Shown in pieces: positions 1 to 64,000 of a DNA stretch of 64,000 nt. Every line of letters begins with the position of its first letter. Position 1 is the first letter of the stretch. This stretch comes from Rhizobiaceae bacterium (lineage in GTDB: Bacteria > Pseudomonadota > Alphaproteobacteria > Rhizobiales > Rhizobiaceae): NCBI GenBank assembly GCA_019635775.1, contig JAHBYU010000009.1, positions 124,001 through 188,000 of the forward strand. Direction: 5' to 3'. The notes beneath the pieces are model-generated. The model worked only from the letters and a program-made list of their open reading frames with translations. It was not told the DNA's origin and searched no databases. The translations under genes were made by a program, and so were the position numbers.

Positions 1-56
1 CATACATGTATATTGCGAAGAGCACGCACAAGCGCCTGCCCTTCCGGGATGCCATG

Positions 57-524
57 TCATATGGAGAAGTGTGGAGGTCCGCGTGCTTCCGGAATCGTGC
101 CGGGTTCTCCCGGCGGTGCCCGCTGCGCCCCCGGCTTGAATTCCTTCGCCCTGATCACAAGCGGAAAGGTAAGAGGGGATATGCTCGGCGATGGCTCGAT
201 GATGGGTCCGACAGCGCTAACAGCCTCGCAAAGAGCCCTGCAACACTCTCCGGCCATATGCTCAAGCGGATCGTCGAGAGGTTGGTCGGTCTTGCCGGAA
301 GGCGCGCAGATGACGAAGCTCGGACCGAACTGATCGGTAGCCATTAGCGTCTTGGAATAAGCGACCGCCAGACCTTGCAGCAGGAAGAGATAGGCGAGCA
401 GAAATGGCAGGACAAAGCCCGCAACTCCTTTGGCCCGCGATATCCCAAGAGTGCTCATGGCAGAATCATGAGCCTGCACGGCGGTATTGTCACTGCGACA
501 AATCCGTCCCAAGTCCCGCACCAT
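57..524 (-). CDS. DUF2946-like membrane protein
   Basis: A 155-residue protein with one hydrophobic segment (about residues 34-56) that could be a membrane anchor or uncleaved signal. It is followed by a Cys-rich stretch (FVICAPSG, ECCRALC) and an Ala-Arg-Gly-Pro-Pro motif near the C-terminus. This layout resembles the DUF2946 family of small alphaproteobacterial membrane proteins, whose function is not established. The start at 524 has a GGGATGG stretch upstream. A second Met at 458 would give a shorter form that keeps the hydrophobic segment. It stands alone, about 130 bases from the next gene. The family assignment is from memory of the motif layout and is moderate only. Confidence 0.5.
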   Translation of the reverse strand: MVRDLGRICRSDNTAVQAHDSAMSTLGISRAKGVAGFVLPFLLAYLFLLQGLAVAYSKTLMATDQFGPSFVICAPSGKTDQPLDDPLEHMAGECCRALCEAVSAVGPIIEPSPSISPLTFPLVIRAKEFKPGAQRAPPGEPGTIPEARGPPHFSI

Positions 525-650
525 GCGACCATCCCGAACCTACCTTCGAGTTGACCGGGACAGTCTGGATGAATAGCGCAGTAGATGAGGGGATCGCTCA
601 TCACACAGCTTTTTTCCTGCAGAACGAGCTCTCCTAGCTAAAAGATCCGG

Positions 651-1904
651 TCACGAATTCCCATGAGCATAGAGCGGCAATCGCGGCATCTCACCGTCAG
701 CGATCCTCCAGATCCATGCGTCGACATCAGGCCGCGAGGAGATCATCTCGCGCAACGCGTCCTCGTAGCCATCCGCTGCCGCTAACGGAACGATGTACAG
801 GCCGACCGGTCTATCCCCTGTCTGGAGCATCGCCGCGGCGCTCGGCTTTCCCGCCGGCAGGTTGTAACGCAACCCCTTCACGCTACGAGCCCTGAGCTTC
901 GCGAGCGCATCGATCAGCCGCTTCTCATAAATCGAATCGTAAGGCACCCAATTCTCAGCGACCACCATCAAGGCGATCTCCTCGACCACGGCGAGCCCCG
1001 ATGGGGCAATGCCGAACGTGGCGATGGTCATGAGATGCGATTGTTCGTCCGCATCCCACAAGGCAAGCTCATTTTCGAAGTGAGCCACGAGTCGGCGATG
1101 AAGGATTTCGTCGAGCATTAACGGAAAGGCCGGCATATGCTTGATAACCAGGCGATGCCCGTTACGCGCCGGCGTGACATCCTTCACCTCGCCCACAAGG
1201 ATCATCAATTTCCGCGGACCGCTCCTCGGTTGTAATGCAAGTGCCAGAGCAGCGGCCCGACGCTGCTCGATCGCAGCCTTGTCCGTGGCGCGAAACGGCT
1301 CGGGCACGAATAGCACATCGCTCAGCATTCCACCCCTTACCGTCATCTGCCGGGCCGCTTCGATCAGATGCCATCTGATGTTGAACCAATGCCGCTTTCC
1401 CGACCAGCGCGAGGTCCAGGCTGTCAGCTCCGCCTGGTGCCAGAGATAGTGCAGCAGACTGCGCAATGAGAGTTTTCGCGCATCACTTATGACGCTCTCC
1501 ACGGTGCCCATACCAGCAACTGGAGCTGTCCTGAATCCGAGTTTCGTCAAGCTGAACCCAACCTTTAACGCTGACAGCCCGGTCTCGGGATCAATCTGAA
1601 TGGCGTTTCCCATTAGTACGCCGAGGCCGGAAAACTCATCAGGGGGGTCGTAAGATGAGCAAGTCACATCGTGCGCGCTACCTGAAAACGGCATTCGCTT
1701 GACGATGTACTGATCTCCGACCTGCGCAATGTACATGGCAAGACCAGATTCCTTGCAAAGGCAAAGGGGACGAATGCGGCGACGATACGAATCGGCCAGC
1801 ACACCCTGCAGGTCCGGTGAGGTTTCCTCGATCTCGCGGTCAGCCAGTCTGAAACGTCGCATCGCCTCCATCGCTCCGGATGCCATGGCATCCCCGCTTG
1901 TCAT
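651..1904 (-). CDS. DUF1173 family protein
   Basis: A 417-residue protein whose sequence (RIRPLCLC near residue 42, then many conserved Trp and Arg residues) matches the DUF1173 family, which is frequent on rhizobial plasmids and conjugative elements. The molecular function is unknown. No membrane segments or nucleotide-binding motifs are visible. The frame is open to 1931, but the Met at 1904 gives the more usual N-terminus. It is transcribed away from the long plus-strand accessory tract and is probably a single-gene unit. Confidence 0.72.
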   Translation of the reverse strand: MTSGDAMASGAMEAMRRFRLADREIEETSPDLQGVLADSYRRRIRPLCLCKESGLAMYIAQVGDQYIVKRMPFSGSAHDVTCSSYDPPDEFSGLGVLMGNAIQIDPETGLSALKVGFSLTKLGFRTAPVAGMGTVESVISDARKLSLRSLLHYLWHQAELTAWTSRWSGKRHWFNIRWHLIEAARQMTVRGGMLSDVLFVPEPFRATDKAAIEQRRAAALALALQPRSGPRKLMILVGEVKDVTPARNGHRLVIKHMPAFPLMLDEILHRRLVAHFENELALWDADEQSHLMTIATFGIAPSGLAVVEEIALMVVAENWVPYDSIYEKRLIDALAKLRARSVKGLRYNLPAGKPSAAAMLQTGDRPVGLYIVPLAAADGYEDALREMISSRPDVDAWIWRIADGEMPRLPLYAHGNS

Positions 1905-2230
1905 TGATTCACGGTTTTCTCGATGACGCAACGGGATGGCTTCATCCCTAAAGCATCGAACAGACCTCGCCCTTCCTGGATGCCGTGCTGGAACGAAGAA
2001 CCCACCCGAAGAATGCGGTGCGGACCTGAAGCTCCGAGGTCGTTCCCACTAAGCAATTGACCGTGCGCCCTTGCCGCCCTTGGCAACTTCTCGATGGCGC
2101 TGCGGCTGGCTGCAGCGGCGCCACTTCTTTGGCGTAAGGCGCTGCCGGCAGAGGGAGAGAGGAGGCGGGTGGCGGGCGGCGGGTAAAGGTCCGGGAGAGA
2201 GGCTCCCGGCGCCCGTCGCGGAGCAAGACC
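1905..2230. other. Intergenic region with GA-rich leader
   Basis: This non-coding stretch lies between the DUF1173 gene and the DUF932 gene. From about 2148 it holds a purine-rich run (GGGAGAGAGGAGGCGGG) and then a hairpin, CCGGGAG (2191-2197) pairing with CTCCCGG (2203-2209) around a GA-rich loop. The segment GCCCGTCGCGGAGCA follows just before the ATG, and nearly the same 15 bases precede the ATG of the DUF2958 gene at 3581. Related leaders occur before 7561, 16003, 23871, 25470 and 33289. Confidence 0.55.
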
Positions 2231-3427
2231 ATGACCCAGATGGAAATTCAGGCGCCTGTGCGCAACGCGCGCAATGGCTACAAGGTCGACGCCAGCCGCG
2301 GCCAGCGCATCGGCCGCGTGTCCTCGGAATGGTTCAACCGGCCGGATGACGAACGCTACCTGTCCCTCACGGACCTCAACGATGCGGTGAAGCGGCGGTC
2401 CGAACGCAGCAAGACACGGATCGTCGAAAGTGAGGCGATCCGTGTGGAAGCCTCTCGAGACAATCCCGAGCGGCTGACGTTGATGCTGCCAGACGCGCCC
2501 GCGCCCGTCGCGCCGACACACTGGAGTTTCGGCCAACTCGCCAGCCTGGTCGGTGCGCCGGCGACCTATCTGCGTCAACTTCCGGCAGCGCTCGCCGGTA
2601 TTAATCTGCAGTATGGGCTTTCCACGCACCGCGCGGAGCAGGTGAAGACACTCGAAATCGAGAACGGACGTCTCGAACTTCGAGCAGTCACAGGTCCCGA
2701 CTACGGCAGGATTTTCGACCACGAACTCGTGGACGCGGTGCAGAAGATCGCGGGCAACGGCACCGGGGACACGCGCTGGAAGGTGCCGGGCGTGCTCGAC
2801 TGGTCGACCAGCATCTACAATCCCAATGTCGATATCTCGAAGCACACGACAACGCTGTACGCCTCGGACCGCGACATCTTCGTGTTCCTGGTCGACGATC
2901 TCAACCCGATCGAAGCGGGGCGACTGCCGAATGGCGAGCCGGATCTATACTTCCGCGGATTCTACGCGTGGAACAGCGAGGTCGGCTCGAAAACCCTAGG
3001 AATTGCAAGCTTTTACCTGCGTGCCGTCTGCCAAAATCGCAATCTATGGGGTGTGGAAGATTTCCAGGAAATCACCATTCGCCACTCAAAATACGCCGCC
3101 TCACGCTTCGCTCTCGAAGCCGAACCGGCACTGATCCAGTTCGCCGAATCCTCGCCGATGCCGTTCATCAATGGCATCAAGGCGGCACGCGAGCGGATCG
3201 TCGCACGTGACGATGAGGATCGCACGACATTCCTTCGCAAACGCGGCTTCTCGAAAGGCGAGACCGGGAAGATCATCGACGCCGTACTTGCCGACGAGGG
3301 GCATCCGCCGGCGTCAGTCTTCGACTTCGTCCAGGGAATAACCCGGGTCGCACGCGACAAGCAGCACCAGGACGACCGGCTCGATATGGAAGGCAAGGCC
3401 AAGAAGCTCCTCGATCTCGCCCACTGA
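2231..3427 (+). CDS. DUF932 domain protein
   Basis: A 398-residue DUF932 (phage/plasmid-related TIGR03299-like) protein. Typical features are the segment around LRAVTGPDYGRIFDHELV (about 155-172) and a C-terminal basic region. Members are common on mobile elements and some are suspected anti-restriction or replication accessory factors, but no biochemical role is proven. The ATG follows the GCCCGTCGCGGAGCA leader. The next gene is 150 bases downstream, beyond a strong hairpin, so this is probably its own transcription unit. Confidence 0.8.
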   Translation: MTQMEIQAPVRNARNGYKVDASRGQRIGRVSSEWFNRPDDERYLSLTDLNDAVKRRSERSKTRIVESEAIRVEASRDNPERLTLMLPDAPAPVAPTHWSFGQLASLVGAPATYLRQLPAALAGINLQYGLSTHRAEQVKTLEIENGRLELRAVTGPDYGRIFDHELVDAVQKIAGNGTGDTRWKVPGVLDWSTSIYNPNVDISKHTTTLYASDRDIFVFLVDDLNPIEAGRLPNGEPDLYFRGFYAWNSEVGSKTLGIASFYLRAVCQNRNLWGVEDFQEITIRHSKYAASRFALEAEPALIQFAESSPMPFINGIKAARERIVARDDEDRTTFLRKRGFSKGETGKIIDAVLADEGHPPASVFDFVQGITRVARDKQHQDDRLDMEGKAKKLLDLAH

Positions 3428-3482
3428 TCCGTTTTTCCCGACGGGGCCGTCTCTGGCTGTCGGCTCTCGATAAGCATCGCTT

Positions 3483-3518
3483 CAAGGCGCCGTCCTCCCA
3501 TACGAGGACGGCGCCTTG
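3483..3518 (+). terminator. Hairpin terminator after DUF932 gene
   Basis: A perfect 15-bp stem (3483-3497 with 3504-3518, CAAGGCGCCGTCCTC in the left arm) with a 6-base loop, placed 55 bases after the stop codon. No clear T-run follows, so termination may need Rho or the hairpin may protect the 3' end. Confidence 0.55.
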
Positions 3519-3580
3519 CATCGTGACGGGTCAACAGGTCGGAAGGTGGGCTTTCGTCCGCCCGTCGCGGAGCACGACCA

Positions 3581-3985
3581 ATGGCGCAAATCGCGCAGCA
3601 TCCATCACCTCTGCTGACGTCCGGTCAGCGCGAACAGCTTCTTGTCAACGGCCGCCAGAGCGGCCGCGATCATGTCCCGGTGGTGAAATTCTTCAACCCG
3701 GTTGGCATCGGCACATGGCTTGCGACCGAGCTCGATACGAACGGCGACACCCTATACGGATTGGCGCAACTCAACGACGCACCTGAACTCGGATCCTTCA
3801 GCTTGGCGGAACTTGCCACGCTGGTGCTGCCGTTCGGGATGCATATCGAGCGCGATCTCTGCTTCAGCAGCGCATTCCCGATCTCGGCCTATGCCGAAGC
3901 CGCCCGGCAGACGGGCAGCATCATCAACGGGGCAATCCGCGTCCTTGCCAATCCCGCAAGGGCCGGCCGCGGGGAGCGCACGTGA
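3581..3985 (+). CDS. DUF2958 domain protein
   Basis: A 134-residue protein matching DUF2958: the block PVVKFFNPVGIGTWLATELD (about 33-52) and the later LGSFSLAEL and ERDLCF segments are typical. The family is found on mobile elements and its function is unknown. Its stop overlaps the next gene's start, so the two are translationally coupled and begin a run of tightly packed genes to about 6377. Confidence 0.75.
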   Translation: MAQIAQHPSPLLTSGQREQLLVNGRQSGRDHVPVVKFFNPVGIGTWLATELDTNGDTLYGLAQLNDAPELGSFSLAELATLVLPFGMHIERDLCFSSAFPISAYAEAARQTGSIINGAIRVLANPARAGRGERT

Positions 3986-4761
3986 TGCGCTTTCGTCCCT
4001 GGCCGAAGCCCGAACCCTATCGCGACACGTCGCGCAAGCGCGGGGCCTTCAGGCGCAAGCAGCGCCTCGAGCGCGAGGCGCTGCCGCTCTTTTCAGAGAT
4101 GATCGCTGCTGGCCAGCACAGCGTCGACGAAGAAATGGCCCGCCGCCACATCTGGTGGGACGAGCGTGAACGCGAGCAACGTACCCTGCACGCCGGCCGG
4201 TGGCGCAAAGCCCGCGGCCGGCTTTTCGCATTGCCCGCGGACCTTCGCAGCACAATCCGAAACCTCTGGCGCGGCTGCCCTTATCCCGCGGATCCCACCT
4301 ATCTGCTCGTTCTCCTTCGCCAGATTAAGGTCGGCCGCGTCGATCCACATCGCCCTCCCTGGGCTTTCGACGGCAAATTGACCGTCAGGACCACGCCGAA
4401 CCCCGAAACATTCGACGAAGCCTTTCGCCAGATTGGCCATCGAAAAATCTGCGGCGGGCCGAAGGCCACGCCCGCGGACGAGTTCCTGTTCTGTGGCAAT
4501 CTCGGTTCAGGCATCCTGTTCCTACGCACCCGCGTGCGCCTCAACGACCCGCATGAGAGCTTCTACACCTCCTCCGGCCACCGGCTGCGGGACTCCCATG
4601 TCGGCCGCGCCGGTCACTGGATCGATCTCGAAGTGCGCGGCGAGTGCTCGGACGGTGAGCTCGAGCTGATCCGCCGTCTTGCACAGGCCGCCGACACACG
4701 CCCGGTCCACGTGCGCCGGGTCGATACGATGGCACCCACGCGCGGCGAGGCAGCATCATGA
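3985..4761 (+). CDS. Hypothetical protein (accessory tract)
   Basis: A 258-residue protein I do not recognise. The N-terminal 75 residues are very basic and helical; the rest is mixed alpha/beta. A GTG lies just before at 3982, but the ATG at 3985 directly follows the upstream stop. The stop overlaps the next start (ATGA at 4758). Its conserved neighbours suggest a function within the mobile element, with no further clue. Confidence 0.7.
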   Translation: MRFRPWPKPEPYRDTSRKRGAFRRKQRLEREALPLFSEMIAAGQHSVDEEMARRHIWWDEREREQRTLHAGRWRKARGRLFALPADLRSTIRNLWRGCPYPADPTYLLVLLRQIKVGRVDPHRPPWAFDGKLTVRTTPNPETFDEAFRQIGHRKICGGPKATPADEFLFCGNLGSGILFLRTRVRLNDPHESFYTSSGHRLRDSHVGRAGHWIDLEVRGECSDGELELIRRLAQAADTRPVHVRRVDTMAPTRGEAAS

Positions 4762-5321
4762 CCACCTCCCTGGTCCCCAATCGCCGTCTTCTCGTTCTCG
4801 CCTGCTCAGCCATGAAGCGGCGAGATGCCGACTATATGCCGGCCCGCCTCCGCTATGACGGGCCGCTCTGGCGCACCTTGCGATCGGTTGATCCGGATGG
4901 CACCCGTGCCAAGGTGGCGTTCCTGTCGGCGCATTACGGATTCCGCGATGCCGAAACCCCGATCGCATATTACGATGCGCGGCTGACGCCAGATCTGGCC
5001 GGGCGCATGATCGCCGGCGGCATGACCACACGCTGGCCGCGGCCCCGCCGTCGCAACGGTCCCGACAATGCCGGCATGCATCCCGGCCACGAGATCGCGT
5101 CGATGTCGCGCTACGGCCGTGAGCCCTTCGGAGATGTCGCCCTTATCGGAGGCGGTCTTTACCTCACGGTGATGTCGGCCATGCTGGCCGGGTTCCAGCG
5201 CATGGGATGCGTCGCCACGGACGCCGCCGTCACCACGATCAACGGTCCGATCGGCCGCATGCGGCAGGATCTGCGCCGGTGGCTTCTCATGGTTGGTGAT
5301 GGCCGGGGAGATGCGCCATGA
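4758..5321 (+). CDS. DUF6884-like / YaaA-like protein
   Basis: A 187-residue protein that opens with LLVLACSAMKRRDADYMPA (about 10-28) and continues with RYDGPLWRTLR. This cysteine-containing start is typical of DUF6884-type proteins distantly related to the peroxide-stress protein YaaA fold. The biochemical role is unknown, but a nucleic-acid or nucleotide-related role is possible by fold. It overlaps both neighbours by four bases (ATGA), so it belongs to a coupled operon. Confidence 0.6.
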   Translation: MTTSLVPNRRLLVLACSAMKRRDADYMPARLRYDGPLWRTLRSVDPDGTRAKVAFLSAHYGFRDAETPIAYYDARLTPDLAGRMIAGGMTTRWPRPRRRNGPDNAGMHPGHEIASMSRYGREPFGDVALIGGGLYLTVMSAMLAGFQRMGCVATDAAVTTINGPIGRMRQDLRRWLLMVGDGRGDAP

Positions 5322-5659
5322 TGAGCCATCCCGAAGCCTGCCAGGCACTGACCCGTATGGAAGCCCGCCTGCGCGAGACGCGGCACAATCTCTCCGAGCT
5401 TGAGCGGTCCCTGCGTGAACGAGCGGAAGCGGAGGCGATCAGCTCTCGACCGAAAATGCGTCGCTACAACCGCCGCATGTCGAACTGGACCGGCATCGCC
5501 GAGGAAACCTATCTCCGCATCCTCGACCGCCTCCTCGACAATGCCGCGATGGACCTCGAAAGGCTGCGTCGCAAGATCGAGCGCCAGGACGCTGCGATCG
5601 AGACGCTTCGGCGAAAGTATCGCGTCAACGCCATGCGGCCCACCTACTCGCCGCTGTAG
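5318..5659 (+). CDS. Small coiled-coil hypothetical protein
   Basis: A 113-residue highly charged protein, rich in Arg, Glu and Leu, predicted by eye to be mostly helical coiled coil (about 8-40 and 60-100). No catalytic motif is visible. The start overlaps the upstream stop (ATGA) and the gene ends before a hairpin terminator, so it closes this transcription unit. Confidence 0.65.
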   Translation: MMSHPEACQALTRMEARLRETRHNLSELERSLRERAEAEAISSRPKMRRYNRRMSNWTGIAEETYLRILDRLLDNAAMDLERLRRKIERQDAAIETLRRKYRVNAMRPTYSPL

Positions 5660-5685
5660 GCGTCGATCACCAGCATCAGGCCTTC

Positions 5686-5714
5686 AGCCATCCCCTCAGC
5701 CCGAGGGGGTGGCT
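5686..5714 (+). terminator. Hairpin terminator
   Basis: A 12-bp stem (AGCCATCCCCTC at 5686-5697 with GAGGGGGTGGCT at 5703-5714, one G-T pair) with a 5-base loop, followed by TTCGCC. It lies 27 bases after the stop of the coiled-coil gene. Confidence 0.5.
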
Positions 5715-5772
5715 TTCGCCATGACGGCTTTCAGGTCGGGACGTCTCCCGCCGCCGTCCTGGAGATAACCAT

Positions 5773-6177
5773 ATGCCGAACCAGCAGACCACCACCGACT
5801 ATTCCGACGATATAGCATCCGCGCTTGCAACCGAGGGTGGCTACCTTGCCGTCGGTCGCGGCGGCTTCATATTGCACTTCCGCAACGGCGCGATGCGCTC
5901 GGGATATGACTGCGAGACGATCAAAGCCCAATGCATCGCCGCAGGCCTTCCCGTGATCGACAGCCGCTCCGTCGACTTCGGCGCCGCGGCCAGACTGGCC
6001 TTGAATGGACCCATGGCGGCCGTCGGCCGGAAGCCGGACCCCACGCCGTGGCATGGTCTTTCCTACGCGCCGCTCAACGCGATCGCAGCGGCCTATGCCG
6101 CAGCCGGCGCCGAGGTGTGGAATTTTCCCGGGGTCGATACCGCGTCGAAGGAAAGCGGCGAAGGGACCGAGCCATGA
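5773..6177 (+). CDS. Hypothetical protein
   Basis: A 134-residue protein I do not recognise. It has a compact alpha/beta look with no signal or membrane segment. GGAGATAACC precedes the ATG. It overlaps the next small gene by four bases (ATGA), so the pair is coupled. Confidence 0.65.
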   Translation: MPNQQTTTDYSDDIASALATEGGYLAVGRGGFILHFRNGAMRSGYDCETIKAQCIAAGLPVIDSRSVDFGAAARLALNGPMAAVGRKPDPTPWHGLSYAPLNAIAAAYAAAGAEVWNFPGVDTASKESGEGTEP

Positions 6178-6377
6178 GCGGCCGGCCCATCCTGCAGCTC
6201 TACACCACGATGCACGAGTTCGAGGACCTGCATGCACGGTACGATCGAACGCGCAGCACGAGCAAAACGGTCACAGTCGACCGTCAGGCGCTCATCCACA
6301 TTTTAATGGACCATGCCCGCATGCTCGAGGCGTTGCGCAAAGCCGGGCGGGTCGATGTTCCCGAACCGGCAGAATAG
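6174..6377 (+). CDS. Small hypothetical protein
   Basis: A 67-residue protein, hydrophilic and helical (MHEFEDLHARYDRTRS in the N-terminal half). It is coupled by an ATGA overlap to the preceding gene. Its 3' end overlaps, antisense, the end of the DUF5615 remnant on the minus strand. Function unknown. Confidence 0.6.
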   Translation: MSGRPILQLYTTMHEFEDLHARYDRTRSTSKTVTVDRQALIHILMDHARMLEALRKAGRVDVPEPAE

Positions 6378-6765
6378 CCCTCCGCCCGGAAGATCGAACC
6401 TTTCGATCGTAACAGTCCTCTCGGCATCTACGGTGATTTCAAGCACCTCGTTCCACGCTTCCTCACCTTCGATCTCGGCAAGGGCAAGAAGAAGGAGCCT
6501 GACCTGCAGATCGAGGTTCATCAGACCGAGCGGGGTGTTGAATGTGACCAGACCGACATGCAGCTCCTCGCGGCCATAGAGGCCCCGGAAATCCGTTGTG
6601 TTGTGGGTGACCAGGACATAGCCGTCATCGACGGCGCGCCTGGTCACCACATGGTCCTTGGCGCCGGCCAGGCCCAGCCATCGCACATGAGCGGACTCCG
6701 GATAGCCATGCGCGTGCCAGCTTCGCCAGGTCCGGGCTCAGGCATTCGTCGATCAGGAATTTCAC
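6303..6765 (-). pseudogene. DUF5615 PIN-like toxin, frameshifted
   Basis: A DUF5615 (PIN-fold, VapC-like) ribonuclease toxin. The frame from a GTG at 6765 reads MKFLIDECLSPDLAKLAR, the classic family start with its first acidic residues. The remainder (HGYPESAHVRWLGL, then VVTRRAVDDGYVLVTHNTTDF) continues in another frame. The shift fits loss of two bases in a CGCGC tract near 6712, and the span of 463 bases is not a multiple of three. The GTG overlaps the stop of the DUF433 partner (GTGA at 6762-6765). It is either inactivated or a base-call error. Confidence 0.7.
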
Positions 6766-7382
6766 GAAGCGGCCGGCAAGTCGTCAAGTCGCACGATACG
6801 CGACGACCTGGCTGGCTTCGACCGCCATGCCGGCTTCAACGGCGGGCGGCCGCGGCGCGGATAAGCCGCAGCATAGTCGGGGGCAAGGCCGATCTGGTCG
6901 AGGGCGAGCTGCGGATAGGCGCTGTGGATCGCCTCGGGCGTGTCGCCGTTGGCGATCATGTCGGCAATGTCATGGACCAGCACGCGCGTTCCCGCGAAAA
7001 CCGGCTGGCCTCGCAGAACATCGGCATCATACGACACCATCGCCTTTGCCTTCCTCAGCCGGGCGAGGCCGGTCTTCACTTGGGCGGCGATCGGCCTCAG
7101 GTCGACCTTCAGCGGATCGTCAGAGACCACCGATGCGACCTCGCTCGCGATCGCACGCGCGACAATGCGACGCCGCGCCGTCGGCGTCAGCATCTCAGCC
7201 GTCAACCATGCAAGACGCAGACCGACAAGGCCGGATCCGACGATCACCCGGCTGCCTCGCCGCATCTCGACATGACCGTGCAACAGCCCCGCGTCGATGA
7301 TGCGATGCACCTGCTTGAGCGGGACGCGCGTTACGGATGCTGCCTCGTTGGCGGTCAGCGCTTCGCTCCCGATCCCGGCCAT
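6762..7382 (-). CDS. DUF433 antitoxin-like protein
   Basis: About 206 residues. The C-terminal part (DVLRGQPVFAGTRVLVHDIADM) is a DUF433 domain, the usual antitoxin partner of DUF5615 toxins. The N-terminal part (LTANEAASVTRVPLKQVHRIIDAGLLH) looks like a MerR/excisionase-type helix-turn-helix that would bind the operon promoter. The frame is open to 7577, but that extension overlaps the parB leader. The ATG at 7382 is preceded by GGAAGG and gives the sensible N-terminus. It is divergent from parB and probably autoregulated from the 7383-7560 region. Confidence 0.72.
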   Translation of the reverse strand: MAGIGSEALTANEAASVTRVPLKQVHRIIDAGLLHGHVEMRRGSRVIVGSGLVGLRLAWLTAEMLTPTARRRIVARAIASEVASVVSDDPLKVDLRPIAAQVKTGLARLRKAKAMVSYDADVLRGQPVFAGTRVLVHDIADMIANGDTPEAIHSAYPQLALDQIGLAPDYAAAYPRRGRPPLKPAWRSKPARSSRIVRLDDLPAAS

Positions 7383-7560
7383 GAAAATAATCCTTCCAAA
7401 TCTGTGGAACATATATAGCTCTCCTCCCGTCGACAGTCCAGCACCGCGTCGCTTCCGGAGGCGGCGCGGCCGCCACAGGGAGAGGGGGGCGGGGAGGTTT
7501 CCTGACGGGTTTGGAGGTCCGGGGAGAGTCCCCGGGCCGCCCGTCATGGAGAACCTGACC
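7383..7560. promoter_or_regulatory. Divergent control region and parB leader
   Basis: This spacer separates the DUF433 gene and parB. It carries an AT-rich spot (GGAACATATATAGCTC near 7408) in otherwise GC-rich DNA, a likely promoter or operator. It also carries a GA-rich leader (CAGGGAGAGGGGGGCGGGG from 7475) and a hairpin, CCGGGGA (7519-7525) with TCCCCGG (7529-7535), before the parB ribosome-binding site. Confidence 0.4.
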
Positions 7561-9681
7561 ATGGCAAAGAGCGCCATTCAGAAGATCACCCTCAATCAGG
7601 CTGAGAATATTCCATTCGACAAGCTCGACCTGTCGCAGAAGAACGTGCGCCAGATCGTGAACGGCGTCACGATCCCGGAGCTTGCCGACGACATCGGATA
7701 TCGCGGGCTGATCGAAAGCCTCAACGTGCGACCGAAGAAGGACGAGGACGGTGAGGAAACTGGCCGCTACGAGGTACCCGCCGGCGGTCGCCGGTTTAGG
7801 GCTCTGGAACTCCTCGTGCGCCAGAAGCGCATGGTGAAGACCCAACCGGTGCCTTGCGTGGTCAATCGCGCGGGGACCACGAGCATGGAGGATGACTCGC
7901 TCGCCGAGAACACCCACCGCGAGAACCTCCATCCGCTCGATCAGTTCCGGGCCTTCAAGGCGCTGAGCGACCAGGGCCGTGACGTCGAGGAGATCGCCGC
8001 GCGCTATTTCGTCTCGCCGAATGTCGTCAAGCAGCGGCTGAAGCTCGCCGCCGTCTCGCCGAAGCTGCTCGACCTTTACGAGCAGGATGAGATCAAGCTC
8101 GACCAGCTCCAGGCCTTCGCCGTGTCCAACGACCATGTCCGTCAGGAACAGGTCTGGGAGCGCATTTCCAGCAATGAGCACATGCAGGAACCCTTCTACA
8201 TCAGGCGCCAGCTAACGGAGACCACGGTTCGCGCCGATGATCGCCGTGCGGTCTATGTCGGCGCCGAGGCCTATCAGGCTGCCGGCGGGGTGATTCTGCG
8301 CGACCTGTTCGAGCAGGATTCCGGAGGCTGGTTTCAGGATGCGGCCCTTCTTGAGCAACTGGTCTTTGACAAGCTCAAGCTCGACGCCGAAACCGTCCGC
8401 GGCGACGGCTGGAAGTGGGTCGAGGCGGCGATCAGCTTCCCGTACGGCCATACCTCCGGCATGCGGCGGGTCTATGCCGAGCCGGCGGAGATGACCGACG
8501 AGGAGATCGCGCGCTACGACGCGGTGAAGGCCGAGTACGATGCTCTTGACGCCGAATATGCCGAAATGGAAGACGCCGACGAGGCCATCGAAGACAAGCT
8601 CGAGCAGCTCAGCGCCGAACTGAGCGTGTTCGACGATCGACCCAGCGTCTATCCTCCGGCGCTGAAGGCCATCGCCGGAGCATTCATCACGTTGGCCGCC
8701 AACGGCAAGCTCCAGATCGACGCCGGCTTCGTCCGCCCTGAAGACGAGCCGCAGGTCGAGTCGGACAATGAGGAAGAGGCCGACGGCGAGGAAACCGACG
8801 AGCAGCCTCAGGACGATGACGACGCGGGCTCCGTCGTCGTGAACGGCCGGCCGGTCAACGGCGCTTCCGAAACCGCCGACGAGGCCGAGGAGGAGGGCAT
8901 CAAGCCGTTGCCCGAGCGCCTTGTCTTCGACCTCACGGCACAGAAGACCCTCGCGCTGCGCAACGTGCTTGCGGGTGACGTGGATATCGCCTTCGTCGCA
9001 GTCCTGCACGCCCTCGTGCTGCAGGTGTTCTATCGCTTCGCCAAGGACAGCTGCCTCGAACTCACTCTGGTGAGCAACAACTTCGGCCAGGTCCAGGGTC
9101 TCGCCGAAACGCCCTGGGCGAAAGAGATCGCCGAACGTCACGAAGCCTGGGACAGGGATATGCCCGACAGTCCCGACCTCTGGAACTTCCTGCTCGGCCT
9201 CGACGAAGCAAGCCGCAAGGCGCTGTTCGCGCACTGCGCTTCGCTTTCTCTGAACGCCGTCGTCGAGCCATGGAACAGGCGTCCCGGCGCGCTCGCCCAT
9301 GCCGATGCGCTGGCCGCCACGCTTCAATTCGACATGGTTGAGGCCGGATGGTCGCCGACGGTGGACAACTATCTCGGCCGTGTGACCAAGGCCAGGATCG
9401 TCCAGGCGGTGCGGGAAGCTCGCGGCGAGGATTCCGCGCAGCTCATCGACCACATGAAGAAGGACCTCATGGCCCGCGAGGCCGCCCGCCTTCTGACGGA
9501 CTCCGGCTGGCTTCCGGAACCGCTCCGATTGGAGGTGGACGACATCGCGGCCGAAACGGTTGAGACCAGCTCCGGCGACATGTCGGACGAAGCTGCTCTC
9601 GCCGACGACAGCGCCGAACTTCCGGCCTTCCTCGCCGAGAGCGTCGACGACGAGCCTGAATCCCTGGCCGCCGCCGAATAG
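7561..9681 (+). CDS. ParB/Srx-domain nuclease-like protein
   Basis: A 706-residue ParB-like protein. The N-terminal 110 residues hold the ParB nucleotide-binding fold with PAGGRRFRALELL (GERRFRA-like motif) and ENTHRENLHPLDQFRAF (box II). A helix-turn-helix segment follows (DVEEIAARYFVSPNVVKQRL). The long C-terminal half contains an acidic linker (about 395-450) and a helical domain. It is far longer than chromosomal ParB and belongs to the ParB-like proteins of rhizobial conjugative elements, whose exact job is not settled. The ATG at 7561 has GGAG eight to nine bases upstream, so an in-frame ATG at 7546 is less likely. No ParA is adjacent. Confidence 0.8.
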   Translation: MAKSAIQKITLNQAENIPFDKLDLSQKNVRQIVNGVTIPELADDIGYRGLIESLNVRPKKDEDGEETGRYEVPAGGRRFRALELLVRQKRMVKTQPVPCVVNRAGTTSMEDDSLAENTHRENLHPLDQFRAFKALSDQGRDVEEIAARYFVSPNVVKQRLKLAAVSPKLLDLYEQDEIKLDQLQAFAVSNDHVRQEQVWERISSNEHMQEPFYIRRQLTETTVRADDRRAVYVGAEAYQAAGGVILRDLFEQDSGGWFQDAALLEQLVFDKLKLDAETVRGDGWKWVEAAISFPYGHTSGMRRVYAEPAEMTDEEIARYDAVKAEYDALDAEYAEMEDADEAIEDKLEQLSAELSVFDDRPSVYPPALKAIAGAFITLAANGKLQIDAGFVRPEDEPQVESDNEEEADGEETDEQPQDDDDAGSVVVNGRPVNGASETADEAEEEGIKPLPERLVFDLTAQKTLALRNVLAGDVDIAFVAVLHALVLQVFYRFAKDSCLELTLVSNNFGQVQGLAETPWAKEIAERHEAWDRDMPDSPDLWNFLLGLDEASRKALFAHCASLSLNAVVEPWNRRPGALAHADALAATLQFDMVEAGWSPTVDNYLGRVTKARIVQAVREARGEDSAQLIDHMKKDLMAREAARLLTDSGWLPEPLRLEVDDIAAETVETSSGDMSDEAALADDSAELPAFLAESVDDEPESLAAAE

Positions 9682-9705
9682 GCCGACTCTCTCCCATCGA
9701 TAGAC

Positions 9706-9731
9706 AAGGCCCGGCAATGATGCCGGGCCTT
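9706..9731 (+). terminator. Terminator after parB-like gene
   Basis: A perfect 11-bp stem (AAGGCCCGGCA with TGCCGGGCCTT) around an ATGA loop, followed by TCC. It is one of several GCCCGGC/GCCGGGC hairpins used as gene-group ends in this window. Confidence 0.65.
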
Positions 9732-9780
9732 TCCTGTTGCCACCAAACGCCGCCCACGGCGTGCAACCAAGGACAGGTTC

Positions 9781-10347
9781 ATGATCCCAAGACCCTTAAA
9801 CACCGCGCCGCTCCTGGAGGGCGCCGACGATGACTGCGAAACCAGCACATGGCTTACCGGCACGGTCCGGACGATCCCTGCGACCCGCGTTTACGACCTC
9901 CCGATCGGAACCCTGATCCGGTTCAGCGACCACATTCCCGAGCCGCCTGCCGATCGGCAGGGCGACCTCGCTGTTTGGCGGCTCTTCAACGGCATCGGAC
10001 GGCTTGCCCGAAAAGATCCGCCGCCGCATTGCTCGCCTCTCGCGCACCCTGCGAGCATCACGATCCGAACAGCCGATTTCGGCGAGCACGGCGCGGCCGG
10101 GTTCACCTACGCGCTTGGCGAACCATCCACTGCGGCCATGCGCTTCGAAGTCCTCGAACTGCCACCGATCGGCTCGGTTCGCATCCTTGCTCGGGATGGA
10201 GACAACGCGGAGCTGTTGCATCTCGCCGAGGATGAGCGCGCCGCTATCGCGTGGCTCGCCCGGCACCCCGTCCCAATTGCGATCTTCAATCCCGTCACGG
10301 CCGATGAGATTGCCGCGCTGTCGGTCGAAGGCGGATGGTCGCGATGA
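9781..10347 (+). CDS. Hypothetical protein
   Basis: A 188-residue soluble protein that I do not recognise; no motif, signal or membrane segment stands out. The stop overlaps the next start (ATGA at 10344), so it is coupled to the following small gene. It begins a gene group after the parB terminator. Confidence 0.6.
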   Translation: MIPRPLNTAPLLEGADDDCETSTWLTGTVRTIPATRVYDLPIGTLIRFSDHIPEPPADRQGDLAVWRLFNGIGRLARKDPPPHCSPLAHPASITIRTADFGEHGAAGFTYALGEPSTAAMRFEVLELPPIGSVRILARDGDNAELLHLAEDERAAIAWLARHPVPIAIFNPVTADEIAALSVEGGWSR

Positions 10348-10526
10348 TCAATCAGACCCAATCCGAAGTCGAAAACATCGCGGGCAACGCAGGCTGGGAC
10401 AGTTTTACGCTGCTCCTCCTGATCAGCCGCTGGCTCGACGCGAACCACCTCTCCGACGGCCTGATCGCCCATCTCCGCGATCTCGCCGCCGACGAGGAGA
10501 ATTTCGACCTCCCAAGCGGCGATTGA
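10344..10526 (+). CDS. Small hypothetical protein
   Basis: A 60-residue acidic helical protein (DANHLSDGLIAHLRDLAADE). The ATG at 10344 overlaps the previous stop; an in-frame ATG three codons upstream at 10335 is the alternative. Function unknown. Confidence 0.55.
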   Translation: MINQTQSEVENIAGNAGWDSFTLLLLISRWLDANHLSDGLIAHLRDLAADEENFDLPSGD

Positions 10527-10601
10527 GCCGCGTCATCCCTTCAACCGCGCGGTCCGGCTCCGAGAGGAGTTCGGGCCGCTGCCATTTTGAGGAGCAAGCA
10601 A

Positions 10602-10994
10602 ATGTTCGACTGGAACAAATCCTGTTCATATGACGATGCGCAGAAGCGCCGTTTCCACGCCACCGCCCGCTCCCGCCTGAAGAAACTGGCGGCTGAACTC
10701 CATCTCCCGAGCGGATCCTACGACATCAGATCGAACAAAGCGGGCATCGCTGTCAGCGGTGAAGTCACCCTGCATCACGACGGCGCCTATATCCAAGTGG
10801 GCCAGTTCGCCCTGACCTCTCATCACGGGATCCTGATCCGCACCTGCAAGGGTCGCAGAGATTATACCGGCGGCCGCAACCATTTCCTCGACCTGGACAA
10901 GCTCGACGATATCCCCGCGCTCGCCGCCGCTGTCCATGCCATCACCGGCGTCGGCCAGGTCGGCCAGTCCGAGCCCAGCGTTCGCGCCGCCTGA
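10602..10994 (+). CDS. Hypothetical protein
   Basis: A 130-residue protein starting MFDWNKSCSYDDAQKRRFH. GAGGAG lies eight bases before the ATG at 10602, which favours it over the in-frame ATG at 10587. The sequence looks like a small alpha/beta single-domain protein repeated in rhizobial elements, but the function is unknown. Confidence 0.65.
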   Translation: MFDWNKSCSYDDAQKRRFHATARSRLKKLAAELHLPSGSYDIRSNKAGIAVSGEVTLHHDGAYIQVGQFALTSHHGILIRTCKGRRDYTGGRNHFLDLDKLDDIPALAAAVHAITGVGQVGQSEPSVRAA

Positions 10995-11082
10995 ACCGCT
11001 GTCCAGCGCCGCGCCGGACGCACCGGTGCGGCGACCTTGATCAAAACCATCCACCAGATCGCCGACATGAAAGGAAATCATC

Positions 11083-11345
11083 ATGGCCAATCACAAAAGC
11101 GGCCCATCCTCACTTGAAGACGCCCGCCGCGCCATGGGCTCGCCCGATCCAAACCTGCCTTTTGCCGATCCAGAACGCGAGGCGAGCGCTCGACTGTTCG
11201 CCCTGGCGCCGGCGATGTTGCAATCGCTGAAAGGCGTCGTCCGCATTCTCGTTGCCGTAGCTACACGGTCGGCCTTGCAGGTTCACAGCTTACGCGCCTC
11301 ACGGAAGCACAGGCACTTATCGCCAGCGCGGAGGGCAGACAATGA
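11083..11345 (+). pseudogene. Small conserved protein, frame disrupted
   Basis: The first 55 or so codons (SLEDARRAMGSPDPNLPFAD and on to LKGVVRILV) read in one frame from the ATG at 11083. The end (YTVGLAGSQLTRLTEAQALI then ASAEGRQ and TGA at 11343-11345) reads in another and overlaps the next start by ATGA. The span is 263 bases, not a multiple of three. The switch lies at about 11240-11262. The coupled stop suggests the intact ancestor was the first gene of the HerA-like operon. Function unknown. Confidence 0.55.
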
Positions 11346-12634
11346 GCTTCGGCGCCACCACCCTCACCGAGCGGGATATGTCTCGCCTAGCCCCGATCGA
11401 GCAAAAGCTGGCCAAGGCCCTTGCCGCAGAACGCGGCAGGCCCTCGCCTGCGGGGAAGCCCACAATCTCCGTAGAGGATTGCATCGGCATCGATCTGGGC
11501 GTTGCCGACCCTGGCGGCACAATACGTCTCGATCTCGAAAAACTGCTCGACGGACGTCTTCTCGTGCAGGGCACGTCGGGCGCCGGCAAGAGCTGGACCC
11601 TGCGGCGCATCCTCGAGCGGACGCACGGGCTCGTGCAACAGATCGTCATCGATCCTGAAGGCGAGTTCGTGTCGCTCGCACGGCATTTCGATTATCCCGT
11701 CGTCGACGGCTCCCGCCTCGATACCGCGGCACTCGCCACCGCCGCGGCCCGTGCGCGTGAGCATCGCCTGTCGGTACTTCTCGACCTGTCGCAGATCGAC
11801 CGCGAAGCGCAGATGCAGGGCGTGACCGCTTTCGTCGGCGCGCTCATCGCCGCTCCCCGCGAGCACTGGCATCCCGCTTTGATCGCCATCGACGAGGCGC
11901 ACATCTTCGCGCCGTTCGGCGGCGCCGGACTGGCGGCGACATCGGTTCGACAGGCGGCGACCCACACGCTCACCGATCTGATGAGCCGCGGCCGCAAACG
12001 CGGCCTTGCCGGCGTGCTCGCGACCCAGCGTATCGCGCGCCTGGCGAAGTCGGTGTCGTCCGAGGCGTTGAACTTCCTGATCGGCCTCAACACACTCGAC
12101 ATCGACATCCGCCGTGCGGCCGAAACAATCGGCTGGGATGCGAGCAAGGCTTTCGATCGCCTGCCGGTCCTTCAACCCGGAGACTTCGTCGCTTCGGGCC
12201 CGGCCTTCTCAATGGCGCCGGCAACGCTCCGGGTCGGTCCGGTCCAAACCCGGCATATCGGCGCGCGTCCCGAAATGATCGCGCCGGCGGCGATCAGTGC
12301 GGCGGAGGCCGCATCCCTGCTCGATCTTGACGCGTTGCAGGCGACCTCTCACGCCGATGAGGAGGTCAGGTCGGAGCAAAGCATTCCTGTCGGGATGAGG
12401 GCAGTGCGATCCTTCATCCGCGAACCGGCATTCGCGGATGCCGGGAGGGTTCTGGAGGTGCTGACGCCGCTATCGCCACAGGGCGCCGCGGTGTCCGATC
12501 TCGCCGACTATCTGTCGATCGACGCGGCGCGCGTGGCAGCAGCCCTCTCGCTGCTCGACACCTATGGCGCGGTCGACATCGACGAGGTCAACGGGGGCCA
12601 CGCCGTTCGCCTGGCAAAAGGATTGACGCTATGA
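11342..12634 (+). CDS. HerA-like (DUF87) ATPase
   Basis: A 430-residue ATPase of the HerA/FtsK superfamily. Walker A GTSGAGKS lies at about 77-84, Walker B LIAIDEAHIF near 180-189, and a conserved LATQRIARLAKSV segment near 226-238 resembles the sensor/arginine region. The family forms hexameric DNA translocases; in archaea HerA works with the nuclease NurA, but no nuclease partner is adjacent here. It overlaps the upstream fragment and the downstream gene by four bases each, so it sits in one operon with a DNA-binding protein. A role in moving or processing element DNA is an inference. Confidence 0.8.
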   Translation: MSFGATTLTERDMSRLAPIEQKLAKALAAERGRPSPAGKPTISVEDCIGIDLGVADPGGTIRLDLEKLLDGRLLVQGTSGAGKSWTLRRILERTHGLVQQIVIDPEGEFVSLARHFDYPVVDGSRLDTAALATAAARAREHRLSVLLDLSQIDREAQMQGVTAFVGALIAAPREHWHPALIAIDEAHIFAPFGGAGLAATSVRQAATHTLTDLMSRGRKRGLAGVLATQRIARLAKSVSSEALNFLIGLNTLDIDIRRAAETIGWDASKAFDRLPVLQPGDFVASGPAFSMAPATLRVGPVQTRHIGARPEMIAPAAISAAEAASLLDLDALQATSHADEEVRSEQSIPVGMRAVRSFIREPAFADAGRVLEVLTPLSPQGAAVSDLADYLSIDAARVAAALSLLDTYGAVDIDEVNGGHAVRLAKGLTL

Positions 12635-13464
12635 GCCTCAATCCCGTTTCCTTCGCCAAGCCGCTCGTTCGCGAGCCCCGTCTTTCCGCGCCCTATGTGC
12701 CCGGAAAGCGCGACAAGCGTTTCTGGACCAAGGCCGAATGCGACATCGTCCGGCGATATTTCCCGCAGGGCGGAGCCGCCGCCTGCCTGCTCCGGCTCCC
12801 CGAGCACCGCACGCCGCAAGGCCTGTACTGCCAGGCGAAGAAGCTCGGAGTGAAGATCCAGAGCGCGCCGGCTGAACGGCAACGACACCGCGCCACGCCG
12901 GAACTCGACGAACAGATTCGTGAGGACTGGCGCCAGATGGATGCTGGCCGCAAGGGCGCCGTCGCCGAACTCGCGGACCGCCTCGCCATTCCCCGCTGGT
13001 GGCTCACCAAGCGCATGACCGTTCTCGGATTGACCATCCGCCACAAGAAGGAGCCGCGCTGGACGGCGGCCGAGGATGCGCTTATGCGCGACGTTCCCCT
13101 TCATCGTCCCGATCTGGCGGCAAAGATCTTCCGTGAACACGGGTTCCGGCGCTCGCCCACCGCCATCATCGTCAGGGCGAAACGGCTCGATCTCTCGCGC
13201 CGGGCAAGCAGGCCCGAGCTTTCCGCCACGAAAGCGGCGGCGATCCTCGGAGTCGACGCCAAATATGTCACCGGTCGCATCCTCACTGGGGAGTTGCCGG
13301 CCCGCAAGCGTGACGACCGGCGGCTTGCCCAGCAGGGCGGCAGCTCATGGGACATAGAACCTGCCGATCTGCGCCGATGGATCATCGACAACATCGACGT
13401 CGTCGATCTGCGCAAGGTCGACAAGGTCCCCTTCATTGCACTGATCTCGGAAGAACCATCATGA
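12631..13464 (+). CDS. Myb/SANT-like DNA-binding protein
   Basis: A 277-residue basic protein. Two segments beginning FWTKAECDIVRRYFPQGG (about 31-48) and RWTAAEDALMRD (about 147-158) look like Myb/SANT or GcrA-type DNA-binding repeats. A later LSATKAAAILGVDAKYVTGR (about 200-219) resembles an excisionase-type helix-turn-helix. It is coupled by ATGA to the HerA-like ATPase and to the next small gene, so it may target the ATPase to DNA. That link is inferred from position only. Confidence 0.65.
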   Translation: MSLNPVSFAKPLVREPRLSAPYVPGKRDKRFWTKAECDIVRRYFPQGGAAACLLRLPEHRTPQGLYCQAKKLGVKIQSAPAERQRHRATPELDEQIREDWRQMDAGRKGAVAELADRLAIPRWWLTKRMTVLGLTIRHKKEPRWTAAEDALMRDVPLHRPDLAAKIFREHGFRRSPTAIIVRAKRLDLSRRASRPELSATKAAAILGVDAKYVTGRILTGELPARKRDDRRLAQQGGSSWDIEPADLRRWIIDNIDVVDLRKVDKVPFIALISEEPS

Positions 13465-13676
13465 GATACGCCATCAAGGTCCGCATGAGCGGTAAAAAGC
13501 AATGGGGATTTCTGACGCCGAAAGGCGGCGTCACGCATCTCAGAATCCACGCTGCGCGCTGGGCGACGAGGGAGCCTTGCGAAAAGCTTGTCGCCGACAA
13601 TGCGCCGGACAATCCGGATTGGGAGTTCAAAATCGTCGACATGGATAAAGGCGCCGGCAAGACGTCACGAGCTTAG
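13461..13676 (+). CDS. Small hypothetical protein
   Basis: A 71-residue basic protein (MRYAIKVRMSGKKQWGFLT at the N-terminus). The start overlaps the previous stop by ATGA. The sequence suggests a small beta-rich domain; function unknown. A hairpin terminator follows at 13791. Confidence 0.6.
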   Translation: MRYAIKVRMSGKKQWGFLTPKGGVTHLRIHAARWATREPCEKLVADNAPDNPDWEFKIVDMDKGAGKTSRA

Positions 13677-13790
13677 TGAACCCGCGCTGTTCGGCCCGGC
13701 TGGGCGAGAACGGCCAAAGTCCCCGGGAATAATCGGAGCCACGGCGCGGTTCACGCACCTCCGATCGACCATCCACCTCCCGCCCACGAA

Positions 13791-13813
13791 AAGCCGGCCA
13801 TCGCGCCGGGCTT
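13791..13813 (+). terminator. Hairpin terminator
   Basis: AAGCCGGC (13791-13798) pairs with GCCGGGCTT (13805-13813, one bulged G) and is followed by TCGCGTTTC. It lies between the gene ending at 13676 and the next unit at 13849. Confidence 0.45.
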
Positions 13814-13848
13814 TCGCGTTTCCAACCCCAACGTCCGAAAGGATCGTC

Positions 13849-14100
13849 ATGCCTGTCTATCGGCTTGGCTCAAACGAGCTCGTCCACGCACCCGGCGTCA
13901 TCGCCTGGGCAATCAACGGCTACGCGTTCAAACGTGATCGCGCCGCCCTGCGCCGCGTCATCGTCGACGGCTGGCCAGGCGTTCCGGCCGCGGCCGCGCG
14001 TCAACTTCTTTCCGGTTCCGTTCCCTACACGGTGGATGGCGACACTGTCGTATTCAGCGTCGGTGAGGGATCGAAGCAGCCGGCGAGGAACCGGCCATGA
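13849..14100 (+). CDS. Small hypothetical protein
   Basis: An 83-residue protein starting MPVYRLGSNELVHAPGVIAW, preceded by GAAAGGATCGTC. It is coupled to the next gene by an ATGA overlap at 14097. No family recognised. Confidence 0.6.
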   Translation: MPVYRLGSNELVHAPGVIAWAINGYAFKRDRAALRRVIVDGWPGVPAAAARQLLSGSVPYTVDGDTVVFSVGEGSKQPARNRP

Positions 14101-14861
14101 AAAAATATGTCGTCAAGCTCCGCTTCTGGCTGCGCGCCTATGACAGCACGGTAATCTCCGCCGCCACGGACGCCGAGGCTTTCCACCTCGCCAAGGCGGC
14201 GGCATGCCACATGATGTACTGGCATGGGCACCCCGAAGAGATCGACATGGAGGAGCGCCACGAAGGTCTCCTTTCCTATGTCGACACCGTTGATGGCGCG
14301 CGTGAGGAGCTGGCGGAAGGCATCGTATTCGATGGTGACCGACCCCTCCATCCCGAAGCGTGGCAACTGGTCCGGAAGCTTGCAGTGCTCGATCCCGACG
14401 TCGACGCAGGACAGGCGAAGGAGCTGTTGCGGACCCTGATCGCCGATGCGCGCGCCGTCCCGACGGACGCCGCTGCATTCCCATCGGATCGTCCTGGCCA
14501 GTCCAGATCCTGGTCTGTCGATCAGCTCTACGCGTATCAAGGCAGGCCGGAAGGGTTCAGGGTCGATGTCGTCGACGAAGCCGGCATTGTCCATATGCTC
14601 GATCCTCGCTTCGACCTTCGCAATCACAGCCCCACGGGCTTTTCGTGGGGCTATTTCGGCTCAGGGCCGGCCCAGCTCGCCCTCGCGATTCTCTGCCATG
14701 CGCTGCACAGCGATGAACGCGCGGAAGACCTTTATCAGGACTTCAAGGACGCTGTCGTCTCGCGGTTCGACCGGAACCAGCCCTGGCGCCTGACCACCGA
14801 CGACGTGCTCAACTGGGTGCTGAAGCATCCAAGCGTCACCCGGTCCGCCTGCGACGTCTGA
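14097..14861 (+). CDS. DUF6166-domain protein
   Basis: A 254-residue protein. The C-terminal 110 residues match DUF6166: GYFGSGPAQLALAILCHAL (about 182-200), then YQDFKDAVVSRF and WRLTTDDVLNWV. The N-terminal half is unassigned. DUF6166 proteins are frequent on mobile elements with no known function. The gene overlaps the preceding one by ATGA. Confidence 0.65.
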   Translation: MKKYVVKLRFWLRAYDSTVISAATDAEAFHLAKAAACHMMYWHGHPEEIDMEERHEGLLSYVDTVDGAREELAEGIVFDGDRPLHPEAWQLVRKLAVLDPDVDAGQAKELLRTLIADARAVPTDAAAFPSDRPGQSRSWSVDQLYAYQGRPEGFRVDVVDEAGIVHMLDPRFDLRNHSPTGFSWGYFGSGPAQLALAILCHALHSDERAEDLYQDFKDAVVSRFDRNQPWRLTTDDVLNWVLKHPSVTRSACDV

Positions 14862-14924
14862 CGCGGCCGATCCTACGAATACCCACCCAATCCGACGGCG
14901 CAGGCGATCGCCCGCGATCGCTCC

Positions 14925-15167
14925 ATGCGCCGGCCCATTCCCACCATCCTGAAAGGAGACACAACCCATGACCCGGACCACGAACGTAGCGATTTCGTCC
15001 CCGAGCGCGACATGATCCCCGCCGCGCTGCGCCTTTACCAGAAGGTCCACGACCAGACCGGCGGCGATCTGCCGAACAACATCCTCGACATCGCGACCAA
15101 CAGCGATGCTCACGAGGCGATCGATCTGGAAGCCATCGATGCCCTTTGCGAAAGGATCAACGTGTGA
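14925..15167 (+). CDS. Small hypothetical protein, start uncertain
   Basis: The conserved-looking part begins near 15012 (MIPAALRLYQKVHDQTGGDL) and ends at 15167. The frame is open back to an ATG at 14925. The only good ribosome-binding site (AAAGGAG at 14952-14958) precedes an ATG at 14968 that lies in another frame and stops after 15 codons. This suggests a small indel just after that start. The true product is probably about 65 residues; function unknown. The stop overlaps the next start (TGATG). Confidence 0.5.
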   Translation: MRRPIPTILKGDTTHDPDHERSDFVPERDMIPAALRLYQKVHDQTGGDLPNNILDIATNSDAHEAIDLEAIDALCERINV

Positions 15168-15391
15168 TGATCGAGATCACCATCTTCCCCATGACGAACA
15201 AGCCCGATGGCAGCGCCGAGCTCTGCGAGCCCCGTGTCGATCCGGATTCCTATGACGTCCTCGTCCAGGACGACGACGGCGAGGTCCTCGCTGAAACCGA
15301 TGACCTGCCAAGCTACGAGGACGCGGTAGCCGCAGTGGAAAAATACCTGCTCGAGTACCCCGGAGCCGACGTCAACTACGGTGACTTCTAA
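15167..15391 (+). CDS. Small acidic hypothetical protein
   Basis: A 74-residue acidic protein (MIEITIFPMTNKPDGSAELC at the N-terminus). The ATG at 15167 directly follows the upstream stop (TGATG), so it is translationally coupled. No motif recognised. Confidence 0.6.
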   Translation: MIEITIFPMTNKPDGSAELCEPRVDPDSYDVLVQDDDGEVLAETDDLPSYEDAVAAVEKYLLEYPGADVNYGDF

Positions 15392-15476
15392 CAGTCGCCC
15401 CACACGTTCGACAATCCGTCGCTCCAGGCGCACGCCATCGAACGTCTTCCATCCGAACAATTTGCAGGAGGCCGGT

Positions 15477-15806
15477 ATGAGCCCCACGGAGATACGCAGC
15501 AACGGCACCAGAACGCTCGGCGACACGCCGGACAGCATCGAAACGCTACTTGATGTCCTTGCACATCATCCACTGAACCGGATGTTCGAGAGGGTCTTCA
15601 TCGAGAATCTCGGAAACGGCAGCTGGCGGTTCCACGGCAATTTCCTGACGGTGTCGCATGTGTTCGATATCCGCAGCGATGATCCCGAAACCGTGAGGCT
15701 TCTCACCAGAGCAATCAACGCGAACCGGCGAATGCCCGGCTTTCGATCCCAGCCCAGCGCCGCCAAGCAGTGGCGCGCGATCCGCCAGATGCGCGGGTTC
15801 AAATAA
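15477..15806 (+). CDS. Hypothetical protein
   Basis: A 109-residue protein beginning MSPTEIRSNGTRTLG after a clear AGGAGG site. The central LGNGSWRFHGNFLTVSHVFD suggests a small beta-rich domain. Function unknown. A GA-rich leader starts 27 bases after its stop. Confidence 0.62.
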   Translation: MSPTEIRSNGTRTLGDTPDSIETLLDVLAHHPLNRMFERVFIENLGNGSWRFHGNFLTVSHVFDIRSDDPETVRLLTRAINANRRMPGFRSQPSAAKQWRAIRQMRGFK

Positions 15807-15832
15807 GGCGATGGCACGCTTCGTTGCGACCC

Positions 15833-16002
15833 ACGAGGCAGAGGCGGGCCGTGGGAGGAGGGGGCTGCGGGAGTCCGAGAAAGGGTTCCTCGCGGCCGCC
15901 CGGCACGGCACCCGAACGTGCTGACGCCGATCCGCGATCAATCATCCAACCCGCACCCCGCGCCAACGGTCAGCCGGGTTCAACCACATCAGGAGATCCT
16001 CC
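15833..16002 (+). promoter_or_regulatory. GA-rich leader of the GHKL ATPase gene
   Basis: GCGACCCACGAGGCAGAGGC begins a purine-rich segment that is nearly repeated at 23770 before another gene (both contain GAGGCAGAGGCGGGCCG). A loosely paired GA-loop hairpin follows. The ATPase ATG at 16003 is preceded by AGGAGAT. Confidence 0.45.
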
Positions 16003-17676
16003 ATGACATCGCATTTCTCCTTCAATGCGCAGGTCTCGCCCGAGGCCATCGGAAAGGTCGGGCGCCTGTTCAACGCCTCGATCGGCGACATCCTCAACGA
16101 GCTTCTGCAGAACGCCCGCCGCGCGGGCGCCACGAAAGTCGTGATCGAACAGGTCGATGATCCCAGGTTCGGAAAGGCGGTCCGCATTGTCGATGACGGT
16201 GCGGGGATCGAAGACCCGCGGTCGCTGTTCTCGCTCGGTCACAGCGGATGGTCCGCGGCCCTGACGCAGTCCGAGGACGCCGCCGGCATGGGCTTCTTCG
16301 CTCTCGCCAATCGTGGCGCGGCCCTTGTCGCCAGGCAGAAGGACACCGTGCAATCCTGGGCGATAGAGGCGATGCCCGAGGCCTTTCACGGCAGGCAGCC
16401 GATCGATGTGGTGCCCGGTCCTGCAGGTCATGCAGGCGTGGCGATTACCTTCCCCGAAACCGACCACGACCATGTCGCCCGCGCTGTCCCGAACGCCGCA
16501 AGGTTCTTTCCGCTCACGGTCATCTTCAACGGCGAGGAGATGCGACACTCGGATTTCCTAGCGGAAGCGGAACATGTCGAGGAATGGCGCGGGGTCCGCA
16601 TCGGCGTGTTTGAGCGCGATAGCCCCTACAAGGACATTGCGAACGCGAATTTCCACGGGGTGACGCTCAGGATGCCGTTGCCGACGCTGTCGCAACATTG
16701 GCATCGCAATTATTGGGCCGGGATCGATGTCGTGGACTGCGCCCATCTCAAGCTGGTGCTTCCGGCCCGCAAGGAGGTCGTGCGCAATGCAATGTTCGAG
16801 GCCCTCGTGGAGGAGATCCAGCGCGTGTATTTCCGGCTGGTGTCTACACACACCGCCCATAGCCTTTCCTTTCAGGATTATCGGAAAGGGCTCGCCCTCG
16901 GCATCGATCTGAAAGAAGCCGAACCAAAACTAGCGCCGTTCACGCCCTCCTGCGCCGATTCCGATCGATTTGGGATGCGCACCCCATTGCCGGTATCGCC
17001 GGACGCCCTTCTCTACGCTGGCGAGGGACCCCTGGAGGAACAGGTTGTTGCGCATGCGATTGCCCGAACCGGGGAAGCTCTCCCGATGTTCGAACCGCAA
17101 GATGCCTTTGCCGGCTATGGATGGTACGACCGCTTGCGGCAGATTACGCTCAGATCGTACAGGATGCATATCGGCGCCGATTTTCAGAAGATCGATCCCC
17201 TTGACGCCTTTGAAGGTCAGGGACGGCCGGATATCCTCGAGGTCGACGTGAACGTCAGTGACGGCCAGTCGGATTCGGCGTGTAGCTGGTTGCTTCCGAC
17301 GGATCTGATCGTCACGGGTCACGACTATAGCGCACTGGACGACGTCGACATTCGCGTCACAAAACAATCGGAAATTCCGCCCGCCAAGCTACGGTCATTC
17401 CTGACCGACGCGCTGTTCTCACCGTGCGACGATGTCGACGCCTGCTCTTACGAGCAGCAGCTGGAATGGTTTCAGGACGAAGCCGAGGACCTGAGCATCC
17501 GGCTGCTTCAGTCGGAGTCGGATGCGGACCTGAACGCGATCCTTCGCACGGTTCGGCGTGAACTTCTCTGGCGCATGCCCAAGAAGGGGTCGTTCCACAT
17601 CCATATCGAAAACGGGGAGGTTTCGATCGACGGCCTGCCACCGGCTTCGAACGCGACGGCCGCGACGTCAGCTTGA
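16003..17676 (+). CDS. GHKL (HSP90-like) ATPase
   Basis: A 557-residue protein with a GHKL ATP-binding fold at the N-terminus. The N box is in LNELLQNARRAGAT (about 31-44), the G1 box is VDDGAGIED (63-71), and GHSGWSAAL with AAGMGFFAL (about 79-101) forms the lid/G2 region. The rest has no recognisable kinase, topoisomerase or MutL domain. Such stand-alone GHKL ATPases are recurrent in mobile elements and some defence systems. Here it forms its own unit between two leaders, so no partner can be named. Confidence 0.75.
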   Translation: MTSHFSFNAQVSPEAIGKVGRLFNASIGDILNELLQNARRAGATKVVIEQVDDPRFGKAVRIVDDGAGIEDPRSLFSLGHSGWSAALTQSEDAAGMGFFALANRGAALVARQKDTVQSWAIEAMPEAFHGRQPIDVVPGPAGHAGVAITFPETDHDHVARAVPNAARFFPLTVIFNGEEMRHSDFLAEAEHVEEWRGVRIGVFERDSPYKDIANANFHGVTLRMPLPTLSQHWHRNYWAGIDVVDCAHLKLVLPARKEVVRNAMFEALVEEIQRVYFRLVSTHTAHSLSFQDYRKGLALGIDLKEAEPKLAPFTPSCADSDRFGMRTPLPVSPDALLYAGEGPLEEQVVAHAIARTGEALPMFEPQDAFAGYGWYDRLRQITLRSYRMHIGADFQKIDPLDAFEGQGRPDILEVDVNVSDGQSDSACSWLLPTDLIVTGHDYSALDDVDIRVTKQSEIPPAKLRSFLTDALFSPCDDVDACSYEQQLEWFQDEAEDLSIRLLQSESDADLNAILRTVRRELLWRMPKKGSFHIHIENGEVSIDGLPPASNATAATSA

Positions 17677-17870
17677 TCTTGCCGAACTGAAGCCGGACGT
17701 CGTCGCCGACGCCGTAGGCCAGACCTCGGACTGAAACTTACACCGGCGACCGTGAGGTCCTGCCGTTCGCATCATCCGAACATTCGCCCCAGCAACGCGC
17801 GATTAGCCGCTATCCGGGAACGACCCTCGGAGCGGCTTGGCGCGGCGTTCACCCACAAGGGAGAACCACC

Positions 17871-18230
17871 ATGTTCAAAACCGACCATCTCGCGCCAATC
17901 CAGCGCGGCCGCCTGAATGCGGCTCTGGACAAGCAATACAGTTACAACGGTGCGATCAAGACGCTTCGGCAACACATCGAATCCCTGGCCGCCGCCGGTC
18001 CCCTCGAACTCAGCGACGCAGACGGCATGATCGACTATTCGAGGCGGCATTTTAATCGTCTCGGCTCCGTCAAGGAGCAGGACGCCTACATCGCGGGCCT
18101 CAAGGCCAGACGCAATTATTGGGTCAACGACTGGAAGATCCCGAAACTGGTCCACGATGCGCTCGCGCGGAATCTCGCCGAAAGCCCCGAACGTGAACAG
18201 ACCCTGTTCGCGAGGGAGTCGTCACGATGA
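17871..18230 (+). CDS. Hypothetical protein
   Basis: A 119-residue helical basic protein (MFKTDHLAPIQRGRLNAALD at the start). It overlaps the next gene by ATGA. I do not recognise the family. About 190 bases of non-coding DNA precede it, with AGGGAGAACC before the ATG. Confidence 0.62.
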   Translation: MFKTDHLAPIQRGRLNAALDKQYSYNGAIKTLRQHIESLAAAGPLELSDADGMIDYSRRHFNRLGSVKEQDAYIAGLKARRNYWVNDWKIPKLVHDALARNLAESPEREQTLFARESSR

Positions 18231-18562
18231 AGATCACGCGCCAATTCGCACCCGCGGATCGATACCTCTACGATTTCGGGGCCTGCTCATACGCCAACGG
18301 CTTCGCCCAGATCGATACGGCGCAGGACGCCGCCTATTTCGGAAGCTGGGCCAATCCGACGACGCTTGTCGTTTTCACTTACTGCGAAGGCGACACAACC
18401 CACATGCAATGCGAGTCCATCGAGGAATTTGCCGCCGAACTTCGTCACATCGACGCATGGAATATCGAGAACGGACATGGGCCTGCGCGCATCGACCCGG
18501 GCCTCGACCCGGCCATGAGAAACGCATTCGAACAGATCGGTCTCGCTGATCTGCTGCACTAG
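18227..18562 (+). CDS. Hypothetical protein
   Basis: A 111-residue protein with a mixed alpha/beta sequence (YLYDFGACSYANGFAQID near 14-31). It is translationally coupled to the previous gene. No motif or family recognised. Confidence 0.62.
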   Translation: MKITRQFAPADRYLYDFGACSYANGFAQIDTAQDAAYFGSWANPTTLVVFTYCEGDTTHMQCESIEEFAAELRHIDAWNIENGHGPARIDPGLDPAMRNAFEQIGLADLLH

Positions 18563-18620
18563 CGCCGGGCGTCTGCACCGCGCTCGTTTCAATTCGACCG
18601 ACAGACTGGAGACATCCAAA

Positions 18621-18806
18621 ATGACCCGCACGACAAGAGAACAGCGCCGCTCCATCCATCTCAAATGGCGGCAGGCAAATCAGGGCCTCTCCTATCGATC
18701 TTTACGCAAGCTCGCCATGCCGGTTTTGGCCGGCGACGGCGCTATCGCCCTGCCATGGTGTGGCATGTGGCTGTGCATCGAAGCGGACGGCTACACCCAC
18801 AGCTAA
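18621..18806 (+). CDS. Small basic hypothetical protein
   Basis: A 61-residue basic protein (MTRTTREQRRSIHLKWRQAN at the start). CTGGAGACATCC precedes the ATG. It ends before a hairpin terminator at 18848. Function unknown. Confidence 0.55.
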   Translation: MTRTTREQRRSIHLKWRQANQGLSYRSLRKLAMPVLAGDGAIALPWCGMWLCIEADGYTHS

Positions 18807-18847
18807 GTCCCGCCCATTCGGCTCACCGCATCCAGGTCCGATCATGC

Positions 18848-18869
18848 AGCCCGGCCATCACGCCGGGCT
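18848..18869 (+). terminator. Hairpin terminator
   Basis: AGCCCGGC (18848-18855) pairs with GCCGGGCT (18862-18869) across a CATCAC loop and is followed by TTGTC. The same stem with loop CGTCGC occurs at 24770. Confidence 0.6.
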
Positions 18870-18890
18870 TTGTCTATTCGGAGCATTTCA

Positions 18891-19304
18891 ATGGCAAATT
18901 ACTACACGCACTTCTCTTGCCTTCTTGACGTTCGCGCGACCGAAAACGTGGAGCAGGCGCTCGATGTGTATCGGACGTTGTCGCGCGAACTTGAGAGCGA
19001 AGGCGTCTCCATCGGGTTCGTCGCCTCGGTCGACAGTGAGCGCAGTGCGACGACACTCTGGATTCGGGATGAAGATCATGGCGATCCCGAGCACGTCATC
19101 ACATTTGTCAGGCGGTGTGCCGAAGTGTTCAACCTCGATGGTCTCTGGGGGTTCCAGTGGGCCGATACCTGTTCACGCCCGCGCCTCGACGGGTTTGGCG
19201 GCGGCGCCCATGTCGTCGATCTGGCGACAGGTCAATCGTTCGACTGGAACGAAACGAGCACTTGGCTTGCCATCGTGCTCGATGGAGGCGATCCCTATGC
19301 CTGA
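18891..19304 (+). CDS. Hypothetical protein
   Basis: A 137-residue protein starting MANYYTHFSCLLDVRATENV. The later FGGGAHVVDLATGQSFDW segment suggests a beta-rich domain. The ATG at 18891 is a better start than one seven codons upstream, which lies next to the terminator. It overlaps the following gene by eight bases. Function unknown. Confidence 0.62.
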   Translation: MANYYTHFSCLLDVRATENVEQALDVYRTLSRELESEGVSIGFVASVDSERSATTLWIRDEDHGDPEHVITFVRRCAEVFNLDGLWGFQWADTCSRPRLDGFGGGAHVVDLATGQSFDWNETSTWLAIVLDGGDPYA

Positions 19305-19797
19305 GATCATCGAGACCATCGTCTATCAGTTCGACGAGTTGTCGGACGCCGCGAAGGAAAAGACCCGCTCCTGGTACCGGGAGGGAGGTTTTGACTACGA
19401 CTGGCACGAATTCGTCTATGCGGATTTCGTGCGTACTCGCCTGCCCGATCGTGCGGTCATCGCGCTTGCGCGGCCACGAGGCGGCGTCGGGCTGATCTTC
19501 ATTTTCATCGACGGAGGCTCCAATGCCGCTCACCCACCGGCAACGCCACAGGTTGCGCGCCACGCTCGCTGGCCGGCTTCTCGCCGTCTGCTATGGCGCC
19601 GGGGTCGACTCCACCGCTCTGATGGTCGCCCTGAAGCTCGCCGGCTTGCGCCCCCACATCATCACTTTCGCCGATCTCAACGCGGAAAAGCAGCTGACAC
19701 TCGATCACCTCGACCAGATGACGCGCGTCCTGGCGCGATGGGACTGGCCACCGATCATCATGTGCCGGAAGAAGACGCTTCCCGGCACCGGCTATGA
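19297..19797 (+). pseudogene. Antitoxin-like N-terminus, probably truncated
   Basis: The first 45 residues (IVYQFDELSDAAKEKTRSWY and DYDWHEFVYADF) match the start of the plasmid antitoxin-of-stability-system proteins found on proteobacterial elements. After that the frame carries low-complexity Arg/Pro/Ala sequence and runs some 275 bases into the next gene in a different frame. This is what a frameshifted or truncated gene would look like. I judge only the first 130 or so bases to be genuine. Confidence 0.4.
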
Positions 19798-20527
19798 TGA
19801 CCTCTACGGAAACTGCATCGCGAACGAGACGCTCCCAAGCCTCGCTTTCGGCATGAAATCATGCAGCATCAAATGGAAGCAGAAGCCACAGGATGCCGCC
19901 ATCAAGGGCGCCAGGTCCGGCCCCAACGCAGCGCCACCCCATCCGATCTGGCTCGAAGCCCAGCGGACCGGCCAGCGCATCGTCAAGCTGATCGGCTACG
20001 ACTGCAGTCCCGCGGACATTCGCCGGTCGCGCAACCTCCCCGAAGCCGATGCCAACTTCGACTATGCGTATCCGCTGCAGATCCTCGGCTGGACACGCGC
20101 GGACTGCGTCGACTTCATCACCGAAGTCCTCGGCGCCGACCATGTGCCGGTCAAATCGGCGTGTTTCTTCTGTCCAGCCACAAAACTGTGGGAACTGTTC
20201 TGGCTGGCGGCTCACCAGCCGGACCTTCTGGAACGCGCCCTCTTTTTGGAGCGCAACGCGCTCACCGGCCGGCACAGCCGTTTCGACGAAGTCGAGTTTG
20301 GCGGCTCGTGGGAGGAACTGGTCCGCAACGCCGACAGGTTCCCCAGTTCGAACACCACCGTCGGGCTCGGCCGAAGCTTCGCCTGGAACCAGTGGGCGCG
20401 CGTCAATGGCGTCGTCGACGACAATTTCCGCGTCAAACGCGGCGCGGCCGATCACGCCCGTTTTCTGATCATGGCCGATCGCCTGAGACGTGACGAGAAC
20501 GCGCGGGACGCGCGTTCCGTGGCCTGA
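19523..20527 (+). CDS. PAPS reductase-like PP-loop protein
   Basis: A 334-residue protein of the adenine-nucleotide alpha-hydrolase family. The PP-loop is the variant CYGAGVDSTAL (23-33), where the canonical SGGxDS has become GAGVDS. A zinc-binding-like SACFFCPATK lies near 211. Phosphoadenosine phosphosulfate reductase-like enzymes of this type occur on phages and plasmids, where they may act in nucleic-acid modification and not in sulfate assimilation. No sulfur-assimilation or DNA phosphorothioation (dnd) gene is nearby. The substrate is therefore unknown. Confidence 0.7.
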   Translation: MPLTHRQRHRLRATLAGRLLAVCYGAGVDSTALMVALKLAGLRPHIITFADLNAEKQLTLDHLDQMTRVLARWDWPPIIMCRKKTLPGTGYDDLYGNCIANETLPSLAFGMKSCSIKWKQKPQDAAIKGARSGPNAAPPHPIWLEAQRTGQRIVKLIGYDCSPADIRRSRNLPEADANFDYAYPLQILGWTRADCVDFITEVLGADHVPVKSACFFCPATKLWELFWLAAHQPDLLERALFLERNALTGRHSRFDEVEFGGSWEELVRNADRFPSSNTTVGLGRSFAWNQWARVNGVVDDNFRVKRGAADHARFLIMADRLRRDENARDARSVA

Positions 20528-20636
20528 ACTGCCAGCCTTCGTCGGCCCTTCGGGCCTGAATCCTCACCATAGCCATGCGGTTGCAGCGACGCGGTTCACG
20601 CCGCGCGCAGTCGAATCGCGCCCAGGAGAACCTCCC

Positions 20637-21266
20637 ATGACCGCACATCCACCTTTCCGCAAAGTGTTCGACGGCGTCGCCACGCGCGAGCAGATGTTCC
20701 GGCTGTTCGACCACCACAGGGACAATCCCGAATTCGACCCACTCTCCGGCAAGCCCTATGCGGGGGAATGGTTCGAGATCGAAGCGGCCAGCTACCATTT
20801 CATGCTCGCGCTCCTCCCGCCGCTGTTCCAGCGCACCGGCATGTTCGGCATGTCCGAATACCGTGCCGGCAACGTCACCAGCGTCTTCTTCACGATCAGG
20901 GTTCGCGGCCGCGAACGCTGGTTCCACGGATTCTGCGACCTGACCGACAGGCACAGCCCCGAAGTCATGCGGGCGGCCATCATCGCCCACGAGACGGGCG
21001 CGGCCGACAGCATGACGCGGGAAGAAAAGCTTGAGGCGATCTGGAACGTCACCCATCCGGACTTCCGCGGGATCGCCGGCGAATCCGATCCGGACGCGTG
21101 GCCCACAGGCAGCAACGGCAAGCGGACGATCGTCGTCGGTGATGGAGGCTCCGCCGTCCTCAAACTGCTCGAGCACCTGACCGACGACGAGATCGATGCC
21201 AGGATGCCGGCGATCCTCGCCCGGCACACCAGAAGGGGAGGCGGCAACGATGCGGACGCCTCGTAG
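20637..21266 (+). CDS. DUF1419 family protein
   Basis: A 209-residue DUF1419 protein: MFRLFDHHRDNPEFDPLSGK then YAGEWFEIEAASYHFMLALL and PPLFQRTGMFGM are the family signature. It is a frequent gene of rhizobial plasmids with unknown function. AGGAGAACC lies before the ATG at 20637. It overlaps the next gene by 17 bases. Confidence 0.75.
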   Translation: MTAHPPFRKVFDGVATREQMFRLFDHHRDNPEFDPLSGKPYAGEWFEIEAASYHFMLALLPPLFQRTGMFGMSEYRAGNVTSVFFTIRVRGRERWFHGFCDLTDRHSPEVMRAAIIAHETGAADSMTREEKLEAIWNVTHPDFRGIAGESDPDAWPTGSNGKRTIVVGDGGSAVLKLLEHLTDDEIDARMPAILARHTRRGGGNDADAS

Positions 21267-21687
21267 GAAGCAAACGGCCGCGACCACGCACGGCTATGAA
21301 GCGCACTCGACCTATACGGCCAATCTTGGCGTTCCCGATCGCCGCCAATACCGACGCACATTGCCCGCCGCGCCGAGCGTCGCCGACCTCGTGCGCCCCG
21401 GAGACACGGTCGCGACCTCCTACGGCACCGGCGGCGTCGTGATCGAGGTGACGGAATATTTCTACAAGGCGCCGACCGGCGAGACGCTGTCGCACTTCAC
21501 CATCGTCTACGTGCCGCCCGATCGCGCGCAGAAATACCGCGATAGCGATCGCCATTGGATCAACGAATGCGTCGCCGTCGGTGACCGCATCCTGATGCTC
21601 TTCGAGGCCAATTGCGACGAAGTCTTCGTCGTCGGTCGCAGTCGGCCGGCTGATGCCGTGCTCCCCAGGAGCATCCTGATCACCTAG
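21250..21687 (+). CDS. Hypothetical protein (accessory tract)
   Basis: A 145-residue protein with a small beta-barrel-like core (VRPGDTVATSYGTGGVVIEV, about 55-74) that recalls SH3- or KOW-like folds, by sequence feel only. The ATG at 21250 has AGAAGGGGAGG upstream, inside the end of the DUF1419 gene. Function unknown. Confidence 0.6.
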   Translation: MRTPRRKQTAATTHGYEAHSTYTANLGVPDRRQYRRTLPAAPSVADLVRPGDTVATSYGTGGVVIEVTEYFYKAPTGETLSHFTIVYVPPDRAQKYRDSDRHWINECVAVGDRILMLFEANCDEVFVVGRSRPADAVLPRSILIT

Positions 21688-21763
21688 AAGCCCCCGCTCG
21701 GAAGATGAGCGGATATTTTGTCTCGACAAAATGTCGGGGCCATCCCAACTGAAGGAGAACCAA

Positions 21764-22198
21764 ATGACCATTCCAGGTCGCATGCGCGAAGTCAGACAGA
21801 ATATCGACTCCTACGGACAGCACCTGTTCCAGATCTTCGGAGACGGATCCGATCCCGGCTTCACCTACACGATCGGCAATGCCGATCGCGGCCTGCCGGA
21901 GCTTCTGCTGATCGGCGACTTCCCGTCCCACATCGCCGCGCGACTGCTCAACGAGCTCGGCGCCAAGATGCGCGAAGACGGCAAGCCGCTCGCCACCGGC
22001 CTTGTCGATATCGGTTGGTCAATTCCGGTAAAAGTCCGTCAGGCCGGTCCGCTCGCGCGGTCCCGCTACACCATTCAGGTCGATCAATATCTGGGCCACG
22101 ACCGCTACGGCGTCCTGCAGGTCATGGTTTGCGATGAAAACGGCCGCTACCCCGGCGATGCCGGCTGCGCCCCGCGCTACAACGTCGAGCAGCCCTGA
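21764..22198 (+). CDS. DUF4262 domain protein
   Basis: A 144-residue DUF4262 protein: GQHLFQIFGDGSDPGFTYTI then GNADRGLPELLLIG near residues 18-50 is the typical start. The family is widespread and uncharacterised. GAAGGAGAACC precedes the ATG. A hairpin terminator follows directly after the stop. Confidence 0.75.
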   Translation: MTIPGRMREVRQNIDSYGQHLFQIFGDGSDPGFTYTIGNADRGLPELLLIGDFPSHIAARLLNELGAKMREDGKPLATGLVDIGWSIPVKVRQAGPLARSRYTIQVDQYLGHDRYGVLQVMVCDENGRYPGDAGCAPRYNVEQP

Positions 22199-22207
22199 TC
22201 GACGCCG

Positions 22208-22225
22208 TTGCCGGCTCGCCGGCAA
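22208..22225 (+). terminator. Short hairpin terminator
   Basis: A perfect 8-bp stem, TTGCCGGC (22208-22215) with GCCGGCAA (22218-22225), with a two-base loop and AGTCTTTCC after it. Confidence 0.4.
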
Positions 22226-22307
22226 AGTCTTTCCTCACTCCCATTCGCTTCGGTCGCCGTCATCCGGCGAGCGCAGCCGCGCGAACTTCTGCAGAAAGGA
22301 AATCGCC

Positions 22308-22517
22308 ATGGCCAGAAAGGCATTCTTCGCAGCCTTCGTCATCGACGAAGGCGCCTATACCCCCGAGCCCGGACCCGTCGACAATCACTTCGTCGCGGCG
22401 GACCTGGCGCAATCGAGTTTCGGCGAACAATCCGGCGTATCGCATATCATCGTCTGGAACTCCGCGGACGAGCTGCTCGCGGATCATCGGTCACGCGGTC
22501 CGATCACGGTCCACTAA
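22308..22517 (+). CDS. Small hypothetical protein
   Basis: A 69-residue acidic protein starting MARKAFFAAFVIDEGAYTPE after AGAAAGGAAATCGCC. No family recognised. The reading frame reopens directly after its stop and encodes a zinc-ribbon-like segment joined to the next gene. Confidence 0.58.
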   Translation: MARKAFFAAFVIDEGAYTPEPGPVDNHFVAADLAQSSFGEQSGVSHIIVWNSADELLADHRSRGPITVH

Positions 22518-22706
22518 CTGATTGAAGACGATGCGGACCGCGGAAGTTCTCTCCCGAACGGACCCGACGCCTGTCCCTCCAGCCACTGGAACCGCGGCGA
22601 CGATATCTGCGCCGATTGCGGTGTCGACCTCAACCCCTCCATGCGTGACACGGCGACACCGTCCCGTGCGCCACATCCTTCGTTTCGCGACCACCTTTCA
22701 CCGACG
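22518..22706 (+). other. In-frame zinc-ribbon extension without ATG
   Basis: The frame of the next gene is open back to the stop at 22515-22517 and encodes ACPSSHWNRGDDICADCGVD, a C-x3-H...C-x2-C zinc-ribbon-like motif. There is no ATG, GTG or TTG before the motif; the first codon is CTG. It could be translated by re-initiation at CTG after the upstream stop, or be an old gene whose start was lost. In-frame ATGs at 22641 and 22707 lie after the motif. Confidence 0.4.
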
Positions 22707-23090
22707 ATGCGGGACACGCTTTCCTTTGAATATTACGAGGTCAGGCCGTGTCTCGAACGCGATCATCAGGTGCGGTCCTTCCGGGACGAGGACGTGTTCC
22801 AGGTCGAGGTCGCCAGAGCCCAGACGGACGCCAGGGCGTTTCGCGTGTTCTGGTCGCTCTATGGCGTCGACCGAAACACCGCCACGGCAATCGGCGACTT
22901 CGTGTCGAAGGACGCCGCGCATGAGGCGATGAACTCGATCCTGGCGATCCCGGCCGCGGCCCGCAACGCACTTCAGGACCAGCAGTCCGGCACGGATGTG
23001 AAGGACGAGCACCTCGCGCACAAGGCGCGCGCCGCGGCCGACTGGCTCGACGACATGATCAACCAGTCCTCCAATCTCCAGCGGATCTGA
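22707..23090 (+). CDS. Conserved hypothetical protein of rhizobial elements
   Basis: A 127-residue protein starting MRDTLSFEYYEVRPCLERDH, with GDFVSKDAAHEAMNSILAIP in the centre and ADWLDDMINQSS at the end. It is a compact alpha/beta protein recurrent beside DUF-type accessory genes; function unknown. Neither ATG (22707 or 22641) has a good ribosome-binding site, and the frame continues upstream through a zinc-ribbon motif, so the true N-terminus may be longer. Confidence 0.62.
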   Translation: MRDTLSFEYYEVRPCLERDHQVRSFRDEDVFQVEVARAQTDARAFRVFWSLYGVDRNTATAIGDFVSKDAAHEAMNSILAIPAAARNALQDQQSGTDVKDEHLAHKARAAADWLDDMINQSSNLQRI

Positions 23091-23127
23091 TGCGAAGTCA
23101 GCGCCGCCGTTCCAGAACGACCTATCG

Positions 23128-23147
23128 AAGCCCGGCCTCCCGGGCTT
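23128..23147 (+). terminator. Hairpin terminator
   Basis: AAGCCCGG (23128-23135) pairs with CCGGGCTT (23140-23147), then TCGCATTTC. It is one of the GCCCGG-type hairpins repeated along the accessory tract. Confidence 0.5.
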
Positions 23148-23204
23148 TCGCATTTCAGGGCCCGCGCGAGCGACCCCCAACCGCATCCAAACAGGAGAAA
23201 TTCG

Positions 23205-23663
23205 ATGATCATGCATGACTGGCGATTGAATCAAGAGATCTCATCCGACATCGACGCAAGACCGTGGGACGTCCAGGTGAAAGAGGCAACCACGACAAGC
23301 TACCGCATCGAGGCGACCTGTCCCGACGGGACCGAACGCCAGCTCTGGCTCGAAATCCAGGACGGCAACCTTGTCGTCCACGCATACGATCCCGAGCACG
23401 AGGAGCCGGTGAACCTGCGCATCTCCAGGACCGACATCAGCGTCGACACCGAGCGCGAGGGACAGGCTCCACGAGGCACCGATGAAAAGCGTTTCGCCGC
23501 GATGCAGGAGTTCGTCGGGCAAATGGCGGCCATGTCGCTTCCCGAGGAGGAGACCACGGGCGATGTCGACGCGTTCATTGCCGAGCTCGATGAGGAGCGG
23601 CTTTTCGGAGAGTATCACACCTTCATGGATATGGTCCGGTCAGCCCGAGAGATCGAAACATGA
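23205..23663 (+). CDS. Hypothetical protein
   Basis: A 152-residue acidic protein (IEATCPDGTERQLWLEIQDG near 35-54) with a helical C-terminus rich in Glu. AGGAGAAATTCG precedes the ATG; a second Met is two codons in. No family recognised. Confidence 0.62.
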   Translation: MIMHDWRLNQEISSDIDARPWDVQVKEATTTSYRIEATCPDGTERQLWLEIQDGNLVVHAYDPEHEEPVNLRISRTDISVDTEREGQAPRGTDEKRFAAMQEFVGQMAAMSLPEEETTGDVDAFIAELDEERLFGEYHTFMDMVRSAREIET

Positions 23664-23769
23664 CCATGGTGGCCGGCTCCGCCACCACACTGATCGGGAC
23701 TGCCATGTCGTCGGTCGATCTGTGTCGAGCCGGCCCGCGGCCGCCGGCGCTGCGGCTCGGCGCGCAGGC

Positions 23770-23870
23770 TGCGACCCAAGAGGCAGAGGCGGGCCGGAAG
23801 GGGCTGGCGTCGGGAGCCGGAAAGGGAGTCCGACATCGTCGACCCCCGAACATCAACGACGGAGCCTGTG
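23770..23870 (+). promoter_or_regulatory. GA-rich leader before 23871 gene
   Basis: TGCGACCCAAGAGGCAGAGG begins a segment that shares 17 consecutive bases (GAGGCAGAGGCGGGCCG) with the leader at 15833. It contains a GTCGG...CCGAC hairpin with a GGAAAGGGA loop, then GGAGCCTGTG before the ATG. Confidence 0.5.
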
Positions 23871-24365
23871 ATGAAAGCCTACATCGCCACTGTCGATCTT
23901 GTCATCCGCGCCGGATCATGGGCCGAGGCCTGCGATGGTCTGAACACCCTACTGACCGCCAGCGGAATCCATGACGATACCGATCCGATTCTTTTCGACT
24001 GGGCCTATGTGCCCGAACAGAACTTTCCCGAGGACGCCTGGCCGAAGGAAATCGAGCTGCCGGAAGGCTGGATCGATCTTCCTGAGGAACAGAGCAACGT
24101 TGCGCAACTGTTCCCCAATCGCGAACACATCGAGCCCATGCTGGTCATGAGCACCGCCCATCTCGACGCGCAGGCCCGCCGGTTTCTCGAATCCGGCAAG
24201 GGCATCGTCATCGCCTACGAACATGGCTGGATCGTCTACGCGAAAATGCAGCACGATGGTCCGCTCGCGACCCTGCTCGACTACGCGCTCGCGCGGGCTT
24301 GCCTCTGGATCAAATTCGACGGCGCCGGTCCGCTGATCGATGACCTCCCGGTCTACGACTGGTGA
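23871..24365 (+). CDS. Hypothetical protein
   Basis: A 164-residue protein (MKAYIATVDLVIRAGSWAEA at the start, LPEGWIDLPEEQSN in the middle, CLWIKFDGAGPLIDDLPVYD at the end). It is an acidic soluble protein that I do not recognise. A GA-rich leader precedes it. The next gene starts just beyond its stop. Confidence 0.62.
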   Translation: MKAYIATVDLVIRAGSWAEACDGLNTLLTASGIHDDTDPILFDWAYVPEQNFPEDAWPKEIELPEGWIDLPEEQSNVAQLFPNREHIEPMLVMSTAHLDAQARRFLESGKGIVIAYEHGWIVYAKMQHDGPLATLLDYALARACLWIKFDGAGPLIDDLPVYDW

Positions 24366-24394
24366 TCGACGTGGAAATCACAGGAGCAGGCCCA

Positions 24395-24703
24395 ATGTGC
24401 AGAGTGCTCAACAAACGTCTGGACGAGATCCCGAAGGACGCCCGTTACATTGGCCGTGGGTCAAAATGGGGCAATCGCTTCATTATCGGCCGCGACGGTG
24501 ACCGGGCGACGGTCATCGCCAGATATGAGCGCTGGCTCGCCGATCAGCATGAGCTGCTGCGCGCGCTGGACGAGTTGCGCGGCTGCGACATCGTCTGCTT
24601 TTGCGCTCCAAAGCCATGCCACGGCCACCTTCTCCTCCGGCTAGCCAATGCAACCCGCGAAGAGCGTGTCGCCTGGTGGCGCGGGATCAAAAGCACCGCA
24701 TAA
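24395..24703 (+). CDS. DUF4326 domain protein
   Basis: A 102-residue DUF4326 protein: DARYIGRGSKWGNRFIIG and CDIVCFCAPKPCHGHLLLRL are diagnostic, the latter a conserved Cys/His cluster. The family is common in phages and plasmids, with no proven activity. AGGAGCAGGCCC precedes the ATG at 24395. An in-frame GTG at 24362 overlapping the upstream stop is the alternative start. Confidence 0.75.
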   Translation: MCRVLNKRLDEIPKDARYIGRGSKWGNRFIIGRDGDRATVIARYERWLADQHELLRALDELRGCDIVCFCAPKPCHGHLLLRLANATREERVAWWRGIKSTA

Positions 24704-24769
24704 GCGACGATCGATCGACAATGGCGGACCCGCCGACCAGTTCGACCCGAAATTACCGCCATTCAATCC

Positions 24770-24791
24770 AGCCCGGCCGTCGCGCCGGGCT
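24770..24791 (+). terminator. Hairpin terminator
   Basis: AGCCCGGC (24770-24777) pairs with GCCGGGCT (24784-24791) across CGTCGC and is followed by TTGTCGTTT. It matches the stem of the 18848 terminator. Confidence 0.6.
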
Positions 24792-24818
24792 TTGTCGTTT
24801 CACCCACAGGAGCAGACC

Positions 24819-25250
24819 ATGCCCAGGTTCACCATCGAAACAACCTACCGCATACCATACTACCGGCAACACACCTACGAAGCCGCGACATTCGCGCAGG
24901 CATGCCGTCTCGCCATCGACGACGAAGATTGGGAGGACGAGCTGCCCGACTATGAATGCGTCGGTCCCACCTATGTCACCGGGATCTGGAAGGGTGGCAA
25001 TTCCGCCTACGAAGGCGAGGAAATCGACGTACCGTCGCATTTCGACGAGACCGCGCACCGCATGATCAGCCATTTTCACGAGCTTCTCGAACAGCTCGAC
25101 CACATCGCCCGGCCGACCAGCCTGCCAACTGCAGAATTCGACCGCTGGCTGACGCAGGCGAGGACGGCGGTCGAGAAGGCCCGCGCCATCATCGACGAGC
25201 GACCTGATCCGGATCAGCCCGCCGCTGGCAGCGTGCAGGAGTCGTCATGA
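24819..25250 (+). CDS. Hypothetical protein
   Basis: A 143-residue protein (MPRFTIETTYRIPYYRQHTY at the start). The central VGPTYVTGIWKGGNSAYEGE and the helical C-terminus suggest two small parts. ACAGGAGCAGACC precedes the ATG. Related small proteins accompany the strawberry-notch helicase in similar elements, but no function is known. Confidence 0.62.
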   Translation: MPRFTIETTYRIPYYRQHTYEAATFAQACRLAIDDEDWEDELPDYECVGPTYVTGIWKGGNSAYEGEEIDVPSHFDETAHRMISHFHELLEQLDHIARPTSLPTAEFDRWLTQARTAVEKARAIIDERPDPDQPAAGSVQESS

Positions 25251-25380
25251 CGACGCCCGCACGCACCGCCTGACCACCCACGGCAACGCCCGCGCTTTAT
25301 CGCGCAAGCGCCTTCCCAACAGGCCGAAAGCAGCGCCAGCGCCGTCCGTTCCGGAAACCGCCATGCGCGGCCCGGCGACC

Positions 25381-25469
25381 CCAGAGGGAGAGGGGGGCCG
25401 GAAGGGGCGTGGCCCGGAGGCGCGGAGAGAGCGCGGCCGGCGCCTTCCCTCACACGACAAGGATCTGCC
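25381..25469 (+). promoter_or_regulatory. GA-rich leader of the helicase gene
   Basis: CCAGAGGGAGAGGGGGGCCG and GAAGGGGCG form the purine-rich part, close to the parB leader at 7475. GCGC(GGAGAGA)GCGC at 25420-25434 is the hairpin. The gene's ATG follows AAGGATCTGCC. Confidence 0.5.
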
Positions 25470-28400
25470 ATGAACATCGTCACAACACCATCGGCCGCCG
25501 CCGCGGCGGCCGGCGCTCTCGCCACGCCTGACCATGCGCCTGCGCGACGCGTCGCCGCTCTCCTCCCGGCCGCCGGCCAGCTCGCTCACAAACTGGAGCG
25601 CGGCCAGCCGATCGACGCGTCTCTGCTTCGCACCGCGATGACCGAAGCCTTCGGCGGCACCGATGCCCAGGGCCATTGGACCTGGAAGGACGCCTATGAG
25701 GCGAGCGAGGCGGCGCAGATCCTGTTCCTGCGCAAGTTCGGCGCCGCCATCGCCGCGCAGGCGCTTACGCCGCAGACGGCGCTTGCCATGCTGATCAGGG
25801 TCGCCGAACTCGTCCCGACCCATACGCGCCGTTCCGAGGAGAGCCAGGCGCTTCAGCAGCTCTCGACGCCGATGCCGCTCGCCTTCGTCGCCTCCCGCGC
25901 CGCCGGCATCCTCGCCGACGATATCGTGCTCGAACCCTCCGCCGGCACCGGGCTTTTGGCGATCTGGGCCGAGCTCGCACGCGCCCGCCTTTGCCTCAAC
26001 GAATACGCGCCGGTTCGCCACGCGCTGCTCGCGGACCTGTTCCCCCGCGCGACGGTGACACGGCACGATGCCGCTCACATCGACGACTATCTCGACCGCG
26101 GCGTCCATCCGACCGTCGTGCTGATGAACCCGCCCTTCTCGGCAGGCATTCATGTCGAAGGCGTGGTGGCCGATGCCGCCTGGCGCCATCTCACCTCCGC
26201 CTTCGCGCGCCTTGCGCCCGGCGGCCGTCTGGTCGCCATCACCGGCTCGGGCCTTTCTCCCGACAATCCCAGGTGGCGCACCGCCTTCCTGCGCCTGCAG
26301 GAACAGGGGACGGTTCTCTTCAGCGCGGCCGTCGATGGCAGCTTCTATGCCCGGCACGGCACGACGGTCGAGACGCGGCTGACCGTCATAGACAAGATCG
26401 CCGCCGGTGATCCGAAGACACTGGTCGCCTCGATCGGCGTCGCGCCCGACCTCCAAACCCTGCTCGGCTGGATCCGCGATCTCCCGCCGCGCTCGCCGTC
26501 GACGTCAGCGACGTCGATCGGCGCGCTGGCGAACGGCGTCCTGCGCGACGTCGCGGCGAAGATGGCCGCCCGCAAGGCTGCCGACGCCAGACGGCCGGCA
26601 CCGGTCACCACGCCGTCCGGCCGGCGAACTGAGCCCGCCAGCAAGCCGCGCCCTCTCACTCCCCGCGCCGCTCCTGCCCCCTCCGAAGATGAAATCGTCG
26701 AGCTTGCCTACGAGCTGCGCGATGCGCCGGCGGCCGATCGCACCGCCGCGGCCGACGGCATCTATGAGCCCTACCGGGTTCAGTCGATCCACATCCCGGG
26801 CGCAAGACCCCATCCAGACAAGCTGGTCGAATCCGTCGCCATGGCTTCGGTCGCGCCGCCGAAGCCCAGCTATCGCCCCCATCTGCCCAAGCGCATCATC
26901 GCCAATGGCGACCTGTCCGACGCCCAGCTCGAAAGCGTCATTTATGCCGGCGAAGCACACTCCGGCCATCTCGCCGGCTATTGGAGCACGGACGTCTCCT
27001 TCGACAATCTCAAGGCGGTCGCCCCCGATGCCGAAGGCGCGGTCCGGTTCCGGCGCGGCTGGTTCCTCGGCGACGGCACCGGCGTCGGCAAGGGCCGCCA
27101 GATCGCCGGCATCCTTCTCGACAACTGGCTGAAGGGACGCCGCCGGCATGTCTGGATCTCCAAATCCGACAAGCTGATCGAGGATGCGCAGCGCGACTGG
27201 AGCGCGCTCGGCCAGGAGAAGCTGCTGATCACGCCGTTGTCGCGGTTTCGGCAGGGCAAGCCAATCAAGCTCAAGGAAGGCATCCTCTTCACGACCTTCG
27301 CCACCTTGCGGACCGAAGAGCGCGAGGGCAAACGGTCCCGCGTCCAGCAGATCGTCGACTGGCTTACCGGCGCCGGCGAACCGGACCTGTATCCGACCGA
27401 CGAAACGCACATCTTCGACGGCGTGATCGTCTTCGACGAGGGCCATGCGCTCGCCAATGCGGTCGGAGGCAAATCCGAGCATGGCGCAAAGGCGCCCTCG
27501 CAGCAGGGCAGGGCAGGCCTTCGCCTCCAGCGCGCCCTTCCCGCCGCCCGCATCGTCTATGATTCCGCCACCGGCGCGGCCGACGTGGAATCCCTCGGCT
27601 ATGCCGAGCGGCTCGGCCTGTGGGGCAGCACCGATCTCCCCTTCGTGACGCGATCGGAGTTCATCTCGGCAGTCGAGGACGGCGGCGTCGCCGCCATGGA
27701 GGTGCTCGCCCGCGACCTCAAGGCCATGGGCCTCTATGCGGCGCGGTCCCTGTCGTTCGAAGGCGTCGAATACGACATCCTTGAACACGAACTGACCCCG
27801 GACCAGGTCCGCATCTACGATTCCTACGCCGAGGCCTTCCAGGTCATCCATACCCATCTCGACGCCGCGCTCGAGGCGGCAGGGATCACCAGCAAGGACG
27901 GGACGCGCAACAAGCAGGCCAAGGCGGCGGCCCGCTCGGCCTTCGAAAGCTCCAAGCAGCGCTTCTTCAATCACCTGCTGACCAGCATGAAGACGCCGGC
28001 GCTGATCGCCGCGACGAACCAGGACCTCGACGATGGCCTGGCCAGCGTCATCCAGATCGTGTCGACCGGGGCGGCCCTGACCGAACGTCGCCTCGCCCAG
28101 ATCCCGACCGAGGAATGGGCGGACATCCAGGTCGACGTGACGCCGCGCGAATACGTCATCGACTATCTGATGCATTCCTTTCCGGTGCAGCTCTTCGAGG
28201 AATATTCCGACGAGAAGGGCGACGTCTTCTCGCGGCCGGTCTACGATGACGCCGGCAATCCGGTCATCTGCCGCGAGGCCGAGCGGCGGCGCAACGACCT
28301 GGTGGAAAAGCTCGGCAGCCTGCCAGCCGTTCCCACGGCCCTCGACCAGATCGTCCAGACCTTCGGCACCGACCGCGTTGCCGAGATCACCGGACGGTCA

Positions 28401-29957
28401 CGCCGTATCGTCCGACGCGCCGACAGCGGGTCGATCGCCCGCTTCGCCGTCGAGAACCGGCCGGGCAGCGCCAATCTCGACGAGGCGCGCGCCTTCCAGG
28501 ACGATGAGAAGGGCATCCTTGTCTTCAGCGACGCCGGCGGCACCGGGCGCTCCTACCATGCCGACCTCGGAGCCAGGAACCAGCGCCGCCGCCGGCACAA
28601 TCTGCTGGAGGCAGGTTTCCGCGCCTATGTCGCGATCCAGGGTCTCGGCCGCTCCCATCGCACCAACCAGAAGCAGCCGCCGTGGTTCCGCATGGTGGCG
28701 ACCAACGTCAAGGCTGAGCGGCGGTTTCTCTCGACCATCGCGCGCCGCCTCGACACGCTGGGCGCGATCACTCGCGGGCAACGCCAGACCGGCGGGCAGG
28801 GCATGTTCCGCGCCGAGGACAATCTCGAATCGCAATATGCCCATGACGCGCTGCGCCAATTCTATGGCCTCCTCCATCAGGGCAAGATCGACGACTGTTC
28901 GCTGTCGCGGTTCGAGACGATCACCGGCCTGTCGCTGACCACCGAGGAAGGCGGATTGCGCGACGAACTGCCGCCGATGCACACCTTCCTCAACCGCATG
29001 CTGGCGCTGACGATCTCCATGCAGAACCTGTTGTTCGAATCCTTCGAGCAGCTCCTCGCCGCGCGCATCGAAGGCGCGATCGCCGCCGGCATCTACGACC
29101 AGGGCCTCGAAACGCTTGTGGCCGAACGCATGACGGTCAAGGAACGGCGCCTGATCCACACCCATCCGGCGACCGGCGCACAGTCGCACCTTTTGACCAT
29201 CGAGCGCCTCGTCCGGAACCGGCCGACGACGCTCAAGGATGCCCTGTCGATGGCTGCCTTCGATTCCCGCGCCACCTTCATGGTCAATGCGAAGTCCAGG
29301 CGCGCGGCGGTGATGGTCCCGACCCGTTCGATCATGCTCGAAGACGGGACCGTGGTGCCGCGCGTTTCCCTCTACAGGCCGATGGGCGAAAGCCGCTTCG
29401 AGGTGGACCAGCTCGAGGAGACGAACTGGGAAGAGGCCGATAAGCAGGTCTTCGCGGACGCGTGGGAGGCCGAGCTGACGACCATCCCGACGTTCACGAC
29501 CGCGACGCTGCACATCGTGACCGGTCTGCTCCTGCCGATCTGGAAGCTGCTGCCGCGCGACCACTGCAAGGTCTTCCGCCTGGAAATCGACGGCGGCGCG
29601 CCGATCGTCGGCCGGTTGATCGCACCGTCGGAGCTATCACGGCTTTGCCGCAATTTCGGAATCGACCAGACGCAGATCATCGGCGCCGACCAGGCGTGGA
29701 AAGCTGTCCTCGCGGGATCGTCGATCATCGGCCTCGCCGGCGACATGACGCTGCGCCGCGTCCGCGTGATGAACGACCATCGTGTCGAGCTGGTAGGATT
29801 CAGCGACGGCATGCGCGAATGGCTGAAATCCATCGGCCTGTTCTCCGAGCTGATCAACTGGAAACTGCGCTTCTTCGTGCCGACCGGCGAGGAGGGACCA
29901 GCGGTCGTCGCCAGGCTCCTGCAGCGCCATCGCCTGATCGACGTCGCCGGCATCTGA
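25470..29957 (+). CDS. Strawberry-notch-like methyltransferase-helicase
   Basis: A 1495-residue fusion. Residues about 140-330 form an N6-adenine-type methyltransferase (LEPSAGTGLLA near 150, catalytic NPPF near 219). From about 470 onward is a superfamily 2 helicase of the strawberry-notch (SBNO) type: Walker A variant GDGTGVGKG near 532, Walker B FDEGH near 654 and motif VI GLGRSHRTNQ near 1058. The SBNO C-terminal domain follows. Such proteins are hallmarks of rhizobial and other proteobacterial conjugative elements and may act on incoming DNA as a combined anti-restriction methylase and remodeller; that role is inferred. No nuclease domain is seen. A Toprim primase follows 15 bases downstream. 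Confidence 0.85.
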   Translation: MNIVTTPSAAAAAAGALATPDHAPARRVAALLPAAGQLAHKLERGQPIDASLLRTAMTEAFGGTDAQGHWTWKDAYEASEAAQILFLRKFGAAIAAQALTPQTALAMLIRVAELVPTHTRRSEESQALQQLSTPMPLAFVASRAAGILADDIVLEPSAGTGLLAIWAELARARLCLNEYAPVRHALLADLFPRATVTRHDAAHIDDYLDRGVHPTVVLMNPPFSAGIHVEGVVADAAWRHLTSAFARLAPGGRLVAITGSGLSPDNPRWRTAFLRLQEQGTVLFSAAVDGSFYARHGTTVETRLTVIDKIAAGDPKTLVASIGVAPDLQTLLGWIRDLPPRSPSTSATSIGALANGVLRDVAAKMAARKAADARRPAPVTTPSGRRTEPASKPRPLTPRAAPAPSEDEIVELAYELRDAPAADRTAAADGIYEPYRVQSIHIPGARPHPDKLVESVAMASVAPPKPSYRPHLPKRIIANGDLSDAQLESVIYAGEAHSGHLAGYWSTDVSFDNLKAVAPDAEGAVRFRRGWFLGDGTGVGKGRQIAGILLDNWLKGRRRHVWISKSDKLIEDAQRDWSALGQEKLLITPLSRFRQGKPIKLKEGILFTTFATLRTEEREGKRSRVQQIVDWLTGAGEPDLYPTDETHIFDGVIVFDEGHALANAVGGKSEHGAKAPSQQGRAGLRLQRALPAARIVYDSATGAADVESLGYAERLGLWGSTDLPFVTRSEFISAVEDGGVAAMEVLARDLKAMGLYAARSLSFEGVEYDILEHELTPDQVRIYDSYAEAFQVIHTHLDAALEAAGITSKDGTRNKQAKAAARSAFESSKQRFFNHLLTSMKTPALIAATNQDLDDGLASVIQIVSTGAALTERRLAQIPTEEWADIQVDVTPREYVIDYLMHSFPVQLFEEYSDEKGDVFSRPVYDDAGNPVICREAERRRNDLVEKLGSLPAVPTALDQIVQTFGTDRVAEITGRSRRIVRRADSGSIARFAVENRPGSANLDEARAFQDDEKGILVFSDAGGTGRSYHADLGARNQRRRRHNLLEAGFRAYVAIQGLGRSHRTNQKQPPWFRMVATNVKAERRFLSTIARRLDTLGAITRGQRQTGGQGMFRAEDNLESQYAHDALRQFYGLLHQGKIDDCSLSRFETITGLSLTTEEGGLRDELPPMHTFLNRMLALTISMQNLLFESFEQLLAARIEGAIAAGIYDQGLETLVAERMTVKERRLIHTHPATGAQSHLLTIERLVRNRPTTLKDALSMAAFDSRATFMVNAKSRRAAVMVPTRSIMLEDGTVVPRVSLYRPMGESRFEVDQLEETNWEEADKQVFADAWEAELTTIPTFTTATLHIVTGLLLPIWKLLPRDHCKVFRLEIDGGAPIVGRLIAPSELSRLCRNFGIDQTQIIGADQAWKAVLAGSSIIGLAGDMTLRRVRVMNDHRVELVGFSDGMREWLKSIGLFSELINWKLRFFVPTGEEGPAVVARLLQRHRLIDVAGI

Positions 29958-29972
29958 GAGAGGAGGACACTC

Positions 29973-31019
29973 ATGTCGTCCGCCTCGGACCTGGCGCGCC
30001 GGCTCGGCCAATATGCCGAGGCCGTGTGCCGCGCATACCTCTCCAACGGACGCCGCTCGGGCAATCACTGGATTGTCGGCGACGTCCGCAATGCAAGCGG
30101 GCGGTCCATGCATGTCCGCCTGAAGGACAGCCCGAAGGGCCCGGCCGGAAAGTGGGTCGATGAGGCCACCGGTGAATACGGTGACCTGCTCGACGTGATC
30201 GAACTCAGTTGCGGCCTCGCCGAATTCCGCGAGGTCGCCGACGAAGCCCGGCGGTTCCTGAACGAACCGCATCCGGAACCGACCGCCCCTTCCCCTGGCG
30301 CACAACGCCATCCGGCCGCGCAACGCGGCTCTGCCGACGCCGCGCGCCGGCTGTTCGCCATGTCGAAGCCGATCGCCGGCACGCTTGCCGAACGCTATCT
30401 TGCCGCGCGCGGCATCCTCCTGCCCACGCGCGACCGTGCCCTGCGTTTCCATCCCGACTGCTACTATCGCGATCTCGTCATAGGCCGGACGTCCGCCTTG
30501 CCCGCATTGATCGCAGCCGTGACCGATCTCGACGGGCGCGTCACAGGCCTCCAGCGCACATGGCTCGACCCAGCGGGCGCAGGGAAGGCGCATCTCGAGG
30601 ATCCCCGCCGCTCTCTCGGTCACCTGCTGGGCAACGGCATCTGGCTCGGCCTTCGACCCGGTGCGCCCATCCCGGTCATGGCCGCCGGCGAAGGGTTCGA
30701 GACGATGGCCTCGCTGCGCACCGTGATGCCGGCCTTGCCGGTGGCCGCCGCCACTTCGGCCAGCCACCTCTCCAGCCTGAGCTTTCCGGCCGGCTGCCGT
30801 CGCCTCTACATTGCGGCCGATGCGGATGCCGCCGGCCGGCACGGCATCCGGCGTCTCAGCCAGCGCGCCGGCGAGGCCGGCATCCTGAGCTTGGTGCTGC
30901 GCCCGCAGCTCGGGGATTTCAACGACGATTTGCGGCAACTCGGCCCGACCCGTCTCGCGGCGTGGCTCGCCGATCAGCTCGATCCGGAGGATGCCCGGTG
31001 CTTCCTACCGTCCGGATGA
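29973..31019 (+). CDS. Toprim-domain primase-like protein
   Basis: A 348-residue DNA-primase-like protein. The N-terminal 90 residues resemble the DUF7146/zinc-less primase start, and residues about 225-300 are a Toprim domain with the catalytic Glu in AAGEGFETMASL and the DxD motif in IAADADAAG. It lacks the CHC2 zinc finger and the RNA-polymerase core of DnaG. Plasmid relatives prime synthesis of the transferred strand in the recipient, a role that would fit here. GAGGAGGAC precedes the ATG, and the gene is cotranscribed with the helicase. Confidence 0.75.
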   Translation: MSSASDLARRLGQYAEAVCRAYLSNGRRSGNHWIVGDVRNASGRSMHVRLKDSPKGPAGKWVDEATGEYGDLLDVIELSCGLAEFREVADEARRFLNEPHPEPTAPSPGAQRHPAAQRGSADAARRLFAMSKPIAGTLAERYLAARGILLPTRDRALRFHPDCYYRDLVIGRTSALPALIAAVTDLDGRVTGLQRTWLDPAGAGKAHLEDPRRSLGHLLGNGIWLGLRPGAPIPVMAAGEGFETMASLRTVMPALPVAAATSASHLSSLSFPAGCRRLYIAADADAAGRHGIRRLSQRAGEAGILSLVLRPQLGDFNDDLRQLGPTRLAAWLADQLDPEDARCFLPSG

Positions 31020-31268
31020 CCGCCTCGAGCCGGCACGCGGGCAAGGGCGCGGCGTCACCGCAAGGCGCGCAGGCATGGCCGGGGTTCCACCGGAGAGGCC
31101 GCGCCCGCGGCCTGCCTGAGAGGCGATCCCTGCCACCCCCCGGCCACGGCCGCAACGGCTGCGCCGTCCTCCGCTTCGCTCCGGCCTGCGGTGCGGCCGC
31201 GCCCGGGGCGCGGCCGGGATGCGCTGTCAGGCCGCGATGGGCGCGGCCACAACCAACGGAGACACGCC

Positions 31269-32213
31269 ATGACCTACGAGCTTCCCTTCGATGACGCCTA
31301 CGAGCCCTACCACGCTTCCTCGCCGACCGACCGCGTCATCCTCGAACTCCAGATGTACGGCCATCGTCCACATCAGGACGAGCCCGATCCCAGACCCTTG
31401 CCCGACGACGAGGTGATCCGCACCGGATTGGCCGGGATCGTCGAAACCTTCGCTGGCATGCTGGGCGACACCAGGCTCGAACCCGACCTCGACGACCTGC
31501 TCTGGTCCTTCGCCAACGTCTTCCACCGCGCGGCCGAACGCGTCACCCGCAGCCTCGACCGTAACGAGGAGGCACAACGGTCCAGCCAGCGCGAACAGGA
31601 CGGCTCGGAGGTGAAGTCGGTGGAACTGGAACGGCTGACGGCCGAAGGCATCACCTACATCGAGCGCCGCAACGTCCTCGAAATCATGCGCGACGAAGCC
31701 GCCGACCTCTACGAGGCGCAGACCGGCTCGGCCTGGCGACCCCGCTCCGGCTCCAAAGTGAACCACCGCAATCTCACCTCCGCGGTGATCGACAGCCGCG
31801 ACTTCCTCGCCGCCCGCAGACGGGCCGAAACCGAGATCCTGCTTCCCAACGGCCCGAAAATCGCGCTCACGGGCGGGCTCGACTTCAACGACCACAATCT
31901 GATCTGGGACAAGCTCGACCAGATCCACGCCAAGTACGAGGACATGGTTCTCTTGCATGGCGGCGCGAAGACCGGCGCGGATCTGATCGCCGACAAATGG
32001 GCGAGCACCCGCAACGTCACCGTCGTGCCGTTCCCGCCCAACTTCGTCAAATATCCCCGCAAGCAAGCGCCGTTCAAGCGCAACGACGATCTGCTCGAAG
32101 TGATGCCGATCGGCGTCGTCGTCTTCCCCGGCGGCGGCATCCAGGCGAACCTCCGCGACAAGGCGCGCCGGCTCGGCATCCCGGTCTGGGAGTTCTCGGG
32201 AGACGGCGCGTGA
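31269..32213 (+). CDS. DUF2493 (SLOG-fold) protein
   Basis: A 314-residue protein. The C-terminal 120 residues (IALTGGLDFNDHNLIWDKLD, VLLHGGAKTGADLIADKWA, and VVFPGGG near the end) form the DUF2493/YspA SLOG fold, which binds nucleotide-derived ligands. The N-terminal part is helical. About 250 bases of GC-rich DNA separate it from the primase gene. Its ligand is unknown. SLOG proteins are known as sensors in defence and conflict systems, so a signalling role is possible. Confidence 0.75.
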   Translation: MTYELPFDDAYEPYHASSPTDRVILELQMYGHRPHQDEPDPRPLPDDEVIRTGLAGIVETFAGMLGDTRLEPDLDDLLWSFANVFHRAAERVTRSLDRNEEAQRSSQREQDGSEVKSVELERLTAEGITYIERRNVLEIMRDEAADLYEAQTGSAWRPRSGSKVNHRNLTSAVIDSRDFLAARRRAETEILLPNGPKIALTGGLDFNDHNLIWDKLDQIHAKYEDMVLLHGGAKTGADLIADKWASTRNVTVVPFPPNFVKYPRKQAPFKRNDDLLEVMPIGVVVFPGGGIQANLRDKARRLGIPVWEFSGDGA

Positions 32214-32265
32214 GCGCCGTCTTCCCCCGGATCCGTTACGGAGCGCTATACCATCATCTTTCGAC

Positions 32266-32292
32266 GAACCCGACCCCCGCGGCGTCGGGTTC
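32266..32292 (+). terminator. Hairpin terminator
   Basis: GAACCCGAC (32266-32274) pairs with GTCGGGTTC (32284-32292) and is followed by TTCCCG. It separates the DUF2493 gene from the Phd/MazF pair. Confidence 0.5.
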
Positions 32293-32392
32293 TTCCCGCG
32301 TCGACAAATCGTGCTCGCGTCATCCGCAGATAGCGTTTGTTGCAAATTATGGGAAATCGGGATATTATGGAAATCACCACGGAGACATGGCC

Positions 32393-32653
32393 ATGCGGCA
32401 ATTCACGACAGGCGATCTCAATAAGCAGGTTGGCGACGTCACCGATGCGGCCAGCCGCGAACCGGTCGTGCTCACAAAGCACCGCAAACCGCGTTTTGTG
32501 CTGATGAGCTACGAACATTACGAGCGGATGCGCAGCGGCCGCGATCCGCGTCGCGTCTATCATGCTGCCGACATGCCGGAGGAGCACCAGAAACTCTTCG
32601 CTGCCGAATTCGAGCGGCTGGCGCGCGGCGAGGGCTATGACGATAAGCCGTGA
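32393..32653 (+). CDS. Phd/YefM-type antitoxin
   Basis: An 86-residue protein with the Phd/YefM fold: TTGDLNKQVGDVTDAASREP then VVLTKHRKPRFVLMSYEHYE is typical. The N-terminal half would bind the operator and the C-terminal tail would bind the toxin. The ATG at 32393 is eight bases from GGAG; an ATG two codons upstream is too close to it. The gene overlaps the toxin start by 17 bases. AT-rich DNA at 32340-32375 before it is the likely promoter and autoregulatory operator. Confidence 0.75.
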   Translation: MRQFTTGDLNKQVGDVTDAASREPVVLTKHRKPRFVLMSYEHYERMRSGRDPRRVYHAADMPEEHQKLFAAEFERLARGEGYDDKP

Positions 32654-33059
32654 ATTTTTGCCCGGCCAGGTCATCGCCTATCCCTATCTCTGGGCATGGC
32701 AGCACGAGCGCGGCGAGACCGAAGGCCGCAAGGTTCGTCCGACCTGTGTCGTCGTCGCCATGCGCAGCGACGACCGCCTCACCCATCTGGCATTGCTGGC
32801 GATAACCACACAACCGCCGCAAGCTGGTCGAACGGCGCTGGATGTCCCTGAGATCGAATGCAAGCGCGCTGGTCTCGGCGATCTCAAGCAGTGCTGGATC
32901 GTTGTCGACGAGTACAATTATGATATCGTCGAGCGCTCCTGGTACATTGAACCTGGCAGCGATGCCCTCGGACGCTTCAGCAGAGCCTTCGTCGCCAGGA
33001 TCGCCAACGCCTTTATTGAGGCACGCCAGTCGGGGCAGCGCGTCAGCCGTCTGGATTGA
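32637..33059 (+). CDS. PemK/MazF-type toxin
   Basis: A 140-residue protein of the MazF/PemK ribonuclease superfamily: PGQVIAYPYLWAWQHERGET then GRKVRPTCVVVA carries the conserved Gly-Arg-x-Arg-Pro element. A later LKQCWIVVDEYNYDIVERSW is typical of the rhizobial branch. It is coupled to the Phd antitoxin by overlap. Together they form an apparently intact type II addiction module. Confidence 0.7.
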   Translation: MTISREFLPGQVIAYPYLWAWQHERGETEGRKVRPTCVVVAMRSDDRLTHLALLAITTQPPQAGRTALDVPEIECKRAGLGDLKQCWIVVDEYNYDIVERSWYIEPGSDALGRFSRAFVARIANAFIEARQSGQRVSRLD

Positions 33060-33230
33060 CGTCTTCCAGCTGGCCAACAACGTCGCCGGGTCCCGGAGCA
33101 TTGTGACATCAACAGCGACGCGAGCCGGCCTTCGGCCGCTCGGGCTCCTTGCGCGGCGTGCCGCCGCGCCCGTCTCGCCATGTCTCCCGCCAAAGGGGGC
33201 TGCTTTGTCTGCGGCGGTATCCGGCTCGCG

Positions 33231-33288
33231 TGAGAGAGAGAGGAGGGCTGGAGCCGGGGTGCTGTGTCCCAGAGAAAGGAGAGCGACC
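33231..33288 (+). promoter_or_regulatory. GA-rich leader before 33289 gene
   Basis: TGAGAGAGAGAGGAGGGCTG and a later AGAGAAAGGAGAG form a purine-rich leader akin to those at 2148, 7475 and 25381. The last part serves as the ribosome-binding site. Confidence 0.4.
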
Positions 33289-33822
33289 ATGGCGATGATA
33301 TTCCTGGGCGGTTCACGTGATATCTTCGAATTGCCAGCCCCCGTGATCGAGAGGATTGGCGCGATTGTTGCCGCCGAGCACGGCGTGCTGATCGGCGATG
33401 CGCCGGGAGCCGACGCCGAGATGCAGGGCCTGCTTGCGGGCTATAATTACGAGCATGTCGGTGTCTTCCACGCTCGGCCCGAACCGCGCAACAATCTCGG
33501 CGACTGGGCTGCTTACCACATTCCGCCGCCGGCGGGCGCGCAAGGCTTCGCTGTTCATGCGGAGAAGGATCGCGAGATGGCCCGGCGCGCCGATTTCGGA
33601 CTGATGATCTGGAACGGGGAATCGCCGGGGACCGCCCTCAACATGCTGCGGCTGGCGCTGGCCGGCAATCCTTGCGTCATCTACGACACGATGCGCCGGA
33701 CGGTGTGTACGCTGCACGACACCGCCGACTGGCGCGCGATGATCGAAGACGCACGGCCGGACATCCGTCGGCAGATCGAGACCCGGATGACGCCCGACGA
33801 GCGTCTCGACCTGACCGCGTGA
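33289..33822 (+). CDS. SLOG-like nucleotide-binding protein
   Basis: A 177-residue protein: MIFLGGSRDIFELPAPVIER, then GDAPGADAEMQGLLAG and FGLMIWNGESPGTALNML. The glycine motif and the GAD...QGLL helix match the SLOG/DUF2493-like Rossmann fold. It is the second SLOG-type gene within 2 kb. A ligand-binding or sensing role is possible but unproven. It is preceded by a GA-rich leader and followed by a long non-coding stretch. Confidence 0.65.
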   Translation: MAMIFLGGSRDIFELPAPVIERIGAIVAAEHGVLIGDAPGADAEMQGLLAGYNYEHVGVFHARPEPRNNLGDWAAYHIPPPAGAQGFAVHAEKDREMARRADFGLMIWNGESPGTALNMLRLALAGNPCVIYDTMRRTVCTLHDTADWRAMIEDARPDIRRQIETRMTPDERLDLTA

Positions 33823-34551
33823 GCCGCGACACGCATCCGCTGGGTCCGCTGGGCTTGAACCGCCGATGCCGATGTTTCAGCAGTGCGACGCGCCGACCCC
33901 TTGCAGACGGGCCTCGCGCACTGCGCGCCCGGTCGTTCGAGAGGATGACGCATCCCGTTCCCCGCTCCGCGAACCGCCTCGAAATTTCCCAAGGCGAAGC
34001 CACCCATGGCAGCCCGGCTCTCGGCGCGGCAGGTTCTGCGCCGGAGCGCCGCGATGGGGAGGCCCGGCCGGCGGAGATCCGGGAAGCCTGCGGTCTCGGC
34101 GATGCCCGGCAATCGTGGGCGTTCGCGCGGGGGGGGCCGGGGGCATCGGCGGTGAAAAGGCGCTGGCGGACGCGGGCGAGCCAGTCACTCCATCGATACG
34201 GGCTCGGCGGTCCGGCGGTGCATGCGTGGGGGCCTGATGTGCGTCGCCATCGGCCACATCCGGCCCATTCCCTGGTCATGTCGTCTTTGTAGAGGACCGC
34301 CTGCTTACTGCGGGCAACCCCTGAAGGGGTAAGACTCGCCCGAAAATTCGGCAAAATTCGATTTCGGTTGTTTGATGCGGACCCAGGCACTTTCTGAAGA
34401 CCGCGCCGCAAGCGGCTCGGAGAAAGTGCGGGTCCGCTTTGCTGCGGAAAATAGAATTTTGCCGAATTTTCGGCCGAGCTGCCCGCAGCAGGACGGCCCT
34501 CTCCTTCGACGCCATCGGGAATGGTCCTGATGCAACCGAAGGAGAAGTACA
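33823..34551. other. Long intergenic region, no convincing gene
   Basis: No frame in these 729 bases looks coding: the open frames on both strands are Arg/Pro/Ala-rich and lack ribosome-binding sites. There is an eight-base G run near 34131. From 34339 a long imperfect inverted repeat (listed separately) dominates. It may be relic DNA or a regulatory or mobile sequence. Confidence 0.5.
34339..34473. repeat. Large imperfect inverted repeat
   Basis: The left arm (34339-34399) starts CCGAAAATTCGGCAAAATTC and contains GCGGACCC and GCACTTTCT. The right arm (34415-34473), read on the other strand, gives CCGAAAATTCGGCAAAATTC, then GCGGACCC and GCACTTTCT in the same order. Arms of about 60 bases flank about 15 bases. 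The outer ends also share CTGCGGGCA (34308-34316, complement at 34480-34488). There is no transposase inside, so a miniature element or a very stable cruciform/RNA hairpin are both possible. Confidence 0.7.
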
Positions 34552-34875
34552 ATGGCCACCACGATCGCACAGCTCACCGAGAAGCCCGACGGCTCGATGG
34601 AAGGCGTCTTCGCCACGATCCGGGTCAACGCCCCGATCACCGTCGTCCCCAACACGAACAAGTCGCACGAGGACGCCCCGGACTACCGGGTCATCAACAA
34701 GCGCACGGGCTTCGAGATCGGCGCCGGCTGGGTCTCCACATCACAGCGGTCCGGCAAGGACAAGACCTCGTTCAAGCTGGAAGCTCCCGAGTTCGGCGTC
34801 ATCTTCGGCAACCTCGCTCCCGCACCCGGCGGCGAGGAAAACAAGAAGGTCATCCTCTGGAACAACCCGGAGTGA
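34552..34875 (+). CDS. DUF736 family protein
   Basis: A 107-residue DUF736 protein: MATTIAQLTEKPDGSMEGVF, then FEIGAGWVSTSQRSGKDKTS and FGVIFGNL are the family signature. It is almost universal on rhizobial conjugative elements and plasmids, and its function is unknown. ACCGAAGGAGAAGTACA precedes the ATG. A hairpin with a GCAA tetraloop follows the stop. Confidence 0.82.
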   Translation: MATTIAQLTEKPDGSMEGVFATIRVNAPITVVPNTNKSHEDAPDYRVINKRTGFEIGAGWVSTSQRSGKDKTSFKLEAPEFGVIFGNLAPAPGGEENKKVILWNNPE

Positions 34876-34883
34876 GCCGCGAC

Positions 34884-34909
34884 GGGCCGGCCCCGCAAGG
34901 GGCCGGCCC
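34884..34909 (+). terminator. Terminator/attenuator after DUF736
   Basis: GGGCCGGCCCC (34884-34894) pairs perfectly with GGGGCCGGCCC (34899-34909) around a GCAA tetraloop, then TCTCTGTG. The next gene starts 32 bases later, so it could also be a stability hairpin. Confidence 0.55.
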
Positions 34910-34940
34910 TCTCTGTGTTCAACACGATCAGGAGACTTCC

Positions 34941-35267
34941 ATGAGCCGCTACGCCATCACCGTCACCAGCCAAGGGCGCTCCGACACGCAAGCCATCATC
35001 GGCTACGATCCGCCGCTGCGCACCTTCTTCCTGCAAGCCTTCCCGGACGAAGCCGGTGAGGATCTCGCTCTTTGGCTGGGCACGAGCGACCGCCAATACG
35101 AAACGATCGATGCCCTGCACATGGCGGCGCTCTCCAGAGGCTACAGCTTCATGCCGCTGCCCGCCGATCTCGCCACGCAGCTGAATGCAGACCGCGCCGA
35201 TGAAGCAGAACGCCCGCCGCATGACGGCCCGCTCGCCGCCTTCCTGCGGTATCTGCAATCGAAGTAA
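34941..35267 (+). CDS. Conserved hypothetical protein
   Basis: A 108-residue protein (MSRYAITVTSQGRSDTQAII, then GYDPPLRTFFLQAFPDE). Small proteins of this kind often sit beside DUF736 on rhizobial elements; function unknown. CAGGAGACTTCC precedes the ATG. It converges with the WGR gene across a bidirectional terminator. Confidence 0.66.
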   Translation: MSRYAITVTSQGRSDTQAIIGYDPPLRTFFLQAFPDEAGEDLALWLGTSDRQYETIDALHMAALSRGYSFMPLPADLATQLNADRADEAERPPHDGPLAAFLRYLQSK

Positions 35268-35277
35268 CCGTCACGAA

Positions 35278-35310
35278 AAGCCCGCGCCGGACGATCTCCG
35301 GCGCGGGCTT
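35278..35310. terminator. Strong bidirectional terminator
   Basis: A 14-bp stem, AAGCCCGCGCCGGA (35278-35291) with TCCGGCGCGGGCTT (35297-35310), continues into a run of T on plus (to 35315) and has AAAA before it, giving T on minus. It lies between the convergent genes at 34941 and 35337. Confidence 0.8.
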
Positions 35311-35336
35311 TTTTTGTGCCTGCCTGACCGCCACCT

Positions 35337-35588
35337 TCAGCCATCAGCCGATACGTCGCGGTATCCGCGTCGCCGCTTGACGCGTGATAGCGCCTGGCGT
35401 GCCGCGGCGGCTTCCCGCGCGGTCTCATAGAGGTCGATGCGCATGCGGCCGGCCCCGCCGATCCGTCCCCATTCACGCACGAGGCAGATGTCGCCGAACA
35501 GGCTAGGCATAGACGACATGCGATAGAACCGCGCCATGTTGCGCGCAGGATCGATGCGGTGAAAATGGATCGCGTCTTCAGTCTGCAT
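35337..35588 (-). CDS. WGR-domain protein
   Basis: An 83-residue protein consisting of little more than a WGR domain: MARFYRMSSMPSLFGDICLV then REWGRIGGAGRMRIDLY. WGR domains occur in PARPs and in MolR-type regulators and are thought to bind nucleic acid. Stand-alone copies are frequent on rhizobial mobile elements. The ATG at 35588 is preferred over a TTG at 35627. It is transcribed against its neighbours. Confidence 0.75.
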   Translation of the reverse strand: MQTEDAIHFHRIDPARNMARFYRMSSMPSLFGDICLVREWGRIGGAGRMRIDLYETAREAAAARQALSRVKRRRGYRDVSADG

Positions 35589-36117
35589 GATCGGATCGTC
35601 GCGTCTGAGACTGATGCCGTCCAACAAGTTCTATGAATCGATCCGTCTCCATCGATTCACGATGCTGATGCATCCGCTGCAAGAGCGGGATATGGGCGAG
35701 CCGGCCTGCGGCCGACCGCGCTCTATTCGCGGCCTGCTGCCGCTCACGGAGCCTGCCGAAGCAGTCTCCGCCTTCGGTGACGATCGCCTCTCGCTTGCTT
35801 CAGGGACCGGTTCGACCGGCCCCCTGAAGCAGACGAGGGGCATTCCCTCGCGCACCCGGCCGGCTGGTCGCCGGATATGGACGCGCCCCCTCACGGGGGC
35901 GCGGGTCTATCTCTCTGACGGCCCAGTCTACTGGCCGCTCCCATCGCCTCAAGGACTGCGCGGCGCCTCCAATTTTCAGCCGCCGCCCTGAAGAAGGGCG
36001 GCGGCAGAAAATCGGTTCCTCCGCTTGCCGCCTCCGGCGGTCGCTGCGCGATCCTTGACCCGACGCTCGACTTGCCCGTCGCCGGGGCTCCGTCATCAAG
36101 ATGAAGGAGACCATGAC
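35589..36117. other. Intergenic, first copy of a structured leader
   Basis: From about 35797 to 36056 this region is a chain of hairpins, the first of two similar copies (the second at 36784-37046). Elements in order: GCTTCAGGG/CCCTGAAGC (35797-35805 with 35822-35830) enclosing CCGG/CCGG; CGAGGG/CCCTCG; CCGGC/GCCGG; CGCGCCCC/GGGGCGCG; a long stem around CCAATTTTCAGCC; and CCGCC/GGCGG. Further upstream (35695-35796) are more short hairpins. It ends 60 bases before the next ATG, which has its own GAAGGAGA. Confidence 0.6.
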
Positions 36118-36675
36118 ATGGCACACAACACTCTCATGCTTATCGCGCAGCTGTCCGGTTTGCGCATCAACGTTCTCGCCAACCGCCTCGGCTGCGACAG
36201 CGGAGTGGCGCTCACCGTACACGACACCCTCGCGGCGAAGCTTGCGAAAATGATCGCAGCGCAGCGCAGGATCCTCGCCGCCGACCGGGCGTGTGTCGCT
36301 GCGCGCGGTACGCAGGACGAAGAGGACGCTTTCTACGATCTGCACCACTACCAGACGGCGTTCTATGAGACGTGGCTGATCGAACCGATCGCGCTCCTCG
36401 ACGACTATCTAGTGGACGACCTCACCAACGAGTACTTTCATTTCTACATCGGTGAATGGCGCCACCGGGACGGTGAGGTGCCGATCGCGGTGCCGGTTCC
36501 GGCCGAACGGCTCTGCGGTCTCGATACAATCATCACCGAGATCGAAGATGTCACCGGAGCCCGGTTCAGCGTCGAGAACGTCTACTACAGCGAAGCGGAA
36601 GCCGAGGCGGCGTGGTGGCAAAGCGTCGGCATGGATCCGGAAACGGTCTTCGGCGACGAGGTTGGCCGCCTTTGA
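36118..36675 (+). CDS. Hypothetical protein behind structured leader
   Basis: A 185-residue protein. Its middle (FYDLHHYQTAFYETWLIEPI) and C-terminal region (VPAERLCGLDTIITEIEDVT) show faint similarity in order to the protein at 37090, whose gene has the same type of leader. No domain or catalytic motif is recognised. AAGGAGACCATGAC precedes the ATG. A terminator with four T follows. Confidence 0.62.
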   Translation: MAHNTLMLIAQLSGLRINVLANRLGCDSGVALTVHDTLAAKLAKMIAAQRRILAADRACVAARGTQDEEDAFYDLHHYQTAFYETWLIEPIALLDDYLVDDLTNEYFHFYIGEWRHRDGEVPIAVPVPAERLCGLDTIITEIEDVTGARFSVENVYYSEAEAEAAWWQSVGMDPETVFGDEVGRL

Positions 36676-36684
36676 CGGCCCGGA

Positions 36685-36716
36685 GATCGGGGCGGTGAAA
36701 GCCGCCTCGATCTTTT
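36685..36716 (+). terminator. Rho-independent terminator
   Basis: GATCGGGGCGG (36685-36695) pairs with CCGCCTCGATC (36702-36712, one G-T pair) and TTTT follows. It ends the transcript of the gene at 36118, so the second structured leader belongs to a separate transcript or follows a read-through. Confidence 0.65.
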
Positions 36717-36783
36717 CATGTCTCAGCCACGCCGCGCCGAGGTTGACGTTGCCGCCCGGCGCGACAGCCCGCTCTTCCCACTT

Positions 36784-37046
36784 GTGCGCCAACGACCGGA
36801 TCGACCGGCCGCTGGCGCAGACGAGGGTTTTCCCTCGCGCTCCCCGCCGGCTGGTCGCCGGATATCGACGCGCCCTTCGGGCGCGGGGTCTTCCTCTGAC
36901 GTCCCATTGTACGCCAGCCCATCCGGCGTCAAGGACTGCACGGCCCCTCCAATTTTCAGCCGACGCCCGAAGTGGGCATCGCCAGAAAATCGGTTCCTCC
37001 GCTTGCCGCCGCAGGCGGTCGCTTCGCGATCCCTGACCCCTCTGGT
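36784..37046 (+). ncRNA. Structured leader, second copy
   Basis: This matches the segment at 35797-36056 over most of its length: shared blocks include GCAGACGAGGG, CGGCTGGTCGCCGGATAT, CTCCAATTTTCAGCCG and AAAATCGGTTCCTCCGCT. The first stem has different bases in the two copies but still pairs (TGCGCCA/TGGCGCA here, at 36785-36791 and 36813-36819). This covariation argues for a conserved RNA fold upstream of the gene at 37090. No known riboswitch is recognised. Confidence 0.55.
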
Positions 37047-37089
37047 CAACAGCGTGAACGCCTTTCCGTCAGACGAAAAGGAGTTCATC

Positions 37090-37554
37090 ATGACACGCAT
37101 CTTCAATCCCTATATCGCCCTCGACACCATCGATGCCATCCGCAGCAAGGTTCTGATCGGCCGTGACGAATGCCGAACGCAGTTCGCCCGGACCCTTCAC
37201 GCCAACCTCGCCGGGATGCTGGACGCGATGCGCGCCGATGTCGAGAAGGAGGTTCCCTATTGGATCGAGCAGAACGCAAAGCGCCATAGGTCCGAAAGGG
37301 ACCGGTCGTTGTTCGAGCTTTACTTCATGCGCCCATGTTTCGAACAGCACTGGATCGACGAGGGGCCACATTCGGTGCTCGATGAAATCAGCGTCACAGT
37401 CTATGCAGGCGAACCCGGCATTGCGTGCGGCGTGACACTCAGCCACACCGACGTTCCGGCCTCTGAGCTCGAGGGTCTCGACGCGTTCTTCGCCGACATC
37501 AAGCTCAAACTCGGCGTCACCATCAAGGCGGCGAAGCTCACCCACCGCCGCTGA
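37090..37554 (+). CDS. Hypothetical protein behind structured leader
   Basis: A 154-residue protein (YIALDTIDAIRSKVLIGRDE near the N-terminus, FELYFMRPCFEQHWIDEGPH centrally). The order DxxLFEL..F...CFE.HWI, LDEIS, VPASELEGLD resembles that of the protein at 36118, suggesting distant paralogy. Function unknown. AAAAGGAGTTCATC precedes the ATG. It converges with the XRE gene across a bidirectional terminator. Confidence 0.62.
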   Translation: MTRIFNPYIALDTIDAIRSKVLIGRDECRTQFARTLHANLAGMLDAMRADVEKEVPYWIEQNAKRHRSERDRSLFELYFMRPCFEQHWIDEGPHSVLDEISVTVYAGEPGIACGVTLSHTDVPASELEGLDAFFADIKLKLGVTIKAAKLTHRR

Positions 37555-37558
37555 TGGC

Positions 37559-37587
37559 AAAGGGAGGCAGGTCGCCTGCCTCCCTTT
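37559..37587. terminator. Bidirectional terminator
   Basis: AAAGGGAGGCAGG (37559-37571) pairs with CCTGCCTCCCTTT (37575-37587) across a TCG loop and runs on into T (to 37590). The genes on both sides converge on it. Confidence 0.75.
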
Positions 37588-37601
37588 TTTCTTCCAGAAG
37601 C

Positions 37602-38105
37602 TTAAGGCTCCCGTCGCCTCTTCGGGTCTTTCGACGCGCCGTCATCCACAGTGTCGGGCGACAATTCCTCGACAAGCATGAGAAGGTTCTGTGCAGTGGC
37701 GGCCGGAAGGTCGAGGATACGCTGCACGAGCTTGCTTTTGACCTCCGCCTCCTCCGGACTTTCGCCAAAGAATTGCGGCGCTGCCGCATAGATTGCATCG
37801 AAGGGCGAGAATCCCAGCAACTCGGCCAGATGCAGAAGCCGGGTGACCCTGAGCTTGGCGCCCGCCCGCTCATGGCGCGCATAAATCTCCTGATGAATGC
37901 CGATCATCATGCCGACCTGCTCACGGTTCAGGTTCAGCGCATCGCGCCGCTCGCGCAGAAAGCGGCTCAACCCCCTCTCCATGTCCAACAAGCTGCGAAT
38001 GCCCTGAAATGACGGCTTGCGCCAGATCGGCTTTTCGACCTCGGAATCCTCGGTTTCGACAAGGCCATGGTTGTCGATGAAGGTCTGGATGTCCTTGATG
38101 GCCAT
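37602..38105 (-). CDS. XRE-family transcriptional regulator
   Basis: A 167-residue protein with a helix-turn-helix of the XRE/Cro type in the middle (LRERRDALNLNREQVGMMIG then IHQEIYARHERAGAKL, about 50-90). The C-terminal part is helical and may mediate oligomerisation. It sits beside the VirC-like pair and the oriT region, so it could control transfer genes; that is inferred from position. Confidence 0.72.
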   Translation of the reverse strand: MAIKDIQTFIDNHGLVETEDSEVEKPIWRKPSFQGIRSLLDMERGLSRFLRERRDALNLNREQVGMMIGIHQEIYARHERAGAKLRVTRLLHLAELLGFSPFDAIYAAAPQFFGESPEEAEVKSKLVQRILDLPAATAQNLLMLVEELSPDTVDDGASKDPKRRREP

Positions 38106-38259
38106 CTGAGTGCAGCGCGCCTGCCGGTCCCTGTTGCGATCAAACTGACGTTGGAAATGCCGCCAACCCTCGTCGAGCGGCTGAAATCCAAACCAAATCG
38201 GTGACGCTCCTAGCAGGGATTCGGACTCAAATTCAACTCACCGGACTGCTTTCCCTTCC

Positions 38260-38616
38260 TCAATAGCCATTCGCGTCGAGAAACTCCCGAATGGCCTTTT
38301 CCATGATCACCTGCATCGAGGTCTCGGAATTGAACGAAGCCAGCTTCAGACGCCGCTTCGTCTCCCGGTCGAGATTGACATTAACGAAATGGGCGGCTCC
38401 CTTCATCCGCGCCCGCTTCATCCGACGCAGCGCCTTACCCGCCTCGCTAGCGGTCTCCGCGCTACCCTGATCGTCGACGACCGTCGCATCCGGGACGGTC
38501 TCCTCCCCGCCGCGCCCCACGCTTTGCGGACGCACGAGATTGAGTCCCGCCGCGGCGCGCTGCCTGCGCGGCGCTGTCGCGAATTCGTCCAGCGACAATT
38601 TCTCTCCGCCGCTCAT
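38260..38616 (-). CDS. VirC2/ParG-like ribbon-helix-helix protein
   Basis: A 118-residue protein with a disordered N-terminus and a C-terminal ribbon-helix-helix (HFVNVNLDRETKRRLKLASF then NSETSMQVIMEKAIREFLDA). It overlaps the ParA gene by four bases (ATGA). A ParA-type ATPase followed by a small ribbon-helix-helix protein is the plan of both parFG partition loci and Agrobacterium virC1-virC2. The closeness to a border-like nic site and relaxase makes the VirC2 analogy attractive. Confidence 0.65.
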   Translation of the reverse strand: MSGGEKLSLDEFATAPRRQRAAAGLNLVRPQSVGRGGEETVPDATVVDDQGSAETASEAGKALRRMKRARMKGAAHFVNVNLDRETKRRLKLASFNSETSMQVIMEKAIREFLDANGY

Positions 38617-39314
38617 GCCGCACGCCCCGCGACCGCCGTGCTCGCCAACAAGGCGTCAACCTCCTCGACCAGCGCCTGCGTTTCACGCCGCGCCTTTGCG
38701 ATTGCTTCCGTCACCTCCTGCATCTGAAGCGTGCCGATGCCATTGTGGATGTCCTTGTAGACATTGCGCTCGAAGACTTCGGTCTGGAACAGATAGGTGC
38801 CGACCTTGTCCTCTATGATCGGCCGGACCTTGCGATAGAGTTCCGTGTGGCGCACCGTCACCGTGATCCGGGTCCGCAGCACGCCGTGCCTGCATTTGCG
38901 ACCGCGGGTCTCATTCACACGCAGCACGCTCTCGAAACTGTCGATCGCTCCCATCACCTCACGTTTGGAAGCCTGGATCGGCGAGATCACCAGATCGGCC
39001 GCCAGAATCACGGGGTCGACGAGCGACGTGTCCTCGCCGGGCGTATCAATCAGGACGTGATCGAACGTCGCCGCATTCCCCTCCATCCAGCGCTCGAACC
39101 CCCGAGCGGTCTTATGGCTGTACACCTCGATGCCCTCAGGCTGGGCATCCTTTTCCTGACAATCCGTCCACCACTTCATCAGATTGTTGCGGGCGTCCAT
39201 GTCGATCATGGCGACGCTTCCACCGCGCAGGGCATACTCGCCCGCGATGTTCATCAGCGCGGTGGTCTTGCCAGCGCCCCCCTTGCCGTTGATGGCGGCG
39301 ATCACGACGGTCAT
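38613..39314 (-). CDS. ParA/VirC1-like ATPase
   Basis: A 233-residue ParA/MinD-family ATPase with the deviant Walker A motif NGKGGAGKTT at residues 9-18 and IDMDARNN and IDTPGEDTSLVD further on. In length and motif layout it resembles Agrobacterium VirC1, which stimulates relaxosome assembly, as much as plasmid ParA. The ATG at 39314 has GGGAG at a good distance; an in-frame ATG at 39329 is an alternative. It diverges from the mobilisation genes across the probable oriT. Either transfer or partition is possible. Confidence 0.75.
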   Translation of the reverse strand: MTVVIAAINGKGGAGKTTALMNIAGEYALRGGSVAMIDMDARNNLMKWWTDCQEKDAQPEGIEVYSHKTARGFERWMEGNAATFDHVLIDTPGEDTSLVDPVILAADLVISPIQASKREVMGAIDSFESVLRVNETRGRKCRHGVLRTRITVTVRHTELYRKVRPIIEDKVGTYLFQTEVFERNVYKDIHNGIGTLQMQEVTEAIAKARRETQALVEEVDALLASTAVAGRAA

Positions 39315-39329
39315 CGGCTCATCTCCCAT

Positions 39330-39583
39330 GAAAATGTGTTTCTACTGACACACGAAACCATTTCCGTGTGGACGTGGATTCACACCGTTATAGAAACACA
39401 CGAACATGGAAAAAAACAATCAGATAGATATTGAAAAGTGGAAAAATCGTGAAAAGATCGGATTAATCACTATCATAAGTGTTGGCAGGATACGGAAAAA
39501 TGTGATACATTTTTCCTGACGATCGAGGGACAAGCCCTCGATCCGCGGCCTTCGGCCGCAACCCACCACGATCAAGAGTGCGT
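39330..39583. other. Probable oriT
   Basis: This AT-rich, repeat-rich spacer between the VirC1-like gene and mobC/relaxase has three relevant elements. TGGCAGGATA at 39483-39492 matches the core of T-DNA borders; its complement TATCCTG/C is the MOBP nic consensus, placing a nick between 39486 and 39485 on minus. GGAAAAATGT/ACATTTTTCC (39494-39503, 39507-39516) is a perfect inverted repeat next to it. GTGTTTCTA with TAGAAACAC (39339-39347 and about 39396-39404) flanks direct copies of ACACACGAA. Confidence 0.7.
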
Positions 39584-39988
39584 ATGTCGATGGCCGGCAG
39601 CCAATCAGAAGCGTCGAAACGGAAGGATAGGGTGGCACATGTCCGCTTCTCGCCGGCCGAGTTCGAGGCCCTGGAGGTGGCTGCGAGCGCAGCGGGAATG
39701 ACCGTTTCTGCCTTCGTGCGGTCCCTTTCCATGGAAGGCGCCGGCGTGCGGCCGTTCCTGGCAGAAGGGGATCGTGCAGTCCTCGGCCTGCTTGCCGATG
39801 GCATGCGGGCGATCGGCGGCAACCTCAACCAGATCGCGCGCGCCATCAACACCGGTAAGAAGACGGTGGCCGATAGAGACGTGGCCGGCAGCATCCGCGA
39901 CGCGCATGGGGTGGCGACCGCTCTCGCGGCCGAGCTCGGCGAGATGACCAGGCGGTCCGCCGCCATCAGGCGCGGGGAGGATGGCTGA
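39584..39988 (+). CDS. mobC: MobC/VirD1-like relaxosome protein
   Basis: A 134-residue protein with an N-terminal ribbon-helix-helix (VAHVRFSPAEFEALEVAASA then AGMTVSAFVRSLSME) and the MobC signature GGNLNQIARAIN near 86-97. It would bind oriT and help the relaxase open the DNA. The first in-frame start is a GTG at 39578; ATGs at 39584 and 39590 are also possible. Its stop overlaps the relaxase start (TGATG). Confidence 0.75.
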   Translation: MSMAGSQSEASKRKDRVAHVRFSPAEFEALEVAASAAGMTVSAFVRSLSMEGAGVRPFLAEGDRAVLGLLADGMRAIGGNLNQIARAINTGKKTVADRDVAGSIRDAHGVATALAAELGEMTRRSAAIRRGEDG

Positions 39989-42693
39989 TGGAAATCCTTC
40001 CCGGCGCCTTCGAACGGGAGTGGGAACGCCGCCGCGCCGTGCTGATGCATGAAATGCAGCTTGGCCAGGTCGACAAGGGCGATTGGGAAGAGCCGCGAAG
40101 GGGAGGGGTGGCTCGGCTTCCTGAGACGGGTCCTGGCGGCTTTGGCCGGGGGCGTCAGAGTGGCGGCGCCAGCCGCGTGCGGCGGGCGCGGAGCGGCGCA
40201 GGCGGCCGCTCGATGCGGACGCGGTTCTCGGCGCTGGCGCGGGGCAGTCAGCCAGCGGTGGTCAAGCTTGCTTCCTATGGCGGCGGCTCGCGCGCCGGAG
40301 CGATGATGAGCTACACTTCGCGAGGAGGGGAGCTTGCTGTCGAAAATGAGCGCGGCGAGCGTATTCTCGGCAAGGAAGCACTCGCCGAACAGCGTGCAGA
40401 ATGGGAACATCTGTTCGACAATCGCGCTCCCAGCCGCGATCTTGGCGTGTTCCATGTTTCGGTCGACGCGAGTTCGCTGCGCGACGACGTCGATCAGGGC
40501 GATCAGATGCGCGAAATCCTGCGCACCGGATTTGGTGACCGGCGGTTCGTCTATGCAGCTCGGGAGCGAGGTGCTGGCGAGATCTATGTGAGTGGCGTTG
40601 TCGTCCTGCGTTCGGAGAATGGTGAGCGACTGACCGGTGACCGGAAAGCTGCCGAAATCATCCAGCAGCGCTTCGACGATTCCGATGCCGGCCGGTATGT
40701 CGAGGCACGATTCCGTTTTCATGGCTACGGCAATGGTGTCGAATGGGGCACGGCGCGGGTTCGGGAACTGGTCACGGGTACCGACAGCGAGGTTCGCGAC
40801 GACACTGGCCGGTTGATCGGTGACGCCACGCAGGCCGGCGATCTGCTCCAGAAGGAATGGCGCAGCGAACTGCACAGCCGAAAGGGCAGGGACGTCATGC
40901 ACCTGATCGTGTCGGCGCGCGCCGGGACGGACGGGGCAGCCTTCGAGGGAGCGGTGCGTGAGTTCCTGGGCGATCAGTTTACCGACCATCGCTACATTTT
41001 TGCCGTTCACGATCCGGCGCTCGACCCGAAAGAGATGGCCGAGGGCGGCAAGCGTCCGCATATCCACGCCCATGCGATCGTCACCATGCGCTCGGAGACG
41101 GGGGAACGGATCGTCACCAGCCCGCAGACATTCAGGGAGTGGCGATCCCTGATGGCGGAGAAAGCCCGGGAGCAGGGGATCGACATGGAGTTGACGGACC
41201 GTCGCGACTTCGCGAATGCGCCCGCCTACACGCGCAATCAGGTGCGGCCGGTCAGCTATCGCGGCCGTACGGAACATGAGGGCACCAGCCCCATTGCGGA
41301 TGTCCGCTACCAGGCGAAGCGCACGAACGAGATCAACCTCGCAAACACAGACCGAAGCCGGCAGTACGCAGCCCAGGCGGCCGAGGCATGGAACGATCTT
41401 GCCGACGAAGAGCGCGGCTCCCGGGAAGGGGCCTATGCGCTACAGCAAAGCGGCCGTCTCGAAGGGTTCGCAGACAACTACCAAAAAGATCATGGTTTTG
41501 GAGGAGAATATCCAGAAGCTATCAAAAATGTAGGCAATATGGTAGAGTTAGTTGAGTTCCTGAACGGTGAGGATGGACAGATGCGAGAGATGACGCGTCC
41601 GGAATTCGAGGCCTATGAGAAGCGCGTGGAAGCGGTCCTGGCGTCCGTAGAGCAGACGCTCGATGTATCCGAACGCGCCGACTTCAACGAGGTCGCCGCG
41701 GCTGCCCGCGAGGTGGTGGACATTCGCCGGGATCACCTCGAACTGTCGGAACGGCAGGCCCACGGCGAGCCTCGTGAGACCTCTCTTGAAAATCGAGACG
41801 ATGACCACACACATGTCGCTCGAGACAATTTGTTCGACGAGGCCATCGCGCGCCATGGCGAAAGGGCGGTGCGTGACGGGGACAGGATCTTGGCAGAATA
41901 CGATGCCGTGTCCCTCTCGGTCGAAAGGGCCACGGGCAGGTTCACCAACCCTCGCGAGGGCTCATCCGATGATGAACGTGAAGCCAATCGGGCAGCATAT
42001 CTTCTGGAATCGGATAGATACGATGCCGTGCTCAAGAGCTATGCCAGAGAAGCTCTCGACGGCAATACCTATCTTTACGAGCGATCGAAGGGAGAAGAAA
42101 ATCTGCAAGAGGCGCTAAGGGACGAGGCTCAGGATAGAGCTAACCGGCGGGCCATCGATAGGTACGACCCCTCGAGAAACCTCCCGGCCAGCCAACATGA
42201 TGAGAATCTAGTTCGCGCCGGGGACGAGTTGTTTGAACGCATCGATGCAGTGGGGAGAGAGGTATATCGCCTTTATGAACCGGAACGGCGGGACAACAGT
42301 TCAACACGCTCGGACGATCCGGGCGAGACCCAAGCCGAGCATGACCTTCGGATCGCGAAGTTGAGCGAGGCCGAGGCCCAACATGCGGGTTTGTTACGGG
42401 AGGCTGCTCAGGTAGCCCTCGACGGCAACGGGTACATCCGTGACATGGCAACGATCAGACACGACTTGAACAACGAGATCCACATGGAAAGTCGACGGCG
42501 CGCAGAAGCGGTGCAGGGACGTGACGAGAACGCAGCTGGCGCATCTGGACCGTCCGAGCGCGCAGACCGTGCCGTGCGCTTGAATGAGGACAGCAGGGCA
42601 GATCCGCCTCAGCAGCATGTGCCACGACTTCGCCAGATTGAGCTGGAACTTGTAGAGCGGCAGGATCGCGATCGTGACGATCGGGAGAGGTGA
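39988..42693 (+). CDS. Relaxase (MOBP/VirD2-like)
   Basis: A 901-residue relaxase. The metal-binding motif is RPHIHAHAIVTM (about 357-368), preceded by DVMHLIVSA (302-310). Candidate nicking tyrosines are Y97 and Y109 in the LASYGGG and MMSYTSRGG segments. Residues 151-210 look like a degenerate copy of 301-370 in which the histidines are lost. The C-terminal 400 residues are helical with repeats ending DGNxY(I/L). It would cleave oriT, remain bound to the 5' end, and be exported through VirD4/VirB. It is coupled to mobC and followed directly by a small membrane protein. Confidence 0.82.
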   Translation: MEILPGAFEREWERRRAVLMHEMQLGQVDKGDWEEPRRGGVARLPETGPGGFGRGRQSGGASRVRRARSGAGGRSMRTRFSALARGSQPAVVKLASYGGGSRAGAMMSYTSRGGELAVENERGERILGKEALAEQRAEWEHLFDNRAPSRDLGVFHVSVDASSLRDDVDQGDQMREILRTGFGDRRFVYAARERGAGEIYVSGVVVLRSENGERLTGDRKAAEIIQQRFDDSDAGRYVEARFRFHGYGNGVEWGTARVRELVTGTDSEVRDDTGRLIGDATQAGDLLQKEWRSELHSRKGRDVMHLIVSARAGTDGAAFEGAVREFLGDQFTDHRYIFAVHDPALDPKEMAEGGKRPHIHAHAIVTMRSETGERIVTSPQTFREWRSLMAEKAREQGIDMELTDRRDFANAPAYTRNQVRPVSYRGRTEHEGTSPIADVRYQAKRTNEINLANTDRSRQYAAQAAEAWNDLADEERGSREGAYALQQSGRLEGFADNYQKDHGFGGEYPEAIKNVGNMVELVEFLNGEDGQMREMTRPEFEAYEKRVEAVLASVEQTLDVSERADFNEVAAAAREVVDIRRDHLELSERQAHGEPRETSLENRDDDHTHVARDNLFDEAIARHGERAVRDGDRILAEYDAVSLSVERATGRFTNPREGSSDDEREANRAAYLLESDRYDAVLKSYAREALDGNTYLYERSKGEENLQEALRDEAQDRANRRAIDRYDPSRNLPASQHDENLVRAGDELFERIDAVGREVYRLYEPERRDNSSTRSDDPGETQAEHDLRIAKLSEAEAQHAGLLREAAQVALDGNGYIRDMATIRHDLNNEIHMESRRRAEAVQGRDENAAGASGPSERADRAVRLNEDSRADPPQQHVPRLRQIELELVERQDRDRDDRER

Positions 42694-42699
42694 GTGGCC

Positions 42700-42915
42700 A
42701 TGAAGACCGAATGGCGCAACAATCAACTTCCACCACCAGAAGGCACTGAAGATCGGCCGGACGGTTTTATCTCGATCGCGGTTCTGGCGTTTGTGCTTGT
42801 GGCTCCGCTCATCTATTTCGGACCTCAGCTTGGCGCCGTCGAGGTGTGGTTAGCCGATATCTTCCGGACGATCGACGGATGGATTGGGCCGATCAGGGAG
42901 CTTGTCTTCGGGTAA
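42700..42915 (+). CDS. Small membrane protein
   Basis: A 71-residue protein with a single transmembrane segment (FISIAVLAFVLVAPLIYFGP, about 23-42). GGAGAGG before the ATG at 42700 favours it over a GTG at 42694. It follows the relaxase without a gap and is probably cotranscribed. Small membrane proteins in this place are common in related transfer regions; no function is known. Confidence 0.62.
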   Translation: MKTEWRNNQLPPPEGTEDRPDGFISIAVLAFVLVAPLIYFGPQLGAVEVWLADIFRTIDGWIGPIRELVFG

Positions 42916-42956
42916 GGCGAAGGTTTGGCGCATTACGCTTGGCTGACTACCTCCCA

Positions 42957-43247
42957 ATGATCGCATCTCGGGCGCCTGGAGAATGCTTGTTGCGACTGAC
43001 GCGTGCGGAGCTTCATGAGCTTGTCTGGACAAAACCGATGACGGAACTTGCCCGACAATTTGGCCTGCGCGATCAACATATCGCAAAGGCGTGCGACGGA
43101 GCGGACATCGCACGTCCTCGCGCAGGCTATTGGCAAAAGGTCGAGTACGGAAAATCCGTATCGCGCTCCGCGCTCAACAATGAATGCTTTGGGGCCTGTG
43201 ATATCGTTGCGATCGATGCATCGGGCTGGTCCATATTCCAGCCCTAG
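42957..43247 (+). CDS. Truncated conserved protein (N-terminal part)
   Basis: A 96-residue protein. LTRAELHELVWTKPMTELAR then FGLRDQHIAKACDGADIARP and GYWQK match the N-terminal helix-turn-helix-like segment of a widespread family of larger proteins of unknown function. Here the frame ends soon after, so it is probably a truncated remnant at the edge of the cargo segment. Confidence 0.5.
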   Translation: MIASRAPGECLLRLTRAELHELVWTKPMTELARQFGLRDQHIAKACDGADIARPRAGYWQKVEYGKSVSRSALNNECFGACDIVAIDASGWSIFQP

Positions 43248-43271
43248 GAGACAGCTCGCGTGTTGCTTTTG

Positions 43272-43706
43272 CTACCGGAAGTGCCCTTCGTGCGATAGAG
43301 CTAGAACCAGGGTCCTAAGCGCGGCCCGAACCTTCTTATCCTCGATCCCGGTAAGCGCCTGTGCCACCCTTGCGTCTCGTCCATGCAGCGATTGGCGCTC
43401 CGGGTCTTGGCGCTGAGGACCGATTCCGTCCAGGAAAAAGGACAGCGGGGCGTCGAGGGCGGCGGCGGCCCTGACCAGGGTTGCAACGGCCATGCGGTTC
43501 ATTCCGCGCTCATACTTCTGGATCTGCTGGAAAGTGACGCCCAGGGTTTCGCCCAACGTCCGTTGGCTCAGGCCGAGCGATTGGCGACGGTTTCGCAGAC
43601 GTTCCCCGACAATGGCATCGACCGGATCAGGACCTTTTCCGTTTCCGCGGTGGCGCCGCCGGGATTGGCGGGGGTGGATCGGTGAAGAAGTCGGTGGGGG
43701 CGACAT
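43272..43706 (-). CDS. XRE-family regulator (rhizobial type)
   Basis: A protein of about 145 residues with a clear XRE helix-turn-helix (VDAIVGERLRNRRQSLGLSQ then RTLGETLGVTFQQIQKYERG), typical of rhizobial regulators. The start is uncertain: ATGs at 43778 and 43706 are in frame, both inside the upstream XRE gene, which it overlaps in another frame. The ancestral start was probably near 43640. Confidence 0.6.
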   Translation of the reverse strand: MSPPPTSSPIHPRQSRRRHRGNGKGPDPVDAIVGERLRNRRQSLGLSQRTLGETLGVTFQQIQKYERGMNRMAVATLVRAAAALDAPLSFFLDGIGPQRQDPERQSLHGRDARVAQALTGIEDKKVRAALRTLVLALSHEGHFR

Positions 43707-43881
43707 CGAGAATCTCGGCCAGCTTCTCCAACATATCGACCGTTGGTGAGTGAACCTCACGTTCCAGGTGGCCGACATAGGTCCGGTACAGGCCGGCTTG
43801 CGCGGCCAATTCCTCTTGCGACATGCCCTTTTTGTAGCGCATCCGTCGCAAGTTCTGCGCCACTACCGTCCTCAGCCTCAT
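43627..43881 (-). CDS. XRE-family regulator, small
   Basis: An 84-residue single-domain helix-turn-helix protein (LRRMRYKKGMSQEELAAQAG then LYRTYVGHLEREVHSPTVDM). A Pro-rich tail (PPPPIPAAPPRKRKRS) ends it. It is immediately upstream of, and overlaps, a second XRE gene, so the pair may regulate together. The ATG at 43881 fits the usual N-terminus. Confidence 0.65.
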   Translation of the reverse strand: MRLRTVVAQNLRRMRYKKGMSQEELAAQAGLYRTYVGHLEREVHSPTVDMLEKLAEILDVAPTDFFTDPPPPIPAAPPRKRKRS

Positions 43882-44124
43882 AGCTGAGACGGAACAGAAT
43901 ACGCAGTAAACAGCGACGCAGTATAAAGCGGATTTGCGGTTTTTCCAGTGGGCGCTGAGTCCCGCCCTCCGCCTCCGCCTCCACCCGCCCATTCTCGAAC
44001 CTTCCACAGGGCGGGGATGTGACCTACATGATCAAGAAGCGGAAACCGTTGTGACGAGCATCCTGATGAAGGTTGCCACGCTGCATCTGGTCAGGCAGGC
44101 CGCAGCTCGAAGCTCCGCAAACCC

Positions 44125-45531
44125 CTAGACGTTGCCGTCCGGATCCGGGTCACTGCCGCGAATTGCTGTTTGCCTTCCGATACTGTTGCCCTCCTCATGC
44201 CGCGAGCTGCTCGAGGATCTGGTTCTCCGTTGGTTCCCGCGGATTAGCGCGTACGGAACTGCACCGAGCAGAAAGACGCCTATGAATGTGGCATACACAG
44301 CCCAGTCATACTGAGCAGCCAACACCAGAGAGGTGGCCACGCCGAGGGCGGCTGTCGGAGGTATCTTACCGATCGACGGCAGGCGGAAGGGCCGATCAAG
44401 TTTAGGCTGGGTATAGCGCAGCGCGATCACCGCCGTATTGATCGCTGCAAAGACGAGCGTGACGCCGAGCGAGGAAAGGCTCGCGACGAATTCGATCTCT
44501 CCGACGGCAGCAAAACCGCATGCCACAGCCAGGAAGGTAAGCGCGCCGATCCAGGGACTGCGGTAGGCGCCTAGTGTCCGCGCAAGCAGTTTTGGCAAAT
44601 CGCCGTCGCGAGCCATCCCGAACAGCAACCGGCTTCCGGAAAGTGAAGCGCTCAGCACCGCATTGGCCGTCGCGATAAGCGCAGCGGTAACAATTATCGT
44701 CCCGAATGGTCCGCCCAGCTGTCTGGCAGCATCGGCCAGAGGGAATTGCGAGCCGGCGAGGCTATCGGCACTCACGAGACTGAGCACACCCAGGATTACG
44801 GCAAGATAGACCAATGTGGTGACGCTAAGCGCGATCATGAAGGCACGCCACAGGTCTCGATCAGGGCGCTCCGCCTCCTCCGAGAGCGACGCCATATGTT
44901 CATAGCCGGAATAGATGAAGAAGAGGATTGCTGCACCTTGGAGCACGCCGCCGAGATTGTCGGACCACGCGGCGAGGTCGGGAAGACCGCGTTCGCCTGA
45001 CGGGATCGCCATCATCGCAAACCCGATGAGACACGAGACCTGGACAACCGTCAGCCCCGCACTGATGAACGAAGCCTTTCCAATACCAGCGATGTTGACA
45101 GCTGTGGCAATAGCCATCAACGCCAATGCAACGATGACGGGAGCGACCGGCAGGAACGCTTGCGCATAGTTGCCGAACGTCAGCGCAACCGTCGCCAAAG
45201 TGGCGGCACCGTGGACCGCGATGAATAGCCCGACTGTGAAGGCCAAGGCCGGAAAGGCCGGAAAGGTCTTCCGCAGGAAGTTGTGCTCTGCGCCCGCGCC
45301 CGGCAGTGCCGAGGCGATCTCGGCATATGATAGACCAGAGAATCCAGAAATGATCGCTGCGACCAGGAAGCTTAGCCAAATGCCTTCGCCAGCCGCGCCG
45401 GCAGCCGGCCCGATGACCGAATAGATTCCAGCACCGATGATGGTACCGATGCCATAGAGGGACAACCGTACAAGCCCGAGCGACTTTGCAAGTCCGGAGT
45501 GGCCGTCTGCATTGCTCGGTTCATGTGACAT
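44125..45531 (-). CDS. APC-family amino-acid permease
   Basis: A 468-residue integral membrane protein with about twelve hydrophobic segments. The family motif GIGTIIGAGIYSVIGPAAG (about 27-45) and FIYSGYEHMASLSEEAERP in the middle identify the amino acid-polyamine-organocation family. The substrate cannot be told. It lies in a cargo segment between two halves of the transfer region, and its presence there is unrelated to conjugation. Confidence 0.78.
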   Translation of the reverse strand: MSHEPSNADGHSGLAKSLGLVRLSLYGIGTIIGAGIYSVIGPAAGAAGEGIWLSFLVAAIISGFSGLSYAEIASALPGAGAEHNFLRKTFPAFPALAFTVGLFIAVHGAATLATVALTFGNYAQAFLPVAPVIVALALMAIATAVNIAGIGKASFISAGLTVVQVSCLIGFAMMAIPSGERGLPDLAAWSDNLGGVLQGAAILFFIYSGYEHMASLSEEAERPDRDLWRAFMIALSVTTLVYLAVILGVLSLVSADSLAGSQFPLADAARQLGGPFGTIIVTAALIATANAVLSASLSGSRLLFGMARDGDLPKLLARTLGAYRSPWIGALTFLAVACGFAAVGEIEFVASLSSLGVTLVFAAINTAVIALRYTQPKLDRPFRLPSIGKIPPTAALGVATSLVLAAQYDWAVYATFIGVFLLGAVPYALIRGNQRRTRSSSSSRHEEGNSIGRQTAIRGSDPDPDGNV

Positions 45532-45783
45532 TCTCGGTAGCTATCCCCCACTTCTCTCAATGAGCGTGCTGAGCTGCGGTTCCGCCCCGTTCTTCGCCAT
45601 ACGAGTGGACGTGGGCCAATTCTGGAACCTCTACCAACTGGAGATGCAAGTTCTATTCGCAAAAGGGCTTTATTCTCCAGGCGCGTTGTGTTGGGCTTCC
45701 GAATGGAATTGGACGCGCGGTCTCTTCAATCCGCGTCCTCGGTACTTCGGCCGAATGAGACCTTTGACGAAGGATGGCTATTG

Positions 45784-46716
45784 ATGGGTGCCGCAACCAA
45801 AGATCACCAAGTCGGTCAAGGGGCCGAGAGCGATCACGATCACGCAGAGGTCGTGACCGAAACAAACGAGCGGCGCATCCGCTTCGTCCTGATCTTCACA
45901 GCGGGCTATGCACTAGTCCAGGCGATTGGCGGCTGGTACTCTGGATCGTTGGCTCTCATTGCCGATTCTGGGCACATGGTTTCCGACGCGGCAGCCCTGC
46001 TACTGGCATTGATCGCCTATCGGATTGCGCGGCGTCCCGCTGACGCGAAACGAACCTACGGTTTTCATCGCGTCCGAGTGCTCGCGGCGCTCGCAAACGG
46101 GGGGACGCTACTACTGCTGGTCGCCTGGATCGCATGGGAAGCGGCCCAGCGCATCAATCAGCCCACTGAGATCCTAGCAGGTCCGATGCTGGCCGTCGCA
46201 CTTGTCGGCCTCGGCGTAAACCTCGCCGGCGCTTACATACTGTGGTCGGGCAATCAGAATGACGGCAATCTTCGAGGCGCTCTCCTGCACGTCGTAGGGG
46301 ACCTCCTCGGCTCGGTCGGCGCGATAGCTGCGGCGATCGGTCTCATGCTTACGGGATGGACCCTTCTTGACCCGATACTCTCGATTTTGGTGGCAGGCTT
46401 GGTCATCCGGTCTGCCTGGAGCTTAGTCACCGATTCAATAAGAGTGCTATTGCAAGCGGTCCCTAAAGGCGTAGATGCGCTCGAAGCAGAGAAGCGGCTG
46501 CGCGATCTTCCGGGAGTCGCTGAAGCGGGGCACTTCCATGCCTGGACGCTAACCGACCAAACGAACATTGCGACGGTTCATGTAAGCCCGACGCCGGGGG
46601 TTGATCCCCTTACGCTACCGCCCATCGTTTCGGACTGGCTGCGGAGAAGCTATGCTATCGATCACGTCACGGTTCAGGTGGATCCGCCAGGTCAACTTGA
46701 TCGCCACGTGGAGTAA
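45784..46716 (+). CDS. Cation diffusion facilitator (CzcD/ZitB type)
   Basis: A 310-residue inner-membrane metal/proton antiporter. A His-rich N-terminus (DHDHAEV) and six hydrophobic segments are present. The paired metal-site motifs HMVSD (H-x3-D) and HVVGD lie in segments 2 and 5, and a cytoplasmic C-terminal domain contains HFHAW and TVHV. The likely substrates are zinc, cobalt or cadmium. AAGGATGGCTATTG precedes the ATG at 45784. It is probably resistance cargo. Confidence 0.8.
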   Translation: MGAATKDHQVGQGAESDHDHAEVVTETNERRIRFVLIFTAGYALVQAIGGWYSGSLALIADSGHMVSDAAALLLALIAYRIARRPADAKRTYGFHRVRVLAALANGGTLLLLVAWIAWEAAQRINQPTEILAGPMLAVALVGLGVNLAGAYILWSGNQNDGNLRGALLHVVGDLLGSVGAIAAAIGLMLTGWTLLDPILSILVAGLVIRSAWSLVTDSIRVLLQAVPKGVDALEAEKRLRDLPGVAEAGHFHAWTLTDQTNIATVHVSPTPGVDPLTLPPIVSDWLRRSYAIDHVTVQVDPPGQLDRHVE

Positions 46717-46787
46717 GGGTGCGACGGGCCCCTCGGTCGACGACGAAGCCAGCTTGCGTACTATGCGGCTGGGCTGAGCCTGGCAGC

Positions 46788-47603
46788 CTAGCGGTCGCGA
46801 TCGTCCCGATCCACATGGAACCGTTTTTCGATATCCTGCTCGATCTGGCGCAAGCGCGAAACGGGTTGATGGACCGCGTCGGAGTACGTTGCGTCACCGG
46901 ATTGTGACGTCCGTTCGGCGGCGTAGCTCTGCCGCGCTCCAACCTGTTCATTCTGGACCTGGAATTGGGCTCGCTGCTCCTGACGCAAATCTTCCATCGC
47001 TACTACAGTTTCTAGGTCACGATGCCATTTCGCCTCGCGTATATAGCCATTCCCGTCGACGACCTCGCAAGCGGCCTGACGCAAGACCTGATTGTAGCTA
47101 GCCGTCGCCTCGATCAGATGTTCGAAACGGCCCGGTCGTTCTTTATCACCCTCGCGATAACGCCCTAGGCGCCCCCCAGTGTCGCGCACCTCGCGGCCGG
47201 CTTCAACAAGTCTCTCGATTAGCTCTTCGCCATCTGCCACGGCTTTTTCCCCAGGCGAGCGACGGCTTCCTCCCTGAACCGCGCCCAACCTGCCGCCTCA
47301 GAGGTTTGGTCTGAACGGTCGGCATAGGAGGCAAGATCGTCGTCCGAATGAGGTGCGCTCCGCATTCTTCGCCGCCACGGTCAAGAGCATTTCGGAAATC
47401 TGGTATCTCCGCTCCTTCCTCCAGTGTGGTATAAGCAGCGAGTAGATCATTTCGTCGCTGTCCAAAATTCTCCCACGCGGCTTCGGAGTCCTCGTGGCTC
47501 CAATATTCAGCAGAAGGTCCAAAAGCCCAGCTACCATAGGACAGTCCGTTCTCGGCATCGGCAATCGCCAGATCGCTCTTGGGGGTTGTCCAACCCTTCC
47601 TTA
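46788..47603 (-). pseudogene. Decayed second relaxase (C-terminal part)
   Basis: The segment at 46788-47250 encodes KAVADGEELIERLVEAGREV and later YNQVLRQAACEVVDGNGYIR and RLRQIEQDIEKRFHVDRDDR. This parallels the C-terminus of the relaxase at 39988 (LLREAAQVALDGNGYIRD, LRQIELELVERQDRDRDD). The upstream sequence continues in a second frame (EAAGWARFREEAVARLG, 47251-47365) and then a third (DLAIADAENGLSYGSWAFG). At least two frameshifts separate them and no nuclease domain remains. Confidence 0.65.
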
Positions 47604-47761
47604 TTAATATCCAAGCAGCTTCGCGTCGCCCTTGGTGATCTCCGGAATTGGCTCTCCAGCAGAACCTGCACCGTAGCTTATGTTGTGGTCCTCCCAGTTT
47701 TTCTCATACAGCACGATTCGTTCAGCCAATTCCGTGTCAACTCATGCGGAGACCACAACAT
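47604..47761 (-). pseudogene. Frameshifted small gene downstream of virD4
   Basis: An ATG at 47761 opens MLWSPHE. A different frame then gives DTELAERIVLYEKNWEDHNI and SYGAGSAGEPIPEITKGD up to a stop at 47604. The 158-base span is not a multiple of three, so one base seems to be lost near 47740. The sequence looks like a real small conserved gene lying between virD4 and the old relaxase. Function unknown. Confidence 0.45.
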
Positions 47762-47764
47762 TGC

Positions 47765-49795
47765 TCAACCGGCCCCGGCCTCCACGATCTCCGGCGCGTC
47801 GGGTACGGTTTCATCGAATATCCGGGACCAATCGATGTTCCTGGCGCCGGTTCGGGCGGCTTTGGCCCGTGCCTGGACGAGCGCGCTCAGCTTGCGCGCC
47901 GCCGGCACGAAGCGGGCATCAATGGAATCGAGAGACGTACTCGCCGCCGGTGCCGGCAGCGTTGCCTTGCCACCGCTCGCCGATTTTCGCCTCTCGGGCA
48001 TCTGTCGCGATAATCCGGCATTGGACTGCAAGCCGGGAATAGGAGCTTCCTGCTTTTCCACACGCTCCGGTGTTTCATCCGGCGGTCGGTTGCCCTCAGC
48101 CTCGACTGCGTATGCCGAGGTCGTCGCCGGTACCGGCCGCTGCGGCAGGAACTCCGTTGCAGGCACGTCGGGCAGGTTCATCCGCGATAGCCTCTCCATC
48201 TCCTTGAACGGCATCGTCCGGAAGAACCGCAACTTGTCCGCGAAGACCGGTCCCTGGCCTTCGGCCAGAATGATCATCTTGTCGCCCGACATCTGCCGGA
48301 CCTCCTGCGGCATCATCAGGTCACGCTCACGAAGCTGCTCGACCTTAGTGCGACGATGCAGGCCCATCAGCTCGATCGTGCGGGATTCGGTCTTGTAGCG
48401 GACGGTGCGCTTGCCCAGTCCCTTGGAAACGGCTTCCGCCGTCACCTGGTCATTGGCGCCGAGAACCAACTGATAGCCGCAATTGCCCATCAATGAATGG
48501 CGGGAGGTCTCGCCGTAGATCTCGTCCAGGTTCTTGAGGTCCTGGATTACGAAGGCCATCTTCACATTGTACCCGGCCACATAGGGCAGCTTGGTCGTGA
48601 TCTCAGTCATTTTCTTCAGCTGCCGGAACTCATCGAGCAGGAAGTACACAGGAACCGAACGCTCCGTGTGCTCAAGCATCAGTGTATCGAGGGTCTGTTG
48701 TACAAAAAGTGCCAGCAGCGGCCGCAGCAGCGTGATGTCGGTAACATTGGGCGCAAGATAGATCGAGATCGGGCGACGCTTCAGGGCGCGCAGATCCATG
48801 TCGGTGACGGACGTCGCTGCCACGACACGTTCGTTTCGGAATGGACGCAGAGCCTTCTGTATATCGAGCAGCGCGGATGCGGCGGCACGTTCTGATAGCG
48901 CGATGTAGGCGTTGAAGCTCTCTACGGTGAAGCGAGACAGGTAGGGCTCACGCTCCTTGATGAGCGTCATCATGGCTTGCAGATTTGCGCCACTGTTGAA
49001 GAAAGATGTGACCTCGCCGAGGTTGCGATGTCCCTCGTAATAGACGCTTTCGTTGATATAGCTGATGGCGCCGGCGATGACCTGCTGGGCGGTAGCCTGC
49101 CAGATCGAATTCTCGGATTCGGTCACTTCCGGAACGAGGATCGCGGCCATGTTTTGAATGTCGGTGGTGCGGTCGCCGCGATCCGCGCGGATGAAGTCGA
49201 GCGGATTGTAGCGATGCGTTCGTTCCGAGCCAGGCGCAAACAGGAAGACCTGGCTGCCCTTCGATTTGCGATAGCCGGCGGTGCTGCGGAAGATTTCTCC
49301 CTTGAGGTCGGTGACGATCATCGAGCCCTCATGAGAAAGCGCATTGGGAACGACGTAGCATGCCCCCTTCCCCGAACGCGTCGGTCCGATGATGAGATGA
49401 TGGCGGTCGTCGTTGACGCGAAGGATCTGCCGCCCGAACCGGCCAAGGATTTTTCCCTTTTTCCTGAACCAACCATCGCGCCGAAGTGACATCGCGCTCT
49501 GGAAACGGGCATCACCAAGCGGGCTCGTGTTCGCCCGAAGACCGACATAGGCGACGATGCCCGCGACCAGCGCAGCAGGCAGCAGCGATCCAAGCGCTAC
49601 GACGCGAAGAACGCCGCTGTCGCCATAAGCGACGAGCTGCTGAAACGGGGCGAAAGGATTCGTGGTAATTGTGGCCTGCAGAATCCGGCTGTCGCCATAG
49701 AGAAATTGCAACCCAAGGCCATAGGCCAGCAACCAGATGGCGAAGGCGACAGTCAGGCAGAACCCGACATAGAAGATGCGCAGCGAGCCTGTCAT
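47765..49795 (-). CDS. virD4: VirD4-type coupling protein
   Basis: A 676-residue inner-membrane ATPase that brings the relaxase-DNA complex to the secretion channel. Two N-terminal membrane segments (about 10-30 and 62-85), Walker A GPTRSGKG at 137-144 and Walker B YFLLDEFRQL near 396 are present. The C-terminal 120 residues are disordered and Pro-rich. It overlaps virB11 by four bases, so it is the last intact gene of the virB operon. Confidence 0.88.
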   Translation of the reverse strand: MTGSLRIFYVGFCLTVAFAIWLLAYGLGLQFLYGDSRILQATITTNPFAPFQQLVAYGDSGVLRVVALGSLLPAALVAGIVAYVGLRANTSPLGDARFQSAMSLRRDGWFRKKGKILGRFGRQILRVNDDRHHLIIGPTRSGKGACYVVPNALSHEGSMIVTDLKGEIFRSTAGYRKSKGSQVFLFAPGSERTHRYNPLDFIRADRGDRTTDIQNMAAILVPEVTESENSIWQATAQQVIAGAISYINESVYYEGHRNLGEVTSFFNSGANLQAMMTLIKEREPYLSRFTVESFNAYIALSERAAASALLDIQKALRPFRNERVVAATSVTDMDLRALKRRPISIYLAPNVTDITLLRPLLALFVQQTLDTLMLEHTERSVPVYFLLDEFRQLKKMTEITTKLPYVAGYNVKMAFVIQDLKNLDEIYGETSRHSLMGNCGYQLVLGANDQVTAEAVSKGLGKRTVRYKTESRTIELMGLHRRTKVEQLRERDLMMPQEVRQMSGDKMIILAEGQGPVFADKLRFFRTMPFKEMERLSRMNLPDVPATEFLPQRPVPATTSAYAVEAEGNRPPDETPERVEKQEAPIPGLQSNAGLSRQMPERRKSASGGKATLPAPAASTSLDSIDARFVPAARKLSALVQARAKAARTGARNIDWSRIFDETVPDAPEIVEAGAG

Positions 49796-50823
49796 GGTGC
49801 AACCATCCCTTCACGCGCGAAAAAGATCTCCGAGACCCCACGACGGCCCCCTTCCCTGCGCAGTTGCACGACGATCGGGATGACGCTCCGGATGTAGGAG
49901 ATGAGATCCGCCTTGGGATAGGCGGCCGATAGCCCCGACTGCATGACCATCATGGCGAGCTGTTCATAGGCGCCAAGCGGCGTGTCGGCATGGACGGTCG
50001 ACATGGATCCCGGGTGTCCAGTATTGATCGCACGCAGGAAGGCGAAGGCTTCTGATCCTCTGACCTCCCCGACAAAGAGCCGATCGGGCCGCATGCGCAA
50101 CGAGGCCTCGAGCAATGACTGGATCGTCACGCTCGCCGTTCCCTGGTCGCCACGGGACGCGAGCAAATGCACTGCGTTCTTCTGGGGCGGAAACAGTTCA
50201 CGCGTGTCTTCCAACGTGATGATGCGCTCGTGCGGGTCGACGGTCTTAAGACAGGCGTTGAGGAATGTCGTCTTTCCGCTGGAGGTGCCACCGCTGATCA
50301 GGATCGAGACGCGATTGACGATCGCCGTGCGGATAAAGCCATAGATATCCCGGGTCGAGAGCCGGTCTATCAAGGCCTGCTCAGTCTCGCTGAGCCCGCC
50401 TACGGCAACCGCCACCTGATCGAGCGCCCCTTGGTCGCGGTAGTCTTCTAGGGTGTAATTGCTGATGACCTGCTTGCGAATAGAGACGGCGCCGCCGTTG
50501 GCCGCAGCTGGCGGGAGGACAACCTGTATTCGCTCTCCTGTCGGCAGGGCGGCGCTGAGGATAGGACTCGACCGGTTGATGAACTGGTTGGTCGTTGCCG
50601 CGACGCGCTCGCCGATGTTGACGATCTCGTCGGCCGTGAGCTCGGATATCTCATAGTGTTCCATGTGGGCCGAGCCGAGGCGCTCGACATAAACTTGGCC
50701 AGGGGAGTTGATAGAGATCTCGACAACCTGACTGTCGTCAAGAAATGGCCGCAGCGGCTCAAGCGCCCGGTTCAGGAAATGGTGCTTCTGCTCGGCGGCG
50801 AAGCTAGTCGAGATTTCGTTCAC
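49792..50823 (-). CDS. virB11: VirB11 secretion ATPase
   Basis: A 343-residue hexameric traffic ATPase of the secretion system. Walker A GGTSSGKTTFLN begins at 178; ITLEDTRELF (Asp box), RMRPDRLFVGEVRG (Walker B region) and GHPGSMSTVHA (His box) follow. It acts on the cytoplasmic face, switching the system between pilus assembly and DNA export. It overlaps virB10 and virD4 and is cotranscribed. Confidence 0.9.
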   Translation of the reverse strand: MNEISTSFAAEQKHHFLNRALEPLRPFLDDSQVVEISINSPGQVYVERLGSAHMEHYEISELTADEIVNIGERVAATTNQFINRSSPILSAALPTGERIQVVLPPAAANGGAVSIRKQVISNYTLEDYRDQGALDQVAVAVGGLSETEQALIDRLSTRDIYGFIRTAIVNRVSILISGGTSSGKTTFLNACLKTVDPHERIITLEDTRELFPPQKNAVHLLASRGDQGTASVTIQSLLEASLRMRPDRLFVGEVRGSEAFAFLRAINTGHPGSMSTVHADTPLGAYEQLAMMVMQSGLSAAYPKADLISYIRSVIPIVVQLRREGGRRGVSEIFFAREGMVAP

Positions 50824-52021
50824 GACGGATCTCCCTCAGTGCCTCGGTGACGGGATCCTCGTACATGGCAGAAAAATCGAGGTCCTGGCGGACGAAGACA
50901 AAGATGCGCTCGCCCTGGCTGACGCTGATTGTCGGGGGAATGCGCAGGGAGTCTCCCAATGCCTGGTTGGCCATGTCGGAGAAGGTCTGCGCGAGGGTCT
51001 CGCGGGCCAGTTCCTCCGCGTTCTGCGCATCGTCGCTATCTCCGGCCGCGGCCTCGCTACCGTAACCGGTCAGGTAGCTGGCACCGGCGCCGACGACTGA
51101 AAGCAGGATGGCTGCACCGAACCGCTCTCGGAATTTTTTGTCGACGCGTCCGGTCAGGCCGGCGCGACCCAGACTGTCGGCGCCGATCGAGTTGAGCCGG
51201 ACCGACACCCCGTCATCACGCAGCATGCGGGTCCAGACGACGAAGATCCGCGTCTGGCCACGTGTAATCTCGGACTGGTATTCGCCGATGAGCCTTGTGC
51301 CGGTGGGGATCAGAACGCGACGGCCGTCGAAAGAGTAGACATCCTGCGAGACGATCGCCCTCACCTGCCCAGGAAGGTCGCTGACAATGGCCGTCTCCAG
51401 GATGCCGGGGATCAGCGTGCCCTCGGGAACAAGGGCGTCGATGCGCTCGATCTTCCGAGCCTTGGCGCTGCGGTCACCAATGCTCGACGCCGCGGCAAGG
51501 AATTTGCTGCTTCGATCCTCACCGGCAACGGTGAGCCCCTCGCCTTCTCCGCCGGTGAGGCTGCCTGGTCCGCTTGATGCCGGATTGTCGAGTACGACGA
51601 GGTTCGAACGAAATCGAGCCGGGAATTCCTCAGGAGGCGTCTCGGCCGCCTCTGGCGGCGGTGGGGTCGTACCCGGAACAGGCGGCGGTGGGACCTCAAA
51701 CTCAGTCGTATCGACTTCTTCGGCGGGAGGTGGCGGCGGCGGAGGAGGTATCTGCACGATCTCTGGAGCCGGAGATTCTGGTTCCGGCTCACCCTCGCGC
51801 AGGAAGGATGGCGGGCGAAACGTCGTGGTCGTGAACTCCTCGTCTCCGTCGAGCATGTCGCGCGCCGGCGGCTGCCTGCCGGCGAGGACCATGTATCCGG
51901 CCACGAGGCCGAGCAGGACCAGAATAGCACCGCCGACGAGTTGTTTGCGGCGAACCGCATTGTCGGCGATGACGGGATCGTCGCTTTGACCAAGGGCTTC
52001 GAGTTCGGGCGAGCGCTTCAT
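50804..52021 (-). CDS. virB10: VirB10 channel protein
   Basis: A 405-residue protein spanning the envelope. It has a short cytoplasmic N-terminus, one membrane segment (VGGAILVLLGLVAGYMV, about 28-45), a Pro-rich periplasmic stalk (about 85-125), and the conserved TrbI/VirB10 beta-barrel domain (about 190-380, including RVLIPTGTRLIGEY). It forms the core channel with VirB9 and a lipoprotein and senses ATP use by VirD4/VirB11. It overlaps virB9 and virB11. Confidence 0.9.
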   Translation of the reverse strand: MKRSPELEALGQSDDPVIADNAVRRKQLVGGAILVLLGLVAGYMVLAGRQPPARDMLDGDEEFTTTTFRPPSFLREGEPEPESPAPEIVQIPPPPPPPPAEEVDTTEFEVPPPPVPGTTPPPPEAAETPPEEFPARFRSNLVVLDNPASSGPGSLTGGEGEGLTVAGEDRSSKFLAAASSIGDRSAKARKIERIDALVPEGTLIPGILETAIVSDLPGQVRAIVSQDVYSFDGRRVLIPTGTRLIGEYQSEITRGQTRIFVVWTRMLRDDGVSVRLNSIGADSLGRAGLTGRVDKKFRERFGAAILLSVVGAGASYLTGYGSEAAAGDSDDAQNAEELARETLAQTFSDMANQALGDSLRIPPTISVSQGERIFVFVRQDLDFSAMYEDPVTEALREIRRERNLD

Positions 52022-52830
52022 CAGTTTCCGCTCCGACGCCGGCGTTTAGCCTTTTCGTCCTCAACTGGCCCCAGAACTGCTGGGTCGGGTGTAGCGAAAT
52101 CCGGCTTCCTCAGATTGAAGATGCAAATCCACTGGTCGCCGTCGCGTAGCGTGAATTGCGTCGCGGCGCCGTCAACGACGATGTACTCTCCCTCCCTCCT
52201 GAAGTTCCGCAGCGTTTCAGAGAAATCCGAGTTAACGGCGAAGATCGCGGGTACCCGACGATCGAACTTGAAGTAGGTCTTGTTGCCGTCGTCGAAGACC
52301 ATCAGGGGCTTCAGTCGCGCGTCGCCCGAGAAAGAATAGTCGATATTGACGTTTGCCTTGTCGATGCCAGAGATGTTTGGCCAGGCGGCGCGCTGTTCCG
52401 CCTCTTGTCGCAATGCGGCGTTGAGGTTCTTCTCAGGGTATTGGAAACGGATCCCAAAGACCTTTCGACCCGCTTCAGGGGCAAAATCGTGCAGTTCGAG
52501 ATAGTAGATGCGTTTGTCGGTGACGACGTTCATATTGGTTGTCACGTCCTTCGCGATCGGCTTGACGAACAGGATATTGCCCTTCTCCGCCGGCACGACC
52601 TGCCAGCTTTCGGTGTCCCCGAGCGAGATCGTTTCGAATTTCTCTTCCTCATCGAAGATGATCATGGTCGAGATGCCGTAGGTGGCGAAGACTTGGACGA
52701 CGTTGTTCTCCTGATAAGTTACGGTGGTTACCCGCGGATCGAGAGACCCACCCCTTGGCGTCTGGGCCGCATAGGCATCCCAAAGGGAGCCGACGAAGAG
52801 GAAGGCGGCTGCAACGGCACGGCTTCTCAT
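52021..52830 (-). CDS. virB9: VirB9 channel protein
   Basis: A 269-residue exported protein with a signal sequence (about 1-22). The conserved core includes YGISTMIIFDEEEKFETISL and, near the C-terminus, FRREGEYIVVDGAATQF and the CagX/VirB9 end. It forms the outer-membrane core complex with VirB10. The ATG at 52830 lies just inside the end of virB8, and the stop overlaps the virB10 start by ATGA. Confidence 0.87.
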   Translation of the reverse strand: MRSRAVAAAFLFVGSLWDAYAAQTPRGGSLDPRVTTVTYQENNVVQVFATYGISTMIIFDEEEKFETISLGDTESWQVVPAEKGNILFVKPIAKDVTTNMNVVTDKRIYYLELHDFAPEAGRKVFGIRFQYPEKNLNAALRQEAEQRAAWPNISGIDKANVNIDYSFSGDARLKPLMVFDDGNKTYFKFDRRVPAIFAVNSDFSETLRNFRREGEYIVVDGAATQFTLRDGDQWICIFNLRKPDFATPDPAVLGPVEDEKAKRRRRSGN

Positions 52831-53522
52831 CGGCTGTCCCCCGGTGTCACGGTCTCCTGATCGCGCCGATAGGAATAGACCTGGAAGCCGAGCGGGTTCT
52901 CGAAGCGCCATTCGTTGCGGGTCGGCGTGTCGGTGTAGCGGAAGCGCACGACGGAAATCCAATGGCGGACGATCGATTCCGTATCGCTGCGTTCGTTGGT
53001 AGAGAATCTGACGATCGCCGTGCTGGTGTTTGGGAACGTCACTGATTTGATATCGACGAGGACCCGCTTCAGGCGCCCGTAAACCTTTGCGGGGTTCTGC
53101 GCATTGGCCGCGCTGTAGAGCGTCTGAAGTTCCCGCGCGGCTTCGTCCGCAGACAGGAGCGCGGCGATACCAAAATTCTCGGTGATGGCGTACGGGTCGT
53201 AACCTTCGCGGGCGCGGATGTAGCGCACCACGTTTGCCTGCGTGATTGCCTGTTGTTCTGTGAGATTGGCCGGCCGCGTCAGCCCCGACTTTACCTCGAT
53301 GTAGCCCGTGGTCTGGTCGACGGTGACGACATAGGGCTCGAAACTCTTCAGTGGCAGCATCAGAACCACTGCCAGCAGGCTGAGCAGAGCAATCCCGGCA
53401 AAGACGATCGAGAAGAACCAGGCGACGCGCTCCGATCGCTTCGCCCGCTTGATGATTTCCTGCTCCCAGATGTCGCCTTGCTGGAAATAGGAGCGCAGCG
53501 CGGTTTCGGAATTGTCTGCCAT
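52827..53522 (-). CDS. virB8: VirB8 inner-membrane protein
   Basis: A 231-residue bitopic protein: a short cytoplasmic N-terminus, one membrane segment (WFFSIVFAGIALLSLLAVVL, about 35-54), and a periplasmic VirB8 domain (about 75-225) with REGYDPYAI and NPLGFQVYSYRRDQE. It is a scaffold linking inner-membrane and core components. It overlaps virB9 by four bases. Confidence 0.88.
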   Translation of the reverse strand: MADNSETALRSYFQQGDIWEQEIIKRAKRSERVAWFFSIVFAGIALLSLLAVVLMLPLKSFEPYVVTVDQTTGYIEVKSGLTRPANLTEQQAITQANVVRYIRAREGYDPYAITENFGIAALLSADEAARELQTLYSAANAQNPAKVYGRLKRVLVDIKSVTFPNTSTAIVRFSTNERSDTESIVRHWISVVRFRYTDTPTRNEWRFENPLGFQVYSYRRDQETVTPGDSR

Positions 53523-53567
53523 CCCTGCCCTTTTCTAGTCGTTCTGGATCCTGTATCGCCTTGCCGA

Positions 53568-54575
53568 TCAGGGTTGCCTTGGGGTTCCGTTGGATGTGAT
53601 CGCGCGCTGCATGGAGGCGCCCGCGCCATTCGGTGGAGAATGAAGTCGCGCCTGAACCCGGTGCACAGCGGCCTGTGTCTGACGGGCGGATACTCCGATT
53701 GCGCGGCGGCCCCAAAAGATGCTTCTCGCTGTCAGCTGCCGCGAACGCGGACCTATAGGTGTTGCTAGGCCGCCCGCTATGCCCTGCGCCAGCGATTGCA
53801 CCTGCAGAAGGACAAAACTGCCGGCTAGGCAAAGCATGATGAAGGCCGCGAAATCACTCAGTTTCAACTCGCGATCGCCAGAGATGCTATCGATCGTCGT
53901 AAGTTCTGGCTCCATCGCTGCGATCAAGAACGCGGCAATCACATAGACGAACAAGGGAATGATTGCGTAGAGCAGCGCCTGATTAAGCCACCCCATCGCA
54001 TAGCTACGTGTCGCATCGAAAAAGAAGCAGGCGATGAAGATCGGCGCTGTGCCAAGCAAAACCCACAGCACGACCTTGGCCAGAACGAGGATTCCAAGCG
54101 CGATTGCGACGAACAAACCAGCGAAGACCATAATGATCATGCCGATCAAAGCAGGCAGGACGGAGAGATAGCCCGCCTGTTCGGAGAAGGCTGCGGCCGC
54201 GATGTTGGCTGTCTCCCAGATCTGCGACAGCCCATTGGTGGGCTCGGTGACCCCAGTGCCAGAGGCCGCCAGGATAGCGCGGCCAGCGGCTTCTGGAACC
54301 TTGGTCAGCCAGTCGTAGACGAGATCGTTGAAGTTCGACCAGGTGCTGACCAGGACCAGAATCACCAGCACACGCACCAGTCTTCCTATGATCTCGGCGA
54401 CGCTCAAGCGTGACGTTCCGAGGAAAAGCTGCAGGCCGTAGAACAGGACAGCGAGGATGAAGAGTAGGCGAAGGAGAGGCTCAAGGTCCTGGCTCAAAGC
54501 CTCATAGGCACTTTGGGAAAAATTCTGTCCCGAAGCGTCGATCCGATCCAGTAGTTCGCCAATGAAGTCGTCCAC
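53568..54575 (-). CDS. virB6: VirB6 polytopic membrane protein
   Basis: A 335-residue protein with about six hydrophobic segments between 35 and 260 and the TrbL/VirB6 motif region AKVVLWVLLGTAPIFIACFF followed by FDATRSYAMGWLNQ. It forms the inner-membrane part of the DNA channel. The C-terminal 75 residues are Arg-rich and probably disordered. It is 45 bases upstream of virB8, without a VirB7 gene between. Confidence 0.87.
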   Translation of the reverse strand: MDDFIGELLDRIDASGQNFSQSAYEALSQDLEPLLRLLFILAVLFYGLQLFLGTSRLSVAEIIGRLVRVLVILVLVSTWSNFNDLVYDWLTKVPEAAGRAILAASGTGVTEPTNGLSQIWETANIAAAAFSEQAGYLSVLPALIGMIIMVFAGLFVAIALGILVLAKVVLWVLLGTAPIFIACFFFDATRSYAMGWLNQALLYAIIPLFVYVIAAFLIAAMEPELTTIDSISGDRELKLSDFAAFIMLCLAGSFVLLQVQSLAQGIAGGLATPIGPRSRQLTARSIFWGRRAIGVSARQTQAAVHRVQARLHSPPNGAGASMQRAITSNGTPRQP

Positions 54576-54584
54576 CGCCCTGCC

Positions 54585-54809
54585 CTATTCTTCGTCCCCG
54601 ATCGCCAGCTCCTCGACGGCTGCCAATGCCGCTGCCCTGTCTGGATTGATCGACCGCATCGGCCCGCAATCGTCTCCCGTGCTGGCAAAGCTCGTGAGAT
54701 TTGCCGGTCGCTTGCACGGTGCGGTTTTCTCGCGTGGCGTGCCGCATCCGCTGACCAGCGCGGCCAGGATCAGCACCAGAGCTGTTGCGGTGCATTGCCA
54801 GCTTCTCAT
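54585..54809 (-). CDS. Lipoprotein (VirB7 or Eex type)
   Basis: A 74-residue lipoprotein with a clear lipobox (LVSGC, Cys near 22) after a hydrophobic signal, then a short mature part with two more Cys (CKRPANL, DDCGP). Its place between virB5 and virB6 is that of the entry-exclusion lipoprotein in pKM101. No other VirB7 candidate exists in the operon, however, so it may be the VirB7 that stabilises VirB9. Both remain open. Confidence 0.65.
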   Translation of the reverse strand: MRSWQCTATALVLILAALVSGCGTPREKTAPCKRPANLTSFASTGDDCGPMRSINPDRAAALAAVEELAIGDEE

Positions 54810-55504
54810 TCGTACCGCAGTGCCTTCTTTGTATTTGACATGTCAGTCAACTTGCGCTGGTTTTCCGCATGCAGCGATTGCACACCGGCGTTCAGAACGC
54901 CGATCATCTCGTTCAACGTCAGGCCCGTCTGGACCTGAAGCTGCGTGTTCTGGTCGATTGACCCCTTGATGTCCTCGGCCTTGCCGATTTCCCCACCAGC
55001 GCTTTCGAGCGCGGAGCGGCGTGTTTCGACCGCCTGTTGCGAACCCGTGATCAGGGCCGAGACGCCCATGACCGTTTTCATGAGCTCCTCATAGGATTTG
55101 TCGCTGGCAAGCGAACTGTTCTCTTTGCCCGATAGGGAGCGAACGAGCTGAAGGCCGTTGATGAAGAGCGTGGCCACTTCTACGACTTTCGGGTCGAGCG
55201 ACCCGAAATCGGCAATCCCGCTGTTGAGAATGCTTTCGAACGAGGGCATCGACGACACGCTGAAGCCGTTGCCGATCGCGATATCCTTCAAAGCGCCGGC
55301 ATCGTTCCCGCGGTCTCCGGTGACCGCCTTGAGGGTCTCCTCGACAGTGGTAAGGATTTCCTTGTTCGTATCGAGGATCTTGCCGGTCTTTTCGGCGGTG
55401 TCGCGCGCGACGGCGTAGTTGGTCTTGTCGATGACAGGAATGTCGGCCGCGGCCTGTGCGATGCCCGCCCCGATCCAGGCCAGGATTGCCAATGAACGTT
55501 TCAT
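54806..55504 (-). CDS. virB5: VirB5-like pilus component
   Basis: A 232-residue exported protein with a signal peptide (about 1-19). The mature part is helical (YAVARDTAEKTGKILDTNKE and a later SIDQNTQLQVQTGLTLNEMI), as in the VirB5/TrbJ family of minor pilins at the pilus tip. The ATG at 55504 is preferred; an upstream in-frame ATG at 55519 gives an odd N-terminus. It overlaps the lipoprotein gene by four bases. Confidence 0.82.
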   Translation of the reverse strand: MKRSLAILAWIGAGIAQAAADIPVIDKTNYAVARDTAEKTGKILDTNKEILTTVEETLKAVTGDRGNDAGALKDIAIGNGFSVSSMPSFESILNSGIADFGSLDPKVVEVATLFINGLQLVRSLSGKENSSLASDKSYEELMKTVMGVSALITGSQQAVETRRSALESAGGEIGKAEDIKGSIDQNTQLQVQTGLTLNEMIGVLNAGVQSLHAENQRKLTDMSNTKKALRYE

Positions 55505-55515
55505 CATAGTCTCCA

Positions 55516-56580
55516 TCACTGTGTCTTGAAGAGCAGTTCCGCCTGCGCGTCGATACGCTGAACGCAGGCCTTGGCATCGGAATCCCAGACGAGACCTTCC
55601 CGCTCGTCGCAGAAGCCCGCGACCGGCCGATCGTCGTCATTGCTGCCCGTTTCGTAACGGGTCGATCGGTTCGCGCCGGACAAGTCGCCGAGCGTCATGG
55701 CATTGCTGGAGTTCGTCAGATCGGCGAACGCCGTGGAGAGCAGGATCAGCCGGTTGATAAGCTCGATGTTCGCGTTGCGCGCACCCGAATTGTGATCCCA
55801 GCTGTCCTGGATCGTGCCCGAACCCATGTTGCCGAGTTGTGTCAGCCAGGACGTGACATCGCCGGACCCCTCGCCGATCGCAGCTGTCAGGCCCATCGCG
55901 TTGATCGTGCTGGTCCGAGCACCCGCATAGGCGCCGCCACCGCCATAGTTGAACGGAATGCCGGACTTGTCCGAACCCCCAAATGCCGGCAGCCACCTTT
56001 GGGTTATGTTGGCGACATAGCCCTGCGTCTCCTTGAAGGGCGGGATGCCGCCATATTTGTTCACGTTGCCCGCGCCGGCATTGTATGCGGCAAGCGCCAG
56101 CGAAACGTTGCCGTTGTACTTTCGAAGCTGCTGCTTGTAGTAGCGCGCTCCGCCGCGCAGGTTCTGCTCGATATTGTGGGGATCGACGCCGAGGTCGCCA
56201 GCGGTTCCCGGCATCAGCTGCGCAGGGCCGACGGCGCCCATTGGAGATTTGGCGCAGGGGTTGAAGCGGCTCTCCTGGTAGACGAGCGCCAGGAACTGGT
56301 TTTCGTCGACGCCCTCCTCGCGTGCAATCCGTCGAACTAGTCCGGCGATCGCCGGATTGGCATTCGCCGCTGCGACCGGGTCATCCTTCCGGCCTGCCCG
56401 GTACATCGAGCAGGTCACGCTCTGGTTGTTGACGTAGCGCTCCTCGCCAACCTTCTCGATCTCGCCGGTTTTCTTGTCGCGATCCTCGCGCTCGTCGAGC
56501 ACGGTGCCGTCGATGGTCGGGATATCGGCAAACGCAGGCGATGCCGCACAGACCAGAAGGATGGAAAAACGCCGAATCAT
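55516..56580 (-). CDS. Lytic transglycosylase (second, VirB1-like)
   Basis: A 354-residue exported transglycosylase. A signal sequence (about 1-18) is followed near 85 by the SLT domain: ALVYQESRFNPCAKSPMGAV with the catalytic Glu in QES, GPAQLMPGTAGDLGV and ALAAYNAGAGNV. A long C-terminal extension with Ser/Thr/Asn-rich sequence ends in a Cys-containing tail. It lies between virB4 and virB5, overlapping virB4 by ATGA. Having it in addition to the first transglycosylase is unusual. Confidence 0.85.
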   Translation of the reverse strand: MIRRFSILLVCAASPAFADIPTIDGTVLDEREDRDKKTGEIEKVGEERYVNNQSVTCSMYRAGRKDDPVAAANANPAIAGLVRRIAREEGVDENQFLALVYQESRFNPCAKSPMGAVGPAQLMPGTAGDLGVDPHNIEQNLRGGARYYKQQLRKYNGNVSLALAAYNAGAGNVNKYGGIPPFKETQGYVANITQRWLPAFGGSDKSGIPFNYGGGGAYAGARTSTINAMGLTAAIGEGSGDVTSWLTQLGNMGSGTIQDSWDHNSGARNANIELINRLILLSTAFADLTNSSNAMTLGDLSGANRSTRYETGSNDDDRPVAGFCDEREGLVWDSDAKACVQRIDAQAELLFKTQ

Positions 56581-58991
56581 GCTGGAACCTCCCAGCCGCA
56601 GAAAGCAGGCAGCCACTTTTTCGGATCGTCACCCAGCTGTGCGCGAAGTGCTGCACATTGCTCGATCGTCTCCTTGCGGCCGGACATGACGCGTACGAGA
56701 TCCGGCATCGAGGTGAGGTCGAGCCTGGCGATGACGGAGTCGTTGCCGTGCTTGATCAAAAATGTCCGCCGCTCGGGCGGCGTGTTGCGAATGAAGGTGT
56801 ATTCCTTGGCGGTTAGGCCGAAGCGCCGGATATAGCTTTCCTCATCGGCGCGCGGATTGGGAAAGTGCAGATTGGTCGCGGATTGCTCGATCAGCGTGTG
56901 CGATTGCGGCGCGCGGGCGATATCGGCTGCGGACTGGGTGCCGAACCCGACGATCCCGTTGAGCTTGCGGATCGTCTTCATCTTGTCGACGATGTAGCTG
57001 GAAAAGACCGGATCCTGCAGAAGCTTCCAGCCTTCATCCATGAAGATGAGAACCGGCTCACCGGTGAGCAGTTTGTCCAGCCGGTGGTAGAGGTACATCA
57101 GCGCCGGCGTGCGCACGTCCTGATTGTCGAGGATGTGCGTCATGTCGAAGCCGAAAATTCGACGGCCCGAGAACGACAAGACGTCCTGCCGCGCGTTGAA
57201 GAGCCACGCCTTCTCGCCCTCGAACCATGGACGCAGGCGCGACTGGAGATCGTTGGCGTCGGAGCGCGCCCGGCCCATCAGCAGACCGGACAGATTGGCA
57301 AGCGTGCGCTGCTCCACCGGCTCCTGGCAGATGCGTCCGATCGCGCGCTCCAGCGTGTCTTCTTCTTCCTGGCTGAACCCGTGGCCGTCGGCCGGATCAA
57401 GCATGGCCTTCAACAGGCGGTGCAGGAATTCACGGTTAGTGGCAGTGTTCTCCAGCTGCAACGGATTGAAGCCGGTGGCGACGCCCGGCTGCAGGACTTC
57501 GTATTCGCCACCGACGGCACGGATGAAAATCTCGGCGCCGCGATCCTTGTCGAAGAAGACGGCCTTCGGTTCCGGCGAAATCCGGAACGCCTGGGCGAGC
57601 AGGAAAGTGAGCGCCACGGTCTTGCCCGACCCAGTCGGTCCGGTCACCAAAAAATGGCCGATATCGCGCTGATGAAAGTTGAACCAGTAGGGCGTCTGCG
57701 ACGTCGTTTCCAAGATCGAGATCGGCAGGCCCCAGTGCACGCCGCTCCCCTGCCCCGTCGCGAAATTGTGCAGGGACGAGAACCCGGAAAAGTTCGCGCT
57801 GGACAGCATGCAGGAGCGCGCGATGTAGGCATGATTGCCAGGCAGCTGCGCCCAGAAGGAAGCCTCTATGTTGAGGTCCTCGCGCAGCCAGTTGATGTTC
57901 ATGTCGGTGAGGCAGGAGCCGAGTTCGGCGACCGCCTTGTCGAGTCCGGCGAGATCGCGCGACAGGCACAGCAGAGTGAAATGGTGATAGCCGAAGACGG
58001 CTTCCTGGTTGAGCAGGCTGTTCAGCGCGAAGTCGATGTCGGTCTCGACGGTGCTGCCCGATTCGTCCGAGGCATGGATTTGACGCTTCAGCCGCGAAAT
58101 CCGCTCCTGCGCGATCGGCTTGTCGGCAAGTGTGAAGGACTGGGTGCAGATGAACTCGTGGTTCATCTGCAGGAGGCCGTCGAGCATCCCGGGCCCGGAG
58201 AATGGGGGGTATTCCTTGATCGACAGCATCGCGCCGAAGCGGTTCTCGGCTTCGGTCGGCCCCTGCGCCTGCAATGTTCGCTTCGAGAAATGCAGACGCG
58301 ACGTACCGACATAGCTGCGGATGCCCATGCGGGGCAGGCGCATCTCGCGCGCGACGCCGCAGGTGAGCAGCGTGTTGATGAAGGCGCAAGGCTCCGAGTA
58401 CGGCTCGCCATCGCGGTAAACGACGCCAAGCGGACGCGCGCCGTACTTTTGCAACTCGCGCGTGACGTTGCCGACGATTTCTTCGAGTTCGTTGATACGC
58501 TCGTGCAGATGCTGCTCGCGCACTTCGGCGCCGGAAGAGCGATCGAGCAGGCGGGAGAACGTCTCGGCGGCGCCAAGTGCGCCGCGCATGCCGGAGCGAA
58601 CGATCGTCAGATAGAGCTCATTGGTGAACATGCGCTTGTCATGCAGCGACGCCATGTAGCGCGTGTTCAGAAGCTCGCAGAACGGGTCGGAGAAGCTGCC
58701 GCCGATCGTCGGCTTGACTTGTTTGCGGACGACCGTCGACCAGAGCGAATAGCGGCTGGAGCCGAGCGCGCGGATCATCGTGTTCTGCACGACGGCGCGC
58801 ATGTTGAGCTCGGCCTGGTCCTCCGTCTGGAAGAAAAGCCCGTCCAACTTGATCACGGAAAGGATTGCGCCGCTTTCGAGCCCGATCACCGTGTCGGCGA
58901 CGTGGCGCAGATACGGAATGTGGGTCGCCATCGCCCGTTCGCGCCGACCCTCACGACCGAACCCCAATTCTTCGGCGACGACGTTCAACAT
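56577..58991 (-). CDS. virB4: VirB4 secretion ATPase
   Basis: An 804-residue ATPase, the largest and most conserved component of the system. It has the CagE/VirB4 N-terminal domain, Walker A GPTGSGKTVALTF near 450 and Walker B VLIFMDEGWKLL near 648. It energises pilus assembly and substrate transfer at the inner membrane. The frame is open to 59105, but the Met at 58991 directly follows the virB3 stop and gives the normal N-terminus. Confidence 0.9.
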   Translation of the reverse strand: MLNVVAEELGFGREGRRERAMATHIPYLRHVADTVIGLESGAILSVIKLDGLFFQTEDQAELNMRAVVQNTMIRALGSSRYSLWSTVVRKQVKPTIGGSFSDPFCELLNTRYMASLHDKRMFTNELYLTIVRSGMRGALGAAETFSRLLDRSSGAEVREQHLHERINELEEIVGNVTRELQKYGARPLGVVYRDGEPYSEPCAFINTLLTCGVAREMRLPRMGIRSYVGTSRLHFSKRTLQAQGPTEAENRFGAMLSIKEYPPFSGPGMLDGLLQMNHEFICTQSFTLADKPIAQERISRLKRQIHASDESGSTVETDIDFALNSLLNQEAVFGYHHFTLLCLSRDLAGLDKAVAELGSCLTDMNINWLREDLNIEASFWAQLPGNHAYIARSCMLSSANFSGFSSLHNFATGQGSGVHWGLPISILETTSQTPYWFNFHQRDIGHFLVTGPTGSGKTVALTFLLAQAFRISPEPKAVFFDKDRGAEIFIRAVGGEYEVLQPGVATGFNPLQLENTATNREFLHRLLKAMLDPADGHGFSQEEEDTLERAIGRICQEPVEQRTLANLSGLLMGRARSDANDLQSRLRPWFEGEKAWLFNARQDVLSFSGRRIFGFDMTHILDNQDVRTPALMYLYHRLDKLLTGEPVLIFMDEGWKLLQDPVFSSYIVDKMKTIRKLNGIVGFGTQSAADIARAPQSHTLIEQSATNLHFPNPRADEESYIRRFGLTAKEYTFIRNTPPERRTFLIKHGNDSVIARLDLTSMPDLVRVMSGRKETIEQCAALRAQLGDDPKKWLPAFCGWEVPA

Positions 58992-58992
58992 G

Positions 58993-59292
58993 TCACGGTC
59001 CGTAGGAGTTGGTGCGCCAGAACAGCCGGTTCGGCGTCCGCGGCGTGCGGCGGCCGACGACCTGCGCGAGATCGAGGATGCGGATGTCGCGGCTACAAAG
59101 TGCAAACAGTGCGAGGTAGATCAGGGGTGCTGCCAACGCCGACCAGAAGCTCGAGCTCACCAGGAAGGCGATCAGCGTGAAACCGACGATGATGTAGAAG
59201 GCGTTGAGCGGAATCCCCCACATCATCGGCGGCCGGGTCAGGCCGATGACCAGCGGCGTCAGTTGCGGTTTCTCGTCGGTGAACTCGGCCAT
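58993..59292 (-). CDS. virB3: VirB3 inner-membrane protein
   Basis: A 99-residue protein with two close hydrophobic segments (FYIIVGFTLIAFLVSSSFWS, then ALAAPLIYLALFAL) after LTPLVIGLTRPPMMWGIP, a hallmark of the VirB3/TrbD family. It works with VirB4. It ends just before the virB4 start. Confidence 0.88.
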   Translation of the reverse strand: MAEFTDEKPQLTPLVIGLTRPPMMWGIPLNAFYIIVGFTLIAFLVSSSFWSALAAPLIYLALFALCSRDIRILDLAQVVGRRTPRTPNRLFWRTNSYGP

Positions 59293-59294
59293 GG

Positions 59295-59630
59295 TCAGCT
59301 TCCGACCGCCGCGATCATCTCGTCGACGATCGCCGGCGCGCCAAACACCAATCCGATGCCAAGCACCACCGCGCCGGCTGTGAACCAGGAGAGACGACCC
59401 GCGAAGGCGAGGAAGCCAAGCGCGATAACCGCGATGATCGCTAGCAGGCGTCCGAATGGCCCGGTGATGAAATCGACGATCATCTGCACCGCGGTTTCAA
59501 GCGGTGCGAACGCGCCGGAGGTCTGCGCAAAGGCAGGTTCCGTGAGCACGAGGCTCGAGATCAGGATCGCGCCGATCGCCAGTGGACGCATTACGGATCG
59601 CGCAGCTGTGGAGTGAGAGACTTCGTTCAT
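59295..59630 (-). CDS. virB2: VirB2 major pilin
   Basis: A 111-residue pilin precursor. A long signal sequence ends near AFAQ (about 33-36), and the mature protein has two hydrophobic helices (LLAIIAVIALGFLAFAG, AGAVVLGIGLVFGAPAIV). Glycine-rich turns and a small final size match VirB2 subunits, which polymerise into the conjugative pilus. It lies directly upstream of virB3. Confidence 0.87.
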   Translation of the reverse strand: MNEVSHSTAARSVMRPLAIGAILISSLVLTEPAFAQTSGAFAPLETAVQMIVDFITGPFGRLLAIIAVIALGFLAFAGRLSWFTAGAVVLGIGLVFGAPAIVDEMIAAVGS

Positions 59631-59642
59631 GGTGACCTCCGG

Positions 59643-60521
59643 CTAAAAATGCATGACCCCGCCGACCCACTGCCGGCGTTCGCGCGAGGTGATGACCCCG
59701 CTGGAGTCGACAGGACCTTGCCCTTCTTCGTCCGAGGCGCGCGGCTCGTCTGTGGACGGGCCGCTTCCCTCCAGGCCCATCTGGATGTTGAGGACTTTTG
59801 CGACGAAGCCGACGGTTTCCTGGAACGGCGGAATGCCGCCATGCTCCCGTACGCGGCCCTCGCCCGCGTTGTAGGCGGCCGCGACCAGCAGCGGATTGCG
59901 GAACTCGTCGGTCAGCTCACGCAGATAGCGCACGCCGCCGTCGACGTTTTGCTCGGGATCGCAGATGTCGGTGACGCCGAATCGTTCGGCCGTCTCGGGT
60001 ATGAGCTGCATCGGTCCGCGCGCGCCAGCGCGCGAGTTGCGCTGCCGATCGAGACGGCTCTCGGCTGTTGCGACCGCAACAGCAAATCCGGCATCGACAT
60101 TGTGCCGTTGCGCCGCCTCGATGACGAGCCGGGTGATTTGTTCAGGCGTTGCCGGCGATGGTCCGCACGGCGAGGAGCCGTCTACGTCACTACCAAAAGA
60201 GTTGTGGATAGCATTTGCGCCGGTCACGCTGGTCGTTGTCGTTTCCGCAGCGTCCGTCAGCTCCTCTTCCGGAACAACCTGCCCGCTTTCACTCAGCGCA
60301 TAGTCGTCCCGCTGCCGCGCCCAGCGCGCCTCGGCAACCGCGTCCACGGACGGCCACCGATTCCGCTGCAGTGGAACGTCGGCCGGCTTGATGGGCTGCA
60401 TCACGGTTTGCTCGGACGCCTCGGCCACGAGCGCGTGGCCGGATGTGGTCACCCCGGAGCTCATGATGATGGTCGCTACGATCAGCGGCCCGATGGAGCG
60501 TGACGGTGCTTGCGTCGCCAT
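59643..60521 (-). CDS. virB1: VirB1-type lytic transglycosylase
   Basis: A 292-residue exported transglycosylase. A signal or membrane segment lies near 10-30, then a variable linker, then the SLT domain (AVATAESRLDRQRNSRAGAR with catalytic Glu in AES, GPMQLIPETAERFGV, VAAAYNAGEGRV). It locally opens peptidoglycan for pilus assembly. It is the promoter-proximal gene of the virB operon. The in-frame ATG at 60536 is an alternative start. Confidence 0.85.
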   Translation of the reverse strand: MATQAPSRSIGPLIVATIIMSSGVTTSGHALVAEASEQTVMQPIKPADVPLQRNRWPSVDAVAEARWARQRDDYALSESGQVVPEEELTDAAETTTTSVTGANAIHNSFGSDVDGSSPCGPSPATPEQITRLVIEAAQRHNVDAGFAVAVATAESRLDRQRNSRAGARGPMQLIPETAERFGVTDICDPEQNVDGGVRYLRELTDEFRNPLLVAAAYNAGEGRVREHGGIPPFQETVGFVAKVLNIQMGLEGSGPSTDEPRASDEEGQGPVDSSGVITSRERRQWVGGVMHF

Positions 60522-60668
60522 GGCGTGGCATCCCAAAGCCTGTACGTCGGATGCGGGAATCGTTAGGCGAGAGAAAAAACAATGTCAATTTGATTGTGAT
60601 TTTTTCTTGCATTGAAGAGGAATGCGGGTCAATGTCGGGCAAGATGACAAACCCGAAGGCGACTTCCC
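60522..60668. promoter_or_regulatory. Divergent promoter region of virB and nuclease operons
   Basis: This 147-base spacer separates virB1 (minus) and the exported-protein operon (plus). Its centre (about 60571-60612) is strikingly AT-rich, with runs such as GAGAGAAAAAACAATGTC and GATTTTTTCTTGC, in contrast to the GC-rich surroundings. This is where promoters and operators for both operons should lie. No specific box is assigned. Confidence 0.4.
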
Positions 60669-61271
60669 ATGAGACGAACCGCCGGCTGTCTGTTGGCGAT
60701 CTGCGCCGGTCTGCCGGCCTATGCGGCCGAGCCTGTCGACGAAGCCTACATCCGTTCGCTGGCCGCGCCCGGAAAGACGGTGCTGGTCATGGAGTATTAC
60801 GACGGCAAGGGAAAAGTGTCGGAGCGCAAAGGCTACGCGTCCGCCTCGGGGTTCAAAGCGATCTCGGCCACCGATTTCCGTGTTGACGCCAATCTAAGCG
60901 TGCACCTGTTCGGAATCGAACCGTGCGAGGGTGACATGGTAAACCGGAAGGAGGATTTTGCCGGCTCCTGTGACGATTACGCTCGGCTAGGGCTGGCATC
61001 GCTCCTCCAGTCGCCGCGGGTTATTTACTGCAGGGCTTTTGTCAGCGAGAGCGGCGCGCCGGTCCAGGATGCCACCTGCTATGGCTTTTATCACTTTCCC
61101 GGCAGCCTGGACGCGATCGACATGTTCGAGGAGCAGCTGGTCTCGCTTGGCAGCCACCGCATTGCCAAGCGGGCAGATGGGACGCCGGCGCGCGCCGACC
61201 TCAAGGAGGCCGAAGCCATCGGTCGCCGCGGCTTTGGCATGTGGGCGGACCCGAGGATCGCTGGGCAATGA
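60669..61271 (+). CDS. Exported thermonuclease-fold protein, degenerate
   Basis: A 200-residue exported protein with a signal peptide (about 1-19). The core LSVHLFGIEPCEGDMVNR is a variant of the thermonuclease (SNase) motif (V-R-L...G-I-D...P-E). Here the Arg is replaced by His and the Glu/Asp pattern is changed, so hydrolysis is doubtful. Four Cys may form disulfides. It overlaps the next, similar gene (ATGA). It could bind DNA or wall material during transfer. Confidence 0.6.
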   Translation: MRRTAGCLLAICAGLPAYAAEPVDEAYIRSLAAPGKTVLVMEYYDGKGKVSERKGYASASGFKAISATDFRVDANLSVHLFGIEPCEGDMVNRKEDFAGSCDDYARLGLASLLQSPRVIYCRAFVSESGAPVQDATCYGFYHFPGSLDAIDMFEEQLVSLGSHRIAKRADGTPARADLKEAEAIGRRGFGMWADPRIAGQ

Positions 61272-61807
61272 AGACCCCTGCCCTTTTGCTCGTGACGCTG
61301 GTGGTCGGTATGGCACCCGCGGTTGCTTTGCCACCGGAGGGCTATTTCGAGCTCAAGCCCGGCGTCGTGCTCGAAAGCGGTGACAGCTGGAGTGAGGGAG
61401 GCCGGCACTTTCGTCTGTTCGGCGTCCAGGCATGCCTGCGCGGAACCTCTTACACCGACAAGGCTGGCGAACGTCGCGATTGCGGAGAGGCTTCCCTAGC
61501 CGTACTGGCGGCCTACATCGCCGACACGCATCCCATTTGCGCGCAGATCGCACGATCGGATGGTACAGCCTTCGTGTCGTGCTACGCGACGATTGGTGCA
61601 GATCGGCTGGATCTCGCCAATCTTATGATCTCTTCAGGATTTGCCTTCGCCTCCCTCGACGGCCGTGGCCTGCCTCACCACGCCCCCTACGCCGTGGCGG
61701 AGCAGGCCGCGCGTGAGAAGAAGATCGGCCTCTGGCAGTTCGACGATGTCCAGCATCCGGCCATCCTGCTTGGACGGAGCGCGTCCGGCGGCGAGACAAC
61801 GCCATGA
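61268..61807 (+). CDS. Exported thermonuclease-fold protein, second copy
   Basis: A 179-residue exported protein with a signal peptide (about 1-20). RHFRLFGVQACLRGTSYTDK keeps the Arg of the SNase motif but lacks the Glu at the usual place; LANLMISSGFAFA is the conserved helix (compare D-V-N..L-V..G-x-A). It overlaps both neighbours, so the three nuclease-like genes form one operon. Confidence 0.6.
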   Translation: MKTPALLLVTLVVGMAPAVALPPEGYFELKPGVVLESGDSWSEGGRHFRLFGVQACLRGTSYTDKAGERRDCGEASLAVLAAYIADTHPICAQIARSDGTAFVSCYATIGADRLDLANLMISSGFAFASLDGRGLPHHAPYAVAEQAAREKKIGLWQFDDVQHPAILLGRSASGGETTP

Positions 61808-62499
61808 CGCAAGGTGTCGTCAGGTCGGGCATAGTCGCGCTGCTAACGACCGCACTCCCCTGCCCCGCCCATGCGGCTGATCTGTTGCAAGGTCTTCGAA
61901 CACCATCGGTCGAGGGTGATCCAGTTCCTTACTCCGGCCAGGCCATGAAGATCACCGGCCGCGCATCGATCATCGATGGTCGAACCCTCTGGTTTCCGAG
62001 GTACGACCAGAAGGTGCGGCTTGCCGCGATCGACACGTGTGAGCTTCCGCAATGGTCCTACGACCCACGCCGGAAGGGCGAGAGCGCGATCCCCAAGCCG
62101 GTGCCCTGCGGTCCCCTGGCCAACGCCTGGTTGAAGCGGACGGTTGGAAGTGCTCGGGCGACCTGCATCGTGCAAGGCAGCGATAGCGATGGTGCCCTAC
62201 TCGGCCGCTGCACGGTGAACGGCCGCGACGTGGCTGTCGAAATGTTGCGGGTCGGCTGGGCCCGAGCGACCTCGCCGGCGCCGGCGCAGTATCTGGCATG
62301 GCAGAACCATGCCATGTCGGCCAGGTACGGCATGTGGGAAACCTACGTGCTCGACATGGACGAGTGGCGCGCCAAGGCGGTTGACCGAACGCTGTCGCGC
62401 CGGCCGATCGCTGATTTCAATCTGCTCGCCGAACGCGAGCGCGAAATCTCGCCGCCATTTGAGGATGCGCGAACGCGTCCCAGGCGGACCGACCGTTAG
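61804..62499 (+). CDS. Exported thermonuclease (SNase) family protein
   Basis: A 231-residue exported protein with a signal peptide (about 1-24). Of the three copies it is the closest to active nuclease: YDQKVRLAAIDTCELPQW carries Arg and Glu at the expected places, and LLGRCTVNGRDVAVEMLRVG with GWARA matches the later catalytic Arg and helix. It probably cleaves nucleic acid or is a structural relative in the periplasm. It closes the three-gene run. Confidence 0.68.
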   Translation: MTQGVVRSGIVALLTTALPCPAHAADLLQGLRTPSVEGDPVPYSGQAMKITGRASIIDGRTLWFPRYDQKVRLAAIDTCELPQWSYDPRRKGESAIPKPVPCGPLANAWLKRTVGSARATCIVQGSDSDGALLGRCTVNGRDVAVEMLRVGWARATSPAPAQYLAWQNHAMSARYGMWETYVLDMDEWRAKAVDRTLSRRPIADFNLLAEREREISPPFEDARTRPRRTDR

Positions 62500-62527
62500 C
62501 GTGATTGTTGATCTAAGGAGACGGCTC

Positions 62528-63013
62528 ATGCACCGTGTCTGGCAGCTTTCCATCGCCGTCATTGTGTCCGCTGCGGCTTGGGGTCCGCCCGCCGATCATG
62601 CCGAGGCGAGCGAATGGGGATGCGAGGTGTTGTTGTGCGCATCGTCCTCGAATCCGTCTTGGCGCGGCGTTCCGGCCTGTCGCCCGCCGATGCACCGACT
62701 TATCTCGGCGATGAAAGGCTGGGGGTTCTCTTGGCCCACCTGCCCCGAAGCCGGCACCGGAAAGCCCGGCTATGAAGCCTATGAAGAATGTCCGGCCGGA
62801 TGGAGCGTCAGTTCGAGCAATCAGGATCATGGCGCAGCTCGGCAGGACATCTGCGTCCAGATCCGAAACACTTGCCCGTCAGGATTTGGTGGCCGTGACG
62901 GCTGCGTGCAGACCGTCACAATGCCTCGCCCTCTGCGTCAAGATCCCTACTATTTCGACATCACGCATGACGACGGTGAAGTTTCCCGCCACTGGTTCAA
63001 TCTGCGCCGATAG
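62528..63013 (+). CDS. Exported hypothetical protein of conjugative elements
   Basis: A 161-residue protein with a signal peptide (about 1-27) and a Cys-rich mature part (WGCEVLLCASSSNPSWRGVP, CPEAGTGKPG, EECPAGWSV, CVQIRNTCP). Proteins of this type accompany type IV secretion genes in many proteobacterial elements; their function is unknown. CTAAGGAGACGGCTC precedes the ATG. It follows the nuclease-fold genes by 28 bases and is probably cotranscribed. Confidence 0.68.
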   Translation: MHRVWQLSIAVIVSAAAWGPPADHAEASEWGCEVLLCASSSNPSWRGVPACRPPMHRLISAMKGWGFSWPTCPEAGTGKPGYEAYEECPAGWSVSSSNQDHGAARQDICVQIRNTCPSGFGGRDGCVQTVTMPRPLRQDPYYFDITHDDGEVSRHWFNLRR

Positions 63014-63049
63014 ACACAGAATCCGTCCAGCCCCGCGTGCCTGAACGCG

Positions 63050-63457
63050 TCACTCGTTCTGCATCCCTGGGCTTACGATGTTCTCCCGGGGCGTAGAGCA
63101 GAGCGAAGTGCGCTCGCGCCGGGACATGGCTTCCGCCAGGCAGGGTCTGAACGGCTGCAGGGTAACAATCGCCTTTCGCAATTCCGCATACGCCAGCGGC
63201 GCCGCGTCGGCGCCAAGCAGCGCAACGAGATACAACAGCTTTTCTTGAGCCTCATCTGCGTTTCGCGGTTCGAGATCGACCAGAACCCGAACAGCGCGCC
63301 GCTCTCGCAGAAGAGCGAGATGTCGGGCTGGAGCAGTGAGAATACCCCACGGCGCGCGGGAGTAGTGTGCGCTTCGGCGGGTTGAGGCCCGCGCGCTGAC
63401 GTGCGTTGATACAGCTTGGCGGATTGTCGCAGGACGACGACGGAACGCGAAGAGCAT
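63050..63457 (-). CDS. Hypothetical protein, doubtful start
   Basis: The C-terminal part (RAVRVLVDLEPRNADEAQEK then LLYLVALLGADAAPLAYAEL) has the look of real coding sequence, while the N-terminal half is Arg/Ser-rich and may not be. The frame is open to 63601; the Met at 63457 (MLFAFRRRPATIRQ) is one possible start. It converges with the nuclease operon. Family not recognised. Confidence 0.3.
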   Translation of the reverse strand: MLFAFRRRPATIRQAVSTHVSARASTRRSAHYSRAPWGILTAPARHLALLRERRAVRVLVDLEPRNADEAQEKLLYLVALLGADAAPLAYAELRKAIVTLQPFRPCLAEAMSRRERTSLCSTPRENIVSPGMQNE

Positions 63458-63646
63458 CAGGCTTCTCCAGAATTGCTTCTCCCCTTGTTGCCAAGTGAGC
63501 AGCGGATTGCGCCGGAGGTGCCGAATCTTACTGCTAGCAATCGAGTGTGATTGATAGGGGGCGGCGGACTCCCGTTTTTCGCCCGATGGGGATGGTGCCA
63601 TCCCCTCCCCATCAAAAGTTGAACGTGTTACCCATCTTCACGGTTG

Positions 63647-64000
63647 GTGGGCGCGTCGTTTGATCGGGAGATCGATTCGTTGCACCGAGCCCTCATCGTT
63701 GAAGACCAGAATCTGATGCGCCTGGCCCTGATGGCCGAGATACGCGCTGGCCTGCCGGATTGTTATGTCGCCGGCGCGCAAACGCTTCAAATAGCGAGGC
63801 AGCTTCTCACGGACGATCAGTTCGACCTGGTGGTCACCGATCCCGGCCTGCCCGGTTTTGATCCAACATCCGTCGAGGACCGGCTTCACGTCGTTGAAGT
63901 TATCGTGGCAGCCGCGCCCGACGCGGCGCACGTTGTCGTAACCGGCTCCGACGATGAGATGGAGGCGAAGGCCTGCCGGCTGCTCGGCGTCGGTGGCTAC
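63647..64000 (+). CDS. Response regulator (partial, runs off the edge)
   Basis: A receiver domain starting at a GTG (63647; a TTG at 63680 is the alternative). HRALIVEDQNLMRLALMAEI holds the acidic pair, FDLVVTDPGLPG the phospho-acceptor Asp, and AHVVVTGSDDEMEAKACRLL the conserved Thr region. The frame is open to the window end without a stop, so the output domain is not seen. LuxR-type regulators of this length are common. Confidence 0.6.
   Translation, partial: MGASFDREIDSLHRALIVEDQNLMRLALMAEIRAGLPDCYVAGAQTLQIARQLLTDDQFDLVVTDPGLPGFDPTSVEDRLHVVEVIVAAAPDAAHVVVTGSDDEMEAKACRLLGVGGY

What the first reader, a model, noticed from the sequence alone, without database searches (positions are those of the whole stretch)
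35797..37046. Duplicated ~250-nt structured leader with covarying stems upstream of two distantly related unknown genes
Two copies (35797-36056, 36784-37046) share long identical blocks. The first stem differs in sequence but stays paired: GCTTCAGGG/CCCTGAAGC in one, TGCGCCA/TGGCGCA in the other, both enclosing CCGG/CCGG. The hairpins CGAGGG/CCCTCG, CCGGC/GCCGG and GGCGG-type follow in the same order, and a long helix around CCAATTTTCAGCC is partly kept by wobble. The two downstream proteins share a faint common order of motifs. This is the pattern of a conserved cis-acting RNA that I cannot match to any known class.
Basis: partly seen in the sequence, partly recalled or inferred. Interest (0 to 1): 0.72.

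Follow-up and report, generated by a model that had tools for sequence, protein, structure and literature searches.

The report
Single-stranded-DNA promoters on conjugative plasmids
The duplicated leader looks like a DNA switch that folds up when a plasmid enters a new cell as a single strand, so that the recipient could start reading the plasmid's first-arriving genes at once; related copies occur on plasmids of several groups of Alphaproteobacteria.

Summary
The duplicated structured leader is real (copies 83% identical) and belongs to a conserved family: blastn with the two copies finds 457 and 528 of 72,556 plasmid records. The 119 loci with a named organism are all Alphaproteobacteria, four orders. 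Covariation is strong (15 of 31 pairs change on both sides, shuffles 5.7). But the evidence favours the minus strand as the folded one, not an RNA leader. It folds better in 79 of 80 copies (composition explains about half), and the two pairs that drift most are G.T on that strand. That strand is taken as the conjugative T-strand: copies read toward the relaxase/oriT on all 10 contigs where both were listed (of 27 with a copy). On the T-strand an A+T-rich stem, TTGA (-35, in the closing helix) and A...T (-10; A 80/80, T 78/80) follow in order; a start codon lies 50-61 nt beyond in 71 of 80. This resembles Frpo/ssi single-stranded-DNA promoters, without detected similarity to F's Frpo. Activity is untested. 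Best reading: a new alphaproteobacterial family of ssDNA promoters for leading-region genes.

The parts
35797..36061 (-). Copy 1 of the element (T-strand = minus strand); CM core 35905-36073
   Evidence: 141.0 bits, full-length on '-'
36785..37046 (-). Copy 2 of the element; CM core 36886-37051
   Evidence: 151.2 bits, full-length on '-'
35949..35955 (.). P1 closing helix, copy 1, arm TCAAGGA (plus letters); carries the -35 on the T-strand
   Evidence: pairs counted
36052..36058 (.). P1 closing helix, copy 1, partner arm TCCTTGA
36929..36935 (.). P1, copy 2, arm TCAAGGA
37030..37036 (.). P1, copy 2, partner arm TCCCTGA (A.C on plus, G.T on T-strand)
35947..35952 (-). -35-like TTGAGG on the T-strand, copy 1
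   Evidence: column conservation
35925..35930 (-). -10-like TAGACT on the T-strand, copy 1 (spacer 16)
   Evidence: A and T columns 80/80 and 78/80
36927..36932 (-). -35-like TTGACG on the T-strand, copy 2
36906..36911 (-). -10-like TACAAT on the T-strand, copy 2 (spacer 15)
35969..36015 (-). P3 hairpin, copy 1 (CCAATTTTC/GAAAATCGG); A+T-rich, in the place of an UP element
36949..36993 (-). P3 hairpin, copy 2
36118..36675 (+). Gene behind copy 1, 185 aa, no Pfam (E<=1) or PADLOC (E<=0.01) match
   Evidence: predicted fold mean pLDDT 89.9, no fold match at E<=0.001
37090..37554 (+). Gene behind copy 2, 154 aa, same family as copy 1's gene
39484..39492 (-). nic-like TATCCTG/CC (RP4-type motif, recalled) on the minus strand in the ParA-MobC gap; it would make the minus strand the T-strand and put the leading region to the left
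   Evidence: 1 match in the window; 0.33 expected by chance, 29 of 100 shuffles have one, so weak alone
39578..42693 (+). MobC-like gene (by the annotation of the near-identical plasmid) and relaxase gene 39988-42693
   Evidence: PF03432, 4.8e-07

Best explanation
Each copy is a single-stranded-DNA promoter, probably also able to prime the complementary strand. On transfer, the minus strand enters the recipient as the T-strand and the leading region arrives early. The element folds: closing helix P1, two small hairpins and a long P2/P3 hairpin. The 3' arm of the folded T-strand carries an A+T-rich stretch, a -35 box (TTGA, double-stranded in P1) and, mostly 15-17 nt on, a -10 box (A...T) that is not paired in the model. 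The recipient's RNA polymerase would bind this and copy the T-strand on the 5' side of P1, making mRNA for the plus-strand gene that starts 50-61 nt away, before the plasmid is double-stranded; second-strand synthesis would then switch it off. SHOWN by computation: conservation, covariation, strand preference, boxes, spacing, orientation. INFERRED: T-strand identity (from relaxase position and nic-like motifs), polymerase recognition, timing, and any protective role of the genes.
For: Covariation: 15 of 31 pairs change on both sides (shuffles 5.7), 114 cells against 28.4, 0/500. Strand: T-strand more stable in 79 of 80, mean 9.3 kcal/mol against 1.0 for 275 flank windows and 4.9 for shuffles. 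Wobble: 156 G.T on the T-strand against 15 A.C; two drifting positions not fixed by the search pattern change state 22 and 11 times on a tree of the copies. RNAalifold finds a structure on the minus strand and none on the plus strand. Promoter: A 80/80 and T 78/80, four positions apart, in a stretch that was not in the search pattern and is mostly weakly conserved; TCAAGG in 23 of 26 copies found by similarity. Gene spacing 50-61 nt in 71 of 80. Orientation: 10 of 10 contigs with both features listed, 11 named plasmids and the window; within the 10 sources that hold two to seven copies, every full-length copy lies on one strand (31 copies). Positive control: in F the four most stable T-strand windows lie upstream of ssb and of the gene at 16033, which I take to be the published places of Frpo2 and Frpo1.
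Against: No experiment. About half the strand bias is composition. 136 of 156 G.T cells come from three pairs, one of them (75 cells) in letters fixed by the search pattern; the other 28 pairs are balanced, 20 against 15. The 15-nt spacer of 35 of 80 copies is short for sigma-70. The -10 and its opposite strand are not convincingly paired. The 5' hairpin domain shows no clear strand bias (28 of 46 and 20 of 33). The CM finds no relative in F. The window's nic-like motif is weak alone. Of 27 contigs with a copy, 17 had no listed relaxase.
Confidence: 0.75

Rival explanations
1. Cis-acting RNA leader on the plus strand (riboswitch, attenuator or protein-binding leader) of leading-region genes.
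For: Conserved covarying structure at a fixed distance before start codons; the plus strand also folds better than its shuffles (mean z -2.1).
Against: Plus strand less stable in 79 of 80; A.C mismatch in the middle of P1 in 38 of 80 copies and in P2 in 23; conserved -35/-10 on the opposite strand; the orientation to the relaxase would be unexplained.
Confidence: 0.08
2. Single-strand initiation site for complementary-strand synthesis (priming), with the promoter role secondary or absent.
For: T-strand fold in leading regions; Frpo was reported for transcription and for primer synthesis (title of Masai and Arai 1997, seen in the reference list).
Against: Up to 7 copies in one locus, each typically at a fixed distance before a start codon; one priming site should do.
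Confidence: 0.1
3. Double-stranded DNA operator, or an ordinary promoter firing leftward (antisense) from TTGAC...TACAAT.
For: The boxes read that way in duplex DNA.
Against: Does not explain compensatory changes between arms about 100 nt apart, the strand bias, or the fixed spacing to the rightward gene; 15-nt spacers are poor for duplex promoters (recalled).
Confidence: 0.05
4. Recombination site folded on one strand, as integron attC sites are, making a cassette array.
For: Repeated element plus small-ORF units, 7 in L003; single-strand folding.
Against: Placed at a fixed distance before start codons; no integron integrase among the names annotated in the L003 stretch. attC boxes were not tested.
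Confidence: 0.02

Closest known systems
Frpo1/Frpo2 of plasmid F and homologous sequences of ColIb-P9 (single-stranded-DNA promoters, Frpo/ssi)
   Same: Leading region, upstream of leading genes, fold as single strands, rebuild -35 and -10 boxes, more than one copy (passages of PMC9849209 and of PMC11541004).
   Different: No CM hit in F 48000-67800 at E<=1; other host class; compact multibranched core with the -35 in the closing helix and the -10 unpaired in the model; on plasmids typed MOBQ, MOBP and MOBF; spacers of 15-16 and 17 nt.
Frpo-like candidates of Samuel et al. 2024 (PMC11541004)
   Same: ssDNA promoter candidates before anti-defence genes.
   Different: By the passages seen, those were found by BLAST from five known Frpo/ssi sequences and from four islands (Salmonella, Serratia, an insect metagenome, Streptococcus); the main text has 0 occurrences of Agrobacterium or Rhizob (supplements not read).
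Rfam cis-regulatory RNA leaders
   Same: Structured element before a gene.
   Different: No Rfam family reaches its gathering score in the window; the favoured strand is the other one.

Membership tests
Frpo/ssi-type ssDNA promoter (functional class) | Lies in the leading region upstream of genes whose template is the T-strand | tested here: met
   10 of 10 contigs with both a copy and a listed relaxase (of 27 with a copy); plasmids. The T-strand is inferred from relaxase position and nic-like motifs, not from mapped nicks.
Frpo/ssi-type ssDNA promoter (functional class) | Stable fold of the single-stranded T-strand | tested here: met
Frpo/ssi-type ssDNA promoter (functional class) | Fold rebuilds -35 and -10 boxes as a duplex promoter mimic | tested here: inconclusive
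   -35 in helix P1 and A...T -10 conserved, but the -10 is not clearly paired
Frpo/ssi-type ssDNA promoter (functional class) | Transcribed by sigma-70 RNA polymerase from ssDNA; genes expressed early after entry | not testable with these tools
   needs in vitro transcription and a mating time course
Frpo sequence family (homology) | Sequence/structure similarity to F's Frpo region | tested here: not met
   CM R1: no hit in F 48000-67800 at E<=1
cis-regulatory RNA leader | Selected structure on the transcribed (plus) strand | tested here: not met
cis-regulatory RNA leader | Match to a described RNA family | tested here: not met
   gathering scores
integron attC site | attC boxes and an integron integrase in cis | not tested
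   only the annotation of the L003 stretch was looked at

The most novel reading that the evidence does not exclude
Conjugative plasmids across at least four orders of Alphaproteobacteria (rhizobial, Ti, acetic-acid-bacterial and sphingomonad plasmids, with different relaxase classes) share an independently evolved family of ssDNA promoters with a pre-opened -10. Further unrelated families of T-strand-folding leaders stand before ArdC, ParB-like, ssb, SLOG and DUF736 genes, so that much of the leading region is transcribed from the incoming single strand.
Probability: 0.55. Interest if true: 0.82.

Novelty: new variant of a known kind. Interest (0 to 1): 0.72.

Why it matters
The experimentally tested ssDNA promoters known to me come from enterobacterial plasmids. 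A second family without detected sequence similarity would suggest that early transcription from incoming single strands is a general solution in plasmid transfer. It makes the question testable in rhizobia, gives a model (R1) that marks leading-region genes on alphaproteobacterial plasmids, and points to small unknown protein families (a 45-75 aa family, and the family of the two window genes) as candidate establishment or anti-defence proteins.

Tried and rejected
RNA leader: set aside on strand evidence. Minus-strand coding: set aside, because no gene is listed under 31 of 40 and 52 of 60 of the listed plasmid matches. Family and fold searches for the downstream protein: no informative match (best PDB E 0.18, best viral E 0.56). 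Search of papers for the fragment CCCCCAATTTT: 14 papers, none on plasmid transfer by their titles. RSF1010-type nic typed as TAAGTGCGCCCT: no exact match in the 16 sources tried; a similar TATAATTGCG/CCCTT on the minus strand was read by eye in 5 of 7 traC-traA gaps (L004, L006, L008, L011, L136), a variant in L007, and TAAGTGCGC in L134. RNAalifold found only P2 and P3, on the minus strand, and nothing on the plus strand; the full structure was drawn by hand on copy 2 and then counted, which favours it over slid versions. An order-wide pattern search was uninformative, 3 of 199 genomes with the own one. The DUF736 leaders are a separate family; I saw no obvious shared -35/-10.

Weak points kept in view. 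Genome loci were fetched with a pattern that fixes CAAGGAC, YCCAATTTT and AAAATCGG, so conservation there is inflated, including the TTG of the -35 and the T (column 171) opposite the drifting P1 position; the -10, the 3' arm of P1 and P2 were not in the pattern. One row (a deleted copy, L074_5183) was dropped from 81 dereplicated copies before the counts on 80. L001, L002 and L005 were left out as duplicates or near-duplicates of the window. The relaxase listing was cut. The 10 agreeing contigs are not all independent (G023 and G387, same genus, share units); L005 is near-identical to the window; L135 (relaxase 11 kb ahead on the same strand of a 16.6-kb plasmid) was not counted. In one search, 16 of 199 copies had no ORF called, a second mode at 88-98 nt is probably mis-called starts, and the window's copy-1 gene fell into a mis-called frame. 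The correlation of spacer and gene distance (rho 0.82, n=71) is confounded by lineage. The tree is a quick tree of the elements themselves.

Full report
WHAT WAS SEEN. The window holds two copies (35797-36061 and 36785-37046) of a structured unit just before two genes at 36118 and 37090. No further copy was found in the own genome. No Rfam family reaches its gathering score in the window.

HOW WIDE IT IS. blastn with copy 1 (limit 1e-5) finds 457 and with copy 2 (limit 1e-3) 528 of 72,556 plasmid records, mostly Rhizobium, Agrobacterium and Sinorhizobium, 323 and 382 of them typed conjugative. A genome pattern scan gave 120 stretches and stopped at its limit. After HMM iteration there are 199 copies in 135 loci; the 119 loci with a named organism in the origin table are all Alphaproteobacteria: Hyphomicrobiales 71, Acetobacterales 32, Sphingomonadales 12, Rhodobacterales 4; 16 loci have no entry there. 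In samples of whole genomes, own genome included, the pattern is present in 24 of 237 of the window's family and the CM in 7 of 142 of the class, two of these weak (36-38 bits): the patchiness of a mobile element.

STRUCTURE. On 80 dereplicated copies (one deleted copy dropped from 81; alignment A1, T-strand orientation) a hand-drawn structure of 31 pairs in five helices has 97.3% standard pairs, 15 pairs with changes on both sides (shuffled mean 5.7), 114 such cells (28.4) and covariation score 0.170 (0.074); 0 of 500 shuffles reach any of the five measures, and slid versions fall to 36-49% paired. Double changes recur on a quick tree of the copies: at the six pairs tried, 7, 10, 13, 15, 4 and 3 state changes.

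WHICH STRAND. The minus strand folds better than the plus strand in 79 of 80 (mean 9.3 kcal/mol, DNA parameters); 275 flank windows differ by 1.0. Dinucleotide shuffles of the elements differ by 4.9, so composition explains about half; 72 of 80 exceed their shuffle mean, and mean z is -3.6 against -2.1. Non-Watson-Crick cells are 156 G.T on the minus strand against 15 that would be G.T on the plus strand. Three pairs carry 136 of the 156; one of them (75 cells) lies in letters fixed by the search pattern. The drifting positions of the other two, in P1 (38 of 80 G.T) and P2 (23 of 80), were not fixed; they change state 22 and 11 times on the tree, while their partners change 0 times (T, itself fixed by the pattern) and 2 times (G, not fixed). 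Outside the three pairs there is no preference (20 against 15). RNAalifold gives a fold on the minus strand and none on the plus strand.

PROMOTER SIGNATURE. Read 5' to 3' on the minus strand: the A+T-rich P3 arm, then TTGA inside P1, then, after 15 (35 copies), 16 (12-13), 17 (24) or 18-20 (8-9) nt, a hexamer with A at its second place (80/80) and T at its sixth (78/80), while most neighbouring columns are weak. These are the two -10 bases that sigma-70 is known to hold flipped out (recalled). The -35 core is inflated by the search pattern in genome loci; in the 26 copies, collected by similarity, TCAAGG is kept in 23. Downstream of P1 no plus-strand -10 is evident in the column conservation, and a start codon with a Shine-Dalgarno-like stretch follows at 50-61 nt in 71 of 80 and at 72 in one; eight had none in the 40-75 nt searched.

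WHERE IT LIES. In seven Ti-type plasmids (p42a; A. pusense pA; Ancylobacter pD; pTiC58; Shinella; Roseibium; pSinA) the copies lie left of the divergent traC/traA gap and read toward it. In three sphingomonad plasmids they lie before TraD and a relaxase (MobF in two annotations) in a region that also holds ssb, DUF736 and antitoxin genes. In the window and its near-identical plasmid they lie before MobC and a relaxase. Three fetched stretches (L003, L009, L010) show no relaxase; L135 was not counted. The CM finds 36 full-length copies in 15 sources, all on the minus strand of the loci; since most loci were turned to the query, the telling part is that in the 10 sources with two to seven copies (31 copies) all copies agree. 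Six partial plus-strand matches (E 0.006-0.1) cover the palindromic P3 part. Five of seven traC-traA gaps hold TATAATTGCG/CCCTT on the minus strand (similar to the RSF1010 nic, recalled), and the window's ParA-MobC gap holds TATCCTG/CC on the minus strand at 39484-39492 (RP4 type, recalled; 0.33 expected by chance). So the minus strand is taken as the T-strand; the nicks are not mapped here.

POSITIVE CONTROL AND RELATION TO FRPO. In F's leading region the four most stable T-strand windows of the same scan lie at 10081-10121 and 15521-15561, before ssb and before the gene at 16033, with a T-strand excess of 3.7-8.9 kcal/mol; the fifth (7721) has no excess. Passages of PMC9849209 describe Frpo1 and Frpo2 upstream of ygeA/ygeB and of ssbF, folding as ssDNA with -10 and -35 boxes and needed for early expression; that the F windows are these sites is my inference, supported by their 90% identity over 548 nt. 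The CM finds nothing in F at E<=1. Passages of PMC11541004 describe Frpo searches by BLAST from five known sequences and from four islands; its main text contains neither Agrobacterium nor Rhizob (outline and abstract; supplements not read). Paper searches listed no report that I could recognise as an alphaproteobacterial ssDNA promoter family; of those lists only titles and abstract starts were seen.

GENES BEHIND IT. 183 of 199 copies had an ORF called; they fall in 22 blastp groups, the largest a 45-75 aa family (85), then the family of the window's copy-2 gene (40), one of 15 without a Pfam family over its cut-off, a SLOG/YAcAr family (10, E 1.8e-23) and one DUF3846 singleton. The group of 5 that holds window copy 1, and several singletons, look like mis-called frames. 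The window's two genes are distant relatives (23%). The copy-1 protein is predicted well (pLDDT 89.9) but has no fold match at E<=0.001 in PDB or the viral library.

MECHANISM. On entry, the T-strand folds; RNA polymerase meets a duplex -35 and an unpaired -10 and copies the single strand toward oriT, making mRNA for leading genes before second-strand synthesis. The geometry fits: the -35 arm is the 3' arm of the T-strand, so the opposite arm runs directly into the gene's template. Polymerase recognition and timing are inferred, and the possible establishment or anti-defence role of the genes rests on neighbours and on analogy with F.

Noticed in passing
window 34270-34551: A long hairpin-rich leader before a DUF736 gene, matching 262 plasmid records; DUF736 leaders in Ti-type plasmids form a separate conserved family.
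   Followed up: partly
window 31020-31268: Very stable minus-strand fold (-74.0 kcal/mol per 170 nt; plus -62.6) before a SLOG/DUF2493 gene; 86 plasmid records match.
   Followed up: partly
L003, L004, L006-L011, L132-L134, L136, L137 and window: Hand-picked forward leading-region genes whose leaders overlap no CM hit (DUF736, ArdC, ParB-like, ssb, SLOG) also have leaders that fold better on the T-strand: 28 of 31, mean 5.65 kcal/mol, against 10 of 15 (0.71) for forward genes beyond oriT and 18 of 27 (1.23) for reverse genes.
   Followed up: partly
L003:31337-31501, L004:20170-20331, L008:16111-16278 and others: A 45-75 aa protein family behind 85 copies, no Pfam family over its cut-off; tblastn finds it in 306 plasmid records.
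   Followed up: partly
L003:26900-37100: Seven element copies in about 10 kb, each before a small ORF, like a cassette array.
   Followed up: no
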